A stretch of DNA of 64,000 bases from Natrialba aegyptia DSM 13077 (GTDB taxonomy: Archaea; Halobacteriota; Halobacteria; Halobacteriales; Natrialbaceae), in assembly GCF_000337535.1 (NCBI RefSeq), contig NZ_AOIP01000031.1:62001-126000 (forward strand), written 5' to 3'. How positions within the stretch are numbered: position 1 is the stretch's first letter; every line of letters begins with the position of its first letter. The position numbers were made by a program, and so were the translations under genes. This document shows, piece after piece, positions 1 to 64,000 of the stretch. The notes below the pieces were generated by a model. That model was not told where the DNA came from. It was given only the letters and a program-made list of their open reading frames with translations, and made no database searches.

Positions 1-1013
1 GGAACGTCGAACGATTCGAGGAGGGCGCAACTCGTCTCGACGTGGTCGGTGACGGCGGGAACGCGAACGCGCCCGCCCGCTATCGCGAGGAAGACGAGCA
101 ACTGGTCCGCCATGTGCCGGTCGACGGGTGCCGTGCCGTCGAGAAACCGGTTCGCGGCGTCCGCCGCGTTCTCGCCGACGCGCTCGGCCGGCACGCCGCG
201 CTCGCCGAGGGCGGTGAATCCGGCGAGCGAGGTGGCGCTCTCGTCGCCGCCCCGACCATCGTCGTCGACCCGGAGCACGATGGCCGATCCGGGACAGTCG
301 CTCGCTACTGTCGTCTCGGATCGCTCGACGAGTTCACAGTCACAGTCACAGTCACAGTCGCGCGCGTCGAGTCGTTCGAGTGCGCCCTCGGCCTGCCGAC
401 GCGCGACGTTTCGATCCGCCAGCGCGGCGGCTTCCGCCGAGTACACGCGGATCGCGGTCGACCGTGCACGATCGATCAACTCGATCGGTTCGAGCGTCGA
501 GGGCGCGAGGCGGAGCGTCGCCTGACCGCCGCCGTCCGGGTAGAAGCCGCGGCGGCTCCACTCGCAGACCGCCGCGAGGCCGAACTGCCGGAGCAGCGGG
601 AGCTTCACGCGCCGAAAATAGTCGAGCGGCGGCGACCACGCCACGTCCGTCCCGCCGGTTGCCGTCAATGACAGCGGCGACTCGAGTTCGGTCGCGAGCG
701 GGAGGACGGCGTCGAACAGCAGCGTCACGCTGCCGGCGGTACCGATGTCGACGGCGTAGTCGCCGCCCGCGAGCCGTTCCCTGCCCGGATTGAACTCGAC
801 CGTCTCCGATCCGAGTTCGGCACCCGACACGTCGGCAGCCGCGAGTTCGGCAAGCGTTTCGAGGACCGCCAGGTGCTGGTGTCGAAGCCCGGGCGTTGAG
901 CGGTCGCCGCGAACGTTCGTGATGCGAACGGGCTCGCGCTCGAGAATCGCCAGCGTGAGCGCCGTTCGCAGGAACTGGCCGCCGGCGATTGCGCCGTCGA
1001 GTTCGCGGGCCAC
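1..1013 (-). CDS. rtcA: RNA 3'-terminal phosphate cyclase (partial, runs off the window start)
   Basis: RtcA makes the 2',3'-cyclic phosphate at RNA 3' ends using ATP. Reading from a GTG at 1013, the protein opens with ELDG.IAGGQFLRTALTL and NVRGDRSTPGLRHQH, the typical RtcA N-terminus, and keeps FYPDGGG in the middle. About 337 codons are present of an expected ~340, so only the last residues are missing. Near the C-terminus HVETSCALLESF supplies the family's nucleophilic histidine region (usually H..TN; here the T/N pair reads T/S-C). The GTG lies 2 bases after the mutL stop, so the two genes form an operon. Odd: four perfect copies of CACAGT (335-358) encode an Asp-Cys run inside the protein. 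Confidence 0.9.
   Translation of the reverse strand, partial: MARELDGAIAGGQFLRTALTLAILEREPVRITNVRGDRSTPGLRHQHLAVLETLAELAAADVSGAELGSETVEFNPGRERLAGGDYAVDIGTAGSVTLLFDAVLPLATELESPLSLTATGGTDVAWSPPLDYFRRVKLPLLRQFGLAAVCEWSRRGFYPDGGGQATLRLAPSTLEPIELIDRARSTAIRVYSAEAAALADRNVARRQAEGALERLDARDCDCDCDCELVERSETTVASDCPGSAIVLRVDDDGRGGDESATSLAGFTALGERGVPAERVGENAADAANRFLDGTAPVDRHMADQLLVFLAIAGGRVRVPAVTDHVETSCALLESFDV
335..358. repeat. Hexanucleotide repeat (CACAGT)4 inside rtcA
   Basis: Four perfect head-to-tail copies of CACAGT. In rtcA sense they read as alternating Asp-Cys. The unit is a multiple of three, so copy-number change would alter length without a frameshift. Confidence 0.9.
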
Positions 1014-1014
1014 G

Positions 1015-3228
1015 CTAGCCACCGTGGCCCGGGTAGTCCCGCTCGAACCGGTCCTCGATTTCGCCCTCGTCGAACTGGACGATCACCGGCCGGCCGTGCG
1101 GGCAGGCGTAGGGGTTCTCGCAGTCGTCGAGTTCGGCGAGCAGGTCGACGACCGAGCCCTCGGTCAGCGAGGTGTTGCCCGTGATCGACGGATAACACGC
1201 CAGGTCGCCGAGGAACTCGTCGGCCAGCGCGTCGACCGTCTCGGCACCCGCCTCGCGGTCGCCCTCGACGAACGAGGCGAGCACGTCCCGGAACCGATCC
1301 GGGTCCAGCGTCTCCTCGAACACCGCGGGAACGGTGGTCACGGCGACCGTGCGGTCGTCGACCCGGTCGGCGTAGAACCCGAGTTGCGCGAGCGCGTCGC
1401 GATAGGCCGCGAACGCCTCGGCCTCGGCCGCGGTCAGTTCGAGTTCGACCGGCGAGGCGAGCGCCTGGGCCGACGGGTCCTCGGCGACGGCATCCTGCAG
1501 GCGTTCGTAGTTTACCCGCTCGTCGGCGGCGTGCTGGTCGATCAGCACCAGGCCGTCGTCGGTTTCACAGACGAGGTAGGTGTCGCTGTACTGGCCGAGC
1601 ACCCGCAACGGCGGGAGCGAACTGAACTCGTGATCGACGTCCGCGCCCGTCGCGGCGTCGCCCGCGAGCGTTCGCTGTTCGGTCGCGGCGTCGAACTTGC
1701 GGTCGGGATCGAGCGCTCGTCGGTTGTGCGCCGCGTCCACGGCGTCGGCGCTCGAATCCGGATCCGTATTCGTGTCCGTGTCCGTGTCTGTGTCCGACGA
1801 CGCGCCCGCTGCGTTTGCCGTCGCGGGACTGCCGTCATCCGTCTCCCGCCCCGGCTTCTGTCCCGCCGCGCGGTCGGCAGAATCGGTGTCCGCCACTTCC
1901 CGAACACCCGTCGACTCAGCTTCTCGCCGCTCGGCCGCCGACTCGAAGCCGCCCCGTTCGGTATCGTCGGGCGCGACCCCCGTCGGCGTCGCCTCGGTCC
2001 GGTTCTCGGTATCGTCGACCGCGGGTGCACCGCCAGACTCGGTCCCAGTCGCGCTGTCATCGCTAGCTGAACTCGGGTTTGATTCCGGTTTCGGCCCGCC
2101 TTTCTCTCGCTCGGGCGTTTGCCGGTCGGGCGTCACTCGCGCCTCGCTCGGCGCGGATCGGCCACGCGGTGCCCGCGAGCGCAGCAGGCCGTGATCGAGC
2201 AGCGCGCTCTCGACCGCCGCATCGACCTGCCGACGGACCGCATCGTCGTCGTCGAAGCGCACCTCGCGCTTTCGCGGGTGGACGTTCACGTCGACGGCCT
2301 CGCCGGGGGCGTCGTGAAAGAGGACGACGAACGGGTATCGATCGCTTCCCAGTTGCGTTCCGTAGGCTCCCATGATCCCCTCGCGAACCGCATCCGCCGT
2401 GACGGCGCGATCGTTGACGTACGTCGCGAGGTACTCCCGACTCGCCCGGTTGGTCTCGGGGTGCGAAACGAGCCCGGAAACCCCCTCGAGCGGTCCGGGC
2501 GGGAGTTCGTCGCCGTCGGCTTCGACGGGGATCATCGCGGCGGCGACCTCGCGCCCGTAGACGGCGAGGACGGCCGCCTGGAGGTCGCCCTGTCCCGTCG
2601 TCGAGAAGACCTCGCGGCCGTCGTGGGTCAGCGAGACGGCCACGTCCGGGTTGGCGAGCGCGTAGCGCGTGACGATCCGATTGACGTGGGCGAACTCGGT
2701 CGCCGTCGTCTTGAGGAACTTCCGGCGGGCGGGCGTGTTGTAGAACAGGTCCGCGACCTCGACGGTCGTTCCCGCCGGACAGCCCGCGGGCTCGACCGAC
2801 TCAACCTCGCCACCCTCGTAGACGAGTTCGGTGCCGGCGTCGTCGCCGTCCTGCGGGCGCGACCGAATGGTGAGCCGCGAGACGGAGCCGATGGTGTGGA
2901 GGGCCTCGCCGCGGAAGCCGAGGGTGGTGACGCCGGATTCGATGTCGTCGAGCCCGTCGATCTTGCTGGTCGTGTGTTCTCTGACGGCCGCTCGAACGTC
3001 GGCCTCGGACATGCCGCGGCCGTCGTCGGCGACGCGGACGAGTTCGGTGCCGCCGGCGTCGACGGTCACGTCGATGGTCGAGGCGTCGGCGTCCAGGCTG
3101 TTCTCGACGAGTTCTTTGACGGCGCTTGCGGGCCGCTCGACGACCTCGCCGGCGGCGATGCGGGCGACGGTATCGTCGTCGAGCCGGCGAATGTCCGTCT
3201 CGTCCCGTGGCGGTTGTGTGTCGCTCAT
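1015..3228 (-). CDS. mutL: DNA mismatch repair protein MutL
   Basis: MutL links mismatch recognition by MutS to strand excision. The 737-residue protein shows the GHKL ATPase motifs: ELVENSLDAD, DDGRGMS and GFRGEALHTIGS in the first ~105 residues. The C-terminal domain contains DQHAADERVNYE (about residue 560), an intact DQHA-x2-E-x4-E endonuclease motif, plus ACYPSI and CPHGRP, as in MutL proteins of organisms lacking MutH. Between the domains (roughly residues 350-520) is a low-complexity acidic linker with Asp-Thr repeats typical of halophiles. The ATG at 3228 fits the family start. The downstream neighbour rtcA starts 2 bases beyond the stop. MutS is encoded upstream on the same strand, separated by two metabolic genes. 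Confidence 0.96.
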   Translation of the reverse strand: MSDTQPPRDETDIRRLDDDTVARIAAGEVVERPASAVKELVENSLDADASTIDVTVDAGGTELVRVADDGRGMSEADVRAAVREHTTSKIDGLDDIESGVTTLGFRGEALHTIGSVSRLTIRSRPQDGDDAGTELVYEGGEVESVEPAGCPAGTTVEVADLFYNTPARRKFLKTTATEFAHVNRIVTRYALANPDVAVSLTHDGREVFSTTGQGDLQAAVLAVYGREVAAAMIPVEADGDELPPGPLEGVSGLVSHPETNRASREYLATYVNDRAVTADAVREGIMGAYGTQLGSDRYPFVVLFHDAPGEAVDVNVHPRKREVRFDDDDAVRRQVDAAVESALLDHGLLRSRAPRGRSAPSEARVTPDRQTPEREKGGPKPESNPSSASDDSATGTESGGAPAVDDTENRTEATPTGVAPDDTERGGFESAAERREAESTGVREVADTDSADRAAGQKPGRETDDGSPATANAAGASSDTDTDTDTNTDPDSSADAVDAAHNRRALDPDRKFDAATEQRTLAGDAATGADVDHEFSSLPPLRVLGQYSDTYLVCETDDGLVLIDQHAADERVNYERLQDAVAEDPSAQALASPVELELTAAEAEAFAAYRDALAQLGFYADRVDDRTVAVTTVPAVFEETLDPDRFRDVLASFVEGDREAGAETVDALADEFLGDLACYPSITGNTSLTEGSVVDLLAELDDCENPYACPHGRPVIVQFDEGEIEDRFERDYPGHGG

Positions 3229-3425
3229 GGTCTGTGGTGGGTGTGGTGGCGGTGGTGGCTCCCGAACGCGGAGATCCCGATCGGGGCGGCGTCGTGAACT
3301 CGTCTCGCCCCGTCTCCGTCGTTCCGATCGATCGGTGTCTAGTTCCCACTGGTGCTCGAGGGTGGTCAGAATTGCGATTCCGCACCCGTCCGCCGAACGA
3401 TGGAAGTCCCCGAGATCCTCGCTCC

Positions 3426-4325
3426 CTACGCGCGCAGCGACAGCACCTCCTCGAGGCTGTTCTCGATCGCCGTCCGGCCCGCTGGCGGCACCTCGACCAG
3501 CGGCGGGCGAACCGCGTCCGTCGGGATCACCCCGCGGGCGGTAAGCGCCGTCTTCGTCGCCGGTGCGAACCCGTACTCGCCGCAGGCGTCGAACAGGCGT
3601 GACACGGCCCCCTGCAACTCGCCGCCGCGCTCGTCGTCGGCCCGCTCTGCAACCTCGGCGTAGACCTCGGGAACGACGTTCGCGAGCGCGTTCACCCCGC
3701 CGTCGGCCCCCATCCGAAGCGCCGGGACGAGCAACGCATCGTAGCCCTGCACCACGCGGAACTCCGCCGGCGTCCGTCGTATCGCATCGCAGACGAACTC
3801 GAGGTCGCCGCTCGAATCCTTCAGTCCGATCACGTCCTCGCGGGTCGCCAGCGCGTCGATCGTCTCCGGTGCGAGCCCCCGACCGGTACAGGACGGGATG
3901 TTGTACAACAGCAGCGGCAGCGGCGACTCGTCGGCGACGGCCTCGAAGAACCGTCGATTGCCCGCCGGGTCGTTCGCGGTGTGGAAGTACGGCGGCGTGA
4001 CGACCGCCGCGTCCGCGCCAACTGCGGCGATGTCCTCGATCGCCGACAGGGCTTCGGCGACGCTCGTCGCGGCCGCCCCCGCGAGAACGGGCACCTCGCC
4101 GTCAGCGTGGTCGACCGCGAGTTCAGTGACGCGTCGGCGTTCGGCCGGGGAGAGGCTCGCGAACTCGCCCGTCGTTCCGCAGGGGAAGATCCCGTCGATA
4201 CCGCCGTCGACGGTGAACTCGACGAGGTCGCCGAACGCGTCGGCGTCGATGTCGCCGCTCTCGTCAAATGGTGTTACGAGCGGACAGGTGATTCCGGACA
4301 GCGCTGCGGTGAGGGTGGGTGGCAT
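3426..4325 (-). CDS. Dihydrodipicolinate synthase / N-acetylneuraminate lyase family aldolase
   Basis: Class I pyruvate-dependent aldolase of 299 residues, the normal family length. Visible signature elements are FPCGTTGEFASLS (substrate loop, residues 48-59), YNIP with Tyr141, and IGLKDSSGD, in which Lys169 is the expected Schiff-base lysine. The family includes DapA (lysine synthesis), sialic acid lyase and 2-keto-3-deoxygluconate aldolase. The neighbouring upstream dehydrogenase, 83 bases away on the same strand, suggests sugar-acid catabolism at least as well as lysine synthesis, so no symbol is given. The ATG at 4325 was chosen because homology begins immediately after it; the open frame continues upstream without family similarity. 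Confidence 0.85.
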   Translation of the reverse strand: MPPTLTAALSGITCPLVTPFDESGDIDADAFGDLVEFTVDGGIDGIFPCGTTGEFASLSPAERRRVTELAVDHADGEVPVLAGAAATSVAEALSAIEDIAAVGADAAVVTPPYFHTANDPAGNRRFFEAVADESPLPLLLYNIPSCTGRGLAPETIDALATREDVIGLKDSSGDLEFVCDAIRRTPAEFRVVQGYDALLVPALRMGADGGVNALANVVPEVYAEVAERADDERGGELQGAVSRLFDACGEYGFAPATKTALTARGVIPTDAVRPPLVEVPPAGRTAIENSLEEVLSLRA

Positions 4326-4408
4326 ACGTCCGTCTTCCGGGGCCGTCGACAAAACGTCTCGTGTCGGTGCAAGCGCGGGAGTCGACCGCGAGCGGGTTTC
4401 GAAGCGGC

Positions 4409-5209
4409 TTACTCCAGTCCGAGGTCCTGGGACATCGAGTTCCCGGCGCGGGGGACGCCCTTCGCGGTGAGCGTCTCGCCGGTGATGAACGACGCGGCCG
4501 GACTGACGAGGAACTGGACGGCGTCTGCGATCTCCTCGGCGTGGCCGATCCGGCGCTCGGTCTTCTCGCGCGAGGGCATGTCCTCGCTTTGAATGCCGAG
4601 CGTCTCGGCGACGCCGGGCGTCTGGATCAATCCCGGTGCGATGCAGTTGACGCGGATGCCGTCGCCGGCCCACTCGGTCGCCAGCGTCTCCGTCAACCGG
4701 ATGATCGCCGCCTTCGAGGCCCCGTAGTGGCTCTCGCCCGGTGCGGCGTGCTGGCCGTTGACCGACGAGAGGTTGACGATCGACCCGCCGTCGCCCTCGC
4801 GCATGACCTCGCCGGCCAGTTGGGTGCAGTGGACGGTGCTGTGGAGGTTGAGGTCGACGATGGTCTTCCACCCGTTCTCCGAGATGTCCTCGAAGTTCGC
4901 GACGAACTCGCCGCCGGCGTTGTTGACGAGTACGTCGATGTCGCCGAACGCCTCGACGGTCTCGTCGACGAACGATTGCACCTGGTCGCGCTCGCGGACG
5001 TTGCATTCGACTGCGAGGGCCTCGCCCGGGACGTCCTCGGCGTCGGTGATCGCCTCGGCGACCGGCCCGATGCGGTCCATCGAGCGCGAGCAAATCGCGA
5101 CGTTCGCCCCGCTCGCGGCGAGCGTCTCCGCGATCGCCTTTCCGATTCCCTGACTCGCGCCCGTGACGATGGCGGTCTCGCCCGCGACACCGTAGTCTGG
5201 TTCGTGCAT
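4409..5209 (-). CDS. Short-chain dehydrogenase/reductase (SDR)
   Basis: Classical SDR of 266 residues. It has the TGASQGIG nucleotide-binding loop (residues 16-23), NNAG near residue 97, and the catalytic Ser149 / Tyr162-xxx-Lys166 (YGASK) set. Such enzymes oxidise or reduce alcohol and keto groups using NAD(P); substrate cannot be read from sequence. The closest paralogue groups are FabG-like reductases and sugar dehydrogenases such as glucose or gluconate dehydrogenase. It precedes the aldolase gene on the same strand, so the two may be cotranscribed and act on the same sugar-acid pathway (inference). Confidence 0.88.
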   Translation of the reverse strand: MHEPDYGVAGETAIVTGASQGIGKAIAETLAASGANVAICSRSMDRIGPVAEAITDAEDVPGEALAVECNVRERDQVQSFVDETVEAFGDIDVLVNNAGGEFVANFEDISENGWKTIVDLNLHSTVHCTQLAGEVMREGDGGSIVNLSSVNGQHAAPGESHYGASKAAIIRLTETLATEWAGDGIRVNCIAPGLIQTPGVAETLGIQSEDMPSREKTERRIGHAEEIADAVQFLVSPAASFITGETLTAKGVPRAGNSMSQDLGLE

Positions 5210-5309
5210 CGTGCTACCTGATGCCGCATTCGCCTATAGATTTACCGATGGAAACGCAGCTGGTCGAAAACTGTACAATGGACGGGTTCGCGTGCCTGCC
5301 CGTCGAGTA

Positions 5310-7958
5310 TTACTCCGATAGTTTCTCCTGCCACTCCTGGACCTTCGTGATCAACTCGACCGGCGGCGTCTCGTTCACGTCGAGTTCTTCGAGGTCGTCG
5401 AGGACGGCTTCGGTTTCGGGGTCGATATCGTCGGATTCTGTGGTATCGTTCGGCGCACCACCGTCGGCGTTCGCCGGGCCGCGGAACTGCCCGTTGCTCA
5501 CGTCGAACACCGTCTGGACGGGGTCGCTCGAGTGTCCTCCCTTCGCCTCGATGGCCTTCTCCTCGCGCAGACGCTCGAGGACATCCCGTGCGCGGTCGAC
5601 GACGGGACCGGGGACGCCGGCGAGATCCGCGACGTGAATGCCGTAGGATCGGTCCGTGGGGCCGTCACGCACGGCTCGTAGGAAGGTTACGTCGCCGTCG
5701 CGCTCATCCGCGGCGACGTGGACGTTCGCGACCCGCGGGAGGTTCTCCGCGAGGCCGGTGAGTTCGTGGTAGTGGGTCGCAAACAGCGTCTTGGCTGCGA
5801 CCTCGTTGTGCAGGTACTCGGTGGCCGCCCAGGCGATCGAGATGCCGTCGTAGGTTGCGGTTCCGCGCCCGACCTCGTCCAGGATAACGAGCGACTCCTC
5901 GGTCGCCGTATGGAGGATGTTCGAGAGTTCGCTCATCTCGACCATGAACGTCGAGCGGCCCTGTGCGAGTTCGTCGAGCGCGCCGACGCGCGTGAAGATG
6001 CCGTCGACGAGGCCGATTGTGGCTTCCTTCGCCGGGACGAAGCTCCCGATCTGGGCGAGCAGGACGATGCAGGCGACCTGTCGCATGTACGTCGACTTCC
6101 CTGACATGTTGGGGCCGGTGACCACGAGGAAGCCCCGATCCTCGCCGTCCAGCCGAACATCGTTCGGGACGAACTCGGTGGTCTGTTCGACGACGGGATG
6201 GCGGCCCTGATCGATGTCGAGCGCGTCGCCGCGGTGCAGGTCGGGTTTGACCCACCGGTTCTCCGCGGCGTGGGTCGCGAGACTCGCCAGCGCATCGACC
6301 GTCGCGAGGGCGCGGCCGACGTCCTGTAAGAGTTCGGCTCGCGCGGCCACGTCGTCGCGAAGCGATTCGAAGAGGTCGTACTCGAGTTCGCCGCGTTGCT
6401 CCTCGAGTCGGAGGATTTCGCGTTCTTTCTCCTCCAGTTCGTCGGTGGTGAACCGTTTGGAGTTCTTGAGGGTCTTGACCTGCTCGTAGTGGTCGGGGAC
6501 CCCGTCGGCGGCGGATTTGCCGACCTGGATGTAGTAGCCGTCGGTCTTGTTCCGGTCGACGGTCACGTGCGAGAGGCCGTGTTGGCGCTTCTCGCGCTCG
6601 TCGAGCGTGTCGAGCCACTGCTTTACCTCCTCGTGGCGGTCAATGACCTCGTCCAGATCGTCGTCGTAGCCGTACTGGAGGAGTTCGCCCTGGGTTACCG
6701 TCGAGGGCGGGTCCTCGGCGATGGCGTCTTCGAGCGCTTCCCGAAGGGCCGCCGCGGCGGCGCGGTCCGGCCGGTCGATGATGCCGGCCAGCGGCGACTC
6801 TGCGAGAGCCGGCGTCGAGTCGATGGTCTCCGCGAGCGCCGGGAGCACGGCGAGGGTTTCCCGAACCGCGAGGAGGTCGCGCGCATCCGCGCTGCCGTGG
6901 GTCGCCTTCGATGCCAGGCGTGCGAGGTCGTAGGCCTCGCCGAGCGTATCCTGCATCTCGTCGCGTTCGAGCGCCGCCGACGAGAGGGCCGCGACACTCT
7001 CCTGGCGCTGCTCCAGCGTTTCTAGCGCGCGCCGCGGGCGCTGAAGCCACTCCTTCAACAGCCGGCCGCCGGCGCTGGTCTGGGTGTGATCGATCGTCGC
7101 GAACAGCGAGCCGTCGCGCTCGCCCTGCATGGTTTCGGTGAGTTCGAGGTTGCGCTGGGTCGTCGCGTCGAGGGTGACGTGATCGTCGCCGTGATGGGCC
7201 TGGATGCGCGTCATCGACGCGAGCACGCCGGCCCCGGTCTCCTCGACGTAGGCGAGAATCGCGCCCGCGGCGGCCGTCGCTTCGGGACCGACCGACAGGC
7301 GCTCGACGGTCTCGCTGCCGAACTGCTCGCGAACGGCGTGTGCGGCGCGCTTCGGGGCGAAGGCCTCCGTCTCGTGAAGCGTCAGCGCCGCGTCGATGCG
7401 CTCGCGGACCGTCCCCAACAGGTCGTCGTCCGTCCGGCTGTCGGGGCCGGGCAGCACCTCGACGGGATCGAACCGGTAGAGTTCGGTCAGCGCGGCGTCG
7501 GTGTCCGCGGCCTCGGCGACGAGAAAGCGCCCCGTCGTCACGTCGGCGAAGGCGAGGCCGTAGCGCGGATCGGAGCCGGAGCCGCCGTCGACCACCGCCG
7601 CCAGGTACTGCGCGTCGGCGTCGCTCGTCTCGAGCAGCGTCCCGGGCGTGACGACCCGCTGGATCTCGCGCGCGTGGCCCGATTCGGTTTCGTACTGGTC
7701 GGCGACGGCGACCCGGTAGCCGCGCTCGACTAAGGCCTTGAGATACGGCGTCAGGTCGTCTAACGGCACGCCAGCCATCGGGTACGACGAGCCGTGCGAG
7801 GACTTCTGGGAAACCTTGAGATCGAGTTCGTCGCTGACGGTCTCCGCGTCCTCGCCGAAGAACTCGTAGAAATCCCCACACTGCATCGCCAACAGCTCCG
7901 CGTCGGTGTCCTCCTTGAGCGAGAAGAACTCGCCGACGATGCCCGTCGCCTCTGTCAT
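5310..7958 (-). CDS. mutS: DNA mismatch recognition protein MutS
   Basis: MutS1-type mismatch sensor. The N-terminal GDFYEFF carries the Phe-x-Glu mismatch-reading motif, followed by the clamp and lever domains. The ATPase has Walker A GPNMSGKSTYMRQ and Walker B VILDEVGRGTATYDG. From the ATG at 7958 (MTEATGIVGEFFSLK) the protein is 882 residues, the usual MutS length. An in-frame ATG at 7979 would add seven residues; the frame stays open further upstream without family similarity. MutL lies downstream on the same strand, so the window holds a full methyl-independent mismatch repair pair. Confidence 0.95.
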   Translation of the reverse strand: MTEATGIVGEFFSLKEDTDAELLAMQCGDFYEFFGEDAETVSDELDLKVSQKSSHGSSYPMAGVPLDDLTPYLKALVERGYRVAVADQYETESGHAREIQRVVTPGTLLETSDADAQYLAAVVDGGSGSDPRYGLAFADVTTGRFLVAEAADTDAALTELYRFDPVEVLPGPDSRTDDDLLGTVRERIDAALTLHETEAFAPKRAAHAVREQFGSETVERLSVGPEATAAAGAILAYVEETGAGVLASMTRIQAHHGDDHVTLDATTQRNLELTETMQGERDGSLFATIDHTQTSAGGRLLKEWLQRPRRALETLEQRQESVAALSSAALERDEMQDTLGEAYDLARLASKATHGSADARDLLAVRETLAVLPALAETIDSTPALAESPLAGIIDRPDRAAAAALREALEDAIAEDPPSTVTQGELLQYGYDDDLDEVIDRHEEVKQWLDTLDEREKRQHGLSHVTVDRNKTDGYYIQVGKSAADGVPDHYEQVKTLKNSKRFTTDELEEKEREILRLEEQRGELEYDLFESLRDDVAARAELLQDVGRALATVDALASLATHAAENRWVKPDLHRGDALDIDQGRHPVVEQTTEFVPNDVRLDGEDRGFLVVTGPNMSGKSTYMRQVACIVLLAQIGSFVPAKEATIGLVDGIFTRVGALDELAQGRSTFMVEMSELSNILHTATEESLVILDEVGRGTATYDGISIAWAATEYLHNEVAAKTLFATHYHELTGLAENLPRVANVHVAADERDGDVTFLRAVRDGPTDRSYGIHVADLAGVPGPVVDRARDVLERLREEKAIEAKGGHSSDPVQTVFDVSNGQFRGPANADGGAPNDTTESDDIDPETEAVLDDLEELDVNETPPVELITKVQEWQEKLSE

Positions 7959-8231
7959 ACTCGGAGCCTGGCTTTCCATCACAAAAACCCTGCGGGATCC
8001 GTGGTGGAAGTGATCGAAACCGAACGCGGGACACCCGTCGAGTGGACGAGATCTCTTCGAGCGGAACTGACCGGAAACGCCCACTCGGGACAGCGCCCGA
8101 ATCCCTCCCCGAAGAATCTCGCCTCTCCTCTCTCGTCCACAACCGTGACCGCCTCTTCTAACGGTTAGTATCGCCTTTCCCAAACCGATTCATTTAGGAA
8201 AGCATATGTAATATCTACGAGTTTCACTCGT
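7959..8231. other. Intergenic region between mutS and the lipoprotein gene
   Basis: Divergent upstream region. GC is high near mutS and drops over the last ~70 bases, where AT-rich stretches around 8190-8215 probably hold the promoter for the gene at 8232. No RNA gene or ORF of note was seen. Confidence 0.5.
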
Positions 8232-8699
8232 ATGTCCCTCCGTACGCGGCGGCAAACTCTACTGGTGATGGGCGGTGGTCTCCCTGTGGTACTCGCTGGT
8301 TGTTCCGGCCGCGAGAGTTCCACAGTAGATACCCGATTGCTACAACTTCAGGCGATCAATCATGAATCTGATGCGTATGAGCTCTCTGTTGAAATAACCG
8401 AGAACGGTGAGGTGGTATACGAGAGGGCGGTCGAAATCCCGTCAGCTGCGGATGAATCGACTGGATTGGGAGACGAGAAGTGGAGCGGAGTAGCGTTTGA
8501 GGGGTATCCGACAGAGCCAGGTTCGTATATTTTACACACGTGGCGAGGTGATCAATCCAGGGAAGATGCCGTAACTCTTGATTTCGCTGCGTACGATCAG
8601 GAATGTGTTCAGGTGCGGATATATATTGGCGACGCACGAGCAGACAGTGGCGCTGGACTCAGTATCTGGAGATCATTCGACTGTTCCACCGTCGACTGA
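8232..8699 (+). CDS. Small Tat-type lipoprotein, unknown function
   Basis: 155-residue secreted protein. The N-terminus has twin arginines (TRRQTL) and a lipobox LAGC with Cys24, so it is probably exported by the Tat system and lipid-anchored on the outer face of the membrane. The remaining ~130 residues resemble the small beta-sandwich lipoproteins common in haloarchaea but show no catalytic motif I recognise. Base and codon use differ from the neighbours: codons such as ATA, TAT and TTA are frequent and GC is visibly lower, which suggests recent acquisition. It is monocistronic, between mutS (divergent) and a convergent tRNA-binding-domain gene. Confidence 0.65.
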   Translation: MSLRTRRQTLLVMGGGLPVVLAGCSGRESSTVDTRLLQLQAINHESDAYELSVEITENGEVVYERAVEIPSAADESTGLGDEKWSGVAFEGYPTEPGSYILHTWRGDQSREDAVTLDFAAYDQECVQVRIYIGDARADSGAGLSIWRSFDCSTVD

Positions 8700-8873
8700 T
8701 CTTGGGGAACTGACCAGCCGCTACGTTCCTTCGTTGACCGGGAAACACGCTCTCTTCGAAGGACCGAACTCGGGTCGAAAAACATCACACTTTCGAATAC
8801 GTTTTCGGTGAAGAGTTCACTGGAGAACGACCCGAACAGTTCGATCAGTACCCGAGACGGGATCGGTGTCGAG

Positions 8874-9209
8874 TTAATACAGCGACCCGCCGAGCGGGAC
8901 ATCCACATCCCGATCCGGTTCGACCAGCACCGGGAACTCGTCCTCGTCGGGGACGCCGACGGTCAGCGCCTCGGATTTGAATCCCGCAATCCGCACCGTG
9001 CCCAAGTTCGTCGCACACAGCACCCGCCGGCCCTCGAGTTCAGTCGGGTCGTAGTGGTGATCCAGTTGCGCCGCGGACTGAATCTCGCCGTGGTCCTCGC
9101 CGAGGGTGATCCACAGCTTGGTCATCTTCGGTTTGTTCGCCTCAGGGAACGATTCGGCTTCCAGTACCTTGCCGACGCGAATCTCGGCGTCGAATGGGCT
9201 TTCGACCAT
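8874..9209 (-). CDS. tRNA-binding (MetG C-terminal/CsaA-like) domain protein
   Basis: 111-residue free-standing OB-fold tRNA-binding domain. The pattern FDAEIRVGKVLEAESFPEANKPK followed by LG, SAAQL, GRRVLCATNLG and GFKSEALTVG matches the EMAP/CsaA/MetG-C family. In bacteria and eukaryotes the domain is attached to methionyl-tRNA synthetase or acts as a chaperone-like CsaA dimer; archaea often keep it as a separate gene. ATG at 9209 is the only start that leaves the domain intact without extra sequence. It sits just downstream of the F420-type oxidoreductase gene on the same strand. Confidence 0.85.
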   Translation of the reverse strand: MVESPFDAEIRVGKVLEAESFPEANKPKMTKLWITLGEDHGEIQSAAQLDHHYDPTELEGRRVLCATNLGTVRIAGFKSEALTVGVPDEDEFPVLVEPDRDVDVPLGGSLY

Positions 9210-9274
9210 GCGCGGTGCTATCGTCCGCACGGAGAATGAGCGTTCGGTTTCCGGTAGTCTTGCGGACCGCAGGC

Positions 9275-10273
9275 TCACGCGAGCAGTTCGTCGGCCAAGA
9301 GCACCAGGCTCTCGTCCTCGTCGGCCGCCGCGTCCGGCACCGCTAGCATGACCGTCTCGATCCCGGCGTCGACGTACGCATCGAGGCGCTCGCGGATCTC
9401 CGCCGGCGTCCCGGTCGGTGCCGTCTCGACGTATCCCGAAAGGAAGAACTCCCGCGGCTCGCTCGGCTCGTCCGGCAGGAACTCGTCCGCGAACGCTGCC
9501 CGTTTGCGTTCCGCATCCGCGGTCGTCTCGCCGACGAAGACGAACAGTTCGGCGGACTTGCGGATCTCGTCGTACCGCGCGTCGTCCTCGCAATGGCCTC
9601 GCAGTACGTCGAGCTTCTCCCGAAATCCCTCGGGCGAGAGGGTCCCGAAGTTCCAGCCGTCGGCCAGTTCGGCTGCGTACCGAAGGGTGAACTCCTCGCC
9701 GCCGCCCCCGATCCAGATCGGCGGGTGCGGGTCTTGGACCGGCCGCGGCTCGCAGAACGCGTCCTCGAGTTCGATATCGAGATGCTCGCCCTCGTAGCTG
9801 TAGCTCTCTTCGGTCCACAGCCTCTGTAGAATTTCGACCGTCTCGGCGAGCCGCCGAAGCCGCTCTGCCGGCGGCTCCCTGAACTCGTAGCCGAACCGGT
9901 CGTACTCGTCGCCGTACCAGCCCCCGCCCAGGCCGAGGTCGAGTCGGCCGTCGCTGATCCGGTCGACCGTCGCCGCCATCTTCGCCAGCAGCGCGGGCTG
10001 CCGGTAGGACTGGCTCGTGACGAGCGTACCGACGCGGACCCGGTCGGTCGCCTCGGCGACGGCGCTGAGCGTCGTCCAGCACTCGTGGGCCCCGCGACGC
10101 GGGTCGCCGATCCACGACTGGAAGTGGTCCTCGAGCCAGACCGCGTCGTAGCCGATCGATTCGGCCCGAATCGCCGTCTCGCGGACCGCGTCGATCTCGG
10201 TTCCGTACTGGGGAAGGATGACGCCGACGTCGAGTTCGGTCGCCGTCTCGACCGCGGCGTCGGGTGCGCTCAT
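9275..10273 (-). CDS. LLM-class (luciferase-like) F420-dependent oxidoreductase
   Basis: 332-residue TIM-barrel protein of the luciferase-like monooxygenase superfamily. Typical blocks are LDVGVILPQYG at the N-terminus, YDAVWLEDHF, VRVGTLVTSQSYRQPALLAKMAATVD, GRLDLGLGGGWY and HPPIWIGGGG. The archaeal members usually use coenzyme F420 rather than FMN. The start codon overlaps the stop of thiDN by four bases (ATGA), so the two are translationally coupled, which ties this enzyme to thiamine metabolism or at least to the same transcript. Substrate unknown. Confidence 0.88.
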   Translation of the reverse strand: MSAPDAAVETATELDVGVILPQYGTEIDAVRETAIRAESIGYDAVWLEDHFQSWIGDPRRGAHECWTTLSAVAEATDRVRVGTLVTSQSYRQPALLAKMAATVDRISDGRLDLGLGGGWYGDEYDRFGYEFREPPAERLRRLAETVEILQRLWTEESYSYEGEHLDIELEDAFCEPRPVQDPHPPIWIGGGGEEFTLRYAAELADGWNFGTLSPEGFREKLDVLRGHCEDDARYDEIRKSAELFVFVGETTADAERKRAAFADEFLPDEPSEPREFFLSGYVETAPTGTPAEIRERLDAYVDAGIETVMLAVPDAAADEDESLVLLADELLA

Positions 10274-11631
10274 CGGCGCACCTCCGAATCGAGCGCGACG
10301 ACGCGCTCGGCGAGGGTCGCGGCGTCGTCCGCGAGCAATTTCGTCATCGCCTCCTTGCCGACCGCCCCGCGGTCGATCACGGCGGTCGGCGGCTCCTCGT
10401 CGTTCCGATCAGCGAACGCCTGCCGCGCGCCCCATCCCATCGTCTCGCCCTCCTCATCGGCCGTCGGCTCGTCGGCACGGTCGTACTCGGCGCGTTCCCA
10501 GCCGAGTTCAGCGAGCGCCGCCTCCACGTCCGCGCCGAACCGGCAGTTGACGGCGAACCGGAGGTCGGGACTGAACTCGCGGGCGGCGAGGAGGAATCGG
10601 GCGACGTGGCTCGACGCGCCGAATCGGACGCCGCGGTTGGGCTGGATTCCAGAGAGCGTGCGCGTGATGCGACCCTCGACGGCGGCCGTCTCGTCGACCG
10701 ATTCGGCGTAGGGGGTCGCGCCGACGACGTTCATCCCGACTTCGGGGACGAGTTCGGAAACGTCGGCGTCGACGAGTCGGTCGACGATGGTCTGTACTTC
10801 TTCGCTCGTCGCCTCCCGGGCGGCCGCGTTTCGCAATTCGACGGCGTGGTTGACCGCCCCGTCGCCCTCTCCGACGTCGTAGGCGTATCGTACCGCCCGC
10901 ACGAGGAAGTCGGTCGCGCCGCCGACGGCCGTCTCGAGGTCGTCCCCCGTCGCCAGGCGGGCCGCGATCGCCGCCGACAGCGCACAGCCGGAGCCGTGGG
11001 TCGCCGCCGTGTCGATGCGCGGGTGTTCGAACGTCGTGGTGCCCGCGTCGGTGACGAGTACGTCTCGAACCGTCTCGCCGGGAACGTGTCCGCCCTTGAC
11101 GAGCGCCGCGTCGACGCCGAGTTCGCGGATCGCCTCGCCGGCCTCGCGGGCGCTCTCCTCGTCCGTCACCGCGATGTCAGTCAGCACCTCCGCCTCGTCC
11201 GCGTTCGGCGTCGCGAGCGTCGTGTCCGACAGGAGATCCTCGTAGGCCCGTTCGGCCGCGGGTTCGAGCAACCGATCTCCCGAGGTCGCGACCATCACGG
11301 GGTCGACGACCAGCGGAAACGCGAACGAACTCGCGCGCTCGGCGACGGTCTCGACGAGTTCGGTCGTCGCGAGCATCCCCGTTTTCGCGGCACCGACGTC
11401 GAAGTCGCCGGTGACAGCCCCGATCTGGGCGTCGACCTCCTCGGCGGGGAGGGCGAACGAGCGCTCGACGCCGCGGGTGTGCTGGGCGGTGACGGCGGTG
11501 ATAGCCGACGTGCCGAAGACGCCGTGGGCGGTCATCGTCGCGAGGTCGGCCTGGATGCCGGCCCCGCCGCCGGAGTCGCTGCCCGCGATCGTCAGCGCGA
11601 CGGGGCGACCGTCGGGTGCTGGAGTTCTCAT
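10270..11631 (-). CDS. thiD: Bifunctional HMP/HMP-phosphate kinase ThiD fused to thiamine-phosphate synthase ThiN
   Basis: Two-domain thiamine biosynthesis enzyme of 453 residues. Residues ~1-265 are Thi[19 protein letters not shown] (substrate and ATP fold), [11 protein letters not shown], and [12 protein letters not shown] with the catalytic anion-hole loop. Residues ~280-445 are the archaeal ThiN domain ([27 protein letters not shown]), which replaces bacterial ThiE in joining HMP-PP and thiazole phosphate. ATG at 11631 follows an AT-rich box about 20-28 bases upstream, so the transcript is probably leaderless; no THI-box riboswitch was seen. It overlaps the downstream oxidoreductase gene. 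Confidence 0.93.
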
Positions 11632-11649
11632 AGCCGGGGATATTCGCTG

Positions 11650-11659
11650 GTTATACAAA
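11650..11659 (-). promoter_or_regulatory. Probable TATA box of thiDN
   Basis: On the minus strand an AT-rich stretch containing TTTGTATAA lies about 20-28 bases before the thiDN ATG at 11631, the distance expected for an archaeal leaderless promoter. Confidence 0.5.
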
Positions 11660-11760
11660 TCGATAGTGGTCCGAAAACCGGGCGGATCGACGAACTCGCT
11701 CGACGGATGGAGTGAGCCCTCATCGGTCGACTCGACGACTCGGAAGCGGTTCAGTCTGTG

Positions 11761-12768
11761 CTACTCACGTGCAAGCTCCGCGTAGGCCGCCCACGACGGA
11801 TCGGTGCGCGGATGCTCGAGTCGTTCGCCATCGACCGCGACCCCGGACCCCGATTCGACGCGGCCGATGTCCGCGACGACGGTCCCTCGGTCTTCGAGCG
11901 CCGTCCGCACCGCGTCGACGCCGTCCGGGTCGACCGCGATGACGAGCGAGCCGCAGCTGGTCATCGCCCAGGGGTCGAGTTCGAGGCGTTCGCAGACCTC
12001 GGCGACACCGGGACGCACCGGCACCGCCTCCCGGTCGATCGCGAATCGGGCGTCGGCACCCGCCGCCATCTCGTTCAGCGCGCCCGCGAGCCCGCCCTCG
12101 GTCACGTCGTGCATCGCGGTGACGGGTCCCGACGCGGCCGCCGTAAGCGCGTCCCTGACCGCGTAGACCTCGTCGAGGCGGTCCTGCGCGTCGGCGATCA
12201 CAGTCCGTGGGAGATCCAACTGGTCGCCGAAGAGGGTGCTGAGGAGACCGACGGCCTCCACGGCTGGCCCGGTCGTCAGGAGGAGCCGATCGCCGGCGCG
12301 CGCGCCGTCGGGACGGACGACCGCGTCGTGCTCGCCGACGCCCATCGCGGTCGCCGCGCCGACCCACGGGTGGGACGGATCGGAGTACCGCGCCGTGTGC
12401 CCCGTCACGACCGAGACGCCGAGGTCGCGACACTCCCCGTGAATCGTCTCCCAGACGGTCGCGAACTCGTCGTCGGTCATCGTCTCGGGGAGGGTAAAAC
12501 AGATCGAGAGGTGTGACGGCGCGACGCCGCTGACGGCAACGTCCGCGAGCACGAGATCGAGCGCGAACCGAGCCGCGCGCTCGAAGCCGAGTGCCGGCAG
12601 GATCGAGAGCGGGTCCGTCGCAGTAACGAGCGCCTGTCCACCGATATCCAGCACGCCGAAATCGACGCCGTGAGTCGGCCCGATCACGACATCATCACGA
12701 GACGCGCCCAGATTCGGCGCGATCCGGTGCTCGAAGAACTCGCGGTCGATCTTCCCGAGGTCGGTCAT
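11761..12768 (-). CDS. AIR-synthase-related (PurM/HypE/ThiL-like fold) protein
   Basis: 335-residue member of the PurM-type ATP-binding superfamily. It begins with [16 protein letters not shown], then [15 protein letters not shown], the metal/ATP block [37 protein letters not shown] and the C-terminal glycine-rich [14 protein letters not shown]. The layout is close to HypE and to a halobacterial 'AIR synthase' family whose substrate is unknown. No hydrogenase genes are nearby. The position between thiDN and a molybdate/sulfate-type transporter is compatible with a role in cofactor metabolism but does not prove one. It is divergent from the transporter. Confidence 0.8.
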
Positions 12769-12921
12769 ACGCAAACCAGTCGGCCGACCGATCTTCAGCG
12801 TACTGATCGCCGACGTGCACGCCCGCCCCGGACGAGTTCTCGCTGCCGACGCGAACCGTTTCCGTCCGTCCACGAGTCCGACACGCGGCGTAACCACCGA
12901 CGGTTCACTCGCTCCGAACAG

Positions 12922-12956
12922 GAAACCGCAATCGGTTTCTGCAAACAGTGAAACCG
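12922..12956. promoter_or_regulatory. Inverted repeat GAAACCG-CAAT-CGGTTTC plus a third half-site
   Basis: A perfect 7-bp inverted repeat with a 4-base spacer (12922-12939) is followed by another GAAACCG at 12950-12956. The cluster ends 22 bases before the transporter ATG at 12979, a natural place for a repressor or activator to act. It lies in the divergent region shared with the AIR-synthase-like gene. Confidence 0.5.
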
Positions 12957-12978
12957 ATCCCCGCCAAAGAGCGTGTGA

Positions 12979-14088
12979 ATGGCGCACCCGCTCCCGTCGC
13001 CGACTCGGTCCGACCTCGAGTTCTCGACCAGCGAACTCTCGGGTGCGCTAGGTGATTCGGTTACCGTCCTGCCGCTGCTGGTCGCCCTCGCCGCAACGAC
13101 GACCGTCTCGCTACCCCACGTGCTCGTCGGCTTCGGCGTTTTCCAGCTCGTCTGGGGGCTGTACTACGGCTTGCCGCTCTCCGTCGAGCCGATGAAAGCG
13201 CTGATCGGACTCGCGATCGTCGGGTCGCTTTCCTACGCCGAACTCGCGGCGGCCGGGCTGCTCGCCGGCGTCGTCCTGCTCGGCGTCGGGTCGCTCGGCC
13301 TCGTCGGCTACCTCCAGCGGGTCGTCGGCGAACCCGTGATCCGTGGCGTCCAACTCGCCGTCGCCCTGCTCCTATTCGAGGCCGCCGTCGACCTCTCGGT
13401 CGGCGCGCCCGGCGTGGCCGCCGCCGGCCTCGCCGTCGTCGGCGCGCTCGCCCTCGCGGGCTACCGGCAGTCGAGCGTCCTCGTCGTGCTCGCACTCGGC
13501 GGCGTCGCCGCGATCTTCGCCGCCGGCGTCCCGACGCCCCGCGTTCCCGCAGCCGAACTCTTTCCCGCCGGCGCGCCGACGCTCTCCGCCGCGGCGATCG
13601 AGGGCACCGTTGCCCAACTCGGGATGACGGTCGGCAACGCGGCCATCGCGACCGCGCTGCTCTGTGGCGACCTCTACGACCGGGATATCTCTGCCGACAG
13701 GCTCTCACAGAGCATGGGCGTGACCTGTCTCACGGCGATTCCGTTCGGCGGCGTCCCGATGTGTCACGGCAGCGGCGGCCTCGCCGGCAAGTACGCCTTC
13801 GGCGCGCGAACCGCCGGCGCGAACGTCCTCCTCGGCCTGGGGTACGTCGCCCTCGCGCTCGTCGCAACCGGCGCGCTGCTGGCCGCGTTCCCGGTCGCCC
13901 TGCTCGGCGTCTTGCTCGTCGTCGTCGCAATCGAACTCGGCCGCGCGGCGTTCGCTCCGATCTCCGTCGCGGACACCCGCGCGCTCTGCCTCGTCGTCGG
14001 CGTCGGCGTCGTCGGCCTCGCGGCGAACGTCGGCGTCGCGTTCGTCCTCGGTGCCGTCGCGTTCTGGCTGTTGTCGCGTTACGCGTGA
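12979..14088 (+). CDS. Putative sulfate/molybdate transporter (MOT1-like membrane protein)
   Basis: 369-residue polytopic membrane protein with about ten hydrophobic segments. The blocks SGALGDSVTVLPLLVALAA, YYGLPLSVEPMKALIGLAI and FGGVPMCHGSGGLAGKYAFG are characteristic of the MOT1/sulfate-molybdate branch of the SulP-related transporters; the paired P-M and C-H-G-x-G-G-L-A motifs are the family hallmark. It probably imports molybdate or sulfate with protons or sodium. The ATG at 12979 follows a repeat cluster likely to regulate it. MoeA, a molybdenum-cofactor gene, lies at the far end of the window but is not linked. Confidence 0.85.
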   Translation: MAHPLPSPTRSDLEFSTSELSGALGDSVTVLPLLVALAATTTVSLPHVLVGFGVFQLVWGLYYGLPLSVEPMKALIGLAIVGSLSYAELAAAGLLAGVVLLGVGSLGLVGYLQRVVGEPVIRGVQLAVALLLFEAAVDLSVGAPGVAAAGLAVVGALALAGYRQSSVLVVLALGGVAAIFAAGVPTPRVPAAELFPAGAPTLSAAAIEGTVAQLGMTVGNAAIATALLCGDLYDRDISADRLSQSMGVTCLTAIPFGGVPMCHGSGGLAGKYAFGARTAGANVLLGLGYVALALVATGALLAAFPVALLGVLLVVVAIELGRAAFAPISVADTRALCLVVGVGVVGLAANVGVAFVLGAVAFWLLSRYA

Positions 14089-14246
14089 TACGGTCTGCTG
14101 TAACGATTTGCCGGTACAACCGCAGGACGGGCGCGGTTGCGCCGGAAATGACTGACAGCAGTCCGTATGAATCGTCCACGAACGCGGCGCGAAACCGGGC
14201 GCGAAAACCCGGGCGACTTTTCTCCCGATAGGACAAACCACCGCCG
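14089..14246. other. Intergenic spacer
   Basis: 158 bases between the transporter and the small gene at 14247. No clear RNA or repeat was seen; a promoter for the next two genes is expected here but no strong TATA box stands out. Confidence 0.4.
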
Positions 14247-14375
14247 ATGACCACCACCTGGGGCGACCTCTTCGAACGCGGAGCGACCTACGACATTGAC
14301 CTCGACCGGATCCGCGCGACCGCCGACGAACTGGACGACTACCCGGCGTCGAGTTCAGGTGAGCGGGATGACTGA
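14247..14375 (+). CDS. 42-residue small protein upstream of a PIN-like gene
   Basis: Short acidic protein beginning MTTTWGDLFERGATYDIDL, followed by an amphipathic helix (DRIRATADELDD). The reading frame uses the same GC-rich codon pattern as true genes here, and its 3' end overlaps the start of the next gene by eight bases (ATGACTGA), so the two are translationally coupled. The helical, charged composition resembles antitoxin or assembly-partner peptides. No family name can be given with confidence. Confidence 0.6.
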   Translation: MTTTWGDLFERGATYDIDLDRIRATADELDDYPASSSGERDD

Positions 14376-14883
14376 TCCTGATCCCGATCCGGATTCCGAT
14401 CCCGATCAGACATCCGCGCAGCCGAACCCCGCCCGTATCGCCGCCGATCCCGCGGTTCTGGCCGCCGATCTCCTGCTCGACGGCGACGCCCGCAGGGCGC
14501 TGGATCACGTCCGCCGCCACTCCTGGATCGATCTCGTCGCGAGCGATCACCTGCTCGCGGCGACCGAACGCCTCGTCGCCGCCCTCGCCGACCCCGACCT
14601 CGCGGCCGACCATCGAGCGCGCCTCGAAGCCGATCGCGTCGCCGTTGACCACCCCGCCGACGATCACCCGGCACTCGCCTCGGCCTACCGCGGCGAGGCG
14701 GCGCACTTACTCTCCTACGACGAGTCGCTGAACTCGGCGGCCGCCGGACTCTCCATGCAGCCGCGGCTCTCGCTTAGCGTACGGACGCCGGACGCGTTCG
14801 CGACTGTGTTCGATCCCGAAAACCTCTATCCGGCGGTCGAAGGCGGAACATATCCGGGACCGGACCGCGACCCGCGCGAATAA
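14368..14883 (+). CDS. PIN-like domain protein (haloarchaeal, DUF7384-type)
   Basis: 171-residue protein. After an Asp-Pro-rich N-terminal tail, ARIAADPAVLAADLLLDGDARRAL resembles the first acidic strand and helix of a PIN nuclease, and DHPADDHPALASAYRGEAAHLLSYDESL resembles the later PIN block in which an acidic residue precedes a Leu-Leu-Ser/Thr-x-Asp strand. The C-terminus (LSMQPRLSLSVRTPDAFATVFDPENLY) is conserved in halobacterial homologues, which I recall as DUF7384. PIN proteins are usually RNases; activity here is inference. The ATG at 14368 overlaps the upstream 42-residue gene. Confidence 0.7.
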   Translation: MTDPDPDPDSDPDQTSAQPNPARIAADPAVLAADLLLDGDARRALDHVRRHSWIDLVASDHLLAATERLVAALADPDLAADHRARLEADRVAVDHPADDHPALASAYRGEAAHLLSYDESLNSAAAGLSMQPRLSLSVRTPDAFATVFDPENLYPAVEGGTYPGPDRDPRE

Positions 14884-14892
14884 GTTGACCGA

Positions 14893-15438
14893 CTACTGAT
14901 CGGCGTACCACTCGGTAAACGTCGCCAGCGCTCGCCCGCGGTGTGAAATTGCGTTCTTCTCTTCGACATCCATCTCGGCCAGCGTCTGCCCGTTGAACTC
15001 GAAGATCGGATCGTAGCCAAAGCCACCGTCGCCGCGCGGCGAGACAATGGTCCCCGCAAGCGTTCCCTCGAACGTTTCCGTCCGGTCGCCGTCCGTGAAC
15101 CCGAGAACCGTCTTGAACCGCGCCCTGCGGTCGTCCTCCGACTCGACGAGTCGCCAGAGGCGTTCGACGCCGACCGTGTCCTCGACGTACGCCGAGTACG
15201 GCCCCGGGAAGCCTCCGAGCGCGTCGACGAACAGGCCCGTGTCGCCAACCAGAATCGGGTCGACGTCCTCGAGTTCAGCGAACGCTTCCTCTGCGCCGCG
15301 AACCGCGATAGCTTCGAGCGAGTCGCTCTGGATTTCCGTGTAGTCGTAGGGCACCTGTTCGACGGTGGTGATCCCCTCGAGATAGGACTGGGCCTCGCGC
15401 GCCTTTCCGTCGTTCCCGGTGACGAACCGAATGGCCAT
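14893..15438 (-). CDS. rdgB: XTP/dITP diphosphatase (HAM1/RdgB family)
   Basis: House-cleaning enzyme that hydrolyses ITP, dITP and XTP to the monophosphates. The 181-residue protein has FVTGNDGKAREA at the N-terminus, the catalytic VGDTGLFVDALGGFPGPYSA, DGGFGYDPIF and the C-terminal SHRGRAL. The ATG at 15438 places the family's first strand immediately after the start. The gene is convergent with the PIN-like gene and stands alone. Confidence 0.95.
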   Translation of the reverse strand: MAIRFVTGNDGKAREAQSYLEGITTVEQVPYDYTEIQSDSLEAIAVRGAEEAFAELEDVDPILVGDTGLFVDALGGFPGPYSAYVEDTVGVERLWRLVESEDDRRARFKTVLGFTDGDRTETFEGTLAGTIVSPRGDGGFGYDPIFEFNGQTLAEMDVEEKNAISHRGRALATFTEWYADQ

Positions 15439-15693
15439 ATTCGAGGCAGCGGTCGCCGCGGGAATATAGCCGTCGGTTGCGCCCGCTATGAGTCGAATCG
15501 GTGCCCGACGGGCAACCGACCGCTCGAACGAGCACGAGTAGACGCTCGACCCTGGGACTGTGACTGAACGCGAGAGCGAACTCGAACGCACAGACGCCCC
15601 GCTCACGGGCGGTGTGGCAGTTATTACCGCTACGCCATCCACTACAGAACCTACAGAACCGAGAGAAACGGCGCGTGCAACTGAACTCGCCGT

Positions 15694-15975
15694 TCAGTGA
15701 TCGTCGTCGACGATGACTTCGACGGGTTCGTCTTCCTGCTCCTCGGTGTCCGTGGACGAGCCCTGCTCCTGTTGCCACAGCAGCGCACCGGCGACAACGA
15801 CGACGATCCACGAGCGCCAGTTCGCGAGATTAAGCGTGTAGCCGACGCCGAAGGGCTTCTCGACGAGCATTCCCTCGCCCGGCTGCCAGTACGACGAGAG
15901 CATGCGACCGATGCTCGGCCGTTCGAAGTTGTACGGTACTCCGAGAATCTCACCGGAGGTCGGTTTGTCTGCCAT
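15694..15975 (-). CDS. DUF5808 membrane protein
   Basis: 93-residue halobacterial protein. GEILGVPYNFERPSIGRM, WQPGEGMLVEKPFGVGYTLNLA is the DUF5808 pattern, followed by a single membrane segment (SWIVVVVAGALLW) and an acidic tail. Such domains occur alone or attached to larger membrane proteins; function unknown. ATG at 15975. It is monocistronic. Confidence 0.8.
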   Translation of the reverse strand: MADKPTSGEILGVPYNFERPSIGRMLSSYWQPGEGMLVEKPFGVGYTLNLANWRSWIVVVVAGALLWQQEQGSSTDTEEQEDEPVEVIVDDDH

Positions 15976-16054
15976 ACCCGCCAGTACGACCTCCCGTATT
16001 AAGAGTATTGTGTGCTCGCCTCGATTATGGAAATTGGTCTCTCTCGCGCGTTGA

Positions 16055-16753
16055 TCACTCCGCCCCCGCTCGTGCATTCTCGTCAGGATGAGATTCTTGC
16101 TTACAGGCTGCCTCAAGTCCCACGAGGACTCCCTTCTGCATCGTCTCGAGTGCCATACTCGGTTCGCCCTCGTCGCGGACCGCCGCCTGTTCGTGCGAGA
16201 GCGGAACGTGGGCGAAGCCGACGCTGAACTCGTGGTCCGTGGCCGCCGTCTCCGAAACGTGACGAGCGGTATACAGCAGATTGTTACAGAGATGCGTGCC
16301 GGCGTCGGTCGACAGCCTCGTCGGCACCCCGGCGTCCCGCATCGCTGCCTTCATCGCCCGAAGCGGCAGCGTCGCAAAATACGCCCCAGGCCCGTCCGCG
16401 ACCACGGGATCGTCGACCACGCGCCGCTCGTCGTTGTCCGGCACGCCGGCCGAACTCGTATCGCGGAGATTGATCCCGACGCGTTCGAGTGACAACGCGT
16501 GCCGGCCGGCGGCCAGTCCGAGCGCACAGACGAGTTCAGGGTCGTGTTCATCGATCGCAGCGGTGAGTTCGGCCGCCGCGCGATCGAAGACGACCGGCAG
16601 TTCGCGGCCGACGATCGTGTACGTCTCGCGGTCGAGCCCGTCGAGTCGCGTTGCCAGTTGCGAGGCGGGATTCGAGCTGAACTCGCCGAAGGGTTCGTAG
16701 CCGGTGAGCAGGACGGTGGTGTCTGCGGTGTCGGGTTCCGTGTCGGCGGTCAT
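16055..16753 (-). CDS. pcp: Pyroglutamyl-peptidase I (peptidase C15)
   Basis: Cysteine peptidase that removes N-terminal pyroglutamate from peptides, acting in the cytoplasm. The 232-residue protein has LLTGYEPFGEFSSNPA, the Glu block LSLERVGINLRD, the nucleophile DAGTHLCNNLLY, and the histidine GFAHVPL, so the Glu-Cys-His triad is complete. From the ATG at 16753 a short acidic leader precedes the domain. Single gene; the next gene downstream is DUF5808 on the same strand. Confidence 0.93.
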   Translation of the reverse strand: MTADTEPDTADTTVLLTGYEPFGEFSSNPASQLATRLDGLDRETYTIVGRELPVVFDRAAAELTAAIDEHDPELVCALGLAAGRHALSLERVGINLRDTSSAGVPDNDERRVVDDPVVADGPGAYFATLPLRAMKAAMRDAGVPTRLSTDAGTHLCNNLLYTARHVSETAATDHEFSVGFAHVPLSHEQAAVRDEGEPSMALETMQKGVLVGLEAACKQESHPDENARAGAE

Positions 16754-16882
16754 CAGTTGCGGAACTCTTGCCGTCACCACAATAGTGCCAGGGTCTCGGC
16801 AGTCAGTTGTCGGGCCCCGGTGTCGACTAGGCCGGCACCGGTCATGAACAGTCTCGATGCAGTCGCTCGAAGGCGGCCCAAC

Positions 16883-18595
16883 TCAGGTGTACCGTCCCCG
16901 ACCTTCGACATCCCGAAGCCGCTCGAGCACCCGCTCGTCACCGACATCGCGATAGCCCTCGCGGACTGCGTCCCGAAGCGGCTCGGGATCGTCGGCGGTG
17001 CCGACGAGACTTTGATCGAAAACGTGCAGATCCATCGCGTAATCCTCGACGTGGTCTGTGTGATAACCCAGTCCGAAGTCGATGAGGTACGTCCGATCCG
17101 CGTTCACCCTGACGTTTCGCGTCGTCGGATCGCCGTGGACGAACCCCGCCTCGTGCAATCGTGCGAGGTGGCGACCGACATCGCGGACGTACGCTACCCT
17201 GCGATCACTATCGAGTTCGTCGCGGAGATCGGCCGCACCGACGAACTCGAGTTCGAGTCGCGCCTCCAGCGGATCGACATCCGAGAGCACCGGCGTGGGG
17301 ACGCCCTCGCGGCGCGCGAGGTTCGTCAGCCGGGCCTCGAGGGTCGTCCGCTCGCGGCGGAGTCGATCGTCGAGGGTCGGGTGGCGGTACGTCTTCGGCT
17401 TACGGCGTTTGCGCACCCGCCCCGTCGCGGGGTCGAGGTCGACGAGCGCCTCGGCACCGCGGACCTGATCGTCGCGAGAAGCGCCGCGTCCGGGGGCGAG
17501 GGCGAGTTCGGGTTCCTCGCCCTGCTCGCGGGTCCTTCCGTCACCGCTTGGGGTTTCGAGGTCCTCGCTTCGCTCGGCCCCCCCTCGCCACGTGACCGGC
17601 ACCTGATCCGGCCGGAAGTTCGGATCGACGCGCGAATCTTCGACCGCGAGCGTGTCGCCGGCCGCGTACATCTTCGCGCCGAGGACGGCGATCATGCCAG
17701 CGTTGTCCCGCAGGAACCGGGGGTCGGGCGCGTGAAAGTCGGCCCCGCGCTGGTCGCACATCGTTTCAAGCATCTCGCGCAGACGGGCGTTCTGTCCGAC
17801 GCCGCCGCCCAGCACGAGTTCGTCGCTGCCGGTCAGCGAGAGCGCGCGCTCTGCCACCTCGGTCAGCATGGCGAAGATGGTCTCTTGGAGCGAGTAGCAG
17901 ATATCCGCGACCGCTACATCGTCGTCGTAGCGCTGCTTCGCGGCGCTCATGATCCCCGAAAACGAGAAGTCCATTCCCTTGACGACGTAGGGGAGATCGA
18001 TGAACTCGCCGTCCTCCGCGGCCGCCTCGACTTTCGGCCCGCCGGGGTGGGACCAGCCGACGTGGCGGGTGAACTTGTCGATCGCGTTGCCGACGCCGGT
18101 GTCCATCGTCTCCCCGAGGACGCGGTAGCGGCCGTTGCGGTAGGCCAGCAGGTGAGCGTTTGCGCCGCTGGCGTTGAGACACACGGGCGAGTCGAAGTCG
18201 GCGGTGTGGCGGCCGATCTCGAGGTGGGCCACCATGTGATTCACGCCGACGAGTGGGACGCCAAGCGATTGGCTCAGCGCCCGCGCGGCCGTTCCGACGG
18301 TTCGCAGGCAGGGGCCGAGCCCGGGACCGCGGGAGAAGGCGACGGCGTCGACCGGCGGCTCCGAATCGGGGCCGTCGAACGTCTCGCGGGCATGGTCGAG
18401 TGCCCGTTCGACCACCGCCGGAATCGCGTCGTGCATGTGCTCTGCGGACTCGCGGGGATGAATGCCGCCGCTTTCCGGCTCGTAGGCGTCGGTTTCGATA
18501 AAAACGTCGTCGGTCTCGGCGTCGAAGACGGCCGCACTGGCCGCCCAGGCGGTGCCTTCAATGCCGAGTACTCGCGGGGCTGAACTCGGGCTCAC
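16883..18595 (-). CDS. kae1-bud32: Kae1-Bud32 fusion: tRNA threonylcarbamoyladenosine synthase and its kinase
   Basis: KEOPS core protein making t6A37 on ANN-decoding tRNAs. Residues ~1-325 are Kae1 (VLGIEGTAWAASAAV, the metal-binding HMVAHLEIGR, VLGGGVGQNARLREML); residues ~375-570 are the Bud32 kinase with catalytic HGDPTTRN and DFGLGYH. A charged linker of about 50 residues joins them, a fusion found in many euryarchaea. It is the last gene of a minus-strand cluster S24e-S27ae-kae1, 19 bases after the S27ae stop. Start ATG at 18595 gives the standard Kae1 N-terminus. Confidence 0.96.
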   Translation of the reverse strand: MSPSSAPRVLGIEGTAWAASAAVFDAETDDVFIETDAYEPESGGIHPRESAEHMHDAIPAVVERALDHARETFDGPDSEPPVDAVAFSRGPGLGPCLRTVGTAARALSQSLGVPLVGVNHMVAHLEIGRHTADFDSPVCLNASGANAHLLAYRNGRYRVLGETMDTGVGNAIDKFTRHVGWSHPGGPKVEAAAEDGEFIDLPYVVKGMDFSFSGIMSAAKQRYDDDVAVADICYSLQETIFAMLTEVAERALSLTGSDELVLGGGVGQNARLREMLETMCDQRGADFHAPDPRFLRDNAGMIAVLGAKMYAAGDTLAVEDSRVDPNFRPDQVPVTWRGGAERSEDLETPSGDGRTREQGEEPELALAPGRGASRDDQVRGAEALVDLDPATGRVRKRRKPKTYRHPTLDDRLRRERTTLEARLTNLARREGVPTPVLSDVDPLEARLELEFVGAADLRDELDSDRRVAYVRDVGRHLARLHEAGFVHGDPTTRNVRVNADRTYLIDFGLGYHTDHVEDYAMDLHVFDQSLVGTADDPEPLRDAVREGYRDVGDERVLERLRDVEGRGRYT

Positions 18596-18614
18596 GACTC
18601 AGCGGTGCTCGTCG

Positions 18615-18749
18615 TTAGGCCCACTCGGTGTAGCCGCACTTGCCACAGTGCTTGCGGTCGCCGTGGTCGGCGAGGAAGACGTCGCCACAGCGGGGACACT
18701 GCTCGCCCTCGATGCTGCCGTCGTCGCCGTAGAGTTCGTAGCGCGCCAT
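18615..18749 (-). CDS. rps27ae: 30S ribosomal protein S27ae
   Basis: 44-residue zinc-ribbon ribosomal protein: [15 protein letters not shown], then CPRC and, 13 residues later, [11 protein letters not shown], giving four cysteines for one zinc. Its ATG directly follows the TAA of S24e with no gap, a conserved archaeal arrangement. Archaeal S27ae lacks the ubiquitin fused in eukaryotes. Confidence 0.96.
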
Positions 18750-19070
18750 TTATGCTTCCTCCGGATCAGCGTCTGCTTCAGCCTCTTCCTCGACGCCGAT
18801 CTTGTTGCGCTCGAGCATGTGGTCCTGTTCGACGTCGCGGGCGTGGTCTGCGGTGTCGTAGACCTTTGCCTCGCCGACGGTCTTTCGCATCCCGAACTTG
18901 GTTTCGAGTTTGCGGATGACGACCTCGTCGGCGTCCTTGTTCAGTTTCGCCGCGAGGCTGTCACGAACCTGGAGGCGCTCCGGGGTTGCGTCCTCGTGGG
19001 TCAGTTCGAACGTCACGTCCGTCCGGTGCAACATGGGGTTCTCCGATTCGGAGATGATGTCGACGTCCAT
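18750..19070 (-). CDS. rps24e: 30S ribosomal protein S24e
   Basis: 106-residue ribosomal protein. MDVDIISESENPMLHRTDV, THEDATPERLQVRDSLAAKL and FGMRKTVGEAKVYDT are the S24e signature. The C-terminal ~20 residues are an acidic tail usual for halophiles. First gene of the S24e-S27ae-kae1/bud32 operon; the promoter should lie in 19071-19130, where the sequence is AT-richer. Confidence 0.96.
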   Translation of the reverse strand: MDVDIISESENPMLHRTDVTFELTHEDATPERLQVRDSLAAKLNKDADEVVIRKLETKFGMRKTVGEAKVYDTADHARDVEQDHMLERNKIGVEEEAEADADPEEA

Positions 19071-19127
19071 GATATCACTCAGTTACCCTACTATCCCCGT
19101 GTAGCGCCTAAAAGGATTTCGAAGCGA

Positions 19128-19268
19128 CCAGTGACTGCTGCTACTCGCGGCGGAACTCCTCGCAAGTGTCCCAACTCTCGGAACCGTCCTGAGCACTGCC
19201 GTCGTCGCGCCGGTTTACGCCGTCGTGATCGTCGTATTGCTCGGGTGTGACGGTGACGGCGTATCGCG
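19128..19268 (+). pseudogene. Possible remnant of a small hydrophobic protein gene
   Basis: From just after a TGA near 19125, one plus-strand frame reads about 35 hydrophobic residues (LLLAAELLASVPTLG..., ...YAVVIVVLLG) with no start codon in front. This looks like the body of a one- or two-pass membrane peptide that has lost its beginning, or it may be coincidence. It ends inside the 3' part of the convergent BNR gene. Confidence 0.25.
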
Positions 19269-20378
19269 TTACGCCGAGACGACGGCGATTCCTCGCGGCG
19301 TCTGCATCTCGAGTTCATCGGGCCACTCGATGTCGACCCGTTCCCATCGGTCCCCGAAGTCAGCGGTGACCAACAGCCCTCGATTGTTCACGCCGTAGAC
19401 GGTGTCGTCGCCTGTCGTCGCGAAGACGGTCCGGACGACGCCCTCGCCGGTCGGCAATCCGTTGTCGTCGAGACGCTCCCACGACGCACCCGCTGTGCGG
19501 CGGTAGACGTACGACTCGGCGCGGCTGGCGGTGTGAGCCGTTGACGCCCCGCTCGCGCTCGAGAGCAGCACCTGGTCCGGATCGGCGGGGTTCGGGACGA
19601 CGCTCCAACAGTAGCGGTGGCCGAGACCGTCCTGCGGATTCTCCCAGTGTTCGCCGCCGTCGTCGCTTTCGGCGTAGCCATCGCCGGCTGCGGCGTAGAG
19701 TCGTCCTTCCCGATCGGGATGCGTCGCCAGGCTGTGATTGTCCAGCCGCGAGCCGTCGGGCCGCTCGTGCCACGTCTCGCCGCCGTCGGTACTGTAGACG
19801 AACGCGCCCGCCTCGATGCCGACGTAGAGTCGATCCGGGTCGAACGGATCGACCTCGAGCCAGCGGACGTGGTGCGTGTGGGGCCGCGGCGGGAAGTACC
19901 ACTCCGATTCCGAGGGCAGGTCGGTCAGCCCGCCGAGTTCAGTCCAGGAGTCGCCGCCGTCCGTGCTCCGGTAGACGCGGCTGGGTTCGGTGCCGGCGTA
20001 AAGCACGGCCGGGTCGTGCGGGCTGATCGCGAGCGACATGACGGCTTCGCTCGCGAACACGTCGCCGGTTTCGAGTCGATCGAACGTCTCGCCGCCGTCG
20101 GTGCTTCGAAAGAGACCATGTTCGAACGTGCCGACGAACAATCGTTCGGGCGCGTCGGGGGAGACCGCAACGCACCGGAGTTTGTGACCGGAGAGCCGGG
20201 TGGTCGTCGTCCAGTCGGCGGTCGTTTCCGCCGCCGTCTCCACCGTGCTCGTCGTCTCCGACGTGGTGGCTGTGTCCGACGAGGACGAGGACGAGAACGA
20301 GGACTGTGACGACGACTGCGCTGCAGCGTCAGCCGTACAGACGAGGAGTCGATCCCGAAGGGCGATAGCGATACGCAT
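19269..20378 (-). CDS. BNR/YCF48-type beta-propeller repeat protein
   Basis: 369-residue protein built from repeated S-T-D-G-G-E-x-(T/F/W) blocks (for example LFRSTDGGETFDRL, VYRSTDGGDSWTEL, FVYSTDGGETWHER), each preceded by an LYVG/LFVGTF strand. That is the BNR/sortilin-like propeller seen in sialidases and photosystem assembly factors, but no glycosidase active-site arginines or Asp-box catalytic set can be recognised. A Ser/Thr/Ala-rich stretch (residues ~20-55) sits between the first strand and the propeller. ATG at 20378 begins MRIAIALRDRLLVCTADAAA, probably the first blade rather than a signal peptide. Ligand unknown. Confidence 0.8.
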   Translation of the reverse strand: MRIAIALRDRLLVCTADAAAQSSSQSSFSSSSSSDTATTSETTSTVETAAETTADWTTTTRLSGHKLRCVAVSPDAPERLFVGTFEHGLFRSTDGGETFDRLETGDVFASEAVMSLAISPHDPAVLYAGTEPSRVYRSTDGGDSWTELGGLTDLPSESEWYFPPRPHTHHVRWLEVDPFDPDRLYVGIEAGAFVYSTDGGETWHERPDGSRLDNHSLATHPDREGRLYAAAGDGYAESDDGGEHWENPQDGLGHRYCWSVVPNPADPDQVLLSSASGASTAHTASRAESYVYRRTAGASWERLDDNGLPTGEGVVRTVFATTGDDTVYGVNNRGLLVTADFGDRWERVDIEWPDELEMQTPRGIAVVSA

Positions 20379-20437
20379 ACTCTGTAGTAGGCGTTCGATC
20401 CTCAAACGAGTCGCGGTGCGTTCGCATGCACGGCCGG

Positions 20438-20851
20438 TTACTCGACAGTAAACAGTTCCTCGTCGAGTTGCACCCCGCCCAACCCGCACTCGAGCGCTCC
20501 GAACGCGAGAATCAGCGAGGTTCCGAGGGCAAGACAGGCTGTCAGTATCCCCCACCCGCCCGGCGCGGTCAGCAGTTGCAGGAAGCCGACTGAACTCGCT
20601 GCGACCGACAGGACGGCCAGCCCGACTGCAGCGATTCGCGGCCAGCCAACCGTCGTAACGCCGAGCGCGATACGATCGCGGACGCCGACGACGAGCAGCG
20701 CGAGGCCGCCGAACGCGAGCCACCCGATCAGAAACAGATCGATCGTCGTCGTCGGCCCGCCGAGTGCGAACAGTCCGGCGACGACCGCAAGCGTCACTCC
20801 TCCGCACACACCGAGTCGCCGCCGAAGCGAGTTCGTCGTGAGTATCGACAT
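20438..20851 (-). CDS. Small multi-pass membrane protein, unknown
   Basis: 137 residues with about four hydrophobic segments (TLAVVAGLFALGG, LFLIGWLAFGGLALLVVGV, AAVGLAVLSVAASSVGFLQ, ILTACLALGTSLILAFGAL) and a short acidic C-terminus. No motif or family recognised. It lies on the same strand as the BNR gene, 59 bases upstream of its start, so cotranscription is possible. Confidence 0.6.
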   Translation of the reverse strand: MSILTTNSLRRRLGVCGGVTLAVVAGLFALGGPTTTIDLFLIGWLAFGGLALLVVGVRDRIALGVTTVGWPRIAAVGLAVLSVAASSVGFLQLLTAPGGWGILTACLALGTSLILAFGALECGLGGVQLDEELFTVE

Positions 20852-20935
20852 TCGACGTTCGTTGTCCGTCTTTGTAGTCGACCTCGGTAATCGTTCGGAT
20901 TTGCGGCGGTGTGTGAGACGGCGTAGCGCGGGGTA

Positions 20936-23899
<2,964 letters not shown>

Positions 23900-24096
23900 C
23901 GGTCTGCACTCGTCGGACGACGGGAGAACGGTGGTCGCAGTACCGGTGCTCGATTCATCGTAGTTGTGTCAGTAGCCGAAGCAACTTAACGGGTCTGAAA
24001 GCCAAATGACGTGGTCATTGGTAACTATTAGCGCCACTCCATGCGGTGGCTCGGTCCGACCAAAGTATCTTCGGTCGGTAGCCCGAACAGTCATGC
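23900..24096. other. Divergent intergenic region upstream of uvrA
   Basis: Contains two short hairpins on the plus strand: GCCAC...GTGGC around 24031-24047 and CCGACC...GGTCGG around 24056-24078, just before the gene at 24097. They could be operator sites or part of a 5' leader; nothing more can be said. Confidence 0.35.
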
Positions 24097-24669
24097 ATGA
24101 GCGACGACAGCGGGAGCGAGCCGACACTGTCGGTCGACGAGTTCGTCGAGTACTGTCGGACGCAGGCGGGGCTGCTCAGCGGTCACGTCGAGACCATGCG
24201 CGAGGAGGCCGACGACCTGCTCGACGACATCGACGCGGACATGGCCGAGATCCGGTCGCGACTCGAGGCGAAGTCGTCGGGCGTCAACGGGACGAAGACA
24301 CCGTCGCCGACGGGCGCTACCGGAGCCGCGGGTCCGAACGCAACCGATACCGATCTCGAGGAGATCGAAGCGCTCGAGAACGATGTCGAGGAAAAACAGT
24401 TTCTCGTCGAGGCGAAGCAGACGCGAATGGCAGCCTTCCAGCAACTCGCGGCCGACTACACTGAACTCGGGGCCGAACTCCAGTCGGACGTAACGGACGG
24501 GCAGGAAGCGCTGGAACGGGTCATCCACTTCGAGGCCGACCGCGACGCACCGGTATACTTCGAGGATCGGCAGACGGTGTACGAGGCCGCGGCTGCGAGT
24601 TCGAGTGGCGAGCCGGCGGACGGAAACGGCGTCACCGGCGGTGACGAGCGGCCGGACGAGAACGGTTAG
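24097..24669 (+). CDS. Coiled-coil acidic protein, unknown
   Basis: 190 residues, strongly acidic and mostly helical: two coiled-coil stretches (residues ~10-60 and ~85-150, for example EEIEALENDVEEKQFLVEAK) separated by a Gly/Ala/Thr/Pro linker, ending in a disordered tail. Such halobacterial proteins often start LSVDEFVEYCRTQAGLLSGHVE. No catalytic motif is visible. It is convergent with the PRC-barrel-like gene, overlapping its 3' end by four bases. Confidence 0.65.
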   Translation: MSDDSGSEPTLSVDEFVEYCRTQAGLLSGHVETMREEADDLLDDIDADMAEIRSRLEAKSSGVNGTKTPSPTGATGAAGPNATDTDLEEIEALENDVEEKQFLVEAKQTRMAAFQQLAADYTELGAELQSDVTDGQEALERVIHFEADRDAPVYFEDRQTVYEAAAASSSGEPADGNGVTGGDERPDENG

Positions 24670-24905
24670 AGGTCGCCTCGGAGCACGACGTCGTCGCCGA
24701 CCGACGCGAGCATTTCCTCCGTGACGGTGTAGTCCTCTTCGTCTTTGCCCTCCCAGCCGAGGGAGGCGAGCAGGTGTTCTGCGATCGACGGATTGGGATC
24801 GACGGCGGCGCGATTCCCGTCGACTTTCGCAACGATCCCGAGTTCTTTCCCTTCCGCATCGACGACCGTCTTGCCGACGTCGTCTTCGGTCAGTGGTGCT
24901 GTCAT
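24666..24905 (-). CDS. Small PRC-barrel-like protein
   Basis: 79 residues. VGKTVVDAEGKELGIVAKVDGNRAAVD matches the first half of a PRC-barrel (photoreaction-centre/RimM-type) beta fold; the second half ends in DVVLRGDL. Halobacteria have many such single-domain genes of unknown role, some induced by stress. ATG at 24905. Confidence 0.65.
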   Translation of the reverse strand: MTAPLTEDDVGKTVVDAEGKELGIVAKVDGNRAAVDPNPSIAEHLLASLGWEGKDEEDYTVTEEMLASVGDDVVLRGDL

Positions 24906-25117
24906 ACGAACCGATAGGTCGATATCGCGGATAACGCTCCGGCCGTCTCCTGCTGGCTCGCACGGCGTGGCAATGGCGTCCCCGGAGTATATACTGCTGG
25001 CACCCGTGGACGCTACTGCGGTGCCCTTTCCACGCTGACCGTCGCGAGCGCGGTTCGAGCCGAAACGCAGAATCGGAGCCTCGGCTCGATAGAGCAGATC
25101 ACCAGATCAACGCTACA

Positions 25118-25267
25118 ATGAGCCACACACTCGAAATCAGCGACGATCTCAAGGACCGACTCGACGAACACCGTGAGCCGGGCCAGTCCCCCGAAGAACT
25201 CATCGCAGAACTGGTGTCGATGTACGAGACGGAGGGGACCTTCCTGCAGGAAGGCTACTCCGAGTGA
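25118..25267 (+). CDS. 49-residue antitoxin-like (DUF7557/VapB-type) protein
   Basis: MSHTLEISDDLKDRLDEHREPGQSPEELIAEL is the ribbon-helix-helix-like pattern of VapB antitoxins and of a small halobacterial family I recall as DUF7557: one strand, then helix L-K-D-R-L, then S-x-x-E-L-I. No toxin gene adjoins it. Its last 13 bases overlap the 3' end of the convergent methyltransferase gene, so the two transcripts are complementary there. Confidence 0.65.
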   Translation: MSHTLEISDDLKDRLDEHREPGQSPEELIAELVSMYETEGTFLQEGYSE

Positions 25268-26010
25268 CGCGTTGTCGGCAGCCCGGACGTCGCTCTTTTG
25301 GCGTCGAGTTCAGCGGCCAGATACCGCCAGTGCTCGTCCTGGTCGGCGAACGACTCCGTCGTCCCCCACTCGTCGGTAATCCTAAAGCCGGCCGCCCGTA
25401 ACTGCTCTCGCGTCGCCTCGATGCCGGCGATGTGCCACTGCATCTCGACACCGCTGTCGAGCCAGTCGGGATTCGTCCCGGTCCACTCGCTCGCCCCCTC
25501 CGAGACGAGCACGCGACCGCCCGGGCGCAGGACGCGACTGAACTCGTCGATGACCGCCCGGTGGTCTGCGAGCGGCACGTGGATCAGCGAGTGGAGCGCG
25601 GTGACGGCGTCACAGCAGTCATCACGAAGGGGGAGGCGCGTCATATCGCCCTGCGAGAGGGCTGCCGTCGGCGCGTTTTCCGCGGCGAGTTCGAGTTGGG
25701 TGCGCGAGACGTCGATGCCGATTGCCTCGCGGGTTCCGTTTTCGTCGGTGTTTCCGTCTCCGTTTCCGTCTTCGTTCGCGTTCCCGTCCCCGTTTCCGTC
25801 GCTGGTTCGAGGTCCGTCCCCGTCGAGGTCGCGGAGAACGGGCGTTCCTTGCCCGCAGCCGGCGTCGAGCACCCGTCCCGGGGTCTCCATCGAGCGCAGA
25901 AAGGTCGCGAGCACGTCGCGTTCGCGTCCGTCCTCGTTCGCCGCTCGTTCCGCGGCGTACGTCTCCGCGAGTTCGTCGTACCCGCGTCGAACGGCTGTCT
26001 TGTCGACCAT
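25255..26010 (-). CDS. Class I SAM-dependent methyltransferase
   Basis: 251-residue Rossmann methyltransferase of the UbiE/BioC type. VLDAGCGQGTPVL is motif I, GDMTRLPLRDDCCDAVTALHSLIHV supplies the acidic loop and motif IV, and EFSRVLRPGGRVLVSEG is motif VI. Between strands 1 and 2 (residues ~65-95) there is an unusual Asn-Gly-Asp repeat encoded by imperfect hexanucleotides around 25735-25805, which would form a disordered acidic loop next to the SAM site. Substrate unknown. ATG at 26010. Confidence 0.85.
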   Translation of the reverse strand: MVDKTAVRRGYDELAETYAAERAANEDGRERDVLATFLRSMETPGRVLDAGCGQGTPVLRDLDGDGPRTSDGNGDGNANEDGNGDGNTDENGTREAIGIDVSRTQLELAAENAPTAALSQGDMTRLPLRDDCCDAVTALHSLIHVPLADHRAVIDEFSRVLRPGGRVLVSEGASEWTGTNPDWLDSGVEMQWHIAGIEATREQLRAAGFRITDEWGTTESFADQDEHWRYLAAELDAKRATSGLPTTRHSE

Positions 26011-26038
26011 GGGCGACGATCCGCCTACTGGGTAATCA

Positions 26039-26086
26039 AGTTTCGGTGCACGGAGCCTGCTGGATGATCGAGTTTCGGTGCACGGA
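26039..26086. repeat. Direct repeat of AGTTTCGGTGCACGGA upstream of the methyltransferase
   Basis: Two perfect 16-base copies at 26039-26054 and 26071-26086, spaced 32 bases (about three helical turns). They lie in the short gap between the methyltransferase start and the nrfD stop and could be operator sites. Confidence 0.55.
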
Positions 26087-26142
26087 ACGGGATCGCGGGC
26101 GAGCGCAGGACGGCGCGACGGCGATACGGGAGGGGAACTCGG

Positions 26143-27507
26143 TCAGTCGCGCGTCGGTGGGCCGGTGCCGGACTCTCGGTGCTCGTCGTCTTCGCCGCGT
26201 TCGAGACGGAGGTGGTCGATAGCGTGGAGTTCGAGCACGGGGATGACCTTGGCGACGAGGAGGAAGAACAGCGAGACCATGCCGATCGTCCCGGTGAGCG
26301 AGGCGAACTCGATCAGGCTGGGAATGTAGTGGCCAGGTGTTGCGGCGTAGATTTCGAACGCGGGGTACTCCAGGCCTTCGACGACGAACAGGACCTTCTC
26401 GAGGATCGTCCCGAGGAGGATTGCAACCGCGGCGATGGCGGCGCGCCGTCGGGTAAACAGCGCGGGGCGAATCGTCTGTGCGAAGATGTACGCGAGGGTG
26501 AGACTAACGAGCGTCATCGAGGTGAGGTAGATGGGGCTACCGAGGGACGCTGCCCAGACGTGACCCAGGTCGGTCGGCGGGGCGAAGGTGCCGGTGAGTA
26601 TCTGCTGTAGTTGGAGCCACAGGAACAGGAGGCTGAAGAAGCCGAGCCAGAGCGTGAGTCCGCGGAAGATGTCGTCGGTGATGATGTGGTCCCAGTCGTA
26701 TGCGCGACGGAAGGCGCTGGCGAGGAGAATAACGCCGCTGATCGCGGAGGTCAGGGCGATGGTGAGAAACTGCGGTCCCTGAACGCCGCCGAACCAGCGC
26801 GGCAGGGTCGGGAGCACGGCGAACAGCCACGGGATCACGCCGCCGTGGAGCAGCAGTGGTGCCATGATGATGATGGCCAGTGCGATCCACCAGACCATTC
26901 GCTGGACGACCTCGTCCTCGCGTTCGGTGTAACCGATCGTCAGCATGTTGTAGATCGGATTGAAGCGGTCCGGCAGATCGGACTGCAGCCGGCTGATGTC
27001 GTACCGGAGCGTCAGTGCGAGATACGTCGCCGTCAGGACGAAGTAGGCCGTGATGACGGTCACGTCCCACACCAGCGGTGATGCGTGGACGGTGATGTGG
27101 TAGTGGCCGGCGATGCTCGTGACCATCCGATCCGGTCGGCCGAGGTGGACGACGATGTAGAACGCGGCGGCGGAGAGCGCACCGATGGTGAGCAGTTCGG
27201 CCAGACGGGCGACCGGCATGTAGCGGTCCATGCCGAGCAGTCGGACTGCAGCGGAGAGGATGATGCCACCGTGGGCGATCCCGACCCACCAGATGAACGC
27301 GCCGATGTAGATTCCCCACGTGACGCCGCCGCCGGTCCCCCAGTCACCCAGCCCGGTGACGACCATCCCCTCCGTGAGCTGATAGCCCCACCCGAGGAGA
27401 AAGAGCCCGAACGCCAACCCAGCAATAGCAACGAGAACGTAGTATACGGTCGATGTTTGCCGGATCGGCCGAAGCACGTCCGCCTCGGAGGGTGATTTCG
27501 TGCTCAT
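26143..27507 (-). CDS. nrfD: NrfD/PsrC-family integral membrane subunit
   Basis: 454-residue membrane protein with about ten transmembrane helices, the quinone-interacting anchor type of NrfD/PsrC/DmsC-like respiratory complexes. Recognisable stretches are TWGIYIGAFIWWVGIAHGGI, VVHLGRPDRM and SPLVWDVTVITAYF near the middle. These subunits normally work with an iron-sulfur ferredoxin subunit and a molybdo- or cytochrome subunit; none is encoded next to it. The ATG at 27507 directly abuts a palindrome. The nearest neighbours are a universal stress protein and an FAD oxidoreductase. Confidence 0.85.
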   Translation of the reverse strand: MSTKSPSEADVLRPIRQTSTVYYVLVAIAGLAFGLFLLGWGYQLTEGMVVTGLGDWGTGGGVTWGIYIGAFIWWVGIAHGGIILSAAVRLLGMDRYMPVARLAELLTIGALSAAAFYIVVHLGRPDRMVTSIAGHYHITVHASPLVWDVTVITAYFVLTATYLALTLRYDISRLQSDLPDRFNPIYNMLTIGYTEREDEVVQRMVWWIALAIIIMAPLLLHGGVIPWLFAVLPTLPRWFGGVQGPQFLTIALTSAISGVILLASAFRRAYDWDHIITDDIFRGLTLWLGFFSLLFLWLQLQQILTGTFAPPTDLGHVWAASLGSPIYLTSMTLVSLTLAYIFAQTIRPALFTRRRAAIAAVAILLGTILEKVLFVVEGLEYPAFEIYAATPGHYIPSLIEFASLTGTIGMVSLFFLLVAKVIPVLELHAIDHLRLERGEDDEHRESGTGPPTRD

Positions 27508-27522
27508 TGTGAGTGTCTCACA
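27508..27522. promoter_or_regulatory. 15-bp palindrome TGTGAG-TGT-CTCACA touching the nrfD start codon
   Basis: Perfect 6+3+6 inverted repeat in the bases immediately before the nrfD ATG. On the transcript it would form a hairpin masking initiation; on DNA it resembles a dimeric-regulator operator. Confidence 0.45.
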
Positions 27523-27685
27523 CGTCGTACCGCAGCGACACAGTTTGTTTCGAGCGTTGGCCTTGCAAGGATCGGATAGGTGGACAGAACCAGCACGCTC
27601 TCCGGAATCGTGTCCTTGCACTCCCGACTCGCAGAACGTGTGGTAACAAGTGTCATTCAAGTAGCCAGGTGCCGTAGAAACACCC

Positions 27686-28102
27686 ATGCACCTGCTCGTC
27701 GCGCTCGACGACTCCGAGCCGGGCTGGGCCGCGCTCGAGTACGCCCTCAGGGAGCACCCGGACGACGAGATTACCGTTCTTCACACCATCTCCCTCTCGG
27801 AAAGCAGCTACGGCGAGTTCGCGCATCTGGGTGCCGGACCGCTGCTCGAGCAACGCCGAGAGCGAGCGACGGGCCTATTCGAGGCGGCTCACGACCGCGC
27901 CGCGGCGGCCGAGCAGTCGGTGGCGACCGAACTGGTCGAGGGACGACCGGCCCGCACGATTGTCGACTACGCTCGCGAACACGCCGTCGATCGGATCGTC
28001 ATCGGCAGTCACGGCCGGACGGGGGTCTCGCGGGCGCTACTGGGAAGTGTCGCGGAACAGGTCGTTCGTCGAGCACCGGTTCCAGTGACGATCGTTCGAT
28101 AA
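27686..28102 (+). CDS. Universal stress protein (UspA family)
   Basis: 138 residues: MHLLVALDDSEPGWAALEYAL at the N-terminus and the ATP-binding signature IGSHGRTGVSRALLGSVAEQVVRRAPVPVTIVR (G-2x-G-9x-G-S/T) at the C-terminus. These form cytoplasmic dimers that bind ATP. It is divergent from nrfD with 178 bases between them and convergent with the FAD oxidoreductase, so the region may be a stress or low-oxygen group. Confidence 0.93.
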   Translation: MHLLVALDDSEPGWAALEYALREHPDDEITVLHTISLSESSYGEFAHLGAGPLLEQRRERATGLFEAAHDRAAAAEQSVATELVEGRPARTIVDYAREHAVDRIVIGSHGRTGVSRALLGSVAEQVVRRAPVPVTIVR

Positions 28103-28142
28103 CGGACTGAGATCGGTATCGACGCCAAACTGCGAAGGAGCC

Positions 28143-29387
28143 TTACTGCTCTTGGCTCTGTGCAGGCGCGAGGTCGTCGATTTCGACGGACGGCTCGAGA
28201 AGGACCTCCGCCTGCTCGCCGATGTCGCGCTGTTCGCGCATCAACTGCTTGAGCGTCCGCTGCGGCGAGAGGTCGCCGATGAGCACACCGCCGACGATCT
28301 TGCCGTCCTTGATCGCGATGCGTCGCCACTCGGTGTCGCTGTACCGGCGTTCGACGTGTTCGTCACCGAGCGTCGGATGACCGAAGGAAAGGAACGGGAA
28401 GTCAAAGTGCGTAATCGAGTACGACGAAACCCACTCGAACACTTCGTCCTCGTCGTCTGCAGCCATATTGACCGCCGCGACGCGACCCTGTTCCTTCGCC
28501 GATCCCCAGGACCCGTTCTGGGCCTCTTCGTCGAGCAGCACGTCGTAGAAGCGGGTAATGTCTCCCGCCGCGTAGATATCGTCGACGTTCGTCTGCATGA
28601 ACTCGTCGACGACGATGCCGTTGTTCATCTCGAGGCCGACCCCGCGGAGGAACTCGGTGTTGAACGTCAGCCCGATCGCGACGCCGGCGAAGTCACACTC
28701 GTATCGCTCGCCGTTCGGGTCGACGGCGGCCGTGACCTGTCCGTCCGCGTCGGTCTCGAAGTGGTCGACGCCGCTGTCGAAGACCGGTTCGACGCCCTTC
28801 TCGCGCATGCCCTCGTGCATGATCTCCGCGCCGTCCCCGGAGAGCGCGTAGCGCCACCAGCGGTCGCCGCGCATGAGGTACTTGCCCTCGACGCCCTGTG
28901 CGCCACAGACGGCGGCGAAGTCGATACCGAGGAGTCCAGCACCGACGATGACGCCGTTCTCCGCGGCTTCCGCGCTCTCGCGGATGCGACGGGCGTCCTG
29001 GAACGTCCAGAAGTGGTGGACGCCCTCGGCATCGCTGTCGTCGACCGGCAGCTGGGTCGGCGTTCCGCCGGTCGCGATAAGCAGCTTATCGTAGGTGATG
29101 TCCTCTCCCTCGTGGGTGTGGACGATCTTCTCGTCCGGATCGACCGTCGTCACGTGCGTGTTGAGCGAGAGGTCGATGTCACGCTCTTCGTACCACTCTT
29201 CGTCGTGAATCGAGATCGGTGCTTCGGGAAGCTTGCCCTTCGCGTGTTCCTTGATGAGAATGCGATTGTACAGCGACTCCCCCTCATCGGTGATGACGGT
29301 GATCGATGACTCCGGGTCTTCTTCCCGGAGGGTCTCGGCAGCCGAACTGCCCGAGATACCGTCCCCGATGATGACGTAGTCTGTCAT
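28143..29387 (-). CDS. NAD(P)/FAD-dependent oxidoreductase (pyridine nucleotide-disulfide family)
   Basis: 414-residue flavoprotein. N-terminal YVIIGDGISGSSAAETLRE binds FAD, VIVGAGLLGIDFAAVCGAQG is the NAD(P) site, and TNVDDIYAAGDITRFYD is the second FAD motif. There is no redox-active CxxC pair, so it is closer to nitrite-reductase-like, rubredoxin- or ferredoxin-reductase members than to disulfide reductases. The conserved LYNRILIKEHAKGK resembles the NirB N-terminal region. It probably feeds electrons to a protein partner; nrfD nearby is a candidate only by position. Confidence 0.85.
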   Translation of the reverse strand: MTDYVIIGDGISGSSAAETLREEDPESSITVITDEGESLYNRILIKEHAKGKLPEAPISIHDEEWYEERDIDLSLNTHVTTVDPDEKIVHTHEGEDITYDKLLIATGGTPTQLPVDDSDAEGVHHFWTFQDARRIRESAEAAENGVIVGAGLLGIDFAAVCGAQGVEGKYLMRGDRWWRYALSGDGAEIMHEGMREKGVEPVFDSGVDHFETDADGQVTAAVDPNGERYECDFAGVAIGLTFNTEFLRGVGLEMNNGIVVDEFMQTNVDDIYAAGDITRFYDVLLDEEAQNGSWGSAKEQGRVAAVNMAADDEDEVFEWVSSYSITHFDFPFLSFGHPTLGDEHVERRYSDTEWRRIAIKDGKIVGGVLIGDLSPQRTLKQLMREQRDIGEQAEVLLEPSVEIDDLAPAQSQEQ

Positions 29388-29590
29388 ATCTCGACCGTTC
29401 GTAATGCGGGTTAAAGTGGATTGCTATCTCGTTCATTTTCCCGTTCGACCCTGAAGATTGCAACAATTGTCAGTTTCAGCCCGATGCTTGTGAACATTGG
29501 TAATACCAGTCCGGTGCTGAACCGACACCCGAACCGCGTGACCAACACCGTCCCGAACCGCTCTTTAGGGACGCCACCGTACTATCCGCT

Positions 29591-30226
29591 ATGAAACTCC
29601 GCCAGAACGCGCGCCACTTCGCCTCCCGAACGGCGCTCCAGACGCCCGTCGTTCGATCCGTCGCCACCGCCGGACTCGTCCGTCTCCACACGGGCGTTTT
29701 CCTCGACAAAGCAGACCCCGCCCACGCCGACGAGCGCGAGGACCACCTCGACGACCTCTTCGAGGCCACGATCGACACCTACCTGCGGGCGCTCAAGGAC
29801 GGCTACTCCGAGGCCGAAGCCCGCGAAATCACCCACATCCAGGCCGCGTTCGACTTCTACAACCACGGCTGGACCGAAATGATGGAATTCCCCACTGACG
29901 AACTCGACGCCCACTACGACCGCTACCGCGAGTTCTTCGAGCGCTGGGACATTACGATCGACGAGCCGCTCGGCCAGTTCGCGCCGCCGGCGGGACTGAC
30001 CGAGGCCCCGTCGACGCCCGAGAAACTCGACGATCCCGTCCATCCCCACGCGGAGGGCGGCTTTGCGGACGACGTCTACGTCGAAACCGAGTCGGGTGAG
30101 ACCGTCGTCGGCGGGCGGGACGAACCCGCTGACGTCGACGTTTCGCAGGCGGTCGGCGTCCGCGATGACGCCGGGACGAACGCGCCCGAGAACGAAAACG
30201 AGAGCGGCGGCGACAGCGAGAACTGA
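29591..30226 (+). CDS. DUF6149 family protein
   Basis: 211-residue halobacterial protein. The conserved helical part spans residues ~1-135: MKLRQNARHFASR, VRLHTGVFLDKADPAHADEREDHLDDLF, YSEAEAREITHIQAAFDFYNHGWTEMMEFP. The invariant FYNHGW is the most striking element, which I recall from DUF6149. An acidic disordered tail follows. Function unknown. Divergent from the flavoprotein gene. Confidence 0.75.
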   Translation: MKLRQNARHFASRTALQTPVVRSVATAGLVRLHTGVFLDKADPAHADEREDHLDDLFEATIDTYLRALKDGYSEAEAREITHIQAAFDFYNHGWTEMMEFPTDELDAHYDRYREFFERWDITIDEPLGQFAPPAGLTEAPSTPEKLDDPVHPHAEGGFADDVYVETESGETVVGGRDEPADVDVSQAVGVRDDAGTNAPENENESGGDSEN

Positions 30227-30465
30227 GCGCCGGGCCGGTCGATCACCTCGCGCTGGCGCTACAACCGCCGCTGCGCTCTCGCCGATGCCGTTGACACCAT
30301 CGATGCCGCCAACGCCAACCGGCTTCCACTTGACTTCCATTACATCCGCGGCAGCGACCGATACTCGCCCGTCGTACTACGAGCCGTTGCGCCGACCTGA
30401 CCGAACCCGCCTCGACCCGCTATCAGAGTCGGCTCTCCGAACCCGCTGCAGCTCGCTTCCAGTCC

Positions 30466-31794
30466 TCAAAGCCACTCCGGTGTGACGTACTCCGCCGTCG
30501 CGTGCTCGTCCGGCCAGATGACTTCTTGGGTGCCGTTCCCCGCATCGTCTTCCTGCCACTGGAAGTACAGCGTGTCGCCCCGGTTGTACGCGAGGTCGTG
30601 CGGGAACTCGTGATCCCGGCCGTAGAACTCGATCTGCCCGGCGCTGCCGGTGAACTCGATGTCCTCGAGCACCGGCACGAGGTCGGCGGAATCGACCGTT
30701 TCCGCCTGCGTGGCCGCCTCGGCGAACAGCGCGACCGCGTCGTAGGCGAAGTAGCCGGTGTAGACCGGCGAGGATTCTCCGTAGGCGTCCTGATACGCGT
30801 CCTCGAAGGTCGGCGTTTCCGCCGTTACCTCCGCACCGAGCGGCGCGCTGCTCTGTCCGACCGCGAACCGACAGGCGCCGTCGACCGCGTCGTAGTAGGT
30901 CGGTAACTGCATCGGCACGTGGATCCCGCCGAACTCGAGTTCAGGTTCCTGGGCCGTCCAGTCGACGACGGCGTCGGTACCGGTGTGGGCGGTCGAGATG
31001 AACACGGCGTCGGCACCCTCGTCTTCGGCGGCCTCGTAGATGTCCGAGAAGTCGTCGGTTGCCGGCGGGTACCGTTCTTCCATGACGATCTCGAGATCGA
31101 TTCCCGACTGTTCGTCCTGGAAGGTTTCCCACGCGCCGCGGTTCCACTCGTAATCCTCGGCCAGCAGCGCGATCGAGTCCCAGCCCAGGTCGGGTGCCAT
31201 GTCGCCGAGGAAGTCGATCTGGGCCTGCCCGAGGTCGTAGTCGTTGACCGGCCCGGCGCGGAAGTGGTACTTGTACTGCTCGTAGTCCTCGCGGACGAGT
31301 TCGCTCACGCTGGAGGTTGCGGCACCGGCGGTGATGTGAAGCGTCTCCTGTTCCGCGATATCGTCGATGATCGCCTCGAGGACTTCGCTCGTCGAGACGC
31401 CGATCGTGACGGCCACGTCCTCCTCGAGAACGAGCCGCTGGTATTCCCGGCGGGCCTCGAGCGGGCTGCCGCTCGTGTTCCCGACCGCCAGTTCGACCGT
31501 GCGACCGTTGATACCGCCCGTTTCGTTGAGGAGATCGCGGGCGACCCGGGCCGAGCGAGCGATCGCGCGACCGTTGAAGTCGCTTTCTGGTTCGGGAGCG
31601 AGGACGCCGATCGTCACCGTCTCTCCGTCCTCGGTTTCACTGCCGACGATAGTTTCGTACGTGTCCGTACACCCTGCCGTGGAGAGCGCGGCCGTGCCGG
31701 CCGCCGTCGCGAGAAGTTGACGCCGCCGAAGACTGTGCTGGGACTGCTTCCCAGCAGCGGTCGGGGTCGTCCGTTCCCGATCAAAGTCCGTCAT
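30466..31794 (-). CDS. ABC transporter substrate-binding lipoprotein (branched-chain amino acid/LivJ type)
   Basis: 442 residues. RRRQLLATAAGTAALSTAGC is a Tat-type signal with lipobox cysteine 42. The mature part is a type I periplasmic-binding fold: TIGVLAPEPESDFNGRAIARSA, LLNETGGINGRTVELAV, VTIGVSTSEVLEAIIDDIAE, YPPATDDFSDIYEAAEDEGADAVFI, and a C-terminal YTGYFAYDAVALFAEAA, the pattern of LivJ and urea/amide-binding proteins. Odd: no permease or ATPase genes adjoin it, so it is an orphan; it might serve a distant transporter or a chemoreceptor such as the one divergently encoded at 32079. Start ATG at 31794. Confidence 0.88.
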   Translation of the reverse strand: MTDFDRERTTPTAAGKQSQHSLRRRQLLATAAGTAALSTAGCTDTYETIVGSETEDGETVTIGVLAPEPESDFNGRAIARSARVARDLLNETGGINGRTVELAVGNTSGSPLEARREYQRLVLEEDVAVTIGVSTSEVLEAIIDDIAEQETLHITAGAATSSVSELVREDYEQYKYHFRAGPVNDYDLGQAQIDFLGDMAPDLGWDSIALLAEDYEWNRGAWETFQDEQSGIDLEIVMEERYPPATDDFSDIYEAAEDEGADAVFISTAHTGTDAVVDWTAQEPELEFGGIHVPMQLPTYYDAVDGACRFAVGQSSAPLGAEVTAETPTFEDAYQDAYGESSPVYTGYFAYDAVALFAEAATQAETVDSADLVPVLEDIEFTGSAGQIEFYGRDHEFPHDLAYNRGDTLYFQWQEDDAGNGTQEVIWPDEHATAEYVTPEWL

Positions 31795-32078
31795 ACTGGA
31801 CTGTTCTTTCGACCTATGTTTCTTAACGGTTCCGGAGAGGTTTACGCGAGAGCGGGACTGGAGCGCATCTACACTGCCACCCCGTTTTATCAACTATCAC
31901 TCAAAAGCTCGTTTGGAAACTATCCCGACACGAACCCTCACCGTGACGCTCGACACGAGTCACGTTCGCACATACCAGGCTGCTGCCAGACGAGCGGGCA
32001 ACACCCCCCGTTCGATTATCGGTGCTGATAACTGTGGATCACCTTTTATGTACCGACCACCGCACGCGTTGACTATCG
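31795..32078. promoter_or_regulatory. Divergent promoter region; TATA box for the chemoreceptor at 32044-32051
   Basis: 284 bases between the substrate-binding lipoprotein and the chemoreceptor. CTTTTATGT at about 32043-32051 lies ~28-35 bases before the chemoreceptor ATG, a good archaeal TATA position. A run CTTAACGG at 31827-31834 could serve the lipoprotein gene. Confidence 0.5.
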
Positions 32079-35000
32079 ATGGATATTCGACGTGTAGTGC
32101 CGTCGGCAATTCGACGCCGGTACGCGGTCAAATTCGGGATCGCGTTGCTGGTGATCGGACTGTCGATCGGCCTGATCGGAATCGGTGCGACCGCTGGCAT
32201 CACCAACGAGGTAGAACAGCGCACCCAGTCCGATCAGACCGCGTTCGCCGGCCAAGAAGCACAGGGACTGCAGATGTGGAACGAACAGAACGAACAGACG
32301 ATCGCGACGTTCGCCCACTCCGATGTCGTCGCCAGCGACGACGCCGACGCGATCGAACAGCGCCTCCTCGATTGGGAGGAACACCTCGACGTCGACACCT
32401 TCTCGATCAGCTACGTCGACACCGCCGACGAGACGGTCCTCGCGAGCACCGAGGACGAACTCCGGGGCCAATCCGCAACCGGACTCGAAACCGTCTCGGA
32501 CGACGCCTACGACCAGGCAACGGCCCAGGTCCCCTGGGTTTCCAGCCCGCAGGTTCTCGAGGGTGAACTCGGCGAGGAGTCGTCGGTCATCACCTACGTC
32601 CTCTCCGTTCCCAACGCGGACGACCGGGCGCTCGTCTACACGGCTGAACTCGAAGCGTACGGCAACCAATTCCAGGACGACGACCAGGTCGCAACCGTCG
32701 TCGTCGATACTGGATCCAACAACGAAATCATCCTCGACAACGCCGACTACGGCGGGGACTACGAGACGCTCGGCCAGCCCTACGACGGCAACACCGACCT
32801 GATCGATTCGGCACTGACGGAGGGTGCAAGTACGCGGGAGGTCTCCGGCGAGGCCGCCGGCGTCCTCGACACGTACGAGTTCGATAGCGAGGAGTACGTT
32901 GCCAGTTCGGCACGGGTCTACGGCACCGACTGGGTCGTCCTCACACACGAGCCGACCGACCAGGCCTACGGCTTCGTCAGCACGATCAGCGAGTGGGGAT
33001 ACATCGCGACCTTCATCGGCGTGTTGATGGTCGGAATGGTCGGTGCGGTGCTGGGCCGGAATACGGCCGTTTCGATCGATCGGCTCACGAACAAAGCCGG
33101 ACAGATGGAAGACGGCGATCTCGACGTCGACCTCGAGACCAAGCGTATCGACAATATCGGCCGCCTCTACGACGGGTTCGACTCGATGCGTGGCGCATTG
33201 CGCGAACAGATCGAGGAGGCGGAGACGGCCCGCGAAGAAGCTGAACTCGAGCGCGAGCGGATCGCGGAGATCAACACGCACCTCGAACGGCAGGCGGACG
33301 AGTACAGCGACGTGATGGAGGCGGCCGCCGACGGCGACCTGACCGCCAGGATGGACGCCGACAGCGAGAACGAGGCGATGGCCGACATTGCGACCGACTT
33401 CAACGTCATGCTCGAGGAAATCGAGCAGACGGTGGCCGGACTGAACCAGTTCGCGACCGACGTTGCGACGGCCTCCGAGCAGGTGACCGCCTCGAGCGAG
33501 GAGGTCCGATCGGCCTCCCAACAGGTTTCGGAATCGATTCAGGAAATCTCCGAGGGGGCAGAACAGCAGAACGAGTCGCTGCAGTCGGTCAACCAGGAGA
33601 TGAGTGCCCTCTCGACGACGACCGAGGAGATCGCAGCCTCCTCGAACCAGGTCGCAGACATCGCCGAACGGACGGTCGAAACCGGCCAGGAAGGCCAGGA
33701 AGCCGCACAGGAAGCGATCGCCGCGATGGACGATATCGAGTCCGAGGCCGGCGGTGCTGTCGAGGAAATACAGCGCCTCGAAGACGAAGTCCAGCAGATC
33801 GACGACCTGATCACCACGATATCCGAAATCGCCCGCCAGACGAACATGCTGGCGCTGAACGCGAACATCGAGGCCTCCCGCACGGTCACCAGCGAGGACG
33901 AAGAGGGCTTCTCCGTCGTCGCCACGGAAGTCAAGGCGCTCTCCGAGGACGTTGCGGAGGCGGCCGACGAAGCCGAAGACCGCCTCGAAGCGATCCGCAA
34001 GCGCACCGAACAGTCCGCCGCCGAGGTCGAGGGGACGAGTTCGAACATCGACGCCGCGAGCGAGCGCGTCACGGCGGCCGTCGATGCGCTCGAAGAAATT
34101 ACCGATCTCGCCCAGGAGACGAATATCGGCGTGCAGGAAATCTCCGCGGCGACCGAACAACAGGCGGCCTCGACCCAGGAGGTCGTTGCGATGGTCGACG
34201 ACGCGGCAACCGTCTCCGAGGAGACGACCTCGGAGGCCGAAAACGTCGCCGCGGCCGCCGAGGAACAGACGACGGCGCTGACGGAAGTCACGAACTCCGC
34301 CTCGAACCTCTCCGAGCAGTCCGCCCAGCTCTCCGCCGCCCTCGATCGGTTCGAGACCGACGTCGAGCAGGCTGCACTCGATCTGGACGTGACGATCGAG
34401 GAGACCGAAACGGGACTCGAGTTCGATGAGCCGACGTTTGACGGTGCCGTCGACACCGACACCGATACCGACACCACGGACGACACCCCCACCGACAGCA
34501 TCACCGTCGAAGACGAACCCGAGCCAGAACCGGAATCCGCGGCTGCACTTCAAGCCGAGACTGACGATGACGGACCCGTCGATACTGCCGATGTCGCAAC
34601 CGGGCGCGAGTCCGGTTCCGACGCCGACGAGTTCAGCGAGCACACCGTCGAGCAGTCGGCGTTCGACGGACCGGTGTTCGACGAGTCGGCGGTCGACGAG
34701 TCGGCCGATCCGCTCGCCGTCGACCCTGCAACCGACCGCGATGGAGGCCCGGAAACGCCAGCCGACCCGACGGCTCTCGACTCGGCAGCCGCGAGTGACG
34801 AGGCCGACGCGGGAGACGCGACGCCGGACCCGCTGGCGTTCGAAACCGACGCCGACGGGGCGGCCGAAACCGATTCCGAACTCGGTGTGGGTGGCGACGA
34901 TGTGGCCGCTGACGATGCCGTCGGTGACGATACGGTCGACGAGGCTGCCACGTTCGACGAAGACGACACCGAGAGTATCGATCCGCTTGGATCAGTCGAA

Positions 35001-35123
35001 GCGGATCGTGAGGGCGACGAGTCCGCGGACACAGAGACGGAGTCGACCGACGAAACGGAGACCGACGACGACGTGTTCACGTTCGGCAACGCAGCGGACG
35101 ACGACGCAGCCGATGACGCCTGA
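32079..35123 (+). CDS. Methyl-accepting chemotaxis transducer with long acidic tail
   Basis: 1014-residue membrane receptor. Order: TM1 (residues ~17-41), extracellular sensor (~42-303), TM2 (~305-325, IATFIGVLMVGMVGAVLG), HAMP (~325-380), a second HAMP-like segment (~400-440), coiled-coil signalling domain (~445-760) with the hairpin tip ARQTNMLALNANIEASR (~585), then ~235 residues of Asp/Glu-rich tail. The tip differs from the usual E.GRGFAVVA form, reading TVTSEDEEGFSVVATEVK, but keeps the N-x-L-A-L-N core that binds CheA/CheW. Sensor ligand unknown. No che genes are adjacent. The tail is encoded partly by ACCGAC/ACCGAT hexamer repeats. Confidence 0.92.
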   Translation: MDIRRVVPSAIRRRYAVKFGIALLVIGLSIGLIGIGATAGITNEVEQRTQSDQTAFAGQEAQGLQMWNEQNEQTIATFAHSDVVASDDADAIEQRLLDWEEHLDVDTFSISYVDTADETVLASTEDELRGQSATGLETVSDDAYDQATAQVPWVSSPQVLEGELGEESSVITYVLSVPNADDRALVYTAELEAYGNQFQDDDQVATVVVDTGSNNEIILDNADYGGDYETLGQPYDGNTDLIDSALTEGASTREVSGEAAGVLDTYEFDSEEYVASSARVYGTDWVVLTHEPTDQAYGFVSTISEWGYIATFIGVLMVGMVGAVLGRNTAVSIDRLTNKAGQMEDGDLDVDLETKRIDNIGRLYDGFDSMRGALREQIEEAETAREEAELERERIAEINTHLERQADEYSDVMEAAADGDLTARMDADSENEAMADIATDFNVMLEEIEQTVAGLNQFATDVATASEQVTASSEEVRSASQQVSESIQEISEGAEQQNESLQSVNQEMSALSTTTEEIAASSNQVADIAERTVETGQEGQEAAQEAIAAMDDIESEAGGAVEEIQRLEDEVQQIDDLITTISEIARQTNMLALNANIEASRTVTSEDEEGFSVVATEVKALSEDVAEAADEAEDRLEAIRKRTEQSAAEVEGTSSNIDAASERVTAAVDALEEITDLAQETNIGVQEISAATEQQAASTQEVVAMVDDAATVSEETTSEAENVAAAAEEQTTALTEVTNSASNLSEQSAQLSAALDRFETDVEQAALDLDVTIEETETGLEFDEPTFDGAVDTDTDTDTTDDTPTDSITVEDEPEPEPESAAALQAETDDDGPVDTADVATGRESGSDADEFSEHTVEQSAFDGPVFDESAVDESADPLAVDPATDRDGGPETPADPTALDSAAASDEADAGDATPDPLAFETDADGAAETDSELGVGGDDVAADDAVGDDTVDEAATFDEDDTESIDPLGSVEADREGDESADTETESTDETETDDDVFTFGNAADDDAADDA

Positions 35124-35351
35124 CGATCACCGTCGACAGTCAGTGTCTCGAGACCAGCACTGATTGTCCGTCATCGGCACCTCCATCGTTACCGGCACTG
35201 AAACCAAAACCGGAACCGAACCACAATCGGAACCGGCACTATAACTGAAACTGGAACTGGAACTGGAACTGGAACTGAAACTGGAATCGGCCCGCCATCG
35301 CGTTCGGTCCGGTCCGCTACCTTTTTGCCTGCAGTCTGGAAATGGGACGGC
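35124..35351. other. Intergenic region with hexanucleotide repeats upstream of homoserine kinase
   Basis: Most of this gap is a degenerate GGAACC/ACTGAA repeat running from about 35190 to 35290, with a perfect core (next entry). The ~60 bases before the homoserine kinase ATG are ordinary and may hold its promoter. Confidence 0.7.
35251..35286. repeat. Hexanucleotide repeat (CTGGAA)n
   Basis: Six consecutive units of CTGGAA, the fifth reading CTGAAA, in non-coding sequence 66-101 bases before the homoserine kinase start. Confidence 0.9.
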
Positions 35352-36248
35352 ATGCTCACCGTGCGGGCTCCGGCGACGAGCGCAAATCTCGGCAGCGGCT
35401 TCGATGTCTTCGGTATCGCGCTCGGCGCACCCGCCGACATCGTTCGCGTCGAACGCGCGCCGGAAACGACGATCACCGTGACCGGCACCGGAAGCGAGTT
35501 CATTCCGGAGGACCCGGAAAAGAACACCGTCGGGGCCGTCGCGGACGCACTCGACGCCCCCGCTCGTATCGAGATCGACAAGGGCATCCGCCCGTCGTCC
35601 GGTCTCGGCTCCTCGGCTGCGAGCGCGGCCGGCGCAGCCGTCGCACTCAACGAACTCTACGACCGCGGCTACTCGCGCGACGAACTCGTGCCGATCGCCG
35701 CGGAGGGCGAAGCGCTCGTCTCGGGCGAGGCCCACGCCGACAACGTCGCACCGTCGCTTCTCGGCGGCTTTACCATCGTTTCCAATACCGATACCGGCAG
35801 TAACGTCACACAGGTGGACGCTTCCCTGCCGCTCGTCGTCTGTCTTCCCGAAACGACCGTCTCGACGCGCGATGCGCGTGACGTCGTTCCCGACCAGGCA
35901 CCGCTTTCCGACATCGTTGACACCGTCAGCTGTGCCGCCACGCTCGCCGTCGGCATGGCCCGGAACGATCCCGAACTCGTCGGACAGGGCATGACGGACG
36001 AAATCGTCACGCCCGAACGCAGCGCGCTCATCGACGGCTACGAGGCCGTTCGAGAAGCCGCTCTCGATGCAGGTGCCACGGGCGTCACAGTCAGCGGTGC
36101 CGGGCCTGGCGTGCTCGCCGTTTGTCGCCACGACGACCAGCGAGGGCAAGTCGCCTCGGCGATGCTCGACGCCTTCGAGGCCGCAGGAATCGAGAGTCGC
36201 GCCTACCAAACGCGCGTCGGTGCGGGCGCACAGCTGTATCGGGAGTGA
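35352..36248 (+). CDS. thrB: Homoserine kinase
   Basis: GHMP kinase of threonine biosynthesis, phosphorylating L-homoserine. The 298-residue protein begins MLTVRAPATSANLGSGFDVFG, has the ATP loop IRPSSGLGSSAASAAGAAVAL and the C-terminal GVTVSGAGPGVLAV. The ATG at 35352 is nine codons inside the longest open frame and matches the family start. Followed 30 bases later by a small membrane protein. Confidence 0.96.
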   Translation: MLTVRAPATSANLGSGFDVFGIALGAPADIVRVERAPETTITVTGTGSEFIPEDPEKNTVGAVADALDAPARIEIDKGIRPSSGLGSSAASAAGAAVALNELYDRGYSRDELVPIAAEGEALVSGEAHADNVAPSLLGGFTIVSNTDTGSNVTQVDASLPLVVCLPETTVSTRDARDVVPDQAPLSDIVDTVSCAATLAVGMARNDPELVGQGMTDEIVTPERSALIDGYEAVREAALDAGATGVTVSGAGPGVLAVCRHDDQRGQVASAMLDAFEAAGIESRAYQTRVGAGAQLYRE

Positions 36249-36278
36249 GTACGGTCGTCTCGCCGCGAGCAAGCACGA

Positions 36279-36620
36279 ATGGGGACACGAATCGACGCGG
36301 CTCTCGCGGTACTCGTTCTCGCCGCCGTCGGCCTCACCTTCGCGATCGTCGATGTGTCGGTGTCGCTGCGTTCTGCCGCCGGTGGCGGGTGTGGAACGAT
36401 CGCGTTCGAGTTCATCGCCGCTCGAGATCCCGCCCTCGTCCGCGAGTACTGGGAGCGGCCGGCCGTGCAGGTCACGGCGGTCGGCCTTGCACTCCTCGCG
36501 ATCGTCGGCGGGGCGACGGTCGCACCCTCGCCCGTCCTCTCGGCGATGGCGGGCGCGCTGGTGACGTATCTCGGATTCTTGGGACTGACGCTCGCCGGAC
36601 GCAGGCGAGCGAATTGGTGA
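36279..36620 (+). CDS. Small haloarchaeal membrane protein
   Basis: 113 residues with three hydrophobic segments (ALAVLVLAAVGLTFAIVDVSV, VQVTAVGLALLAIVGGATVA, AGALVTYLGFLGLTLAG) and a short basic C-terminus; the loop after the first segment is Gly/Cys-containing (AAGGGCGTIAFEFIAARD). A halobacterial family of unknown function. It starts 30 bases after thrB on the same strand and is probably cotranscribed. Confidence 0.65.
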   Translation: MGTRIDAALAVLVLAAVGLTFAIVDVSVSLRSAAGGGCGTIAFEFIAARDPALVREYWERPAVQVTAVGLALLAIVGGATVAPSPVLSAMAGALVTYLGFLGLTLAGRRRANW

Positions 36621-36828
36621 CAGAACTCGGTCGCTCTTCGGCTCGCTGTTCGCGTCGTTTTTCGGCACCTCTCTCGGGCGGAAGGTTACTTGGCTCGAGG
36701 AACTCGAACAGCGCATTCGATTGCTCGAACGGCAGATCGTAATGAACAGTAGTCGACTGGCGGGGCCGTCTGTACCGAGACCCCCAGGTCGATGGCTGGT
36801 TCGGTACTAACTTGACGGTGAACTCGTC
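36621..36828. other. Intergenic region; open helical frame without a start
   Basis: One plus-strand frame (about 36589-36810) encodes KVTWLEELEQRIRLLERQI, a convincing coiled-coil stretch, ending at a TAA, but no start codon precedes it. It may be the end of a decayed small gene. Nothing else was seen. Confidence 0.3.
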
Positions 36829-37737
36829 TTAGACGCCCCGTCCCTGCAACTTCTCCTCTTCTGGCAGATCGGCGTTCGCGTCGCCCTTCATCCCTTTTCC
36901 GAGGTTCTTCGAAATCTCCACGAGCGTTTCGGGGTCGTCCCAGTTGTTCGTCGCCTGGACGATGGCCTCGCCCATCACGGGTGGATTCTCCGCGCCGAAG
37001 ATGCCGCTGCCCACGAAGATACCGTCGCACTCGTGGTGCATCATGAGCGCCGCGTCTGCGGGCGTCGCGATCCCGCCGGCGGCGAAGTTGACGACCGGGA
37101 GACGACCCATCTCCGCGGTTTCGTGGACCAACTCGGCGGGTGCTTCGATCTCGCGCGCGTAGGCCTCGCGCTCCTCGTGAGTCATGCCCTCTAACTCGCG
37201 GATCGCGCCCTTGATCGTCCGCTGGTGGTGGACGGCCTGGTTGACGTCGCCGGTGCCGGCTTCGCCCTTGGTACGGATCATCGCCGCACCCTCGTTGATT
37301 CGGCGCAGTGCCTCGCCGAGGTTGCGCGCGCCGCAGACGAAGGGTGCCGTAAAGTCGCGCTTGTCGATGTGGTAGGCGTCGTCGGCGGGCGTAAGAACCT
37401 CGCTCTCGTCGATCATATCGACGCCGACGGCCTCCAGGATCTGGGCTTCCTTCGTGTGCCCGATGCGGGCCTTGCCCATCACCGGGATGGAAACTTCCTC
37501 GACGATCTCCGCGACATCGGCGGGGTCCGCCATGCGAGCGACGCCGCCGCGCTTGCGGATATCTGCGGGGACAGCTTCCAGCGCCATGACGGCGACTGCA
37601 CCAGCGTCCTCGGCAATACGGGCCTGTTCGGGGTTGACGACGTCCATGATGACGCCGCCCTTTTGCATCTGTGCGAAGCCGCGCTTGACGAGGTCGGTCC
37701 CGCGTCGCAGTTCCTCGAGATCGGTGGTCTCGGTCAT
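36829..37737 (-). CDS. pdxS: Pyridoxal 5'-phosphate synthase subunit PdxS
   Basis: 302-residue synthase subunit making PLP from ribose 5-phosphate, glyceraldehyde 3-phosphate and ammonia (from PdxT). It has [34 protein letters not shown], the lysine stretch [10 protein letters not shown] and [18 protein letters not shown], the standard TIM-barrel pattern. Normal family length. pdxT is not in the window. Divergent from the DUF1405 gene. Confidence 0.97.
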
Positions 37738-37938
37738 AGTGTGGCGTTTTCACCCATCGCACTTACGCGTGTCTGTTGCGGATACGTCTCTGTTACAACT
37801 CGTTTACCGTGGTCCGAAATAGATCGACTCGCGTCCATCATTATCGGGTTATATTGAATACCGTTCAGTGTTTGAAACTCCACTCGCACCTAATCGCTAC
37901 TGTTTTGCGGACTCCGTCCGTCGAACTGGACGAAACCG
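37738..37938. promoter_or_regulatory. Divergent promoter region of pdxS and the DUF1405 gene
   Basis: A good TATA box, GGGTTATATTGAAT at about 37847-37860, points towards the DUF1405 gene and would leave a leader of some 55 bases. The pdxS side shows no strong box. Confidence 0.4.
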
Positions 37939-38703
37939 ATGACTCCGTCGACCAGGCCGTCGACCCGCGATCGCGATCGATTGCCGCGGTATCTCGCCCC
38001 TGTTCCGCGATCGATCGAAAATCTGGGACTCCGCCTCGCGTGGCTCGTCGTGGCGATCAATCTCGCCGGAACGGCCTTCGGGTTTTGGTACTACTCCGGC
38101 CAGTTCGCCGGAACGCCACCGGCACTGTGGCCGTGGGTTCCCGACAGTCCAATGGCGACCCTGCTCATTGCGCTCGCGATCGCCGCCTGGAAACTCGGCC
38201 ACGAACTCCCGTGGCTGACCGCACTCGCGTTCTTCGGGAACGTGATCCTCGGCCTCTGGACGCCGTACACGCTGCTCGCGTTCGCCGACGCCTACGCCTC
38301 CCTCGATCCGCTCATGTACCAGTTCCTGTTCTGGAGCCACCTCGCGATGGTCGTCCAGGCGTTCGTCCTCCACCGCATCACCGACTTCCCCGTTCGAGCC
38401 GTCGCCGTCGCACTCGTCTGGTACGCGAGCAACCTCCTCGTCGACTACTTCGTCCCGGTCGCCGGCGACCTCCATCACACGATCATCCCCGTGGCGCGTG
38501 ATACCCCCATGTTCCTCGGAGCCGACGCCCTCGGCGTCGTCGCCGGCGGCGAAGTCACGTTCACCCTCCTCGCTCTCTTTCTCGCGCTGGCGACGCGCAT
38601 CAAGCACTGCGAACGCGAACTCGACCGGGAGCGGGCGACTCAAGCGGCGTCCGAGGCAGAAACGGAACCGGCTGGCGGCGTCGAGAGCACGACGCGACCG
38701 TAA
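37939..38703 (+). CDS. DUF1405 membrane protein
   Basis: 254-residue polytopic membrane protein with six or seven hydrophobic helices. NLAGTAFGFWYYSGQFAGTPPALWPWVPDSPMATLL is the DUF1405 signature (W-P-W-x-P-D-S-P). The C-terminus is a charged cytoplasmic tail. Found in bacilli and haloarchaea; function unknown. ATG at 37939. Confidence 0.85.
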   Translation: MTPSTRPSTRDRDRLPRYLAPVPRSIENLGLRLAWLVVAINLAGTAFGFWYYSGQFAGTPPALWPWVPDSPMATLLIALAIAAWKLGHELPWLTALAFFGNVILGLWTPYTLLAFADAYASLDPLMYQFLFWSHLAMVVQAFVLHRITDFPVRAVAVALVWYASNLLVDYFVPVAGDLHHTIIPVARDTPMFLGADALGVVAGGEVTFTLLALFLALATRIKHCERELDRERATQAASEAETEPAGGVESTTRP

Positions 38704-38760
38704 CGGACGGCGGCCACACCTTCTCGGAAACGAGTTCTGGAAAACGAGTTCATCGTCCGA

Positions 38761-39129
38761 CTACTCGAGTTCAGCTGTCCGAACGCGGTAGTACTGACCC
38801 CGGAACTCGTAGAGACCGTCGCTGTCGTGCCCGAACGCCGGATGCGTGCCGTTGTATTCCTCGATACGAACGGTGGATACGTCGCGCTCGGCTGCGAGTG
38901 CGACCGCATCCCAGAGTTGGCTGTGCCGGAGCAGTTGCTCCGTGATCAGCCGCCGTGGCTCCGTCCCGCCGTCCGGTTCGTCGACGACCTCGAGTTCGAA
39001 CTCGCACAGTCGCTGATACTCGTCGTTGGGATCGCCGCGCGTCGAGGTGGTGATAAGGGTGTCGGTATCGCCGTCGCCCTCGTCATCGAGTTCGGTGTCC
39101 GCGATCGCGTCCGTCGGCGTCAGTGTCAA
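38761..39129 (-). CDS. Hypothetical acidic protein
   Basis: 122 residues. After an Asp/Thr-rich N-terminal ~35 residues, the body is compact: RLCEFELEVVDEPDGGTEPRRLITEQLLRHSQLWDAVALAAE and RIEEYNGTHPAFGHDSDGLYEFRGQYYRVRTAELE. The pattern suggests a small alpha/beta domain, no family recognised. It lies in the 3' flank of valS on the same side, convergent with DUF1405. Confidence 0.5.
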   Translation of the reverse strand: MTLTPTDAIADTELDDEGDGDTDTLITTSTRGDPNDEYQRLCEFELEVVDEPDGGTEPRRLITEQLLRHSQLWDAVALAAERDVSTVRIEEYNGTHPAFGHDSDGLYEFRGQYYRVRTAELE

Positions 39130-39314
39130 CTACTCGGCCTCGAGTTCGAACGTCGTCGCGAACGCAACCCGTCTTCAAGAGGATACGGATAACTAAAAGA
39201 ACGATTTGACCGCCGGTTTCGTCCGGTTCCGGTCAGCACCAGCATCGGAAATTTCCCGCCGGTTCCGTTGCTGAACTCGAAGCGAAGCGAGGCCAGCGAG
39301 TTCGTCGCCGTCGA

Positions 39315-41990
39315 TTAGTCGACGATGACGACCGCCGACTCGGTCTCGATCATGTCCCCTTCGCCGGAGTAGGTGCGTTCGAGTTCGACCTCGAATAACT
39401 CGTCGTCGAGTTCTTCGCCGGCGACGCGGAGCACGTCGGCGTCGCGGTCGATCTCGTACTCGCCGCTTTCGATGCCGGCGTCGATGTCGCCGACTTTGGA
39501 GCCGAACTTCGGTCCGAGCGTCGAGTAGTCGAGATCGATCGAAGCGACTTCGGTGGTGACCTCCGGTTCGGTCTCGAGGACCGCGAGGTCCTGCACGTGC
39601 ATCACGTTCTGGATGGCGTCCTCGAAGCCCTCGATCGGGCCGTAGACGGAGACCGATTCGAGGTCGGCGTTCAGCGGCAACTGGTGCTCGCTCTTGTAGC
39701 GTCGGAGCGCGCCGATGACTTCGAGTGCGGTCTCGCCGGCTTCGAGGTCGGCCTCGTAGCCCTGCGGGCTGGGCCAGTCGCGAGTGTGGATGCTCGTGTC
39801 GTCGAGAGCAGCGTCACCGTCCGCGTACACCGCCTGCCAGATCTCCTCCGTCACGTGCGGCAGGAACGGGGCCCAGAGTTCGAGGAAGGTTCGGTGTGCG
39901 GTCCGCAGCGCGTACTGCGTCGAGGGATTGTCCTCGCGGCCCTTCGCGATTTCGAGGTAGTCGTCGCAGAAGGTGTTCCAGAAGAACGTGCGCAGGCGGT
40001 CGCGCGCCTTGGCGAACTCGTAGTCCTCGAACTGCGCGGTGAGTTCGTCGACCGCGTCGTCCAGTTCGGCGAGCAGCCAGCGGTCGATCGGCTCGAGTTC
40101 AGCTGGCTCCTCGGGTTCGCCAGGTTCGGCGGGCGCGAGCGTGTCGACGAGTTTCGAGGCGTTCCAGAGCTTGCGAAGGAGTTTCTCGCCGGCGCGCAGG
40201 TCTTTCTCCTGGTACGGGAAGTCGTCGCCGACGGCGGCGCTCGCCGTCCAGAAGCGCACGGCGTCCACCGGATACTCCGCGAGGACCTCGTCGGGGGCGA
40301 CGATGTTCCCTTTGGATTTGGACATCTTCTCGCGGTTCTCGTCCAGCACGTGGCCGTGGATCATCGTTGCGTCGAAGGGCACCTCGCCGGTGTGCTCGTA
40401 GCACTTGACGACGGTGTGGAACAGCCAGAACGAGATGATGTCGTGACCCTGGGGGCGCAGATCGAACGGGTAGAGTTCCGGCTTGTCCATCGTGAACGCC
40501 TCCGCGTCGGCGTCCCAGTCCCAGCCGGCATTGATGAGCGGCGTCAGCGAGGACGTCGCCCACGTGTCGAAAACGTCCTCCTCAGCGCTGAACTCGTCGT
40601 GGCCGCATTCGGGACAGGCGTCGACCGGCGGCTCGTCGGAAAGCGGGTCGACCGGGAGATCTTCCTTTGCGGCCATGATCTCGTGGTCGCACTCGGCGCA
40701 GTACCAGACCGGGAACGGAATCCCCGAGTCGCGTTGGCGCGAGATGAGCCAGTCCCACTCCAAGCCCTCGATCCAGTGCTTGTAGCGGGTGAACATCTTC
40801 TCGGGGTACCAGTCCATCTCCCGGCCGGCCTCCAGGTACTCCTCCTTGTGGTCCAGAATCTCGACGTACCACTGCTTGGAGACGCGGAACTCGACGGGCG
40901 TGTCACAGCGCTCGTGGACGCCGACGGCGTGCGTGATCTCCCAGCGGTCGCGCAGGTACCCGTCGTCGTCTAAGTCCTCGACGATGGCCTCGCGCGCTTC
41001 TTCCGTCGAGAGGCCCTCGTAGTCGCCCGCCAGGTCGGTCATCGTCGCCGACTCGTCGATGGCGACGCGAAGCGGCAGGTCGTGGGCCTGGTACCACTCG
41101 ATGTCGTTCTGGTCGCCGAAGGTACAGCACATGACGACGCCGCTTCCCTTCTCCATGTCGACGCGGTCGTCCGCGATGATCGGCACCTCGTGGCCGAAGA
41201 TCGGCACGCGAGCCGTCTCGCCGACGAGATCCTGATTGTCCTCGTCGTCCGGGTGGACGAAGACGGCGACGCAGGCCGGGATGAGTTCGGGTCGCGTCGT
41301 GGAGATGATGAACTCGTCGCGGTCCGCACCGTCACCGACGACGTCGAACGCGATGTCGTTGAAGTGCGAATGCCGCTCGTCGTCTTCCATCTCGACCTGG
41401 GAAATCGCCGTCTCGCACTCCGGACACCAGATCGCAGGGGCCTTCTTTCGGTACTCCCGGCCCTTCTCGTAGAGATCGAGGAAGGACAACTGGGAGATCC
41501 GCTGAACCCGCGGCTCGATCGTCTTGTACGTGTTCGACCAGTCGATCGAGGTGCCGAGGTTTTGCATCTTCTCGGTGAACTCGGCCTCGTACTCCGTACA
41601 GACCTCGCGGCAGAGTTCCTGGAACTCGCGGCGCTCGTAGTCCTGGTGGCGGATGTCGAGTTCTTTCTCGGTCAGGCGCTCGCTCGCGATCCCGTTGTCG
41701 TCGTAGCCGAACGGAAACAGCACGTCGCCGTCCGCCATCCGCTGGAACCGGGCGGCGAAGTCCTGCAGGGTGGAGCCGTAGAGGTGGCCCATGTGCAGAC
41801 TGCCCGAGACCGTCGGCGGCGGCGTGTCGATGGCGTAGACGGTGTTCGGATCGCGTTTGGGGTCGCTCTCGTAGGCGTAAATCTCCTCGTCGACCCAGCG
41901 GTCCTGCCAGCGCGACTCGACCGTTTCGGGGTCGTAGCCGCCCTCAAGCGATGGTTCGGGGTCTTCGTCCGTTTGTGCGTCCATACTCAT
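39315..41990 (-). CDS. valS: Valyl-tRNA synthetase
   Basis: Class Ia synthetase, ~891 residues. The HIGH motif appears as SGSLHMGHLYGSTLQD, KMSKS as REKMSKSKGN, and the CP1 editing domain and zinc-type CPEC/CPECGH clusters are present. The C-terminal domain is of the archaeal ValRS type, without the long bacterial coiled-coil. The start at ATG 41990 (or the next ATG at 41984) is preferred over the upstream open extension that lacks similarity. Confidence 0.96.
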   Translation of the reverse strand: MSMDAQTDEDPEPSLEGGYDPETVESRWQDRWVDEEIYAYESDPKRDPNTVYAIDTPPPTVSGSLHMGHLYGSTLQDFAARFQRMADGDVLFPFGYDDNGIASERLTEKELDIRHQDYERREFQELCREVCTEYEAEFTEKMQNLGTSIDWSNTYKTIEPRVQRISQLSFLDLYEKGREYRKKAPAIWCPECETAISQVEMEDDERHSHFNDIAFDVVGDGADRDEFIISTTRPELIPACVAVFVHPDDEDNQDLVGETARVPIFGHEVPIIADDRVDMEKGSGVVMCCTFGDQNDIEWYQAHDLPLRVAIDESATMTDLAGDYEGLSTEEAREAIVEDLDDDGYLRDRWEITHAVGVHERCDTPVEFRVSKQWYVEILDHKEEYLEAGREMDWYPEKMFTRYKHWIEGLEWDWLISRQRDSGIPFPVWYCAECDHEIMAAKEDLPVDPLSDEPPVDACPECGHDEFSAEEDVFDTWATSSLTPLINAGWDWDADAEAFTMDKPELYPFDLRPQGHDIISFWLFHTVVKCYEHTGEVPFDATMIHGHVLDENREKMSKSKGNIVAPDEVLAEYPVDAVRFWTASAAVGDDFPYQEKDLRAGEKLLRKLWNASKLVDTLAPAEPGEPEEPAELEPIDRWLLAELDDAVDELTAQFEDYEFAKARDRLRTFFWNTFCDDYLEIAKGREDNPSTQYALRTAHRTFLELWAPFLPHVTEEIWQAVYADGDAALDDTSIHTRDWPSPQGYEADLEAGETALEVIGALRRYKSEHQLPLNADLESVSVYGPIEGFEDAIQNVMHVQDLAVLETEPEVTTEVASIDLDYSTLGPKFGSKVGDIDAGIESGEYEIDRDADVLRVAGEELDDELFEVELERTYSGEGDMIETESAVVIVD

Positions 41991-42334
41991 GCTCTCACCG
42001 CCCGAATCGGGCGTCGTCGATACGTCGTCAGTGCGATGTAGCAGTGACTGTGATCCATTGCTGATACCGGTCGTTGCTCGGTGAATGCTGGTCGCCGACA
42101 ATACATCCGTCGAAACAGGGTGGGGATAGGGGGCTACGGGGCCCCTACGAACACCGTCTCGCGCGGGCCGTCAGACTGACTGGCCACGGGCACGACCGCG
42201 ACGGAATCGGTCATACAGTGTTATTCCATCGGATCGGTGTTAGGTGTTTCGCGTCGTAGCGGCCCGATTGCCGCCTGATTGCCGTCGTCGATACCGTGCC
42301 CGTCACTGGTCCTCGAGGAACACCGATCCGGCGG
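41991..42334. other. 344-base intergenic region upstream of valS
   Basis: No gene or RNA was recognised. A GC hairpin (TAGGGG...CCCCTA, about 42127-42147) lies between the CARF-type gene and valS and may terminate or attenuate transcription. An AT-rich spot (TGTTATTCC, about 42219-42227) is too far from valS to be its leaderless promoter. Confidence 0.5.
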
Positions 42335-43246
42335 TCACTGGGCCTCCGAGTTCCCCGAGTGTGCCCGCACCCACAGTTCGCCGATCCGGGAGAGGCGCGT
42401 TCGGTAGGACTTCCCGTGTTCCTCGCGCTCGATGTACTCCTTGCCGCCCGGCCCGAGTCGGTCGACGTTGTAGATGACCTTCGAGCGGAAGCTATCGGTG
42501 TACTCCTCGTTTAACTCGCGGGCCAGCGACTCCGCGAGTTCGGAGACGGAGTCGAACTCGCCGTCTTCGCCGAGTTTGTAGAGGATCAGTTCCTCGAACG
42601 GTTTGACGTTCGAGAAGGAGGTGACGGGAAGTTCGACGATGTGGCTGCCGCCGATCTCCTTCGCGCCGATCGTCGTGCCGCGTTCGTCGAACTCGTCAAG
42701 GAGGTCACGGGCGCTTTCGAGACGGGTTGTAAGCCGTTCTGCATCGAGGTCGGTGGCGTCGCTGTCGGCATCGATCGCTTCGAGGAGGTCGATCTGTTCG
42801 CGCAGTTCCTCGGCGAGTTCGGTTTCGAGGTACTTCTCGGGGGCGGTGTAGTAGGTGTGGATCTGCTCGCGGTCGTCCTCCCGTTCGACCATCAGCGAGT
42901 TCGCGGCGGTCGCGAAGGCGAAGCTCACGGTCCGGGGCATCGCGGCGACGTTGACCCAGACCTCGTTGCCGCGGTCGAGTTCGGCGGTGATGCGGTTGTA
43001 AGCCTGCTCGAAGGCTTCGTCGTAGTCGTAGACGTCTTCGAGCACGAACCGTTCGGTTTCGGCCCCCAGAAGGCTCCGAAAGTCGGTTTCGAGTTTCTCC
43101 GAGAGGTGCCGGGAGTACTCGACGTTGGCCTCGCTGCCGACGGCTCCCTCGAGAAGGATGACGCTGTCGACGTCGATCTGATCGCGGACGAGCGGGGCGA
43201 TCAGCCGGTCGTAGTCGAAGCCGACCGGGACGATGTGCGTTTGCAT
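42335..43246 (-). CDS. CARF-type winged-helix regulator (HFX_2341/DUF6293 family)
   Basis: 303-residue two-domain protein. The N-terminal half (MQTHIVPVGFDYDRLIAPLVRD, later VWVNVAAMPRTVSFAFATAANS) has the Rossmann-like order of CARF (CRISPR-associated Rossmann) ligand-sensing domains; a helical linker (~155-190) leads to a winged helix-turn-helix (LILYKLGEDGEFDSVSELAESL, YNVDRLGPGGKEYIERE). Halobacterial homologues are named after HFX_2341. CARF regulators usually sense cyclic oligonucleotides or nucleotides. No CRISPR or cas genes occur in the window, so target and ligand are unknown. Confidence 0.8.
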   Translation of the reverse strand: MQTHIVPVGFDYDRLIAPLVRDQIDVDSVILLEGAVGSEANVEYSRHLSEKLETDFRSLLGAETERFVLEDVYDYDEAFEQAYNRITAELDRGNEVWVNVAAMPRTVSFAFATAANSLMVEREDDREQIHTYYTAPEKYLETELAEELREQIDLLEAIDADSDATDLDAERLTTRLESARDLLDEFDERGTTIGAKEIGGSHIVELPVTSFSNVKPFEELILYKLGEDGEFDSVSELAESLARELNEEYTDSFRSKVIYNVDRLGPGGKEYIEREEHGKSYRTRLSRIGELWVRAHSGNSEAQ

Positions 43247-43346
43247 GGACCCGACTTGGGTGGGTTCGCCCCTAACAGTATTGGTGTCCGGCGGGACCAC
43301 ACTGGTGCGACGGAACCACCTAGTACGACAGGGCTATCCACATTGA

Positions 43347-44060
43347 CTAGTCGTCGGTGTGTTCTTCCTCGTCTTCGTCCCGGCTGAACTCGACGGTCCG
43401 AACGAGTTCGGAAATCGTCTCGCGGTCCCGTTCGGGAGCGGTTTCGATGGTCCCGCTTGCGACGGTGATCGATTCGAGCGGAAGGATGCCGCCGGCGACG
43501 CCGTAGCTCGTTTCGGTCGGCCAGACGGCGACGTTGGCTTCGGCGTCGAGGTGTGCGAGCCCGGTGCCGTCCGTCGCGTTGTCCGTGCTCCCGGACTCGG
43601 TTTTGGTTTCGGTTTTGGTTTCGCCCCCGTCACCGCCCTTTCGGTCGCCTCGATCGCTCGCCGAGGCGGGGATCGGATAGGCTACGTCGAGGACGTACCA
43701 GCGGCCCGCCTTCCCGTTCGGGCCCTCGAACTCGAGCGTCTCTCGGGTGCCCTCGATCGTCAGTCCCTCATCCCTGAGGGTTTCAGCGAACTGTGCTTTC
43801 GCCTTCGGCGCGGCTTTCGAGAGCGCAGCGTCGGGCGCGATGCCGACGGTCGACAGCGACGGGGAAATCGACAGATCAACGGCGAACAGCGATCGGAGCG
43901 GGACGTCGCTCGGACCGAGCGAGGCGGCGGGCGTCGTCTCGGCCGGCTCGTACAGCGTCGTCTCGGCGGTGATCGACGCCACCAGGACGGTGGTTTGTCC
44001 GGTTCGAGTGCCGAGCGGTCGCCAGGTTTCGGCAAGGGCTGCAGGGAGATCGGTTGGCAT
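43347..44060 (-). CDS. Haloarchaeal conserved protein, unknown
   Basis: 237 residues, two-part: a front region (LPAALAETWRPLGTRTGQTTVLVASITAETTLYEP, ADLSI-type strands) and a back region (NVAVWPTETSYGVAGGILPLESI) separated by a Lys/Thr/Glu-rich insert encoded by GGTTTC repeats around 43595-43620. No motif recognised. Lies just downstream of the symporter gene on the same strand, 44 bases from its stop. ATG at 44060. Confidence 0.6.
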   Translation of the reverse strand: MPTDLPAALAETWRPLGTRTGQTTVLVASITAETTLYEPAETTPAASLGPSDVPLRSLFAVDLSISPSLSTVGIAPDAALSKAAPKAKAQFAETLRDEGLTIEGTRETLEFEGPNGKAGRWYVLDVAYPIPASASDRGDRKGGDGGETKTETKTESGSTDNATDGTGLAHLDAEANVAVWPTETSYGVAGGILPLESITVASGTIETAPERDRETISELVRTVEFSRDEDEEEHTDD

Positions 44061-44104
44061 CGCCCGTGGATACGGCGGTGGGTCCTTTCGGTGTGTCGCT
44101 CTCG

Positions 44105-45589
44105 TCACTCCGCGCCGGTCTCGTTCCTATCGAAGTACAGCGCGCGTCGTTCGGCCGCCGCCGGCGTCGTCACCAGCGACACCGCGACGGTCGCGGCCAG
44201 TCCGAGTGCCATGCCGACGACCCCGGCCGACCATCCCGCGTACGTGCCGGGAACGACCGTCGCAAAGTGACTCAACAGATAGAACGCCTGACTGAGGAGG
44301 ATTCCGGCTCCGATCCCCGCTCGCGTCGTCCGCCGCCAGTAGAGCGCGGCCAGTACCGGCAGTGCGAGCTGGGCGAATCCGCTAAAGGCCGCATCGCCGA
44401 GTTCGAACAACGTTGCCGGGTTCACGAGGCTGACGAGGAACGCCGCCGTCGCGAAGACGACGACGCCGATACGGGCGAGCAGATCTTCGCGCCGGTCTGA
44501 TACGTCGCGCGAGCTGAACTCGGCGAGCGGGCGGTAGAGATCCCGCGTGAAGTACGACGAGCCGGACAGCAACATCGAGTCCGAGGACGACATCATCGCG
44601 GCCATCGCGCCGGCGATGACCAGCGCGGCGAACCAACCTGGGGTGAACTCGGTGAGGACGATAGGGAAGACGTTTCCGTCGGCCGGAACCGTCACGTCGA
44701 GACCGTGCGCCCACGCGCCGATCATGAACGAGGGGACGAACAGGAGCACGCAGAGAATCGGCCAGAGCGCGAACGATCGCTTCAGAACGGTCCGCGAGCC
44801 GGCGGCGAAAAAGCGCTGGTTGACCTGCGGGAACATGGCGACGCCGAAGCCGATCACGAGCGCCCTCGAAAGCATCCATTGGGGCGTGTAGTGGTCGCTT
44901 CCGAGCGCGACGTGAGCGGCCGCCTCGGTTTCGAGTGCCGCCGTGGCGCTGGTCGGTCCGCCGACGACAGTCAGGAGCCAGAGCATCGCGATCCAGGTGG
45001 CGACGAGCATGAACGCGCCCTGCAGGGTGTCGGTCCAGGCGATCCCGCGCATCCCGGCGAGGACGACGTAGAGGATCATAAACGCCGTGATCAGCCCTGC
45101 GCCCGCCCAGTACGGTATCGCGCCGTCGGTCAGCGTTTCCAGGGCCGTGCCGGCACCGACCTGCTGAAGCATGACGTACGGAAAGAGCCAGAGCAGACTG
45201 ACGGCCGCGATAATGCCCCGAAGAAGCCCGGAGCCGAATCGATCGCCGAGCATCTCGCCCAGCGTAACGTAGTCGTACTGCTGGCCGAGGAGCCACTGTT
45301 TGTAGCCGATGGCGTACCAGAGGATGGCGAAGATGATGCCGTCCATCAGCCCCATGACCAGTATCCACTCCGGTCCTTCGTGGTAGGCGATGTTCGGGCC
45401 GGCGAAGAACGTAAACGCCGAGAGTAGCGTGGCAAAGGTCGTAAAGAGGAGAACGACCGTTCCGAGCGTTCGGCTCGCGAGGTAGAAGTCTGCCGCGGTT
45501 CGTTCCGTCAGTCGGTACGCGCTGAGTCCGATCAGCAGCGCCAGCACGAGATAGCCGACGACGATCCCGAGTTGTGCCGGCAGCGTCAC
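44105..45589 (-). CDS. Sodium:solute symporter (SSS family)
   Basis: 494-residue transporter with about 13 transmembrane segments. ADFYLASRTLG, LYVVLAGMRGIAWTDTLQGAFML and AAMMSSSDSMLLSGSSYFTRDLY match the SSS signature (G-x-x-A-x(n)-D-x-Q-x). Uses a Na+ gradient to import a small organic solute; pantothenate, proline or acetate-like substrates are all possible. The GTG start overlaps the stop of the DUF3311 gene (GTGA), so the two are translationally coupled, the usual arrangement of a symporter with a small membrane partner. Confidence 0.9.
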   Translation of the reverse strand: MTLPAQLGIVVGYLVLALLIGLSAYRLTERTAADFYLASRTLGTVVLLFTTFATLLSAFTFFAGPNIAYHEGPEWILVMGLMDGIIFAILWYAIGYKQWLLGQQYDYVTLGEMLGDRFGSGLLRGIIAAVSLLWLFPYVMLQQVGAGTALETLTDGAIPYWAGAGLITAFMILYVVLAGMRGIAWTDTLQGAFMLVATWIAMLWLLTVVGGPTSATAALETEAAAHVALGSDHYTPQWMLSRALVIGFGVAMFPQVNQRFFAAGSRTVLKRSFALWPILCVLLFVPSFMIGAWAHGLDVTVPADGNVFPIVLTEFTPGWFAALVIAGAMAAMMSSSDSMLLSGSSYFTRDLYRPLAEFSSRDVSDRREDLLARIGVVVFATAAFLVSLVNPATLFELGDAAFSGFAQLALPVLAALYWRRTTRAGIGAGILLSQAFYLLSHFATVVPGTYAGWSAGVVGMALGLAATVAVSLVTTPAAAERRALYFDRNETGAE

Positions 45590-45903
45590 GGTGGCTCACC
45601 TCGCCGCTCAGATTCGAGTTCAGCGTCGGCCGGTTTTGGTTTCGATGTCCGTTCTGATTCCGGTCCCGAATTCGAACTCGGACTCGGATCCGGTCCCGGT
45701 TCAATGCCGATACCGAGTCCCCACGCACGGCGGGCGAACTGCCGGAAGACGACCGACGCGAGCCCCATCCAGCCAACGTGCCACCAGAGCCATACGGGCA
45801 AGCCGGCGACGACGGTGCTGTTCCCCCACAGGAACCACGGAATTGCGAGCGCACAGAGGACGATGCCGACCGCGATCCAGCCGGCGAGTTCGAGAGACCC
45901 CAT
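45586..45903 (-). CDS. DUF3311 small membrane partner of the symporter
   Basis: 105 residues: two transmembrane helices (ELAGWIAVGIVLCALAIPWFLWG, LPVWLWWHVGWMGLASVVF) followed by a Pro/Ser/Glu-rich acidic tail from near-hexameric repeats. This is the DUF3311 type, small subunits encoded beside SSS transporters. ATG at 45903; an alternative ATG at 45924 would add seven residues. The stop overlaps the symporter start. Confidence 0.8.
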   Translation of the reverse strand: MGSLELAGWIAVGIVLCALAIPWFLWGNSTVVAGLPVWLWWHVGWMGLASVVFRQFARRAWGLGIGIEPGPDPSPSSNSGPESERTSKPKPADAELESERRGEPP

Positions 45904-46011
45904 ACCCGCTGGTCGCAGCCTCATCGAGTAATAACTTTCCTTCGACAGCCGGTATTGAAGACATATAGTATTCGATACGGTAGGTCGGCTCCCTCTTGCG
46001 TTTTCTCGTAG

Positions 46012-46029
46012 GTGAAATCGCTCTTTCAC
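46012..46029. promoter_or_regulatory. Inverted repeat GTGAAA-N6-TTTCAC in the divergent promoter
   Basis: Perfect 6-bp half-sites with a six-base spacer, located between the symporter operon and the HTH gene. A winged-helix dimer could bind here; the adjacent HTH protein is the obvious candidate regulator (inference). Confidence 0.45.
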
Positions 46030-46078
46030 GTAGGAAAAGGGGTATATGTGTCGGCGAGAGAATGAGAATACGACCGAT

Positions 46079-47092
46079 ATGGCCCGTCTGTTTCCACGCC
46101 GGAGCGAGACACCCGCCCAGGACGGGCAACCCCGAATCGTCGATCTCGAGGGCGAGGACGCTGACGCGGTATTCAGCGCGCTGTCTTCGACGACGGCTCG
46201 CCAAATCTACTCCTGTCTCGATGGGGAGCCTGGAACGCCGAGCGATATCGCCGAAGCGATCGATTCGTCGATCCAGAACGTTCGGTACCACCTCGAGAAC
46301 TTAGAGGACGCCGGTCTCGTCGAGGTTGTCGACACCTGGTACTCCTCGCGCGGCAACGAGATGAGCGTCTACGCCACGACCGACGGACCGTTGATCGTGA
46401 CGAGCGACGAGTCGACCGGCTCGCGGCTCAAAACGGCTCTCTCGCGCCTTATTGGCGGAGTCGGCGCGCTCGCCGGCGGAAGCCTGCTCGTTCAGTACGG
46501 CGTGGCTCGGTGGGCCGGAGCATCGTCTACCGGCGGGCAGTCGGCACCGTTTTGGAGTTCGGACGATTCGGCTTCATCGGATCAAGGTGATTCGACGGGG
46601 TCAGACCGGGAGACCGGCGAACAGGGAAGCGGCAGTGGGGGTGGAAATCAAGCAGAGTCGACGAGCGGTGATGCGGATGCCGGCGCCGGAACTGATTCGA
46701 ACAGTAGCGGTGCCGATGATACGGACGTCGAGATTGCAGGAACCGACGGCGATCATTCAAACGGAACTACCGGTTCGAACGGAACGAGCGACGCGGCCGA
46801 CGGCGGTACCGGTACCGACGCCACTCCGAACGACTCGCACAACACCACCGGCACCGACACGTCCGATCCGGGCGCATCCCACGGCGACACCGGAGGCAAC
46901 GACGGGATCATCGATCACGTTCACGATTTCGCGACCGATATCGTCGATCACGTGCAGGGATTCGCAACCGACGTTACGGACCCCCTTCTGACGAACATGC
47001 CGCCGGGACTACTCTTTTTCCTCGGCGGGCTCACCGTCTTGCTCGCCGTCACGGCCTACTGGTACTGGTTCTCCCCCCGTCCCGTCCGCTGA
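46079..47092 (+). CDS. ArsR-like HTH protein with C-terminal membrane anchor
   Basis: 337 residues from the ATG at 46079 (an ATG at 46046 would add 11). Residues ~20-100 form a winged helix: ADAVFSALSSTTARQIYSCLD, SDIAEAIDSSIQNVRYHLENLEDAGLVEVV. Then comes a short hydrophobic stretch, a ~150-residue Ser/Gly/Thr/Asp-rich linker and a final transmembrane helix (PPGLLFFLGGLTVLLAVTAYWYWF). This makes a membrane-tethered DNA-binding protein, a halobacterial architecture whose signal is unknown. Divergent from the symporter operon with a shared inverted repeat. Confidence 0.8.
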   Translation: MARLFPRRSETPAQDGQPRIVDLEGEDADAVFSALSSTTARQIYSCLDGEPGTPSDIAEAIDSSIQNVRYHLENLEDAGLVEVVDTWYSSRGNEMSVYATTDGPLIVTSDESTGSRLKTALSRLIGGVGALAGGSLLVQYGVARWAGASSTGGQSAPFWSSDDSASSDQGDSTGSDRETGEQGSGSGGGNQAESTSGDADAGAGTDSNSSGADDTDVEIAGTDGDHSNGTTGSNGTSDAADGGTGTDATPNDSHNTTGTDTSDPGASHGDTGGNDGIIDHVHDFATDIVDHVQGFATDVTDPLLTNMPPGLLFFLGGLTVLLAVTAYWYWFSPRPVR

Positions 47093-47314
47093 CCGGCCGG
47101 CTCGGAACGATCGCCCTTTGCCGGTTCCGCACACAAATAGCCAATTTACGTATGTTTTATGTACTGATAGCCGACACGTCGTTCGATCCCCAACCGACCG
47201 AACAGCAGTTTCGCATGTCAACAGCTATTTGCCGCTCACGAACCAATTATTCAGTAAACCGGTCTCTGCACGCGTCTCTCGCGTCACCGCGCCCCACACC
47301 GGGGCAGATCTCCC
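47093..47314. other. Intergenic region upstream of dnaG
   Basis: AT-rich islands at about 47142-47162 (ACGTATGTTTTATG) and 47244-47262 (CCAATTATTCAGTAAACC). The second, about 60 bases before dnaG, is a possible promoter with a short leader. Nothing else was seen. Confidence 0.4.
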
Positions 47315-48814
47315 ATGGAAGACACCTCGAAATACCTCATTCACGCGGACGTCACGGCTGACGGGGTCGTCGAGCGCAGCGACGTCGTCGGCGCTATCTT
47401 CGGGCAGACCGAAGGCCTGCTCGGCGACGAACTCGATCTGCGCGATCTCCGTCAATCACAGAAAGTCGGCCGTATCGATGTTGAAATCACGAGCACGCAG
47501 GGCCAATCCCACGGTAACGTCACCATTGCGACGAGTCTGGACAAAGTCGAAACCGCGACGCTCGCCGCCTCGCTCGAAACGATCACTCGCGTCGGCCCCT
47601 GCCGGGCAACCCTCGACGTCAGCGAAATCGAAGACGTACGGGCAGCCAAACGCAAGGAAGTCGTCGACCGCGCGAAGGAACTGCTCCGGACCGGCTTCGA
47701 CGACTCCGTCATGTCCTCCGAAGAAATCCTCACCGAGGTGCGCCAACACGTCCGCGTCGAAGACATCACCGAATACGACGGCTTCCCCGCCGGTCCACGC
47801 GTCACCGACAGCGACGCCATCATCGTCGTCGAAGGCCGCTCTGACGTCCTTACCCTGCTCAAGTACGGCGTCAAAAACGCCATCGCCGTCGAAGGCACGA
47901 ACGTCCCCGACCCCATCGCCGACCTCACGACCCACCGCACCGTCACCGCGTTCCTCGACGGCGACCGCGGCGGCGACCTCATCCTCGAAGAACTCTCACA
48001 GGTCGGTGACGTCGACTACGTCGCCTTCGCCCCCTCGGGCACCTCCGTCGAAGAACTCGACCACCACCAACTGTTCGCCGCCCTCCGGAACAAGGTCCCG
48101 TATGATACCGTTTCAGGACTCAACGAACCCCGCGAAGCCATCGCCGCAACCGACGGCAGTACGAGTCCCGCTCCCGCCCCCGGATCTGATACCGGCCCCG
48201 GTCTCAACAGCGAGTCTCCCGTCAAATCCCCCCGCGGTACTGATACTGCATCCAACACCACCGCCGAAGGCACTTCCCACACATCTGGACCTCCCTCGTC
48301 CGCAAAGGCGGCCGGTTCCCAGAACACAACCGAGAACACACTCGCCGAACCCACAACGGCTACCGACCCCTCGACGACCGAGGACGATGCCGAAACACAC
48401 GGCAACGCCGACACGGCGTCCCCGCCCGCCCCGAACGCACACGCTCGCCAATCCGACTCTGCGACGGCCGACGACCAGTCGCTCGAAACGGTATACGAAC
48501 ACGCAACGGCGATCATCCGCTCGGACACCGACCGCGTTCGGTTTCTCGATGCCGAGAACGATATCATCGCGGAAACGGACGCGAGTTCAGTGGGAGACGA
48601 ACTCGCTGAACTCGAGTCAGAACCAGAGTCGAAGTCGGAGTCGGTCCCGACGACGATCGTGTTAGATGGGATCCTCAGTCAACAGGTGCTCGATCTGGCG
48701 GCCGATCGAGGCGTCGAGCGGATTATCGCGCGGTCGCTGGGGCAGTTTACGAAGCGACCGACGAGCGTACAGATTCACGCGGTAGAAGACGTCGCGTCCG
48801 AACCGCCGGAGTAG
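47315..48814 (+). CDS. dnaG: Archaeal DnaG primase
   Basis: 499-residue archaeal DnaG. It starts MEDTSKYLIHADVTADGVVE, has GAIFGQTEGLLG, and a Toprim domain: VVEGRSDVLTLLKYGVKNAIAVEGTNVP and TAFLDGDRGGDLILEEL. Archaeal DnaG also associates with the exosome. From residue ~280 to ~385 there is a long Ser/Thr/Pro/Glu linker, then a C-terminal helical region. The start was chosen by the conserved N-terminus; the long linker is a halophile feature. Confidence 0.95.
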   Translation: MEDTSKYLIHADVTADGVVERSDVVGAIFGQTEGLLGDELDLRDLRQSQKVGRIDVEITSTQGQSHGNVTIATSLDKVETATLAASLETITRVGPCRATLDVSEIEDVRAAKRKEVVDRAKELLRTGFDDSVMSSEEILTEVRQHVRVEDITEYDGFPAGPRVTDSDAIIVVEGRSDVLTLLKYGVKNAIAVEGTNVPDPIADLTTHRTVTAFLDGDRGGDLILEELSQVGDVDYVAFAPSGTSVEELDHHQLFAALRNKVPYDTVSGLNEPREAIAATDGSTSPAPAPGSDTGPGLNSESPVKSPRGTDTASNTTAEGTSHTSGPPSSAKAAGSQNTTENTLAEPTTATDPSTTEDDAETHGNADTASPPAPNAHARQSDSATADDQSLETVYEHATAIIRSDTDRVRFLDAENDIIAETDASSVGDELAELESEPESKSESVPTTIVLDGILSQQVLDLAADRGVERIIARSLGQFTKRPTSVQIHAVEDVASEPPE

Positions 48815-48977
48815 GATCTCGGTGGTGGCTCTCCGGGTTGCGTACGTTCTATCCCACTCTATCGGACGAAGATGGACGGCGAGATTACGTGCCGGCCATA
48901 TACGGCCCAACGCGCTGTGAAAGAGTTCCTTCGCATCCTCCATCCGTCACTATCCGTTGTCGCTGTTGCAGTCGAGT

Positions 48978-50066
48978 TCAGCGCTCGATACCGATGGTCG
49001 CGGCGTGAGCCTGCAGGGCCGTCTCGGTGTCGACGGTGGCGGTGGCGCGGAACAGGCGGCTGCCGCGCTCGCGTTCGACGCGGACGTTCCGGAGCGCAGC
49101 GGCGTCCTCGCGGTCCGTTTCGAGCGCTGCTGCGACGGTGTCGGTCGATAGCTGTGACGGATCGGCGACGACGCCGTAGGTTGCCGTCGTTCGGTCGGCC
49201 GAATGCACCGTCGCAGCGGTTCCGATGGCCTCGGCTGCATCGATAACGGAGAACAGTGCGTCCGTTTCTGACGCCCCGTCGAGTGCGTATTTGAGGAGGG
49301 CGCGAGTTCGGCCATCGAGCGTGCCGGCACCGACGACGTCTCCCGAGAGCGTCCCTGCGAGTTCGTGGGCGGTCGTCCGGCGCGGGAGGGTCGCTGCCGT
49401 CGGCGTCGACGCGGTCGTCGACGCGGACGCCGTTGCCGTTGCTGACAGCGACGACTCGCCTGCCCCACTCTCGAGGGCCGCGTCGACGTGGGTGAGAGCG
49501 GGTGACTGCGTTCTCGTTCCGGTCGCCGACCGCGCGTCGTAGCCGAGGACGACCGCACCGTCCGCGAGCGCGACGGCGAACTCGTCGTCGACGAACCGTT
49601 CGGCGGACCGAGAGGACGGCTGGCCGTCCCCGGACTCTGCAACGGCGGTGAACTCGCGGTCGGTTAGTTCCGCACGGAGCGCGGGTCGGGAGAGCGAGCC
49701 GGTGACGACGGCCGCGCCCGCAAGGGGGGTGGCACCTGCAACGGTCGCAGTGCCGGTGGCGTGCTCGAGATCGGTGAGTGAGACGCCGTCGAGTCGCCGT
49801 TCGAGTTCGGCGATGAGCGGCTTGAGGTGGGTTGGAATGCGGGCGGCCTGGAGGGCGGTGCGGTTGGCGCTGGCGGTGAGGGTCGTTCCGGCCGACGAGC
49901 GGTCGGTCCGACTGGCGGTGTGTGTCGCGGTTCCCTTGGCGCCGGTATTTGCCGGACTAGTCCGTGCGGACGATTGCGTTCGGTCGCTGCCGGCGGCCTG
50001 ACCGATCAACGAGAGGCTGCCGAGGGCCGCAGTCGCGCGCCGAACGAATGTACGTCTCGATCCCAT
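48978..50066 (-). CDS. Tat-exported hypothetical protein
   Basis: 362 residues. MGSRRTFVRRATAALGSLSLIG is a Tat signal without lipobox. The remainder is Ala/Thr/Ser-rich with repeated short strands (TLSGDVVGAGTLDGRTRALLKYAL, VERERGSRLFRATATVD) and a low-complexity middle (TATASASTTASTPTAA). No family recognised. It is preceded by an excellent TATA box, so it is expressed from its own leaderless promoter. Confidence 0.65.
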   Translation of the reverse strand: MGSRRTFVRRATAALGSLSLIGQAAGSDRTQSSARTSPANTGAKGTATHTASRTDRSSAGTTLTASANRTALQAARIPTHLKPLIAELERRLDGVSLTDLEHATGTATVAGATPLAGAAVVTGSLSRPALRAELTDREFTAVAESGDGQPSSRSAERFVDDEFAVALADGAVVLGYDARSATGTRTQSPALTHVDAALESGAGESSLSATATASASTTASTPTAATLPRRTTAHELAGTLSGDVVGAGTLDGRTRALLKYALDGASETDALFSVIDAAEAIGTAATVHSADRTTATYGVVADPSQLSTDTVAAALETDREDAAALRNVRVERERGSRLFRATATVDTETALQAHAATIGIER

Positions 50067-50086
50067 ACCCGATGTCTCGACCGGGC

Positions 50087-50096
50087 GTATATATAC
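50087..50096 (-). promoter_or_regulatory. TATA box of the Tat protein gene
   Basis: GGTATATATACG on the minus strand, 21-30 bases before the ATG at 50066. Confidence 0.7.
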
Positions 50097-50327
50097 CGGG
50101 TGGCGTAGATTCCGAGCGAGAAAACGCGTGGCGTATCGGCGTGTTGGCGTTGGTTCCGTGTTGTAATCGCAGTTGCAATTGTCGGCGTGAGTACTCGTTC
50201 TCGTTTCCCGCCTCGATTACGGATCGGAAAGCAGTACAGCGGCAACGCATCATCGCGACAGACGAGAACAGGAGCGGAACGGTAGACTTATCATTTCGCC
50301 TTCAGAATTGCCCATCTAGGTTTCGTA

Positions 50328-50606
50328 ATGGAACTCAAGCAACTGTTTTCCGAGCCGAATGGGTGGGAAGCGGCTCGCATATCGCTTGGAAGTTCACTCG
50401 CGTTCTTCAGTATCTACGCCTATTTCGAACTTCTACATGCTAGCGGGACAGTCGCGACGCTTGTACTCGGGGCCGCAACGGGGATGTCCGGGATCGCTGA
50501 ACTGCTCCCAACGGACCACCGATACGTAGCGAGTGCCCTGCGGGTAACTGCGCTCGGAATCCTCGTCATCCTGGTAGTACTGTCACTGTGGAGGCTCGTC
50601 TCGTAA
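50328..50606 (+). CDS. Small membrane protein
   Basis: 92 residues with three hydrophobic segments (ISLGSSLAFFSIYAYFELL, GTVATLVLGAATGMSGIAELL, VTALGILVILVVLSLWRLV). GC is a little lower than its neighbours and it stands alone, so it could be a recent arrival. ATG at 50328. Function unknown. Confidence 0.55.
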   Translation: MELKQLFSEPNGWEAARISLGSSLAFFSIYAYFELLHASGTVATLVLGAATGMSGIAELLPTDHRYVASALRVTALGILVILVVLSLWRLVS

Positions 50607-50714
50607 TAGCGGCGGCAGCCGGTGACGTTGCTCCGTCCGGAACTCTTCTGTCCGGATGGAGGGGTCACTCTGGCTGCCGTTCTCGTTGTGAGATGCGGTT
50701 TCGATCTCTCGCGG

Positions 50715-52100
50715 TCACCCGAGCACGGCGATCGGGATCATGAGCAGCGCACAGACGAGCGCACCGGCTAACGTCGCGAGGAAGTTGACGCCCTGATTGC
50801 CGAGGACCGACCCTTCGAGGGTCGCCCCCAGTAGGCTATCCACTGTCATTCCGGCGACACCGGCTGCAACGATGATCACCGCGCCGATGGGATCGACGAC
50901 GGGAAAGAGGACGTAGCTCAGGCCGGCGACGATGGCTGCGCCAAGGAGACCGGCAACTTCGCCCTGCCAGGTGACGCCGCCGTCGGTGCCGGGATCGACG
51001 GGCTCGAGCGTCGTGATCAATCGCGGCGTCTCGAAGACGCTCCCGACCTCGCTCGAGAGCGTGTCGCTCATCGCGGTTGCGACGGAGCCGGCGAAGGCAA
51101 AGAGAAAGAGTTCGGCGCTGATCGACAGGAGGGCAGTTGAACTCGCGGCGTAGCCGAGGACGGCGGCGATGGCGACGGCGGCGTTGCCGAGGACGTTACC
51201 GCTGCCGCGAGCGCCGTTGTTCTCCTCGGCGACGCCGAGTTCCTCCTTCCGGGTGTAGCGGAACTTGGTCGAGAGGCCGCCGATGCCGAAGAAAGCGATG
51301 AGGACGACGAACCAGTTGTAGTCGCCGAGAACGACCGTCAACAGGCCGAGGAGGATGCCGGTGATCATGCCGGCGATGGAGGCGGTATCGAGGGCGTAGG
51401 AGACGTAGCCGAGCGCCACGGTCACTGCGAGTGCGCCGACGATTTCGATCGCTCCGAGTTCGGGTCCGAGCTCGGCCAGCAGCCAGAGCAGGAGGCCGAC
51501 CGAGAGCATGACGACGGGGTCGTCGTAGATCAGGAAGGCGTCGCGGAGAAGGGCGGCGAGGAGCGCGCCGCTTGCGGCGAGAAAGAGGACGGTCGGGAGT
51601 CGGGGCTCGATGGGGACGTTCGTCAGGGCGTAGACGGCGGCCTGGCCGGCGACGGCAGCGGCGGTTGCGACCAGGCAGAATCCGGTGACGGCGGCGATTT
51701 CGTTGTCAGTGTCGCTGTCGGTATTGGTATCGGTATCGCTGTCTGCGTCTGTGCCCGCCGCCGTCCGAGCGCGGACGAGTCGCTCGGCGAGGTTGCCGTA
51801 GCCGACGAGGACGACGGTCCCGACGAAGACAGAAAGCGGCATCGACGATCCGACCGCCAGAAGGCCAAGGACGACGGCCGAAAGGACGAATGTGATGAGT
51901 CCGTAGAGGCGACCGTCCTCGTAGTCGCCGGGGTAGGCAAGCGCCTCGAACGCCGGGCCGGTAACGTCGGTAACGAGAAATGCACCGAGCAGAACGACAG
52001 CCGCGACGCCCGTTGCAATCGCCGGCCCGGCAAGCGGTACGGCGAGCGAGAGCGTACTGAGGGCCGCGAAGACGCCGGCTCGCCGAACGGGTGATGTCAC
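50715..52100 (-). CDS. DUF92 (TIGR00297) integral membrane protein, polyprenyl/phytyl-phosphate kinase-like
   Basis: 461 residues with ~11 membrane helices. LGDYNWFVVLIAFFGIGGLSTKFRYTRKEELG, GARGSGNVLGNAAVAI and AMSDTLSSEVG (acidic, Asp-Thr-x-x-Ser-Glu) are DUF92 signatures. Characterised DUF92 members (plant VTE6) phosphorylate phytyl phosphate, so a role in isoprenoid alcohol or polyprenyl phosphate metabolism is likely. Between helices lies an Asp/Thr/Asn repeat (about 51715-51755). It is divergent from the first of two cis-prenyltransferase homologues, supporting a lipid-carrier pathway. Confidence 0.85.
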   Translation of the reverse strand: MTSPVRRAGVFAALSTLSLAVPLAGPAIATGVAAVVLLGAFLVTDVTGPAFEALAYPGDYEDGRLYGLITFVLSAVVLGLLAVGSSMPLSVFVGTVVLVGYGNLAERLVRARTAAGTDADSDTDTNTDSDTDNEIAAVTGFCLVATAAAVAGQAAVYALTNVPIEPRLPTVLFLAASGALLAALLRDAFLIYDDPVVMLSVGLLLWLLAELGPELGAIEIVGALAVTVALGYVSYALDTASIAGMITGILLGLLTVVLGDYNWFVVLIAFFGIGGLSTKFRYTRKEELGVAEENNGARGSGNVLGNAAVAIAAVLGYAASSTALLSISAELFLFAFAGSVATAMSDTLSSEVGSVFETPRLITTLEPVDPGTDGGVTWQGEVAGLLGAAIVAGLSYVLFPVVDPIGAVIIVAAGVAGMTVDSLLGATLEGSVLGNQGVNFLATLAGALVCALLMIPIAVLG

Positions 52101-52255
52101 GATATCGGTGTCTTTCTGTGGCGGTTACTTGAAGGTTCCCGAACACGCTTCTTCCCGTGTTTCACCGGCGACAGTTCCTGTACCTGTGATCTGGGACGAG
52201 TCCCGCCGTCAACCGGTCCCGTAACCTGTATGGCATCTCACGAAGAAGCCAACGT

Positions 52256-52861
52256 GTGGGACTGTACGAACGGTATCTCGCCCGTCGGATTCGCCAGTAC
52301 GATGCCGCTCCACCCGAGCACATCGCACTCGTCATCACCGAGCGGGACCTCCTCGAACGCGGCGCCTACGAGACGCTCGTCGACTTCTTCGAGTGGGCCT
52401 TCGAGTACGCCACTCGAGTGACCGTCTACGTCAGCGTCCTCGACGCCGCGGCCGTCCCGGCGCTCCGTCGTGAACTCGAAACGATCGACGCCCCGCGCGA
52501 AGTTGCGGTCCGCGGCCCCGACGACCGGACACCGGCGGATGCCTCCATCCAGATCGGAATCGGTCTCGGCGGCAAACACGAGTTCACGAGCGCGGTCCGG
52601 ACGCTCGCAGAGCGCGTTGACGACGCTTCGCTCGACCCGGAGGCGATCGATGACGAGCGCGTCGAGAACCATCTGGTGTTTCCGTCGGAGCCGGATCTCG
52701 TGATCAAAACGGGTGCAGAGCGCCTCTCGGACTTTATGATCTGGCAGTCGGTGTACTCTGAGCTGTACTTTACGGACATCAATTGGCGGGACTTTCGCAA
52801 GCGGGACTTCCTGCGAGCGGTTCGGGAGTACTGCAATCGGTCGCGACGGTTCGGCCGTTGA
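52256..52861 (+). CDS. Non-catalytic cis-prenyltransferase paralogue (UppS-like, probable partner subunit)
   Basis: 201 residues from a GTG at 52256. The C-terminal half keeps the family block IKTGAERLSDFMIWQSVYSEL and FTDINWRDFRKRDFL. The N-terminal half has lost the catalytic D-G-N-G/R-R-W motif (the region reads IALVITERDLLERGAYETL) and the F-S-T-E-N block. It therefore resembles the NgBR/Nus1-type partner subunit of heteromeric cis-prenyltransferases. The complete enzyme is encoded at 53426-54406, facing it. Confidence 0.8.
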   Translation: MGLYERYLARRIRQYDAAPPEHIALVITERDLLERGAYETLVDFFEWAFEYATRVTVYVSVLDAAAVPALRRELETIDAPREVAVRGPDDRTPADASIQIGIGLGGKHEFTSAVRTLAERVDDASLDPEAIDDERVENHLVFPSEPDLVIKTGAERLSDFMIWQSVYSELYFTDINWRDFRKRDFLRAVREYCNRSRRFGR

Positions 52862-52909
52862 GTCGTCGGGCTGTTTCTCCGCGACTTGCTGGCTTGGCAC
52901 GCCGGGCGG

Positions 52910-53305
52910 TCAGTACGCGTAATCAGACCGCGTCGAGGCGGTCGAGTCACGGGTTTCGTCGACGGGAGCGAGCAGGCTTTCTGCGCGTGGATGGTCGAAC
53001 GCGACGACCGGTTGATCCATTCGAACGATACCCGAGCGTGCATCGTACTCGAGAATACCGAAATCCTCGAGTTTCGGCAGGACAGTGTGGACGAGTTCGA
53101 TCTCGATCGATTCGGGGGAGTCGTCGTCCCACTGGGCGAGCGTCTCGCTCAACCAGTCGACCGAAACGGGCGTTTCACACGCTGAGAGGACGTGGAGTGT
53201 GATACGAAGCCGGACGTTCGCGAGGAGCGTATAGGCCTCGTCGAGTGGCACGTCCGTCAATCGTACGAACCGTTGGACGTCGACGGGAGCACTGCGAGAC
53301 GACAT
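52910..53305 (-). CDS. DUF7344 (haloarchaeal HTH-like) protein
   Basis: 131 residues. PLDEAYTLLANVRLRITLHVLSACETPVSVDWLSETLA then IEIELVHTVLPKLEDFGILEYDARSGIV is a winged-helix pattern common to the DUF7344 family that I recall from haloarchaea (typically 'L.N.RRR..L..L'). Probable transcription factor. Promoter TATA is clear just upstream. Confidence 0.7.
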   Translation of the reverse strand: MSSRSAPVDVQRFVRLTDVPLDEAYTLLANVRLRITLHVLSACETPVSVDWLSETLAQWDDDSPESIEIELVHTVLPKLEDFGILEYDARSGIVRMDQPVVAFDHPRAESLLAPVDETRDSTASTRSDYAY

Positions 53306-53324
53306 TCAGCTACTATTGTCATAC

Positions 53325-53338
53325 TAATTAATAAAATA
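53325..53338 (-). promoter_or_regulatory. TATA box of the DUF7344 gene
   Basis: TATTTTATTAATTA on the minus strand, 20-33 bases before the ATG at 53305, the usual haloarchaeal leaderless spacing. Confidence 0.6.
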
Positions 53339-53425
53339 CTTCTGGTTATCTAGTTGACGTATCATCGGTAATCCATCGCTTCTCCGGCGATAACTCCGGG
53401 GATGGACGGGCGAAACGTCTCCGGA

Positions 53426-54406
53426 TCAGTCAGCCGCGCGACTACTCGAATCGAGGCCGTCCCCATCTGTCCCGCTGGCGTCGTCCGATTCGCGAACGGC
53501 CGTCGCATCGATGTCGTCCTCGTGCGGGCGCTCGCCCGTCGGCAGTGAGTCGCGAAACCGGTTGACGATCGATTGGGCTTCGGTTAGTTCCGTCTCGCTG
53601 ACGGCTCCGAGGAGGGCGAGCGCTCGTCGGGCTCGCGTGCGACGCCAGGATTCCGCGCGGTGTTCGTACGTCCGAATCCCGCGCAGGAAGTCCGCCTTCG
53701 AGAACTCGGGCCAGTAGGGCGTACAGAAAAAGACGGCCGCCTCGTTGCCGTTTGCGTGCCAGGGGAGGAAATTCGACGTGCGCTCGGCGCCGCCGGTGCG
53801 AATGATCAGGTCGACGTCCCGGACCGGCTGATCGTACAGCCGCTGTTCGATGGTCTCGACATCGATCTCGTCGGGATCGAGTTCACCCGCCTCGACATCG
53901 TGTGCGACACCCCGCGTCGCTTCGAGCAGTCGAGATCGACCGCCGTAGGCGAGCGCAATATTGAGGACGAATTGGTCGTAGCCCTGCGTTTTTCCCTCGG
54001 CGTAGTCGACGGCGTCTCGGACCCGGTCGGGGAGCATCTCCGTTTCGCCGATGACGCGAATACAGACGTCGTTGTCGTGGACGCGGTCGGCGTCGGCGAA
54101 CTCGTACAGTTTGTCACAGAGGAGGTCGAACAGCGCCTCGTTTTCCTCGTCCGCCCGTTCGAAATTCTCCGTCGAGAAGGTATACAGCGTCAGTTCTTCG
54201 ACGCCGATATCCTGGCACCACTCGAGAACTCGTTCGGTCGTCTCGGCACCGGCGCGGTGGCCGTCGTGGGCGTCTCCGCCGTTCTGTCGCGCATACCGCC
54301 GGTTACCATCCTGAATCACCGCGACGTGGGTCGGCGCACCGGCGATTTCACGGGAAAGTAACCGCTCGTAGACGGCATCGACGTGCTGACGGAACCACCG
54401 CTTCAT
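53426..54406 (-). CDS. uppS: Cis-prenyltransferase (undecaprenyl/polyprenyl diphosphate synthase)
   Basis: 326-residue enzyme condensing isopentenyl diphosphate to a long polyprenyl chain, the carrier for glycosylation. It has the catalytic VIQDGNRRYARQNG (Asp in DGNRR), GHRAGAETTERVLEWC, LYTFSTENFER and LNIALAYGGR. The C-terminal block differs from bacterial UppS: RTGGAERTSNFLPWHANGNEAAVFF instead of RTSGEQR.SNF..WQ..Y.E. About 60 acidic residues are appended. Its neighbour at 52256 shows the opposite pattern, suggesting they act together. ATG at 54406. Confidence 0.93.
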   Translation of the reverse strand: MKRWFRQHVDAVYERLLSREIAGAPTHVAVIQDGNRRYARQNGGDAHDGHRAGAETTERVLEWCQDIGVEELTLYTFSTENFERADEENEALFDLLCDKLYEFADADRVHDNDVCIRVIGETEMLPDRVRDAVDYAEGKTQGYDQFVLNIALAYGGRSRLLEATRGVAHDVEAGELDPDEIDVETIEQRLYDQPVRDVDLIIRTGGAERTSNFLPWHANGNEAAVFFCTPYWPEFSKADFLRGIRTYEHRAESWRRTRARRALALLGAVSETELTEAQSIVNRFRDSLPTGERPHEDDIDATAVRESDDASGTDGDGLDSSSRAAD

Positions 54407-54572
54407 CGATTGACGAGACGGTATCGAGGATTATGTGTCTTGTGTGGTATTCTCCGACAGTGAGAGCCCGTGGCTCTGACGCACGATCGACTGCAGGGGC
54501 TGTCCGATATCGATCGAGCGGGCTGCAACTGAATCGTGATGGCTATCTGTCCGCAGGTTCTCGAGTCAGCCA

Positions 54573-54977
54573 ATGGCTAACGCGATCGACGACGATCTGT
54601 ACCAGCGGACCAAGGCGCTGCTCGAACCGGGTGACGTTCGACTCAACGGCGCGATCGTTCACACCGAGTACGACGGCAGCGAGGACGTACAGATGATGCA
54701 GGCGACGATCGACGCCGGCGACATAATCGCCGAGCATTCCGGATACGATCCGCAGGACTGCTACGTCTACTCCGGCAACGACGACACGGACTTCTCCTCG
54801 AACCAGCACCAGGGACTCACGCTGGAGGACGAGGCGTTCGTCTGGGAGTGCCAACAACTGCTCCGCGAGGGGAGTTTCGACATCGTGATCTACTACGAGG
54901 CGAGCGCCGACCACGAGGCGATCCTCGCAGATATCGAGGCGTTGGGCTTCGACGTGACCGGTGTCGAAGGCAAGTAG
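54573..54977 (+). CDS. DUF5778 family protein
   Basis: 134 residues. MANAIDDDLYQRTKALLEPGDVRLNGAIVHTEY, HSGYDPQDCYVYSGNDD and FVWECQQLLREGSFDIVIYYEASADHEAIL match DUF5778, a halobacterial family. Acidic, soluble; function unknown. ATG at 54573. Confidence 0.8.
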   Translation: MANAIDDDLYQRTKALLEPGDVRLNGAIVHTEYDGSEDVQMMQATIDAGDIIAEHSGYDPQDCYVYSGNDDTDFSSNQHQGLTLEDEAFVWECQQLLREGSFDIVIYYEASADHEAILADIEALGFDVTGVEGK

Positions 54978-55027
54978 ACGGGATCGATCTCCGTTTCCAG
55001 TTAGCTTCCGATACAATCAGGATCAAA

Positions 55028-55036
55028 GATACTTTA
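55028..55036 (+). promoter_or_regulatory. TATA box of the gene at 55062
   Basis: GATACTTTAG about 26-34 bases before the ATG at 55062. Confidence 0.45.
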
Positions 55037-55061
55037 GTGCCGTTCTATCCTACCGTTGCGT

Positions 55062-55571
55062 ATGGGTTCATACGTGAGCGGCGTCGGCTCTTGCATCCTC
55101 GGTCTCGTCGTTTCGCTCCTCCACCTCTCACCGCCGTACGCAATCCAGCGGATCGTCGACGGCACTTGGTGGTGGTTCCCGCAACTCGAGCCGGTCAGCC
55201 ACACGCTCATCCTGTACCATTCGGTCGTCGGTGCCGCTACCTTCGCCCTCGGCGTCGTCGGCATCTTCGCGCTCAGCTACCGGGCCGGCGCTGAACTCGA
55301 GTTCAGTGCGGACGCTCGTCGGTTGGCACTGGTCGTTGGTCTCGGTAGCGTGATCGGGTATGCGCTGCCGGTTATCGCCGTCGTCGTCCTGTCGGTGGTC
55401 GACGGTGGAACGGCGCTGGGTGGGGTGAGAATGCCTCTGTCTCTGTCTCTGTTGCAGGTTACCGGACAAACGATCGGATTCGGAATCCAATCGGCGTTGA
55501 TCGGCTTCGCCGGCGCGGCGTTCGCGCATCAATCTGCGAACTCGAATCGGCGCACATCTGCCAACGCCTGA
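55062..55571 (+). CDS. Haloarchaeal membrane protein
   Basis: 169 residues from ATG 55062 (a TTG two codons earlier is open). Four hydrophobic helices (YVSGVGSCILGLVVSLLHL, VVGAATFALGVVGIFALSY, LALVVGLGSVIGYALPVIAVVVLSV, VTGQTIGFGIQSALIGFAGAAF). No motif; a halobacterial family of unknown function. It contains the palindromic pair CTGAACTCGAGTTCAG at 55291-55306. Confidence 0.65.
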   Translation: MGSYVSGVGSCILGLVVSLLHLSPPYAIQRIVDGTWWWFPQLEPVSHTLILYHSVVGAATFALGVVGIFALSYRAGAELEFSADARRLALVVGLGSVIGYALPVIAVVVLSVVDGGTALGGVRMPLSLSLLQVTGQTIGFGIQSALIGFAGAAFAHQSANSNRRTSANA

Positions 55572-55917
55572 GCGGTGCGTTTACGGACGAAGCCGGAATC
55601 GACAATCGGTATCTCCAAGCGATCGGTCGATCTTCTGCGGCGTGAGACAGTAATTGAGGAGCAGAACGGGATCCTTCCCGCCGCTCAGCGGTAGATATAG
55701 ATCATTACCGATCAACAATTAGGACGGAAGCCATAACAGGGTACGAAAGTGCCCCGGATGCAGGAACATCCGAGACGTGGCTTCCAATCGCGGCTGAAGC
55801 CATGATTGCGTACATTCTCACGGGATATAAACATCCCGCACGCCTGATGCATCGTCACAAACAGCGAGCAGCGGCGCTATTCTCCGAGAGAGCCAGAGCA
55901 ACGGGGTGGCAGTCGGT
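55572..55917. other. 346-base intergenic region holding a structured RNA
   Basis: Several short hairpins follow the membrane protein gene: CGGGA-TCCT-TCCCG (55667-55680), CCGC-TCA-GCGG (55681-55691) and CGGTA...TACCG (55689-55710). The strong RNA candidate at 55726-55838 comes next. The 80 bases before the gene at 55918 look ordinary. Confidence 0.6.
55726..55838 (+). ncRNA. Candidate structured RNA: three-way junction plus two hairpins
   Basis: P1 is GGAAGCCA (55726-55733) with TGGCTTCC (55778-55785). Inside it P2 is GGGTAC-GAAA-GTGCCC (55739-55754) and P3 is CGGATG-CAGGAA-CATCCG (55755-55772), directly abutting so they should stack; the junction strands are TAACA and AGACG. A third hairpin, AATCG.GGC-TGAA-GCC.TGATT (55786-55807), and P5 CGGGAT-ATAAAC-ATCCCG (55821-55838) follow. 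The G-U pairs in P2 and in the third hairpin would be C/A mismatches on the other strand, so the plus strand is transcribed. It could be a free RNA, a leader or riboswitch of the gene at 55918, or a transposon-end RNA remnant. Confidence 0.55.
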
Positions 55918-56136
55918 ATGACCGACGAGTTCGCGTCGGATCGGTCGACCGCCGGAACGGACAGCGGCTCGGACAATAGTGCCGACCGAGACGACAGCGC
56001 CGGTTCGGACGACCGGCGGCGCTGTCCCCGCTGCGACACGCCCATCCTGCGGACCACCGTGATCGGCCCGACCGAGGCAATCGCCGGCCCCTGCGGCTGT
56101 CGCGTCGCCCCGCCGGTCCCCGACAGATCCGACTAA
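55918..56136 (+). CDS. Small zinc-binding protein
   Basis: 72 residues. An Asp/Ser-rich N-terminal half is followed by RRRCPRCDTPILRTTVIGPTEAIAGPCGCRVAPPV: the CPRC and CGC pairs make one zinc ribbon. ATG at 55918; a GTG four codons earlier is possible. It lies 80 bases after the structured RNA and may be controlled by it. Function unknown. Confidence 0.6.
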   Translation: MTDEFASDRSTAGTDSGSDNSADRDDSAGSDDRRRCPRCDTPILRTTVIGPTEAIAGPCGCRVAPPVPDRSD

Positions 56137-56329
56137 GCCACCGCACAACTCGGCCCGCAATCGCGACGCGCGACCGATACCGAACGCCGCAACCGAACTC
56201 AACCTGAACTCGAACGCGGGTGATCTGCACTTTCACCACCGTAACGGGCGATACGTGCAGCGCTCCGCCGAGTCGTCGAAACCGACCGGAGCCGAAGGTA
56301 TATGCGTCCCTGTCACAAATGTCAATAGT

Positions 56330-56806
56330 ATGGACCTACCCGACAGGTTCCGCGACCTGCCGGCGTGGGCGGCGGTGCTCGCTTCCGTACTCGGGCTCAT
56401 GGTCGTTCTGACCGGGCTTTCGATGGTTCTCGGGATCGTGTTTGCGGGTATCGCCGTCGGGATGGAACTCGGGAGCCCCATGCTCGGCGTTCTCGCCGCA
56501 CTGCTCGGTCTCGCCATCGTCACCGTTCCGACCATCGCGGTCGTGCTGGCACTGAGAGGCGGTGAGGACGAACGCGATGGCGGTCACGGTGCACGATCTG
56601 ATGACGCGTCCGACGGTCGGGTTGCGACACTCAGAGAGCGATACATGGCCGGCGAGATCGATGACGAGACGTTCGAACGACGGGTTGATGAACTCCTTTC
56701 CGGCACGGATGCAACCGCCGCTGGGACCGAACGAGAGTCGAGTCGGCGTCGCAATCACGCCGCCGACCGTGCGGACGAGACGCGGACACCGGAACGAGAG
56801 CGATAA
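56330..56806 (+). CDS. SHOCT-domain membrane protein
   Basis: 158 residues. Two membrane helices (AWAAVLASVLGLMVVLTGLSMVLGIVFAGI, MLGVLAALLGLAIVTVPTIAVVLAL), then a soluble segment with a SHOCT helix-turn (LRERYMAGEIDDETFERRVDELL) and a charged tail. SHOCT domains are short oligomerisation modules in membrane proteins. ATG at 56330. Confidence 0.75.
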   Translation: MDLPDRFRDLPAWAAVLASVLGLMVVLTGLSMVLGIVFAGIAVGMELGSPMLGVLAALLGLAIVTVPTIAVVLALRGGEDERDGGHGARSDDASDGRVATLRERYMAGEIDDETFERRVDELLSGTDATAAGTERESSRRRNHAADRADETRTPERER

Positions 56807-56852
56807 CTGAACCGGCCGAACACGTACGCCAGCGGTCGTTCGATCACCCCGA

Positions 56853-56862
56853 TTGGCTTATG
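56853..56862 (+). promoter_or_regulatory. TATA-like box of the tetrapyrrole cluster
   Basis: TGGCTTATGC about 25-34 bases before the ATG at 56887. Confidence 0.4.
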
Positions 56863-56886
56863 CACCGCCAGTCGTGAGTACATCAT

Positions 56887-57975
56887 ATGACACCCGAGGT
56901 CGACCTCACGGACCGCGAACGGGCCGTCGTCAACGCCTTTCAGGGCGGCTTTCCCGTCGTCGACCGGCCGTTCGAACCCGCCGCAGCGGCCGTGCGCGAA
57001 CGCGGGGTCGACATCACTTCGACCGAACTCCTCGAAACGATTCGCGACCTGGACGACCGCGGCGTTCTCTCCCGGTTCGGCCCGCTGGTCAACGCCCAGG
57101 AGATCGGTGGCACGGCGACGCTCGTCGCGATGCACGCCCCCGAGGACCGGTTCGACGAGATCGTCGAGCGGGTCAACGACCACCGCGAGGTCGCGCACAA
57201 CTACGAGCGCGAGCACCCGCACTTGAACGTCTGGTTCGTCGTCTCAGTCGCCGAGGAATCGCGCGTCGAAGAAGTGCTCGCCGCGATCGAGGACGAAACC
57301 GGACAGGAGACGTACAACCTCCCCAAACAGCACGAGTTCCGCGTCGAGGCGAAGTTCTACGTCGACGGTCCGCTTTCGCCGGCCGACGCGGGCGATCCGA
57401 CCGACGCCGGCATCGACCTCACGGAACTGGGTCCCGACGTCTCGCCGCGCGACGAGTCCACGCTGTCGCCCGCCGAACGCGACCTCGTCCTCGAAATTCA
57501 GGATGGCCTCCCGCTCACCGACACGCCGTACGCGGACGTGGCCGCCGCCATCGAGCAGGATCTCGAGTGGGTCCTCGAGACGACGAAGCGGTTCGAACGC
57601 GAGGGGAAGATCCGCCGCATCGGCGTCGTCCCCAACCACTACGCGCTCGGCTACACCGAGAACGGCATGACCGTCTGGAACGTCCCGGACGAACTCGTCC
57701 CCGAAGTCGGCCCCGAGATCGCCGCGCTCCCCTTCGTCACCCACTGCTACCAACGCCCGCGCCACGACGGCGTCTGGCCGTACAACTTCTTCGCGATGAC
57801 CCACGGCCGCAGCGAGGCCGAGAGTCAGCGTCGTATCGAGCAGGTTCGCGAGACGATGGCCGAGTTCTGGGACGTGACCGACGAGGACTGGGACTCGCTG
57901 TTCTCGACGCAGATCCTGAAGAAGACCGGGATTCGACTCGACGAACGCGCCGCGGCGAACACGCGCACGGAGTAA
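56887..57975 (+). CDS. ahbAB: Siroheme decarboxylase, AhbA-AhbB fused (Lrp/AsnC type)
   Basis: 362 residues holding two AsnC/Lrp-like halves: residues ~5-165 (LTDRERAVVNAFQGGFPVVDRPF, GVLSRFGPLVNAQEIG, HNYEREHPHLNVWFVVS) and ~190-350 (LSPAERDLVLEIQDGLPLTDTPY, IRRIGVVPNHYALGYTENGMTVWNV, HCYQRPRHDGVWPYNFFAMTHGRS). The repeated pattern is that of AhbA and AhbB, which remove two carboxyls of siroheme on the alternative heme pathway; here both lie in one chain. Cotranscribed with sirC and hemA. Confidence 0.88.
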   Translation: MTPEVDLTDRERAVVNAFQGGFPVVDRPFEPAAAAVRERGVDITSTELLETIRDLDDRGVLSRFGPLVNAQEIGGTATLVAMHAPEDRFDEIVERVNDHREVAHNYEREHPHLNVWFVVSVAEESRVEEVLAAIEDETGQETYNLPKQHEFRVEAKFYVDGPLSPADAGDPTDAGIDLTELGPDVSPRDESTLSPAERDLVLEIQDGLPLTDTPYADVAAAIEQDLEWVLETTKRFEREGKIRRIGVVPNHYALGYTENGMTVWNVPDELVPEVGPEIAALPFVTHCYQRPRHDGVWPYNFFAMTHGRSEAESQRRIEQVRETMAEFWDVTDEDWDSLFSTQILKKTGIRLDERAAANTRTE

Positions 57976-57984
57976 CTGCACTCG

Positions 57985-58641
57985 ATGATTCCGCTGCTTC
58001 ACGACTTTACGGACGCGACGGTGCTCGTCTTCGGCGGCGGCCCCGTCGGCGCGCGGAAGGCGCGCCGGTTCGCTCGGGAAGCCGACGTGATCGTCGTCAG
58101 CCCCGCGTTCAGCGACGCTGATTTCGGCGGGGCGGAGCGGTGTCGGGCCGCCCCCGACCCGGACGACGTGCCGGACTGGATCGAGCGCGCGGCTCCCGAC
58201 CTGACCGTCGCCGCGACCGACGACGAAGCGGTCAACGACGCCGTCGTGGCGGCCGCGCGGGACCGGGGCATTCTCGTCAACCGCGCGGACCGCGCCGGCG
58301 GCCGCGAGCCGGGCAGCGTCGTCGTTCCCGCGACCGTCCGCGAGGACCCCGTCGTCGTCGCCGTCGCGACCGGCGGAACCGCGCCGGCGCTCAGCAAGTA
58401 CCTCCGCCGGGAACTCGAAGCAACGCTCGACGGGGCGGGCGCGATGGCGACGCTCTGCGGCGAGTTGCGGGCCGAACTCAAGGCTCGCGACGTGGCTCCG
58501 GCGCGGCGACGCGAACTCGTCACCGATGTCGTCAATTCTCCGGCCGTTTGGACAGCTTTACGTAACGGAGACCCAAAGACACGACAAGTGATCGAGGACG
58601 TGCTGGGCGAGGAGTTGCCATCCGCGGGTGATCGTTCGTGA
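57985..58641 (+). CDS. sirC: Precorrin-2 dehydrogenase / sirohydrochlorin ferrochelatase-type protein
   Basis: 218 residues: MIPLLHDFTDATVLVFGGGPVGARKARRFAREADVIVVSP is the NAD-binding start of the CysG-N/SirC/Met8 family. It oxidises precorrin-2 to sirohydrochlorin. The C-terminal helix (RRELVTDVVNSPAVWTALR) matches the dimerisation domain of Met8/CysG. It begins 9 bases after ahbAB and its stop overlaps the hemA start (TGATG), so the operon is tight. Confidence 0.93.
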   Translation: MIPLLHDFTDATVLVFGGGPVGARKARRFAREADVIVVSPAFSDADFGGAERCRAAPDPDDVPDWIERAAPDLTVAATDDEAVNDAVVAAARDRGILVNRADRAGGREPGSVVVPATVREDPVVVAVATGGTAPALSKYLRRELEATLDGAGAMATLCGELRAELKARDVAPARRRELVTDVVNSPAVWTALRNGDPKTRQVIEDVLGEELPSAGDRS

Positions 58642-59996
58642 TGTCGGCCGGCGTCATCACCGCCGCCCGCGTCACCCACGGGAGCGGGAGCGTCGACGAC
58701 CTTGCAGCGGCCAGTCCCGACAGTCAGCAGGACGCCGTCGCCGACCTCGTCTCGGTCGAGGGAATCGAGGAGGCATACGTCCTCTCGACGTGCAACCGGG
58801 TCGAAGCTTACGTCGTCGGCACCGACGCCGCCGTCGGCCGCGCCGCACTCGCGGAACTTTTCTCCGGTATCGACGACGAGGCGCTCGTTCGTACCGACCA
58901 CGACGAGAGCCTGCGCCATCTGCTCCGGGTCGCGGCCGGCCTCGAATCGGTCGTCCTCGGCGAGGACCAGATCATCGGCCAGGTCCGAACCGCCTACGAG
59001 GACGCCCGCGTCGCCGGCGGCATCGGCTCGATGCTCGAATCCGCCGTGACGAAGGCCATCCACGTTGGCGAACGCGCCCGGACCGAAACCGCGATCAACG
59101 AGGGCGTCGTCTCCCTCGGCTCCGCCGCGACGCGCCTCGCCGCCACCACGATCTCGCTCGACGGCGCGACCGCCCTCGTCGTCGGCGCGGGCGAGATGGG
59201 CCAACTCGCCGCCCGAAGCCTCGCGGACGCCGGCATCGACGAACTTATCATCGCAAACCGTACCGTCTCTCACGCCGACCACCTCGTTACCGAACTCGGC
59301 GACCGGACCGACGCCGAAACGCGCGCCGTTCCGCTCGAATCCCTCGGTACCATCGCGACCCAGGCGGACGTAATCGTGACCGCGACCGGGAGCGACGAGC
59401 CGCTCCTCGAACGCCGGCACCTGGCTGGCGATCGGGACGCCACTACCCCGACCGATGCCGGTCGTGTCGTCGTCGACCTCGGTCAGCCCCGCGACGTCGC
59501 TCCCGCAACCGATACGCTCGAAACCGTCACCGTCTACGATCTCGACGACCTCGAAACCGTCACCGAGGAAACGCACGTCAAGCGGGCCGACGCCGCACGC
59601 GAAGTCGAGACCATGATCGACCGCGAGTTCGATCTGCTCTGCGACCAGTACAAACGGGCCCGCGCCGACGAGGTCATCGGCGCGATGTACGAGTCCGCAG
59701 CGCGAATCAAGGAACGCGAACTCGAGACGGCGATCTCACAGCTCGAGGACGATTCGCTGACGCCGGCACAGCGCGAGGTTATCGAGTCGATGGCGGATGC
59801 GCTGGTCAACCAGTTGCTTGCGCCCCCGACCAGAAGTTTGCGCGAGGCGGCGGCCGAGGACGACTGGAGCACGATCAATACGGCACTCCAGTTGTTCGAT
59901 CCCGACTTCGGCGACGAGGAGGTGCCGTCGCTGTTTGAGAACGCGAGGTCCGAAGCGCGCTCGGCGGTGCAGTTCGAGGCGACCGACGACGATTAA
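58641..59996 (+). CDS. hemA: Glutamyl-tRNA reductase
   Basis: First committed enzyme of tetrapyrrole synthesis: reduces glutamyl-tRNA with NADPH. 451 residues with YVLSTCNRVEAYVVG (catalytic Cys), HLLRVAAGLESVVLGEDQIIGQV, VVGAGEMGQLAARSLADAG (NADP fold) and the C-terminal dimerisation helix. ATG at 58641 overlaps the sirC stop. An acidic low-complexity tail is lacking, the usual size. Confidence 0.97.
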   Translation: MSAGVITAARVTHGSGSVDDLAAASPDSQQDAVADLVSVEGIEEAYVLSTCNRVEAYVVGTDAAVGRAALAELFSGIDDEALVRTDHDESLRHLLRVAAGLESVVLGEDQIIGQVRTAYEDARVAGGIGSMLESAVTKAIHVGERARTETAINEGVVSLGSAATRLAATTISLDGATALVVGAGEMGQLAARSLADAGIDELIIANRTVSHADHLVTELGDRTDAETRAVPLESLGTIATQADVIVTATGSDEPLLERRHLAGDRDATTPTDAGRVVVDLGQPRDVAPATDTLETVTVYDLDDLETVTEETHVKRADAAREVETMIDREFDLLCDQYKRARADEVIGAMYESAARIKERELETAISQLEDDSLTPAQREVIESMADALVNQLLAPPTRSLREAAAEDDWSTINTALQLFDPDFGDEEVPSLFENARSEARSAVQFEATDDD

Positions 59997-60140
59997 CGAG
60001 TGGGCGGGGCATCGCGGAATCGCAACGTCCACAATGGTTTACAATGGTTTTCGGAGACCGAGTTCAGTTGTGCTGTCGACACCTCAGTGTGTCGGGGTGG
60101 ATCACGACGGCGTGTCACGAAAACCCACGTGGCACAATCA

Positions 60141-60149
60141 TTATTTGAT
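60141..60149 (+). promoter_or_regulatory. TATA box of the pterin dehydratase gene
   Basis: CATTATTTGATT lies 21-32 bases before the ATG at 60170, as expected for a leaderless transcript. Confidence 0.55.
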
Positions 60150-60169
60150 TGGCCTTCGTTCGGGCGACC

Positions 60170-60451
60170 ATGGCTGACATCCTTTCAGACGAGGAAATCG
60201 AGGCACAGCTTCCCGCCGAGTGGGCTCAGGACGGCGACGAAATCGTCCGTACGTACGAGTTCGACGACTACCTTCGGGGCGTCAATTTCGCGCAGATGGT
60301 CGGCGAGATCGCCGAATCGCAGTTTCACCATCCGGAGATCGTCATCCGCTACTCCGAGGTCGAGATCCGACTGACCTCCCACGAGGAAGGCGGTATTACG
60401 GACGACGACATCGAGATGGCGGAACTGATCGAGTCCGAACGCAACGCCTGA
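60170..60451 (+). CDS. 4a-hydroxytetrahydrobiopterin dehydratase (pterin dehydratase)
   Basis: 93 residues. FAQMVGEIAESQFHHPEIVIRYSEVEIRLTSHEEGGITDDD carries the PCD/DCoH fingerprint: the HHPE pair and later T-x-H-x-x-G-G. It dehydrates 4a-hydroxytetrahydrobiopterin in pterin recycling and may serve other pterins in archaea. ATG at 60170; the seven codons upstream are not conserved. Confidence 0.9.
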   Translation: MADILSDEEIEAQLPAEWAQDGDEIVRTYEFDDYLRGVNFAQMVGEIAESQFHHPEIVIRYSEVEIRLTSHEEGGITDDDIEMAELIESERNA

Positions 60452-60554
60452 ACTCCTGCGAAAGCTGTTCGTCTCGGGCGTGTGCGGTCGCTGGGTCTCT
60501 GTTCTGGTCTCTCCGTCCCTGTAGCTGTGTCTGTACCGACACCGATACCGGTAC

Positions 60555-60584
60555 CTGAACCCGAACCCGAACCCGAACCCGGAT
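60555..60584. repeat. Hexanucleotide repeat (CCGAAC)n in the spacer before the LWR-salt gene
   Basis: Three perfect CCGAAC units (60561-60578), flanked by degenerate units; the same theme of six-base repeats as at 35251 and 335. Upstream ACCGACACCGATACCGGTAC is a looser version. Confidence 0.85.
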
Positions 60585-60647
60585 TCAGGCCCGGACCTGG
60601 ATGAGCCGCCTGAACAGTTGAGTGGCTCCATCGTCTATCTACACGCG

Positions 60648-61028
60648 ATGCACGGCCAGTACGTCTTCACGGTTCGCGTTCGACTCGAACCCGCGCAGCC
60701 GTCCATCTCGCTCGAACCCGGCAGTGAAACGACGACGGTTACCGTCCGTCGTGGGGCACCCGAACCGGGAACCGATGGCTGGCGTTTCTTCCGCGACACG
60801 CTCTGGCGCGGCGAGGTTGCCGACGAGGCCCACGTCCGACGGCTCGCCGAAGACTGGCTCGATCTGCCCGTCGAATCGGTCTCGTTCAGCGAACTGCAAG
60901 TCGATACGGCGTACTTCGACGCCATGAAATCGGCCATCGCGGCCGACCTCGACGCGTTCAACGCTGAGACGGTCTCCGAAACGCTCTCGAAGTACCTCGG
61001 CTCGAGTATCAGAGTGCAGGACGTATAG
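60648..61028 (+). CDS. LWR-salt family protein
   Basis: 126 residues. MHGQYVFTVRVRLEPAQPSISLEPG, then GWRFFRDTLWRGEVADEAHVRRLAEDWLDLPVESVSFSELQVDTAYF: the LWRGE motif and acidic composition define the haloarchaeal LWR-salt family, function unknown. ATG at 60648 chosen; an ATG at 60618 would add ten residues. Confidence 0.8.
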   Translation: MHGQYVFTVRVRLEPAQPSISLEPGSETTTVTVRRGAPEPGTDGWRFFRDTLWRGEVADEAHVRRLAEDWLDLPVESVSFSELQVDTAYFDAMKSAIAADLDAFNAETVSETLSKYLGSSIRVQDV

Positions 61029-61144
61029 CCGATCTCGCTGTGGGATTCCGACCTGTCGACTGCCACCGTGACGAATCGACGAGTCAGCAGTCGTTCAGGA
61101 AATCGGTACACATTTACTCGCCACTCCCGTACGGTTGTGTCCCG

Positions 61145-61897
61145 ATGGTCACCGAGAACGAGAACGAGAACGAGTTCGAAGTCGACGCTGCCTCCAGTCC
61201 CGCTTCCGCTGCCGCCTCTGCGTCCGCATCTGCATCCGCTTTCGACGCCGATGACAACGCCTTCGACGTCGACGATGACTACGACTTCTGGCTTCTCGAT
61301 CTCGACGGCACACTCGTCGACGTCGAGTGGTCGTACACCCGGGGCGTCTTCGACCGGGTCGGCGATCGTCTCGGTCGCGAGTTCAGCGATCAGGAAGCGG
61401 ATATCCTCTGGAGCGGCCTGACCGGGTCTCGCGACCGACAGCTCCTCGAGTGGGGAGTCGATCCGACGACGTTCTGGGAGGCTTTCCACGCGGAGGAGGA
61501 TCCGCTGGTCCGTGCCGAACAGACCTATCTTCACGAGGACGCCGCGTTCGTCGCCGAGCTCGACGCGCCGGTCGGACTGGTCACGCACTGTCAGGAGTTC
61601 CTCTGTGAACCCGTCCTCGACAACGTCGGCATTCGGGACTGGTTCGATGCGCGACTGTGCTGTACCGAACAGACGGGCTGGAAACCGGACCCGCAGCCGG
61701 TGCAGCGGGTGATGGACGACCTCGGCGTCGGGGAAAACGGCCACCTGGGCGTGCTCGCGGGCGACGGCGCAAACGACGTGGGCGCGGCCTGGAACGCCGG
61801 CCTCGACGCCATTCACGTCGAACGGGTCGGCCACGACCGCCGTGGTCGATGCGTCCTCGGTGACTACCGCGTCGAGTCGTTCGACGAACTCTTCTAG
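61145..61897 (+). CDS. HAD-superfamily hydrolase
   Basis: 250 residues. After an Asn-Glu repeat and a Ser/Ala-rich, acidic N-terminal ~45 residues, the HAD signature DFWLLDLDGTLVDVEWSY (motif I, Asp nucleophile) appears, then GLVTHCQEF (motif II), GWKPDPQPVQRVMD (motif III lysine) and GVLAGDGANDVGAAWNAGLDAIHV (motif IV). Phosphoglycolate-phosphatase-like phosphatase of unknown substrate. The N-terminal extension comes from hexamer repeats such as GAGAAC. Confidence 0.88.
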   Translation: MVTENENENEFEVDAASSPASAAASASASASAFDADDNAFDVDDDYDFWLLDLDGTLVDVEWSYTRGVFDRVGDRLGREFSDQEADILWSGLTGSRDRQLLEWGVDPTTFWEAFHAEEDPLVRAEQTYLHEDAAFVAELDAPVGLVTHCQEFLCEPVLDNVGIRDWFDARLCCTEQTGWKPDPQPVQRVMDDLGVGENGHLGVLAGDGANDVGAAWNAGLDAIHVERVGHDRRGRCVLGDYRVESFDELF

Positions 61898-61961
61898 CCG
61901 CTCAGCGCGTGGGCTTATGACTACGACTGCGATGACGACTACGGCTGAATTCCCACGACAA

Positions 61962-62612
61962 CTACGACGATTGTTCGACGTGCTGTAACTCCTCGTTGAC
62001 CAACGTTTCGTACGCGCGGCGGAACCGCTCGGAGAGCGCCTGATGGGAAATACCGAGTTCATCTGCTAACTCCTCCATCGAGATCCGCCGCGGAATCTCG
62101 AAATATCCGTACTCGAGTGCCGCCTCCAGCGCCTCGTGTTGCTCGGGCGTCAGTCGCGTCTCGCCGCTTTCCGAGTCGGCAACGTCGGTGATCCGCCGGA
62201 GATCGACACTGATCCCCATCTCGTTGAGTCGATCATAGGCCTGCGTCAGCGTCTCTCGGTTGTGGAACCGAACTCTGGCCTGCCACCAGCCGTCGGTGCC
62301 CCACATCTCGAGGAGTGAGCCGCCGTCGATAAGCAATTCTTCACACAACTGGTCGGTTCCCGCTCCATCGGCGAACTCGACGTCGAACAGTAGTCTGGAG
62401 TCCGATTCGACGAGCAGATCATACTCGATTACGGCTGGGTCCACATCGAACGCACCCGTTGCCCGCTCTCGATCGACGCCCGCAACCCAGAGGCAGGGCC
62501 GGGTCTTCGAGACCGATGACTCGAGTTCGACGGTGATCTCGGGGGCGTGCTCGAACGCGGTCACGAGGGTCGTCTCAGTGGCTGGAAGCCGAAGCTCGGC
62601 TATCGTCGACAT
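61962..62612 (-). CDS. Bacterioopsin-activator-type HTH regulator (HTH_10)
   Basis: 216 residues. The C-terminal region LTPEQHEALEAALEYGYFEIPRRISMEELADELGISHQALSERFRRAYETLV is the HTH_10 DNA-binding domain of the Bat family. The N-terminal ~140 residues form an alpha/beta sensing region (PAVIEYDLLVESDSRLLFDVEF, WQARVRFHNRETLTQAYDRL). Many haloarchaea have dozens of these regulators, targets unknown. ATG at 62612; a GTG in front is not needed. Confidence 0.88.
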   Translation of the reverse strand: MSTIAELRLPATETTLVTAFEHAPEITVELESSVSKTRPCLWVAGVDRERATGAFDVDPAVIEYDLLVESDSRLLFDVEFADGAGTDQLCEELLIDGGSLLEMWGTDGWWQARVRFHNRETLTQAYDRLNEMGISVDLRRITDVADSESGETRLTPEQHEALEAALEYGYFEIPRRISMEELADELGISHQALSERFRRAYETLVNEELQHVEQSS

Positions 62613-62698
62613 CACGCTATGTACAGCACCATCCCCTAAAAATCGCTGTTCAGGCTGCCCTGACTGTCTCGTTCGGGAACGTGCGGACCCAGACCCAG

Positions 62699-64000
62699 TT
62701 ACGTGCCCTCGTTCGAGTTCTCCGCAAGCGCCGTCTCGAGTTCACGAACGCTCGCCTTCGCCGTCCGGTCCGGGTTCGCAAACACTCGCACCGACTGCTC
62801 GCCGAGCGGGACGAACTCGAGCGAGAGGTGGTCAGCCGTCTCGCGCAGTCCGAGGGCGGCGTCGGCCTCGCCCGCAACGACCGTCCGGGCGGGGCTCTCG
62901 TGGGCGCGGAGCCCGATGTCGTATCCGCTGATCGAGTCGGCGAGTTCGTGTTGTCCCGCACCGCGGTCGTCGGCGAGTTCGGCGAGCGCCCGTTCGAGAC
63001 TGACCCGAAGTCCGGAATCGCTGGTGCGGTTGACGAACCGGAGGTCGCGGTCGACCAGATCCGAGAGGCCCTCGATTTCGTCGGGGTTGCCGGGTCTGAC
63101 GACCAGTCCCCACTCGCGGATCCAGCCGCCGAGTTCGGTTGCGTCGGTGTCGCGCTCGATCGGGCCGGCGATGACGGCCACGTCCGGAACGCCGTCGCGG
63201 AGTCGTCGGAGGCCGGGGCGGGAGCCGACCGGGAGGTAGCGGGGGTTCTCCAGACGATCGAGGAGACGGTTGAGCGTCGGGTCGTCCTCGCCGACGCCGA
63301 GCAGCGTCGGCGGGCGAACATCGGGTGAGAACAACCGAACGCGGACCGATTCGCCCGCCTCGAGGTAGTCCGTTTCGGGGCCGACCTCGACGACGCCGTC
63401 GGCCTGGGCGAGGCTGGTCGTTGCGCCGCTGCCTTTGTCGACGGGATAGACGAGGGGTGCATTGTCGCTGTCGTCCACACGTGGGGCTGCGTCGCGGTCG
63501 TCTTCAGCGTCGGGACCGCGCTGGACGAGGCCCACGGGCATCAGGCGAAGCCGACCCTCCCCGTAGCGTTCCTCGCGACCCATTCGGCCGGTGACGGTCG
63601 CGGATTCCGGCTCGGGAACTCCCGCGGCTTCGCGGATCGCGGGTGCGACGAACGTTCGAAAGACCATCATCGCGGAGACGGGGTAGCCGGGGAGACCGAC
63701 GTAGGCGGAGTCGGCTAACCGCCCGACGAGCATCGGTTTGCCGGGTTTGACGCTGACCCCGTGAAGGAGGAGTTCGCCTTGCTCCTCGATGACCCGGTAG
63801 ATAACGTCGACCGCGCTCGCGCTGGTCGAGCCGGAGGAGAGCACGAGATCGCACTCCGCGGCGGCGTCTCGAAGGACGCGCTCCATTTCGTCCTGTTCGT
63901 CGCCGGCGTGGGGATAGAGCACGGCTTCACCGCCGGCATCCTCGACGCCGGCGGCGATCGTGTAGCTGTTGACGTCGTAGATCTCGCCGCGGTCGCTGTC
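62699..64000 (-). CDS. moeA: Molybdopterin molybdotransferase MoeA fused to a substrate-binding-like domain (partial, cut at window end)
   Basis: The visible 433 codons begin inside MoeA: DRGEIYDVNSYTIAAGVEDAGG, then VLSSGSTSASAVDVIYRV, VSVKPGKPMLVGRL and GLPGYPVSAMMVF are the MoeA C-terminal catalytic region that inserts molybdate into molybdopterin. After the beta-barrel tail (~residue 230 here) comes a second domain (RYLPVGSRPGLRRLRDGVPDVAVIAGPI, RFVNRTSDSGLRVSLERALAELA, SISGYDIGLRAHESPARTVVAGEADAALGLR) of the periplasmic-binding/LysR type, probably sensing molybdate. The N-terminus lies beyond 64000. Confidence 0.9.
   Translation of the reverse strand, partial: DSDRGEIYDVNSYTIAAGVEDAGGEAVLYPHAGDEQDEMERVLRDAAAECDLVLSSGSTSASAVDVIYRVIEEQGELLLHGVSVKPGKPMLVGRLADSAYVGLPGYPVSAMMVFRTFVAPAIREAAGVPEPESATVTGRMGREERYGEGRLRLMPVGLVQRGPDAEDDRDAAPRVDDSDNAPLVYPVDKGSGATTSLAQADGVVEVGPETDYLEAGESVRVRLFSPDVRPPTLLGVGEDDPTLNRLLDRLENPRYLPVGSRPGLRRLRDGVPDVAVIAGPIERDTDATELGGWIREWGLVVRPGNPDEIEGLSDLVDRDLRFVNRTSDSGLRVSLERALAELADDRGAGQHELADSISGYDIGLRAHESPARTVVAGEADAALGLRETADHLSLEFVPLGEQSVRVFANPDRTAKASVRELETALAENSNEGT

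Follow-up and report, generated by a model that had tools for sequence, protein, structure and literature searches.

Positions 55726-55838 of the window, the 64,000-nucleotide stretch of Natrialba aegyptia DSM 13077 DNA analysed here, encode on the plus strand a structured RNA that is probably a cis-acting leader controlling the translation of a two-gene mRNA, and that belongs to what would be a new haloarchaeal RNA family working, most likely, as a two-state switch. The family is present in most of the haloarchaeal genera that were sampled, a single genome carrying as many as 37 copies, and it provides a testable, covariation-supported candidate for a start-codon switch. It joins HRAMP-like operons and tyrosine recombinases with dozens of small, so far uncharacterised genes for zinc proteins in one candidate regulon, and could also reveal how translation initiation is controlled in haloarchaea when a leader has no Shine-Dalgarno sequence.

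The RNA folds around a predicted, covarying three-way junction

The plus strand of the element folds with a minimum free energy of -48.4 kcal/mol (z = -5.9), a value equalled by none of 200 dinucleotide shuffles. A first-pass annotation, made from the letters alone, had proposed a structured RNA transcribed from this strand; all the helices that it described were found, and plus-strand transcription is supported; the minus strand gives a weaker fold (z = -3.2). The closing stem, P1, is longer than the 8 bp given there, with 9 bp formed between the 5' strand GGAAGCCAT (55726-55734) and the 3' strand GTGGCTTCC (55777-55785), and 98.0% of its helix cells are paired across copies. P1 encloses the two directly abutting 6-bp hairpins of the original description, P2 (55739-55754, GGGTAC-GAAA-GTGCCC) with its GAAA loop and P3 (55755-55772, CGGATG and CATCCG around six bases). 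P2 carries double changes G-C/A-U and U-A/C-G in 21 sequences each, and P3 is paired in 99.4% of cells with changes among G-C, A-U and C-G. In longer copies, as read from the aligned sequences, P1 is extended by GUCUC/GAGAC. Just below the P3 loop, most copies carry either C...A or U...G (compare the window at 55755-55772 with L129), an apparent wobble-like pair exchange under a variable tetraloop.

Two further hairpins had been described downstream of the junction, and both can indeed fold. The fourth (about 55786-55807) is, however, better seen as one alternative fold, since it is variable among copies and overlaps a start codon, and the last one, P5 (55821-55838, CGGGAT-ATAAAC-ATCCCG), lies inside an open reading frame, within its codons 7 to 13. 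Counted from the start codon, P5 begins at +20 in 55 of 78 copies; it is paired in 96.1% of cells and shows 18 U-A/C-G and 13 G-C/A-U double changes. Its shift from GGGA/UCCC to GAGA/UCUC alters the encoded peptide (G to R and P to L); P5 thus changes consistently with pairing at the cost of the peptide, and is therefore conserved as RNA.

Across 78 distinct Natrialbaceae copies, 97.4% of the paired cells hold standard pairs, compared with 93.5 ± 0.2 in shuffled alignments and 23-46% in slid registers, and double-change cells number 109 versus 32 ± 7 in shuffles; the alignment was fitted to the covariance model, which somewhat favours the structure, and the same pairs are visible in a plain MAFFT alignment. 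The compensatory changes in homologues that the first-pass annotation had named as a check are thus present, and on this basis P1, P2 and P3 are predicted to form a covarying three-way junction. That annotation had recognised no known class in the fold, and Rfam 15 agrees: no family reached its gathering score in the window, where the best local matches had E-values of 1.8 or worse, at chance level. No tRNA or tmRNA was found, and a search of the open-access literature returned no description of this RNA (subscription papers might hold one), so that the family is apparently undescribed.

A TATA-like element would place the RNA at the 5' end of its mRNA

Upstream of P1, at 55691-55701 of the plus strand, lies the TATA-box-like promoter element GTAGATATAGA, which the A/T profile over copies places 26-31 bases 5' of the stem. 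In the 78 Natrialbaceae copies the A/T fraction rises to 0.83-0.99 at -31 to -26 from the first base of P1, forming a sharp TATA block, and a weaker peak appears at the same position in 77 copies from other families. The usual archaeal TATA-to-start spacing would put the mRNA start at P1. From this block and this spacing we infer that transcription starts near the first base of P1, which would make the RNA the 5' leader of the mRNA. Together with the order of the ORFs described below, the promoter supports the earlier proposal that the zinc-ribbon gene has a leader or an element of the riboswitch type; as a riboswitch in the strict sense, the RNA is a candidate.

The RNA runs into a small ORF that overlaps the zinc-ribbon gene

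The sequence GCC-ATG at 55799-55804 opens a 39-codon ORF (MIAYILTGYKHPARLMHR..., 55802-55921, plus strand; MIAYILTGYKHPARLMHRHKQRAAALFSERARATGWQSV), whose TGA stop at 55919-55921 overlaps the ATG (55918) of the 72-residue zinc-ribbon gene (55918-56136, CPRC...PCGC) in an ATGA arrangement. The element had been placed 80 bases ahead of this gene, which does lie downstream, but those bases are no plain spacer because the small ORF runs through them into the zinc-ribbon start. The internal start codon and the small ORF had escaped the first-pass annotation, as had the alternative helix over the start codon, the multi-copy nature of the RNA and its order-wide distribution, which are described below. 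Eight bases 5' of the zinc-ribbon start, the plus strand reads GGGGTGG (55903-55909), a Shine-Dalgarno-like motif, and G-rich stretches occupy about this position in many other copies.

This organisation is widely kept. The order RNA, small ORF and CPxC...PCGC zinc ribbon is found in 64 of the 78 Natrialbaceae copies, and 61 of these 64 share the same start and overlap, with the small ORF ending no more than 11 bases from the start of the second ORF (offset -1 in 37, -5 in 16 and -7 to -11 in 8). In all 61 the first stop of the upstream frame falls on the second start, versus 1/61 and 0/61 for the other two frames; as the 61 copies were chosen by their overlap, the informative point is how the other frames differ, and because of this the small-ORF frame is very probably translated. 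Short stop/start overlaps of this kind are those of coupled gene pairs, and termination-reinitiation coupling at overlapping ATGA pairs is an established archaeal mechanism (PMC6728339).

In the host genome, all 15 zinc ribbons of the same family have an RNA copy no more than about 400 bases upstream, and 4 further RNA copies lack an intact zinc ribbon. Neither the small ORF nor the zinc ribbon reaches the cut-off of any Pfam or NCBIfam family. The structure model of the zinc ribbon is a confident small beta fold (pLDDT 86), which gave no function because its comparison with the PDB returned no match below E 0.5; the best, non-significant ones include ribosomal zinc ribbons, and PDB matches by sequence reflect only generic CPxCG knuckles.

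An alternative helix could bury the start codon

Immediately 5' of the start codon, the strand GAAGCC (55796-55801, plus strand) repeats part of the 5' strand of P1 and can therefore pair with the P1 3' strand, which is thus common to P1 and to an alternative helix, P1'. This competitor strand is kept in Natrialbaceae. The P1' pairing runs on through the AUG (GACGUGGCUUC with GAAGCCAUG), and each of its pairs is retained in 72-99% of Natrialbaceae copies, save for one mismatch column just past the AUG. Over the 78 copies, the start codon is mostly paired in P1' only. The calculated energies of the two helices are close, with a median difference of -0.7 kcal/mol favouring P1 and 59 of 78 copies within 5 kcal/mol, on parameters of the 1 M NaCl type and not for molar KCl. 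In the window copy P1 is favoured by 9.5 kcal/mol, so that this copy may be mostly in one state, or its start codon may be masked instead by the short P4 hairpin.

The best evidence is that of other families, whose sequences are different and yet show the three strands changing together: beside GGCUUC/GAAGCC there are GGUCUUC/GAAGACC, GGGUUC/GAACCC, GGCUUUC/GAAAGCC, GGGUCGU/ACGACCC, GCUUGG/CCAAGC and UGUCUUUC/GAAAGACA. In two permutation tests, in both of which the P1 3' strand was picked solely by its pairing to the P1 5' strand, the complementarity between this strand and the pre-start bases beat all permutations (327 versus 228 ± 13 in the first; 5.22 versus 4.53 ± 0.10 of 6 pairs, over 36 distinct hexamers, in the second), with the proviso that the control is imperfect, since one strand is common to P1 and P1' and related sequences count only partly as independent. 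The P1 5' strand might also have been copied for some other reason, which could account for part of the conservation seen before the start codon. Because the pairing covaries across families, it points to two mutually exclusive folds that would free or bury the start codon. At one locus, L195, a TTG apparently stands in the place of the start codon, and the ACAGACC preceding it can pair with that copy's own P1 3' strand, GGTCTGT.

A multi-copy family spread across the Halobacteriales

The 4.6-Mb host genome holds 19 copies by BLASTN, with many in related genomes, and the matches from an exact-sequence scan of named genomes were almost exclusively in Natrialbaceae (Natrinema, Natrialba, Halovivax, Halostagnicola, Natronorubrum and others). 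The window copy, together with its gene, is also present in related species (L009, L010). The covariance search of haloarchaeal genomes that the first-pass annotation had suggested was performed with models built over three rounds (R1, R2 and R3). R2 recovers the same 19 clear host copies, with E-values from 4e-27 to 3e-16; R1 and R2 missed many distant copies, for which R3 was needed. At E <= 1e-4, on E-values that are rough owing to a short calibration, R3 detects an order-wide family, with matches in 241 of the 392 Halobacteriales genomes sampled and in 73 of their 95 genera, and among 247 genomes spread across the phylum all 24 positives fall inside Halobacteriales. Copy numbers per genome go as high as 34 and 37.

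In Haladaptatus the copies lie mostly on big plasmids, ahead of genes annotated as SWIM zinc-finger proteins. Phage records held no match for this Haladaptatus form, and IMG/VR gave 0 matches to one exact pattern, a result with which divergent viral copies remain compatible. At L054 (genome G017) and L055 (G027), the RNA occurs two or three times within 1-4 kb, in closely similar copies, which suggests that local duplication is one source of the high copy number. At L015 (G048), the small ORF and the C-terminal half of the zinc ribbon seem to have become one reading frame through a deletion (MIAFILPGYKRPSR...ASPCGCVVSPE), which suggests ongoing gene loss and turnover of copies.

Downstream genes differ between families

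In other families the same layout is found again in front of unrelated genes. There, outside Natrialbaceae, one of the first two ORFs usually encodes a small Cys-rich protein, probably zinc-binding, of several unrelated kinds (SWIM, MGCRKCGC-type, CPVCGRPV-type and C2H2-like). By a strict motif rule, a Cys-rich ORF follows 51 of 77 copies versus 6-9% of the ORFs in flanking DNA, a rough ratio in that this background includes spurious ORFs. Genes for tyrosine recombinases and PadR-like regulators also lie behind the RNA, as do operons that contain RAMP-like and DnaQ-like genes. The recombinase (integrase) genes follow the RNA directly or after a small ORF (L325, L331, L336, L340, L137, L162), in several families including Natrialbaceae. 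In genomes G168, G091, G123, G082 and G258 (L323/L342, L322, L332, L326/L344 and L167), the RNA heads RAMP-like operons containing a Zn-like ORF, a Cas7/RAMP-like ORF (PFPLSGWLRHG...LGGARNFG), a second RAMP-like ORF, a DnaQ-like exonuclease and HNH/HTH genes. Neither Pfam nor PADLOC named the RAMP-like and zinc-like ORFs; the operons look like HRAMP, an array-less CRISPR derivative of haloarchaea (named in PMC8730458).

A probable start-codon switch and its alternatives

In the mechanism that we favour, transcription would begin at or beside the 5' end of P1 and the leader would fold as the three-way junction of P1, P2 and P3. The P1 3' strand would then pair either with the 5' end, forming P1 and leaving the start codon outside the stem, or with the pre-start strand, forming P1' with the start codon inside. 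P1 would be the ON state and P1' the OFF state; in Haloferax, a synthetic riboswitch that works was designed with its start codon buried in a stem as the OFF state (PMC8241225). P5, at +20, might position or pause the initiating ribosome. The first ORF would be translated up to a stop that overlaps the zinc-ribbon start, and termination-reinitiation would hand control on to the zinc-ribbon gene. Some signal, be it a small molecule, an ion condition or a protein, would shift the balance between P1 and P1'. Of these steps, the sequence supports the leader position, the junction, the alternative helix and the coupled overlap; the direction of control, the part played by P5 and a trigger are inferred. 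Since different families have different downstream products, the product is unlikely to serve as the common trigger. The many zinc-binding genes behind the RNA make Zn2+ a candidate, one drawn from the gene list only. No metal transporter was seen among the downstream ORFs inspected, which leaves a zinc-homeostasis switch without direct support, and a metal-homeostasis regulon was rejected on the same observation. Tentatively, the family might be a new multi-copy, order-wide class of archaeal riboswitch, in which a small ligand or ion, Zn2+ being one candidate, sets the P1/P1' balance and so gates translation initiation across a large regulon that takes in zinc proteins, recombinases and a CRISPR-derived system.

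An autoregulatory leader, in which the zinc ribbon or the basic peptide of the upstream ORF would bind the three-way junction and feed back on its own translation as in ribosomal-protein leaders, would fit the presence of the RNA before every zinc ribbon of the same family in Natrialbaceae, the RNA binding of several small zinc ribbons, and the small beta fold of the model with ribosomal zinc ribbons among its best, non-significant, PDB matches. We consider it doubtful, as the same RNA elsewhere precedes unrelated proteins (SWIM proteins, recombinases, PadR-like regulators, RAMP-like operons), so that the product is no common ligand; a lineage-specific version is possible. The very stable folds and the broad, functionally mixed set of downstream genes would also suit a leader that does not switch at all and instead shields the 5' end of the mRNA, sets the start codon beside a helix and lets P5 pause the ribosome, for constant low or well-timed translation. 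Such a leader gives no reason for the pre-start strand to change along with the P1 3' strand from family to family, and we hold it to be improbable.

Far less credible is that the RNA is a free trans-acting sRNA, an IS200/IS605 omega-RNA remnant (both raised by the first-pass annotation) or a mobile repeat, for, despite its many dispersed copies, multiple also on Haladaptatus plasmids, and the one TnpB gene found between two of them, at L040, its position is tied at one end to a promoter and at the other to a translated ORF and the start of a gene, the window copy recurs with the same gene in related species, the helices show compensatory changes, the RNA continues into an ORF that is conserved and, in 61 of the 64 gene-linked copies, shares bases with the zinc-ribbon gene, which does not suit a free sRNA, and the copies sit between promoters and genes, not at TnpB ends, so that the overlapping or adjoining tnpB 3' end at a transposon right end that marks an omega RNA is missing. 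At L040 itself (host contig C31:103798-108715), the TnpB-like gene is full-length, the two RNA copies are about 1.8 kb apart, and one of them is degenerate and lacks a start codon.

Comparison with known systems

The preferred reading, a start-codon switch in a two-gene leader, can be set beside several known systems. The C(P)XCG zinc-finger micro-proteins of Haloferax (PMC11241148, PMC6562870) are likewise small haloarchaeal proteins, with two CPXCG-type motifs, whereas the ribbon in the window reads CPxC...PCGC, falls in no Pfam or NCBIfam family at cut-off and is linked to a leader. In their organisation, Brz-Brb and Bp4-OE2447F of Halobacterium salinarum (PMC3184054) are similar in that a small basic ORF overlaps a small acidic zinc-finger gene and is co-transcribed with it; for OE2447F, transcription starts about 134 bases ahead of the gene, and the basic ORF lies in that interval. 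Brz-Brb, however, regulate bop transcription, and we saw no leader structure described for these pairs (PMC3184054). Ribosomal-protein leaders, including a predicted S15 leader in Halobacteria (PMC7247131), are also cis-acting structured mRNA leaders found in haloarchaea, but here the downstream genes encode no ribosomal proteins and vary among families, and the RNA has no Rfam match.

The closest likeness is with translational riboswitches, of which the fluoride riboswitch of T. kodakarensis was named in 2021 as the only riboswitch experimentally determined in archaea (PMC8241225). As in these, a conserved, aptamer-like fold with covariation would lie in the 5' leader of a regulated mRNA, judging from the TATA position and the downstream genes; P1 closes a junction, and its 3' strand is shared with an alternative helix over the initiation region, the mutual exclusion of the two helices being read from the sequence. 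The RNA differs in that the alternative helix covers the start codon itself and not a Shine-Dalgarno sequence, in its additional conserved hairpin within the coding region and in its many copies per genome. With ligand binding a candidate feature, we describe the RNA as one that would work like a translational riboswitch and do not file it as one.
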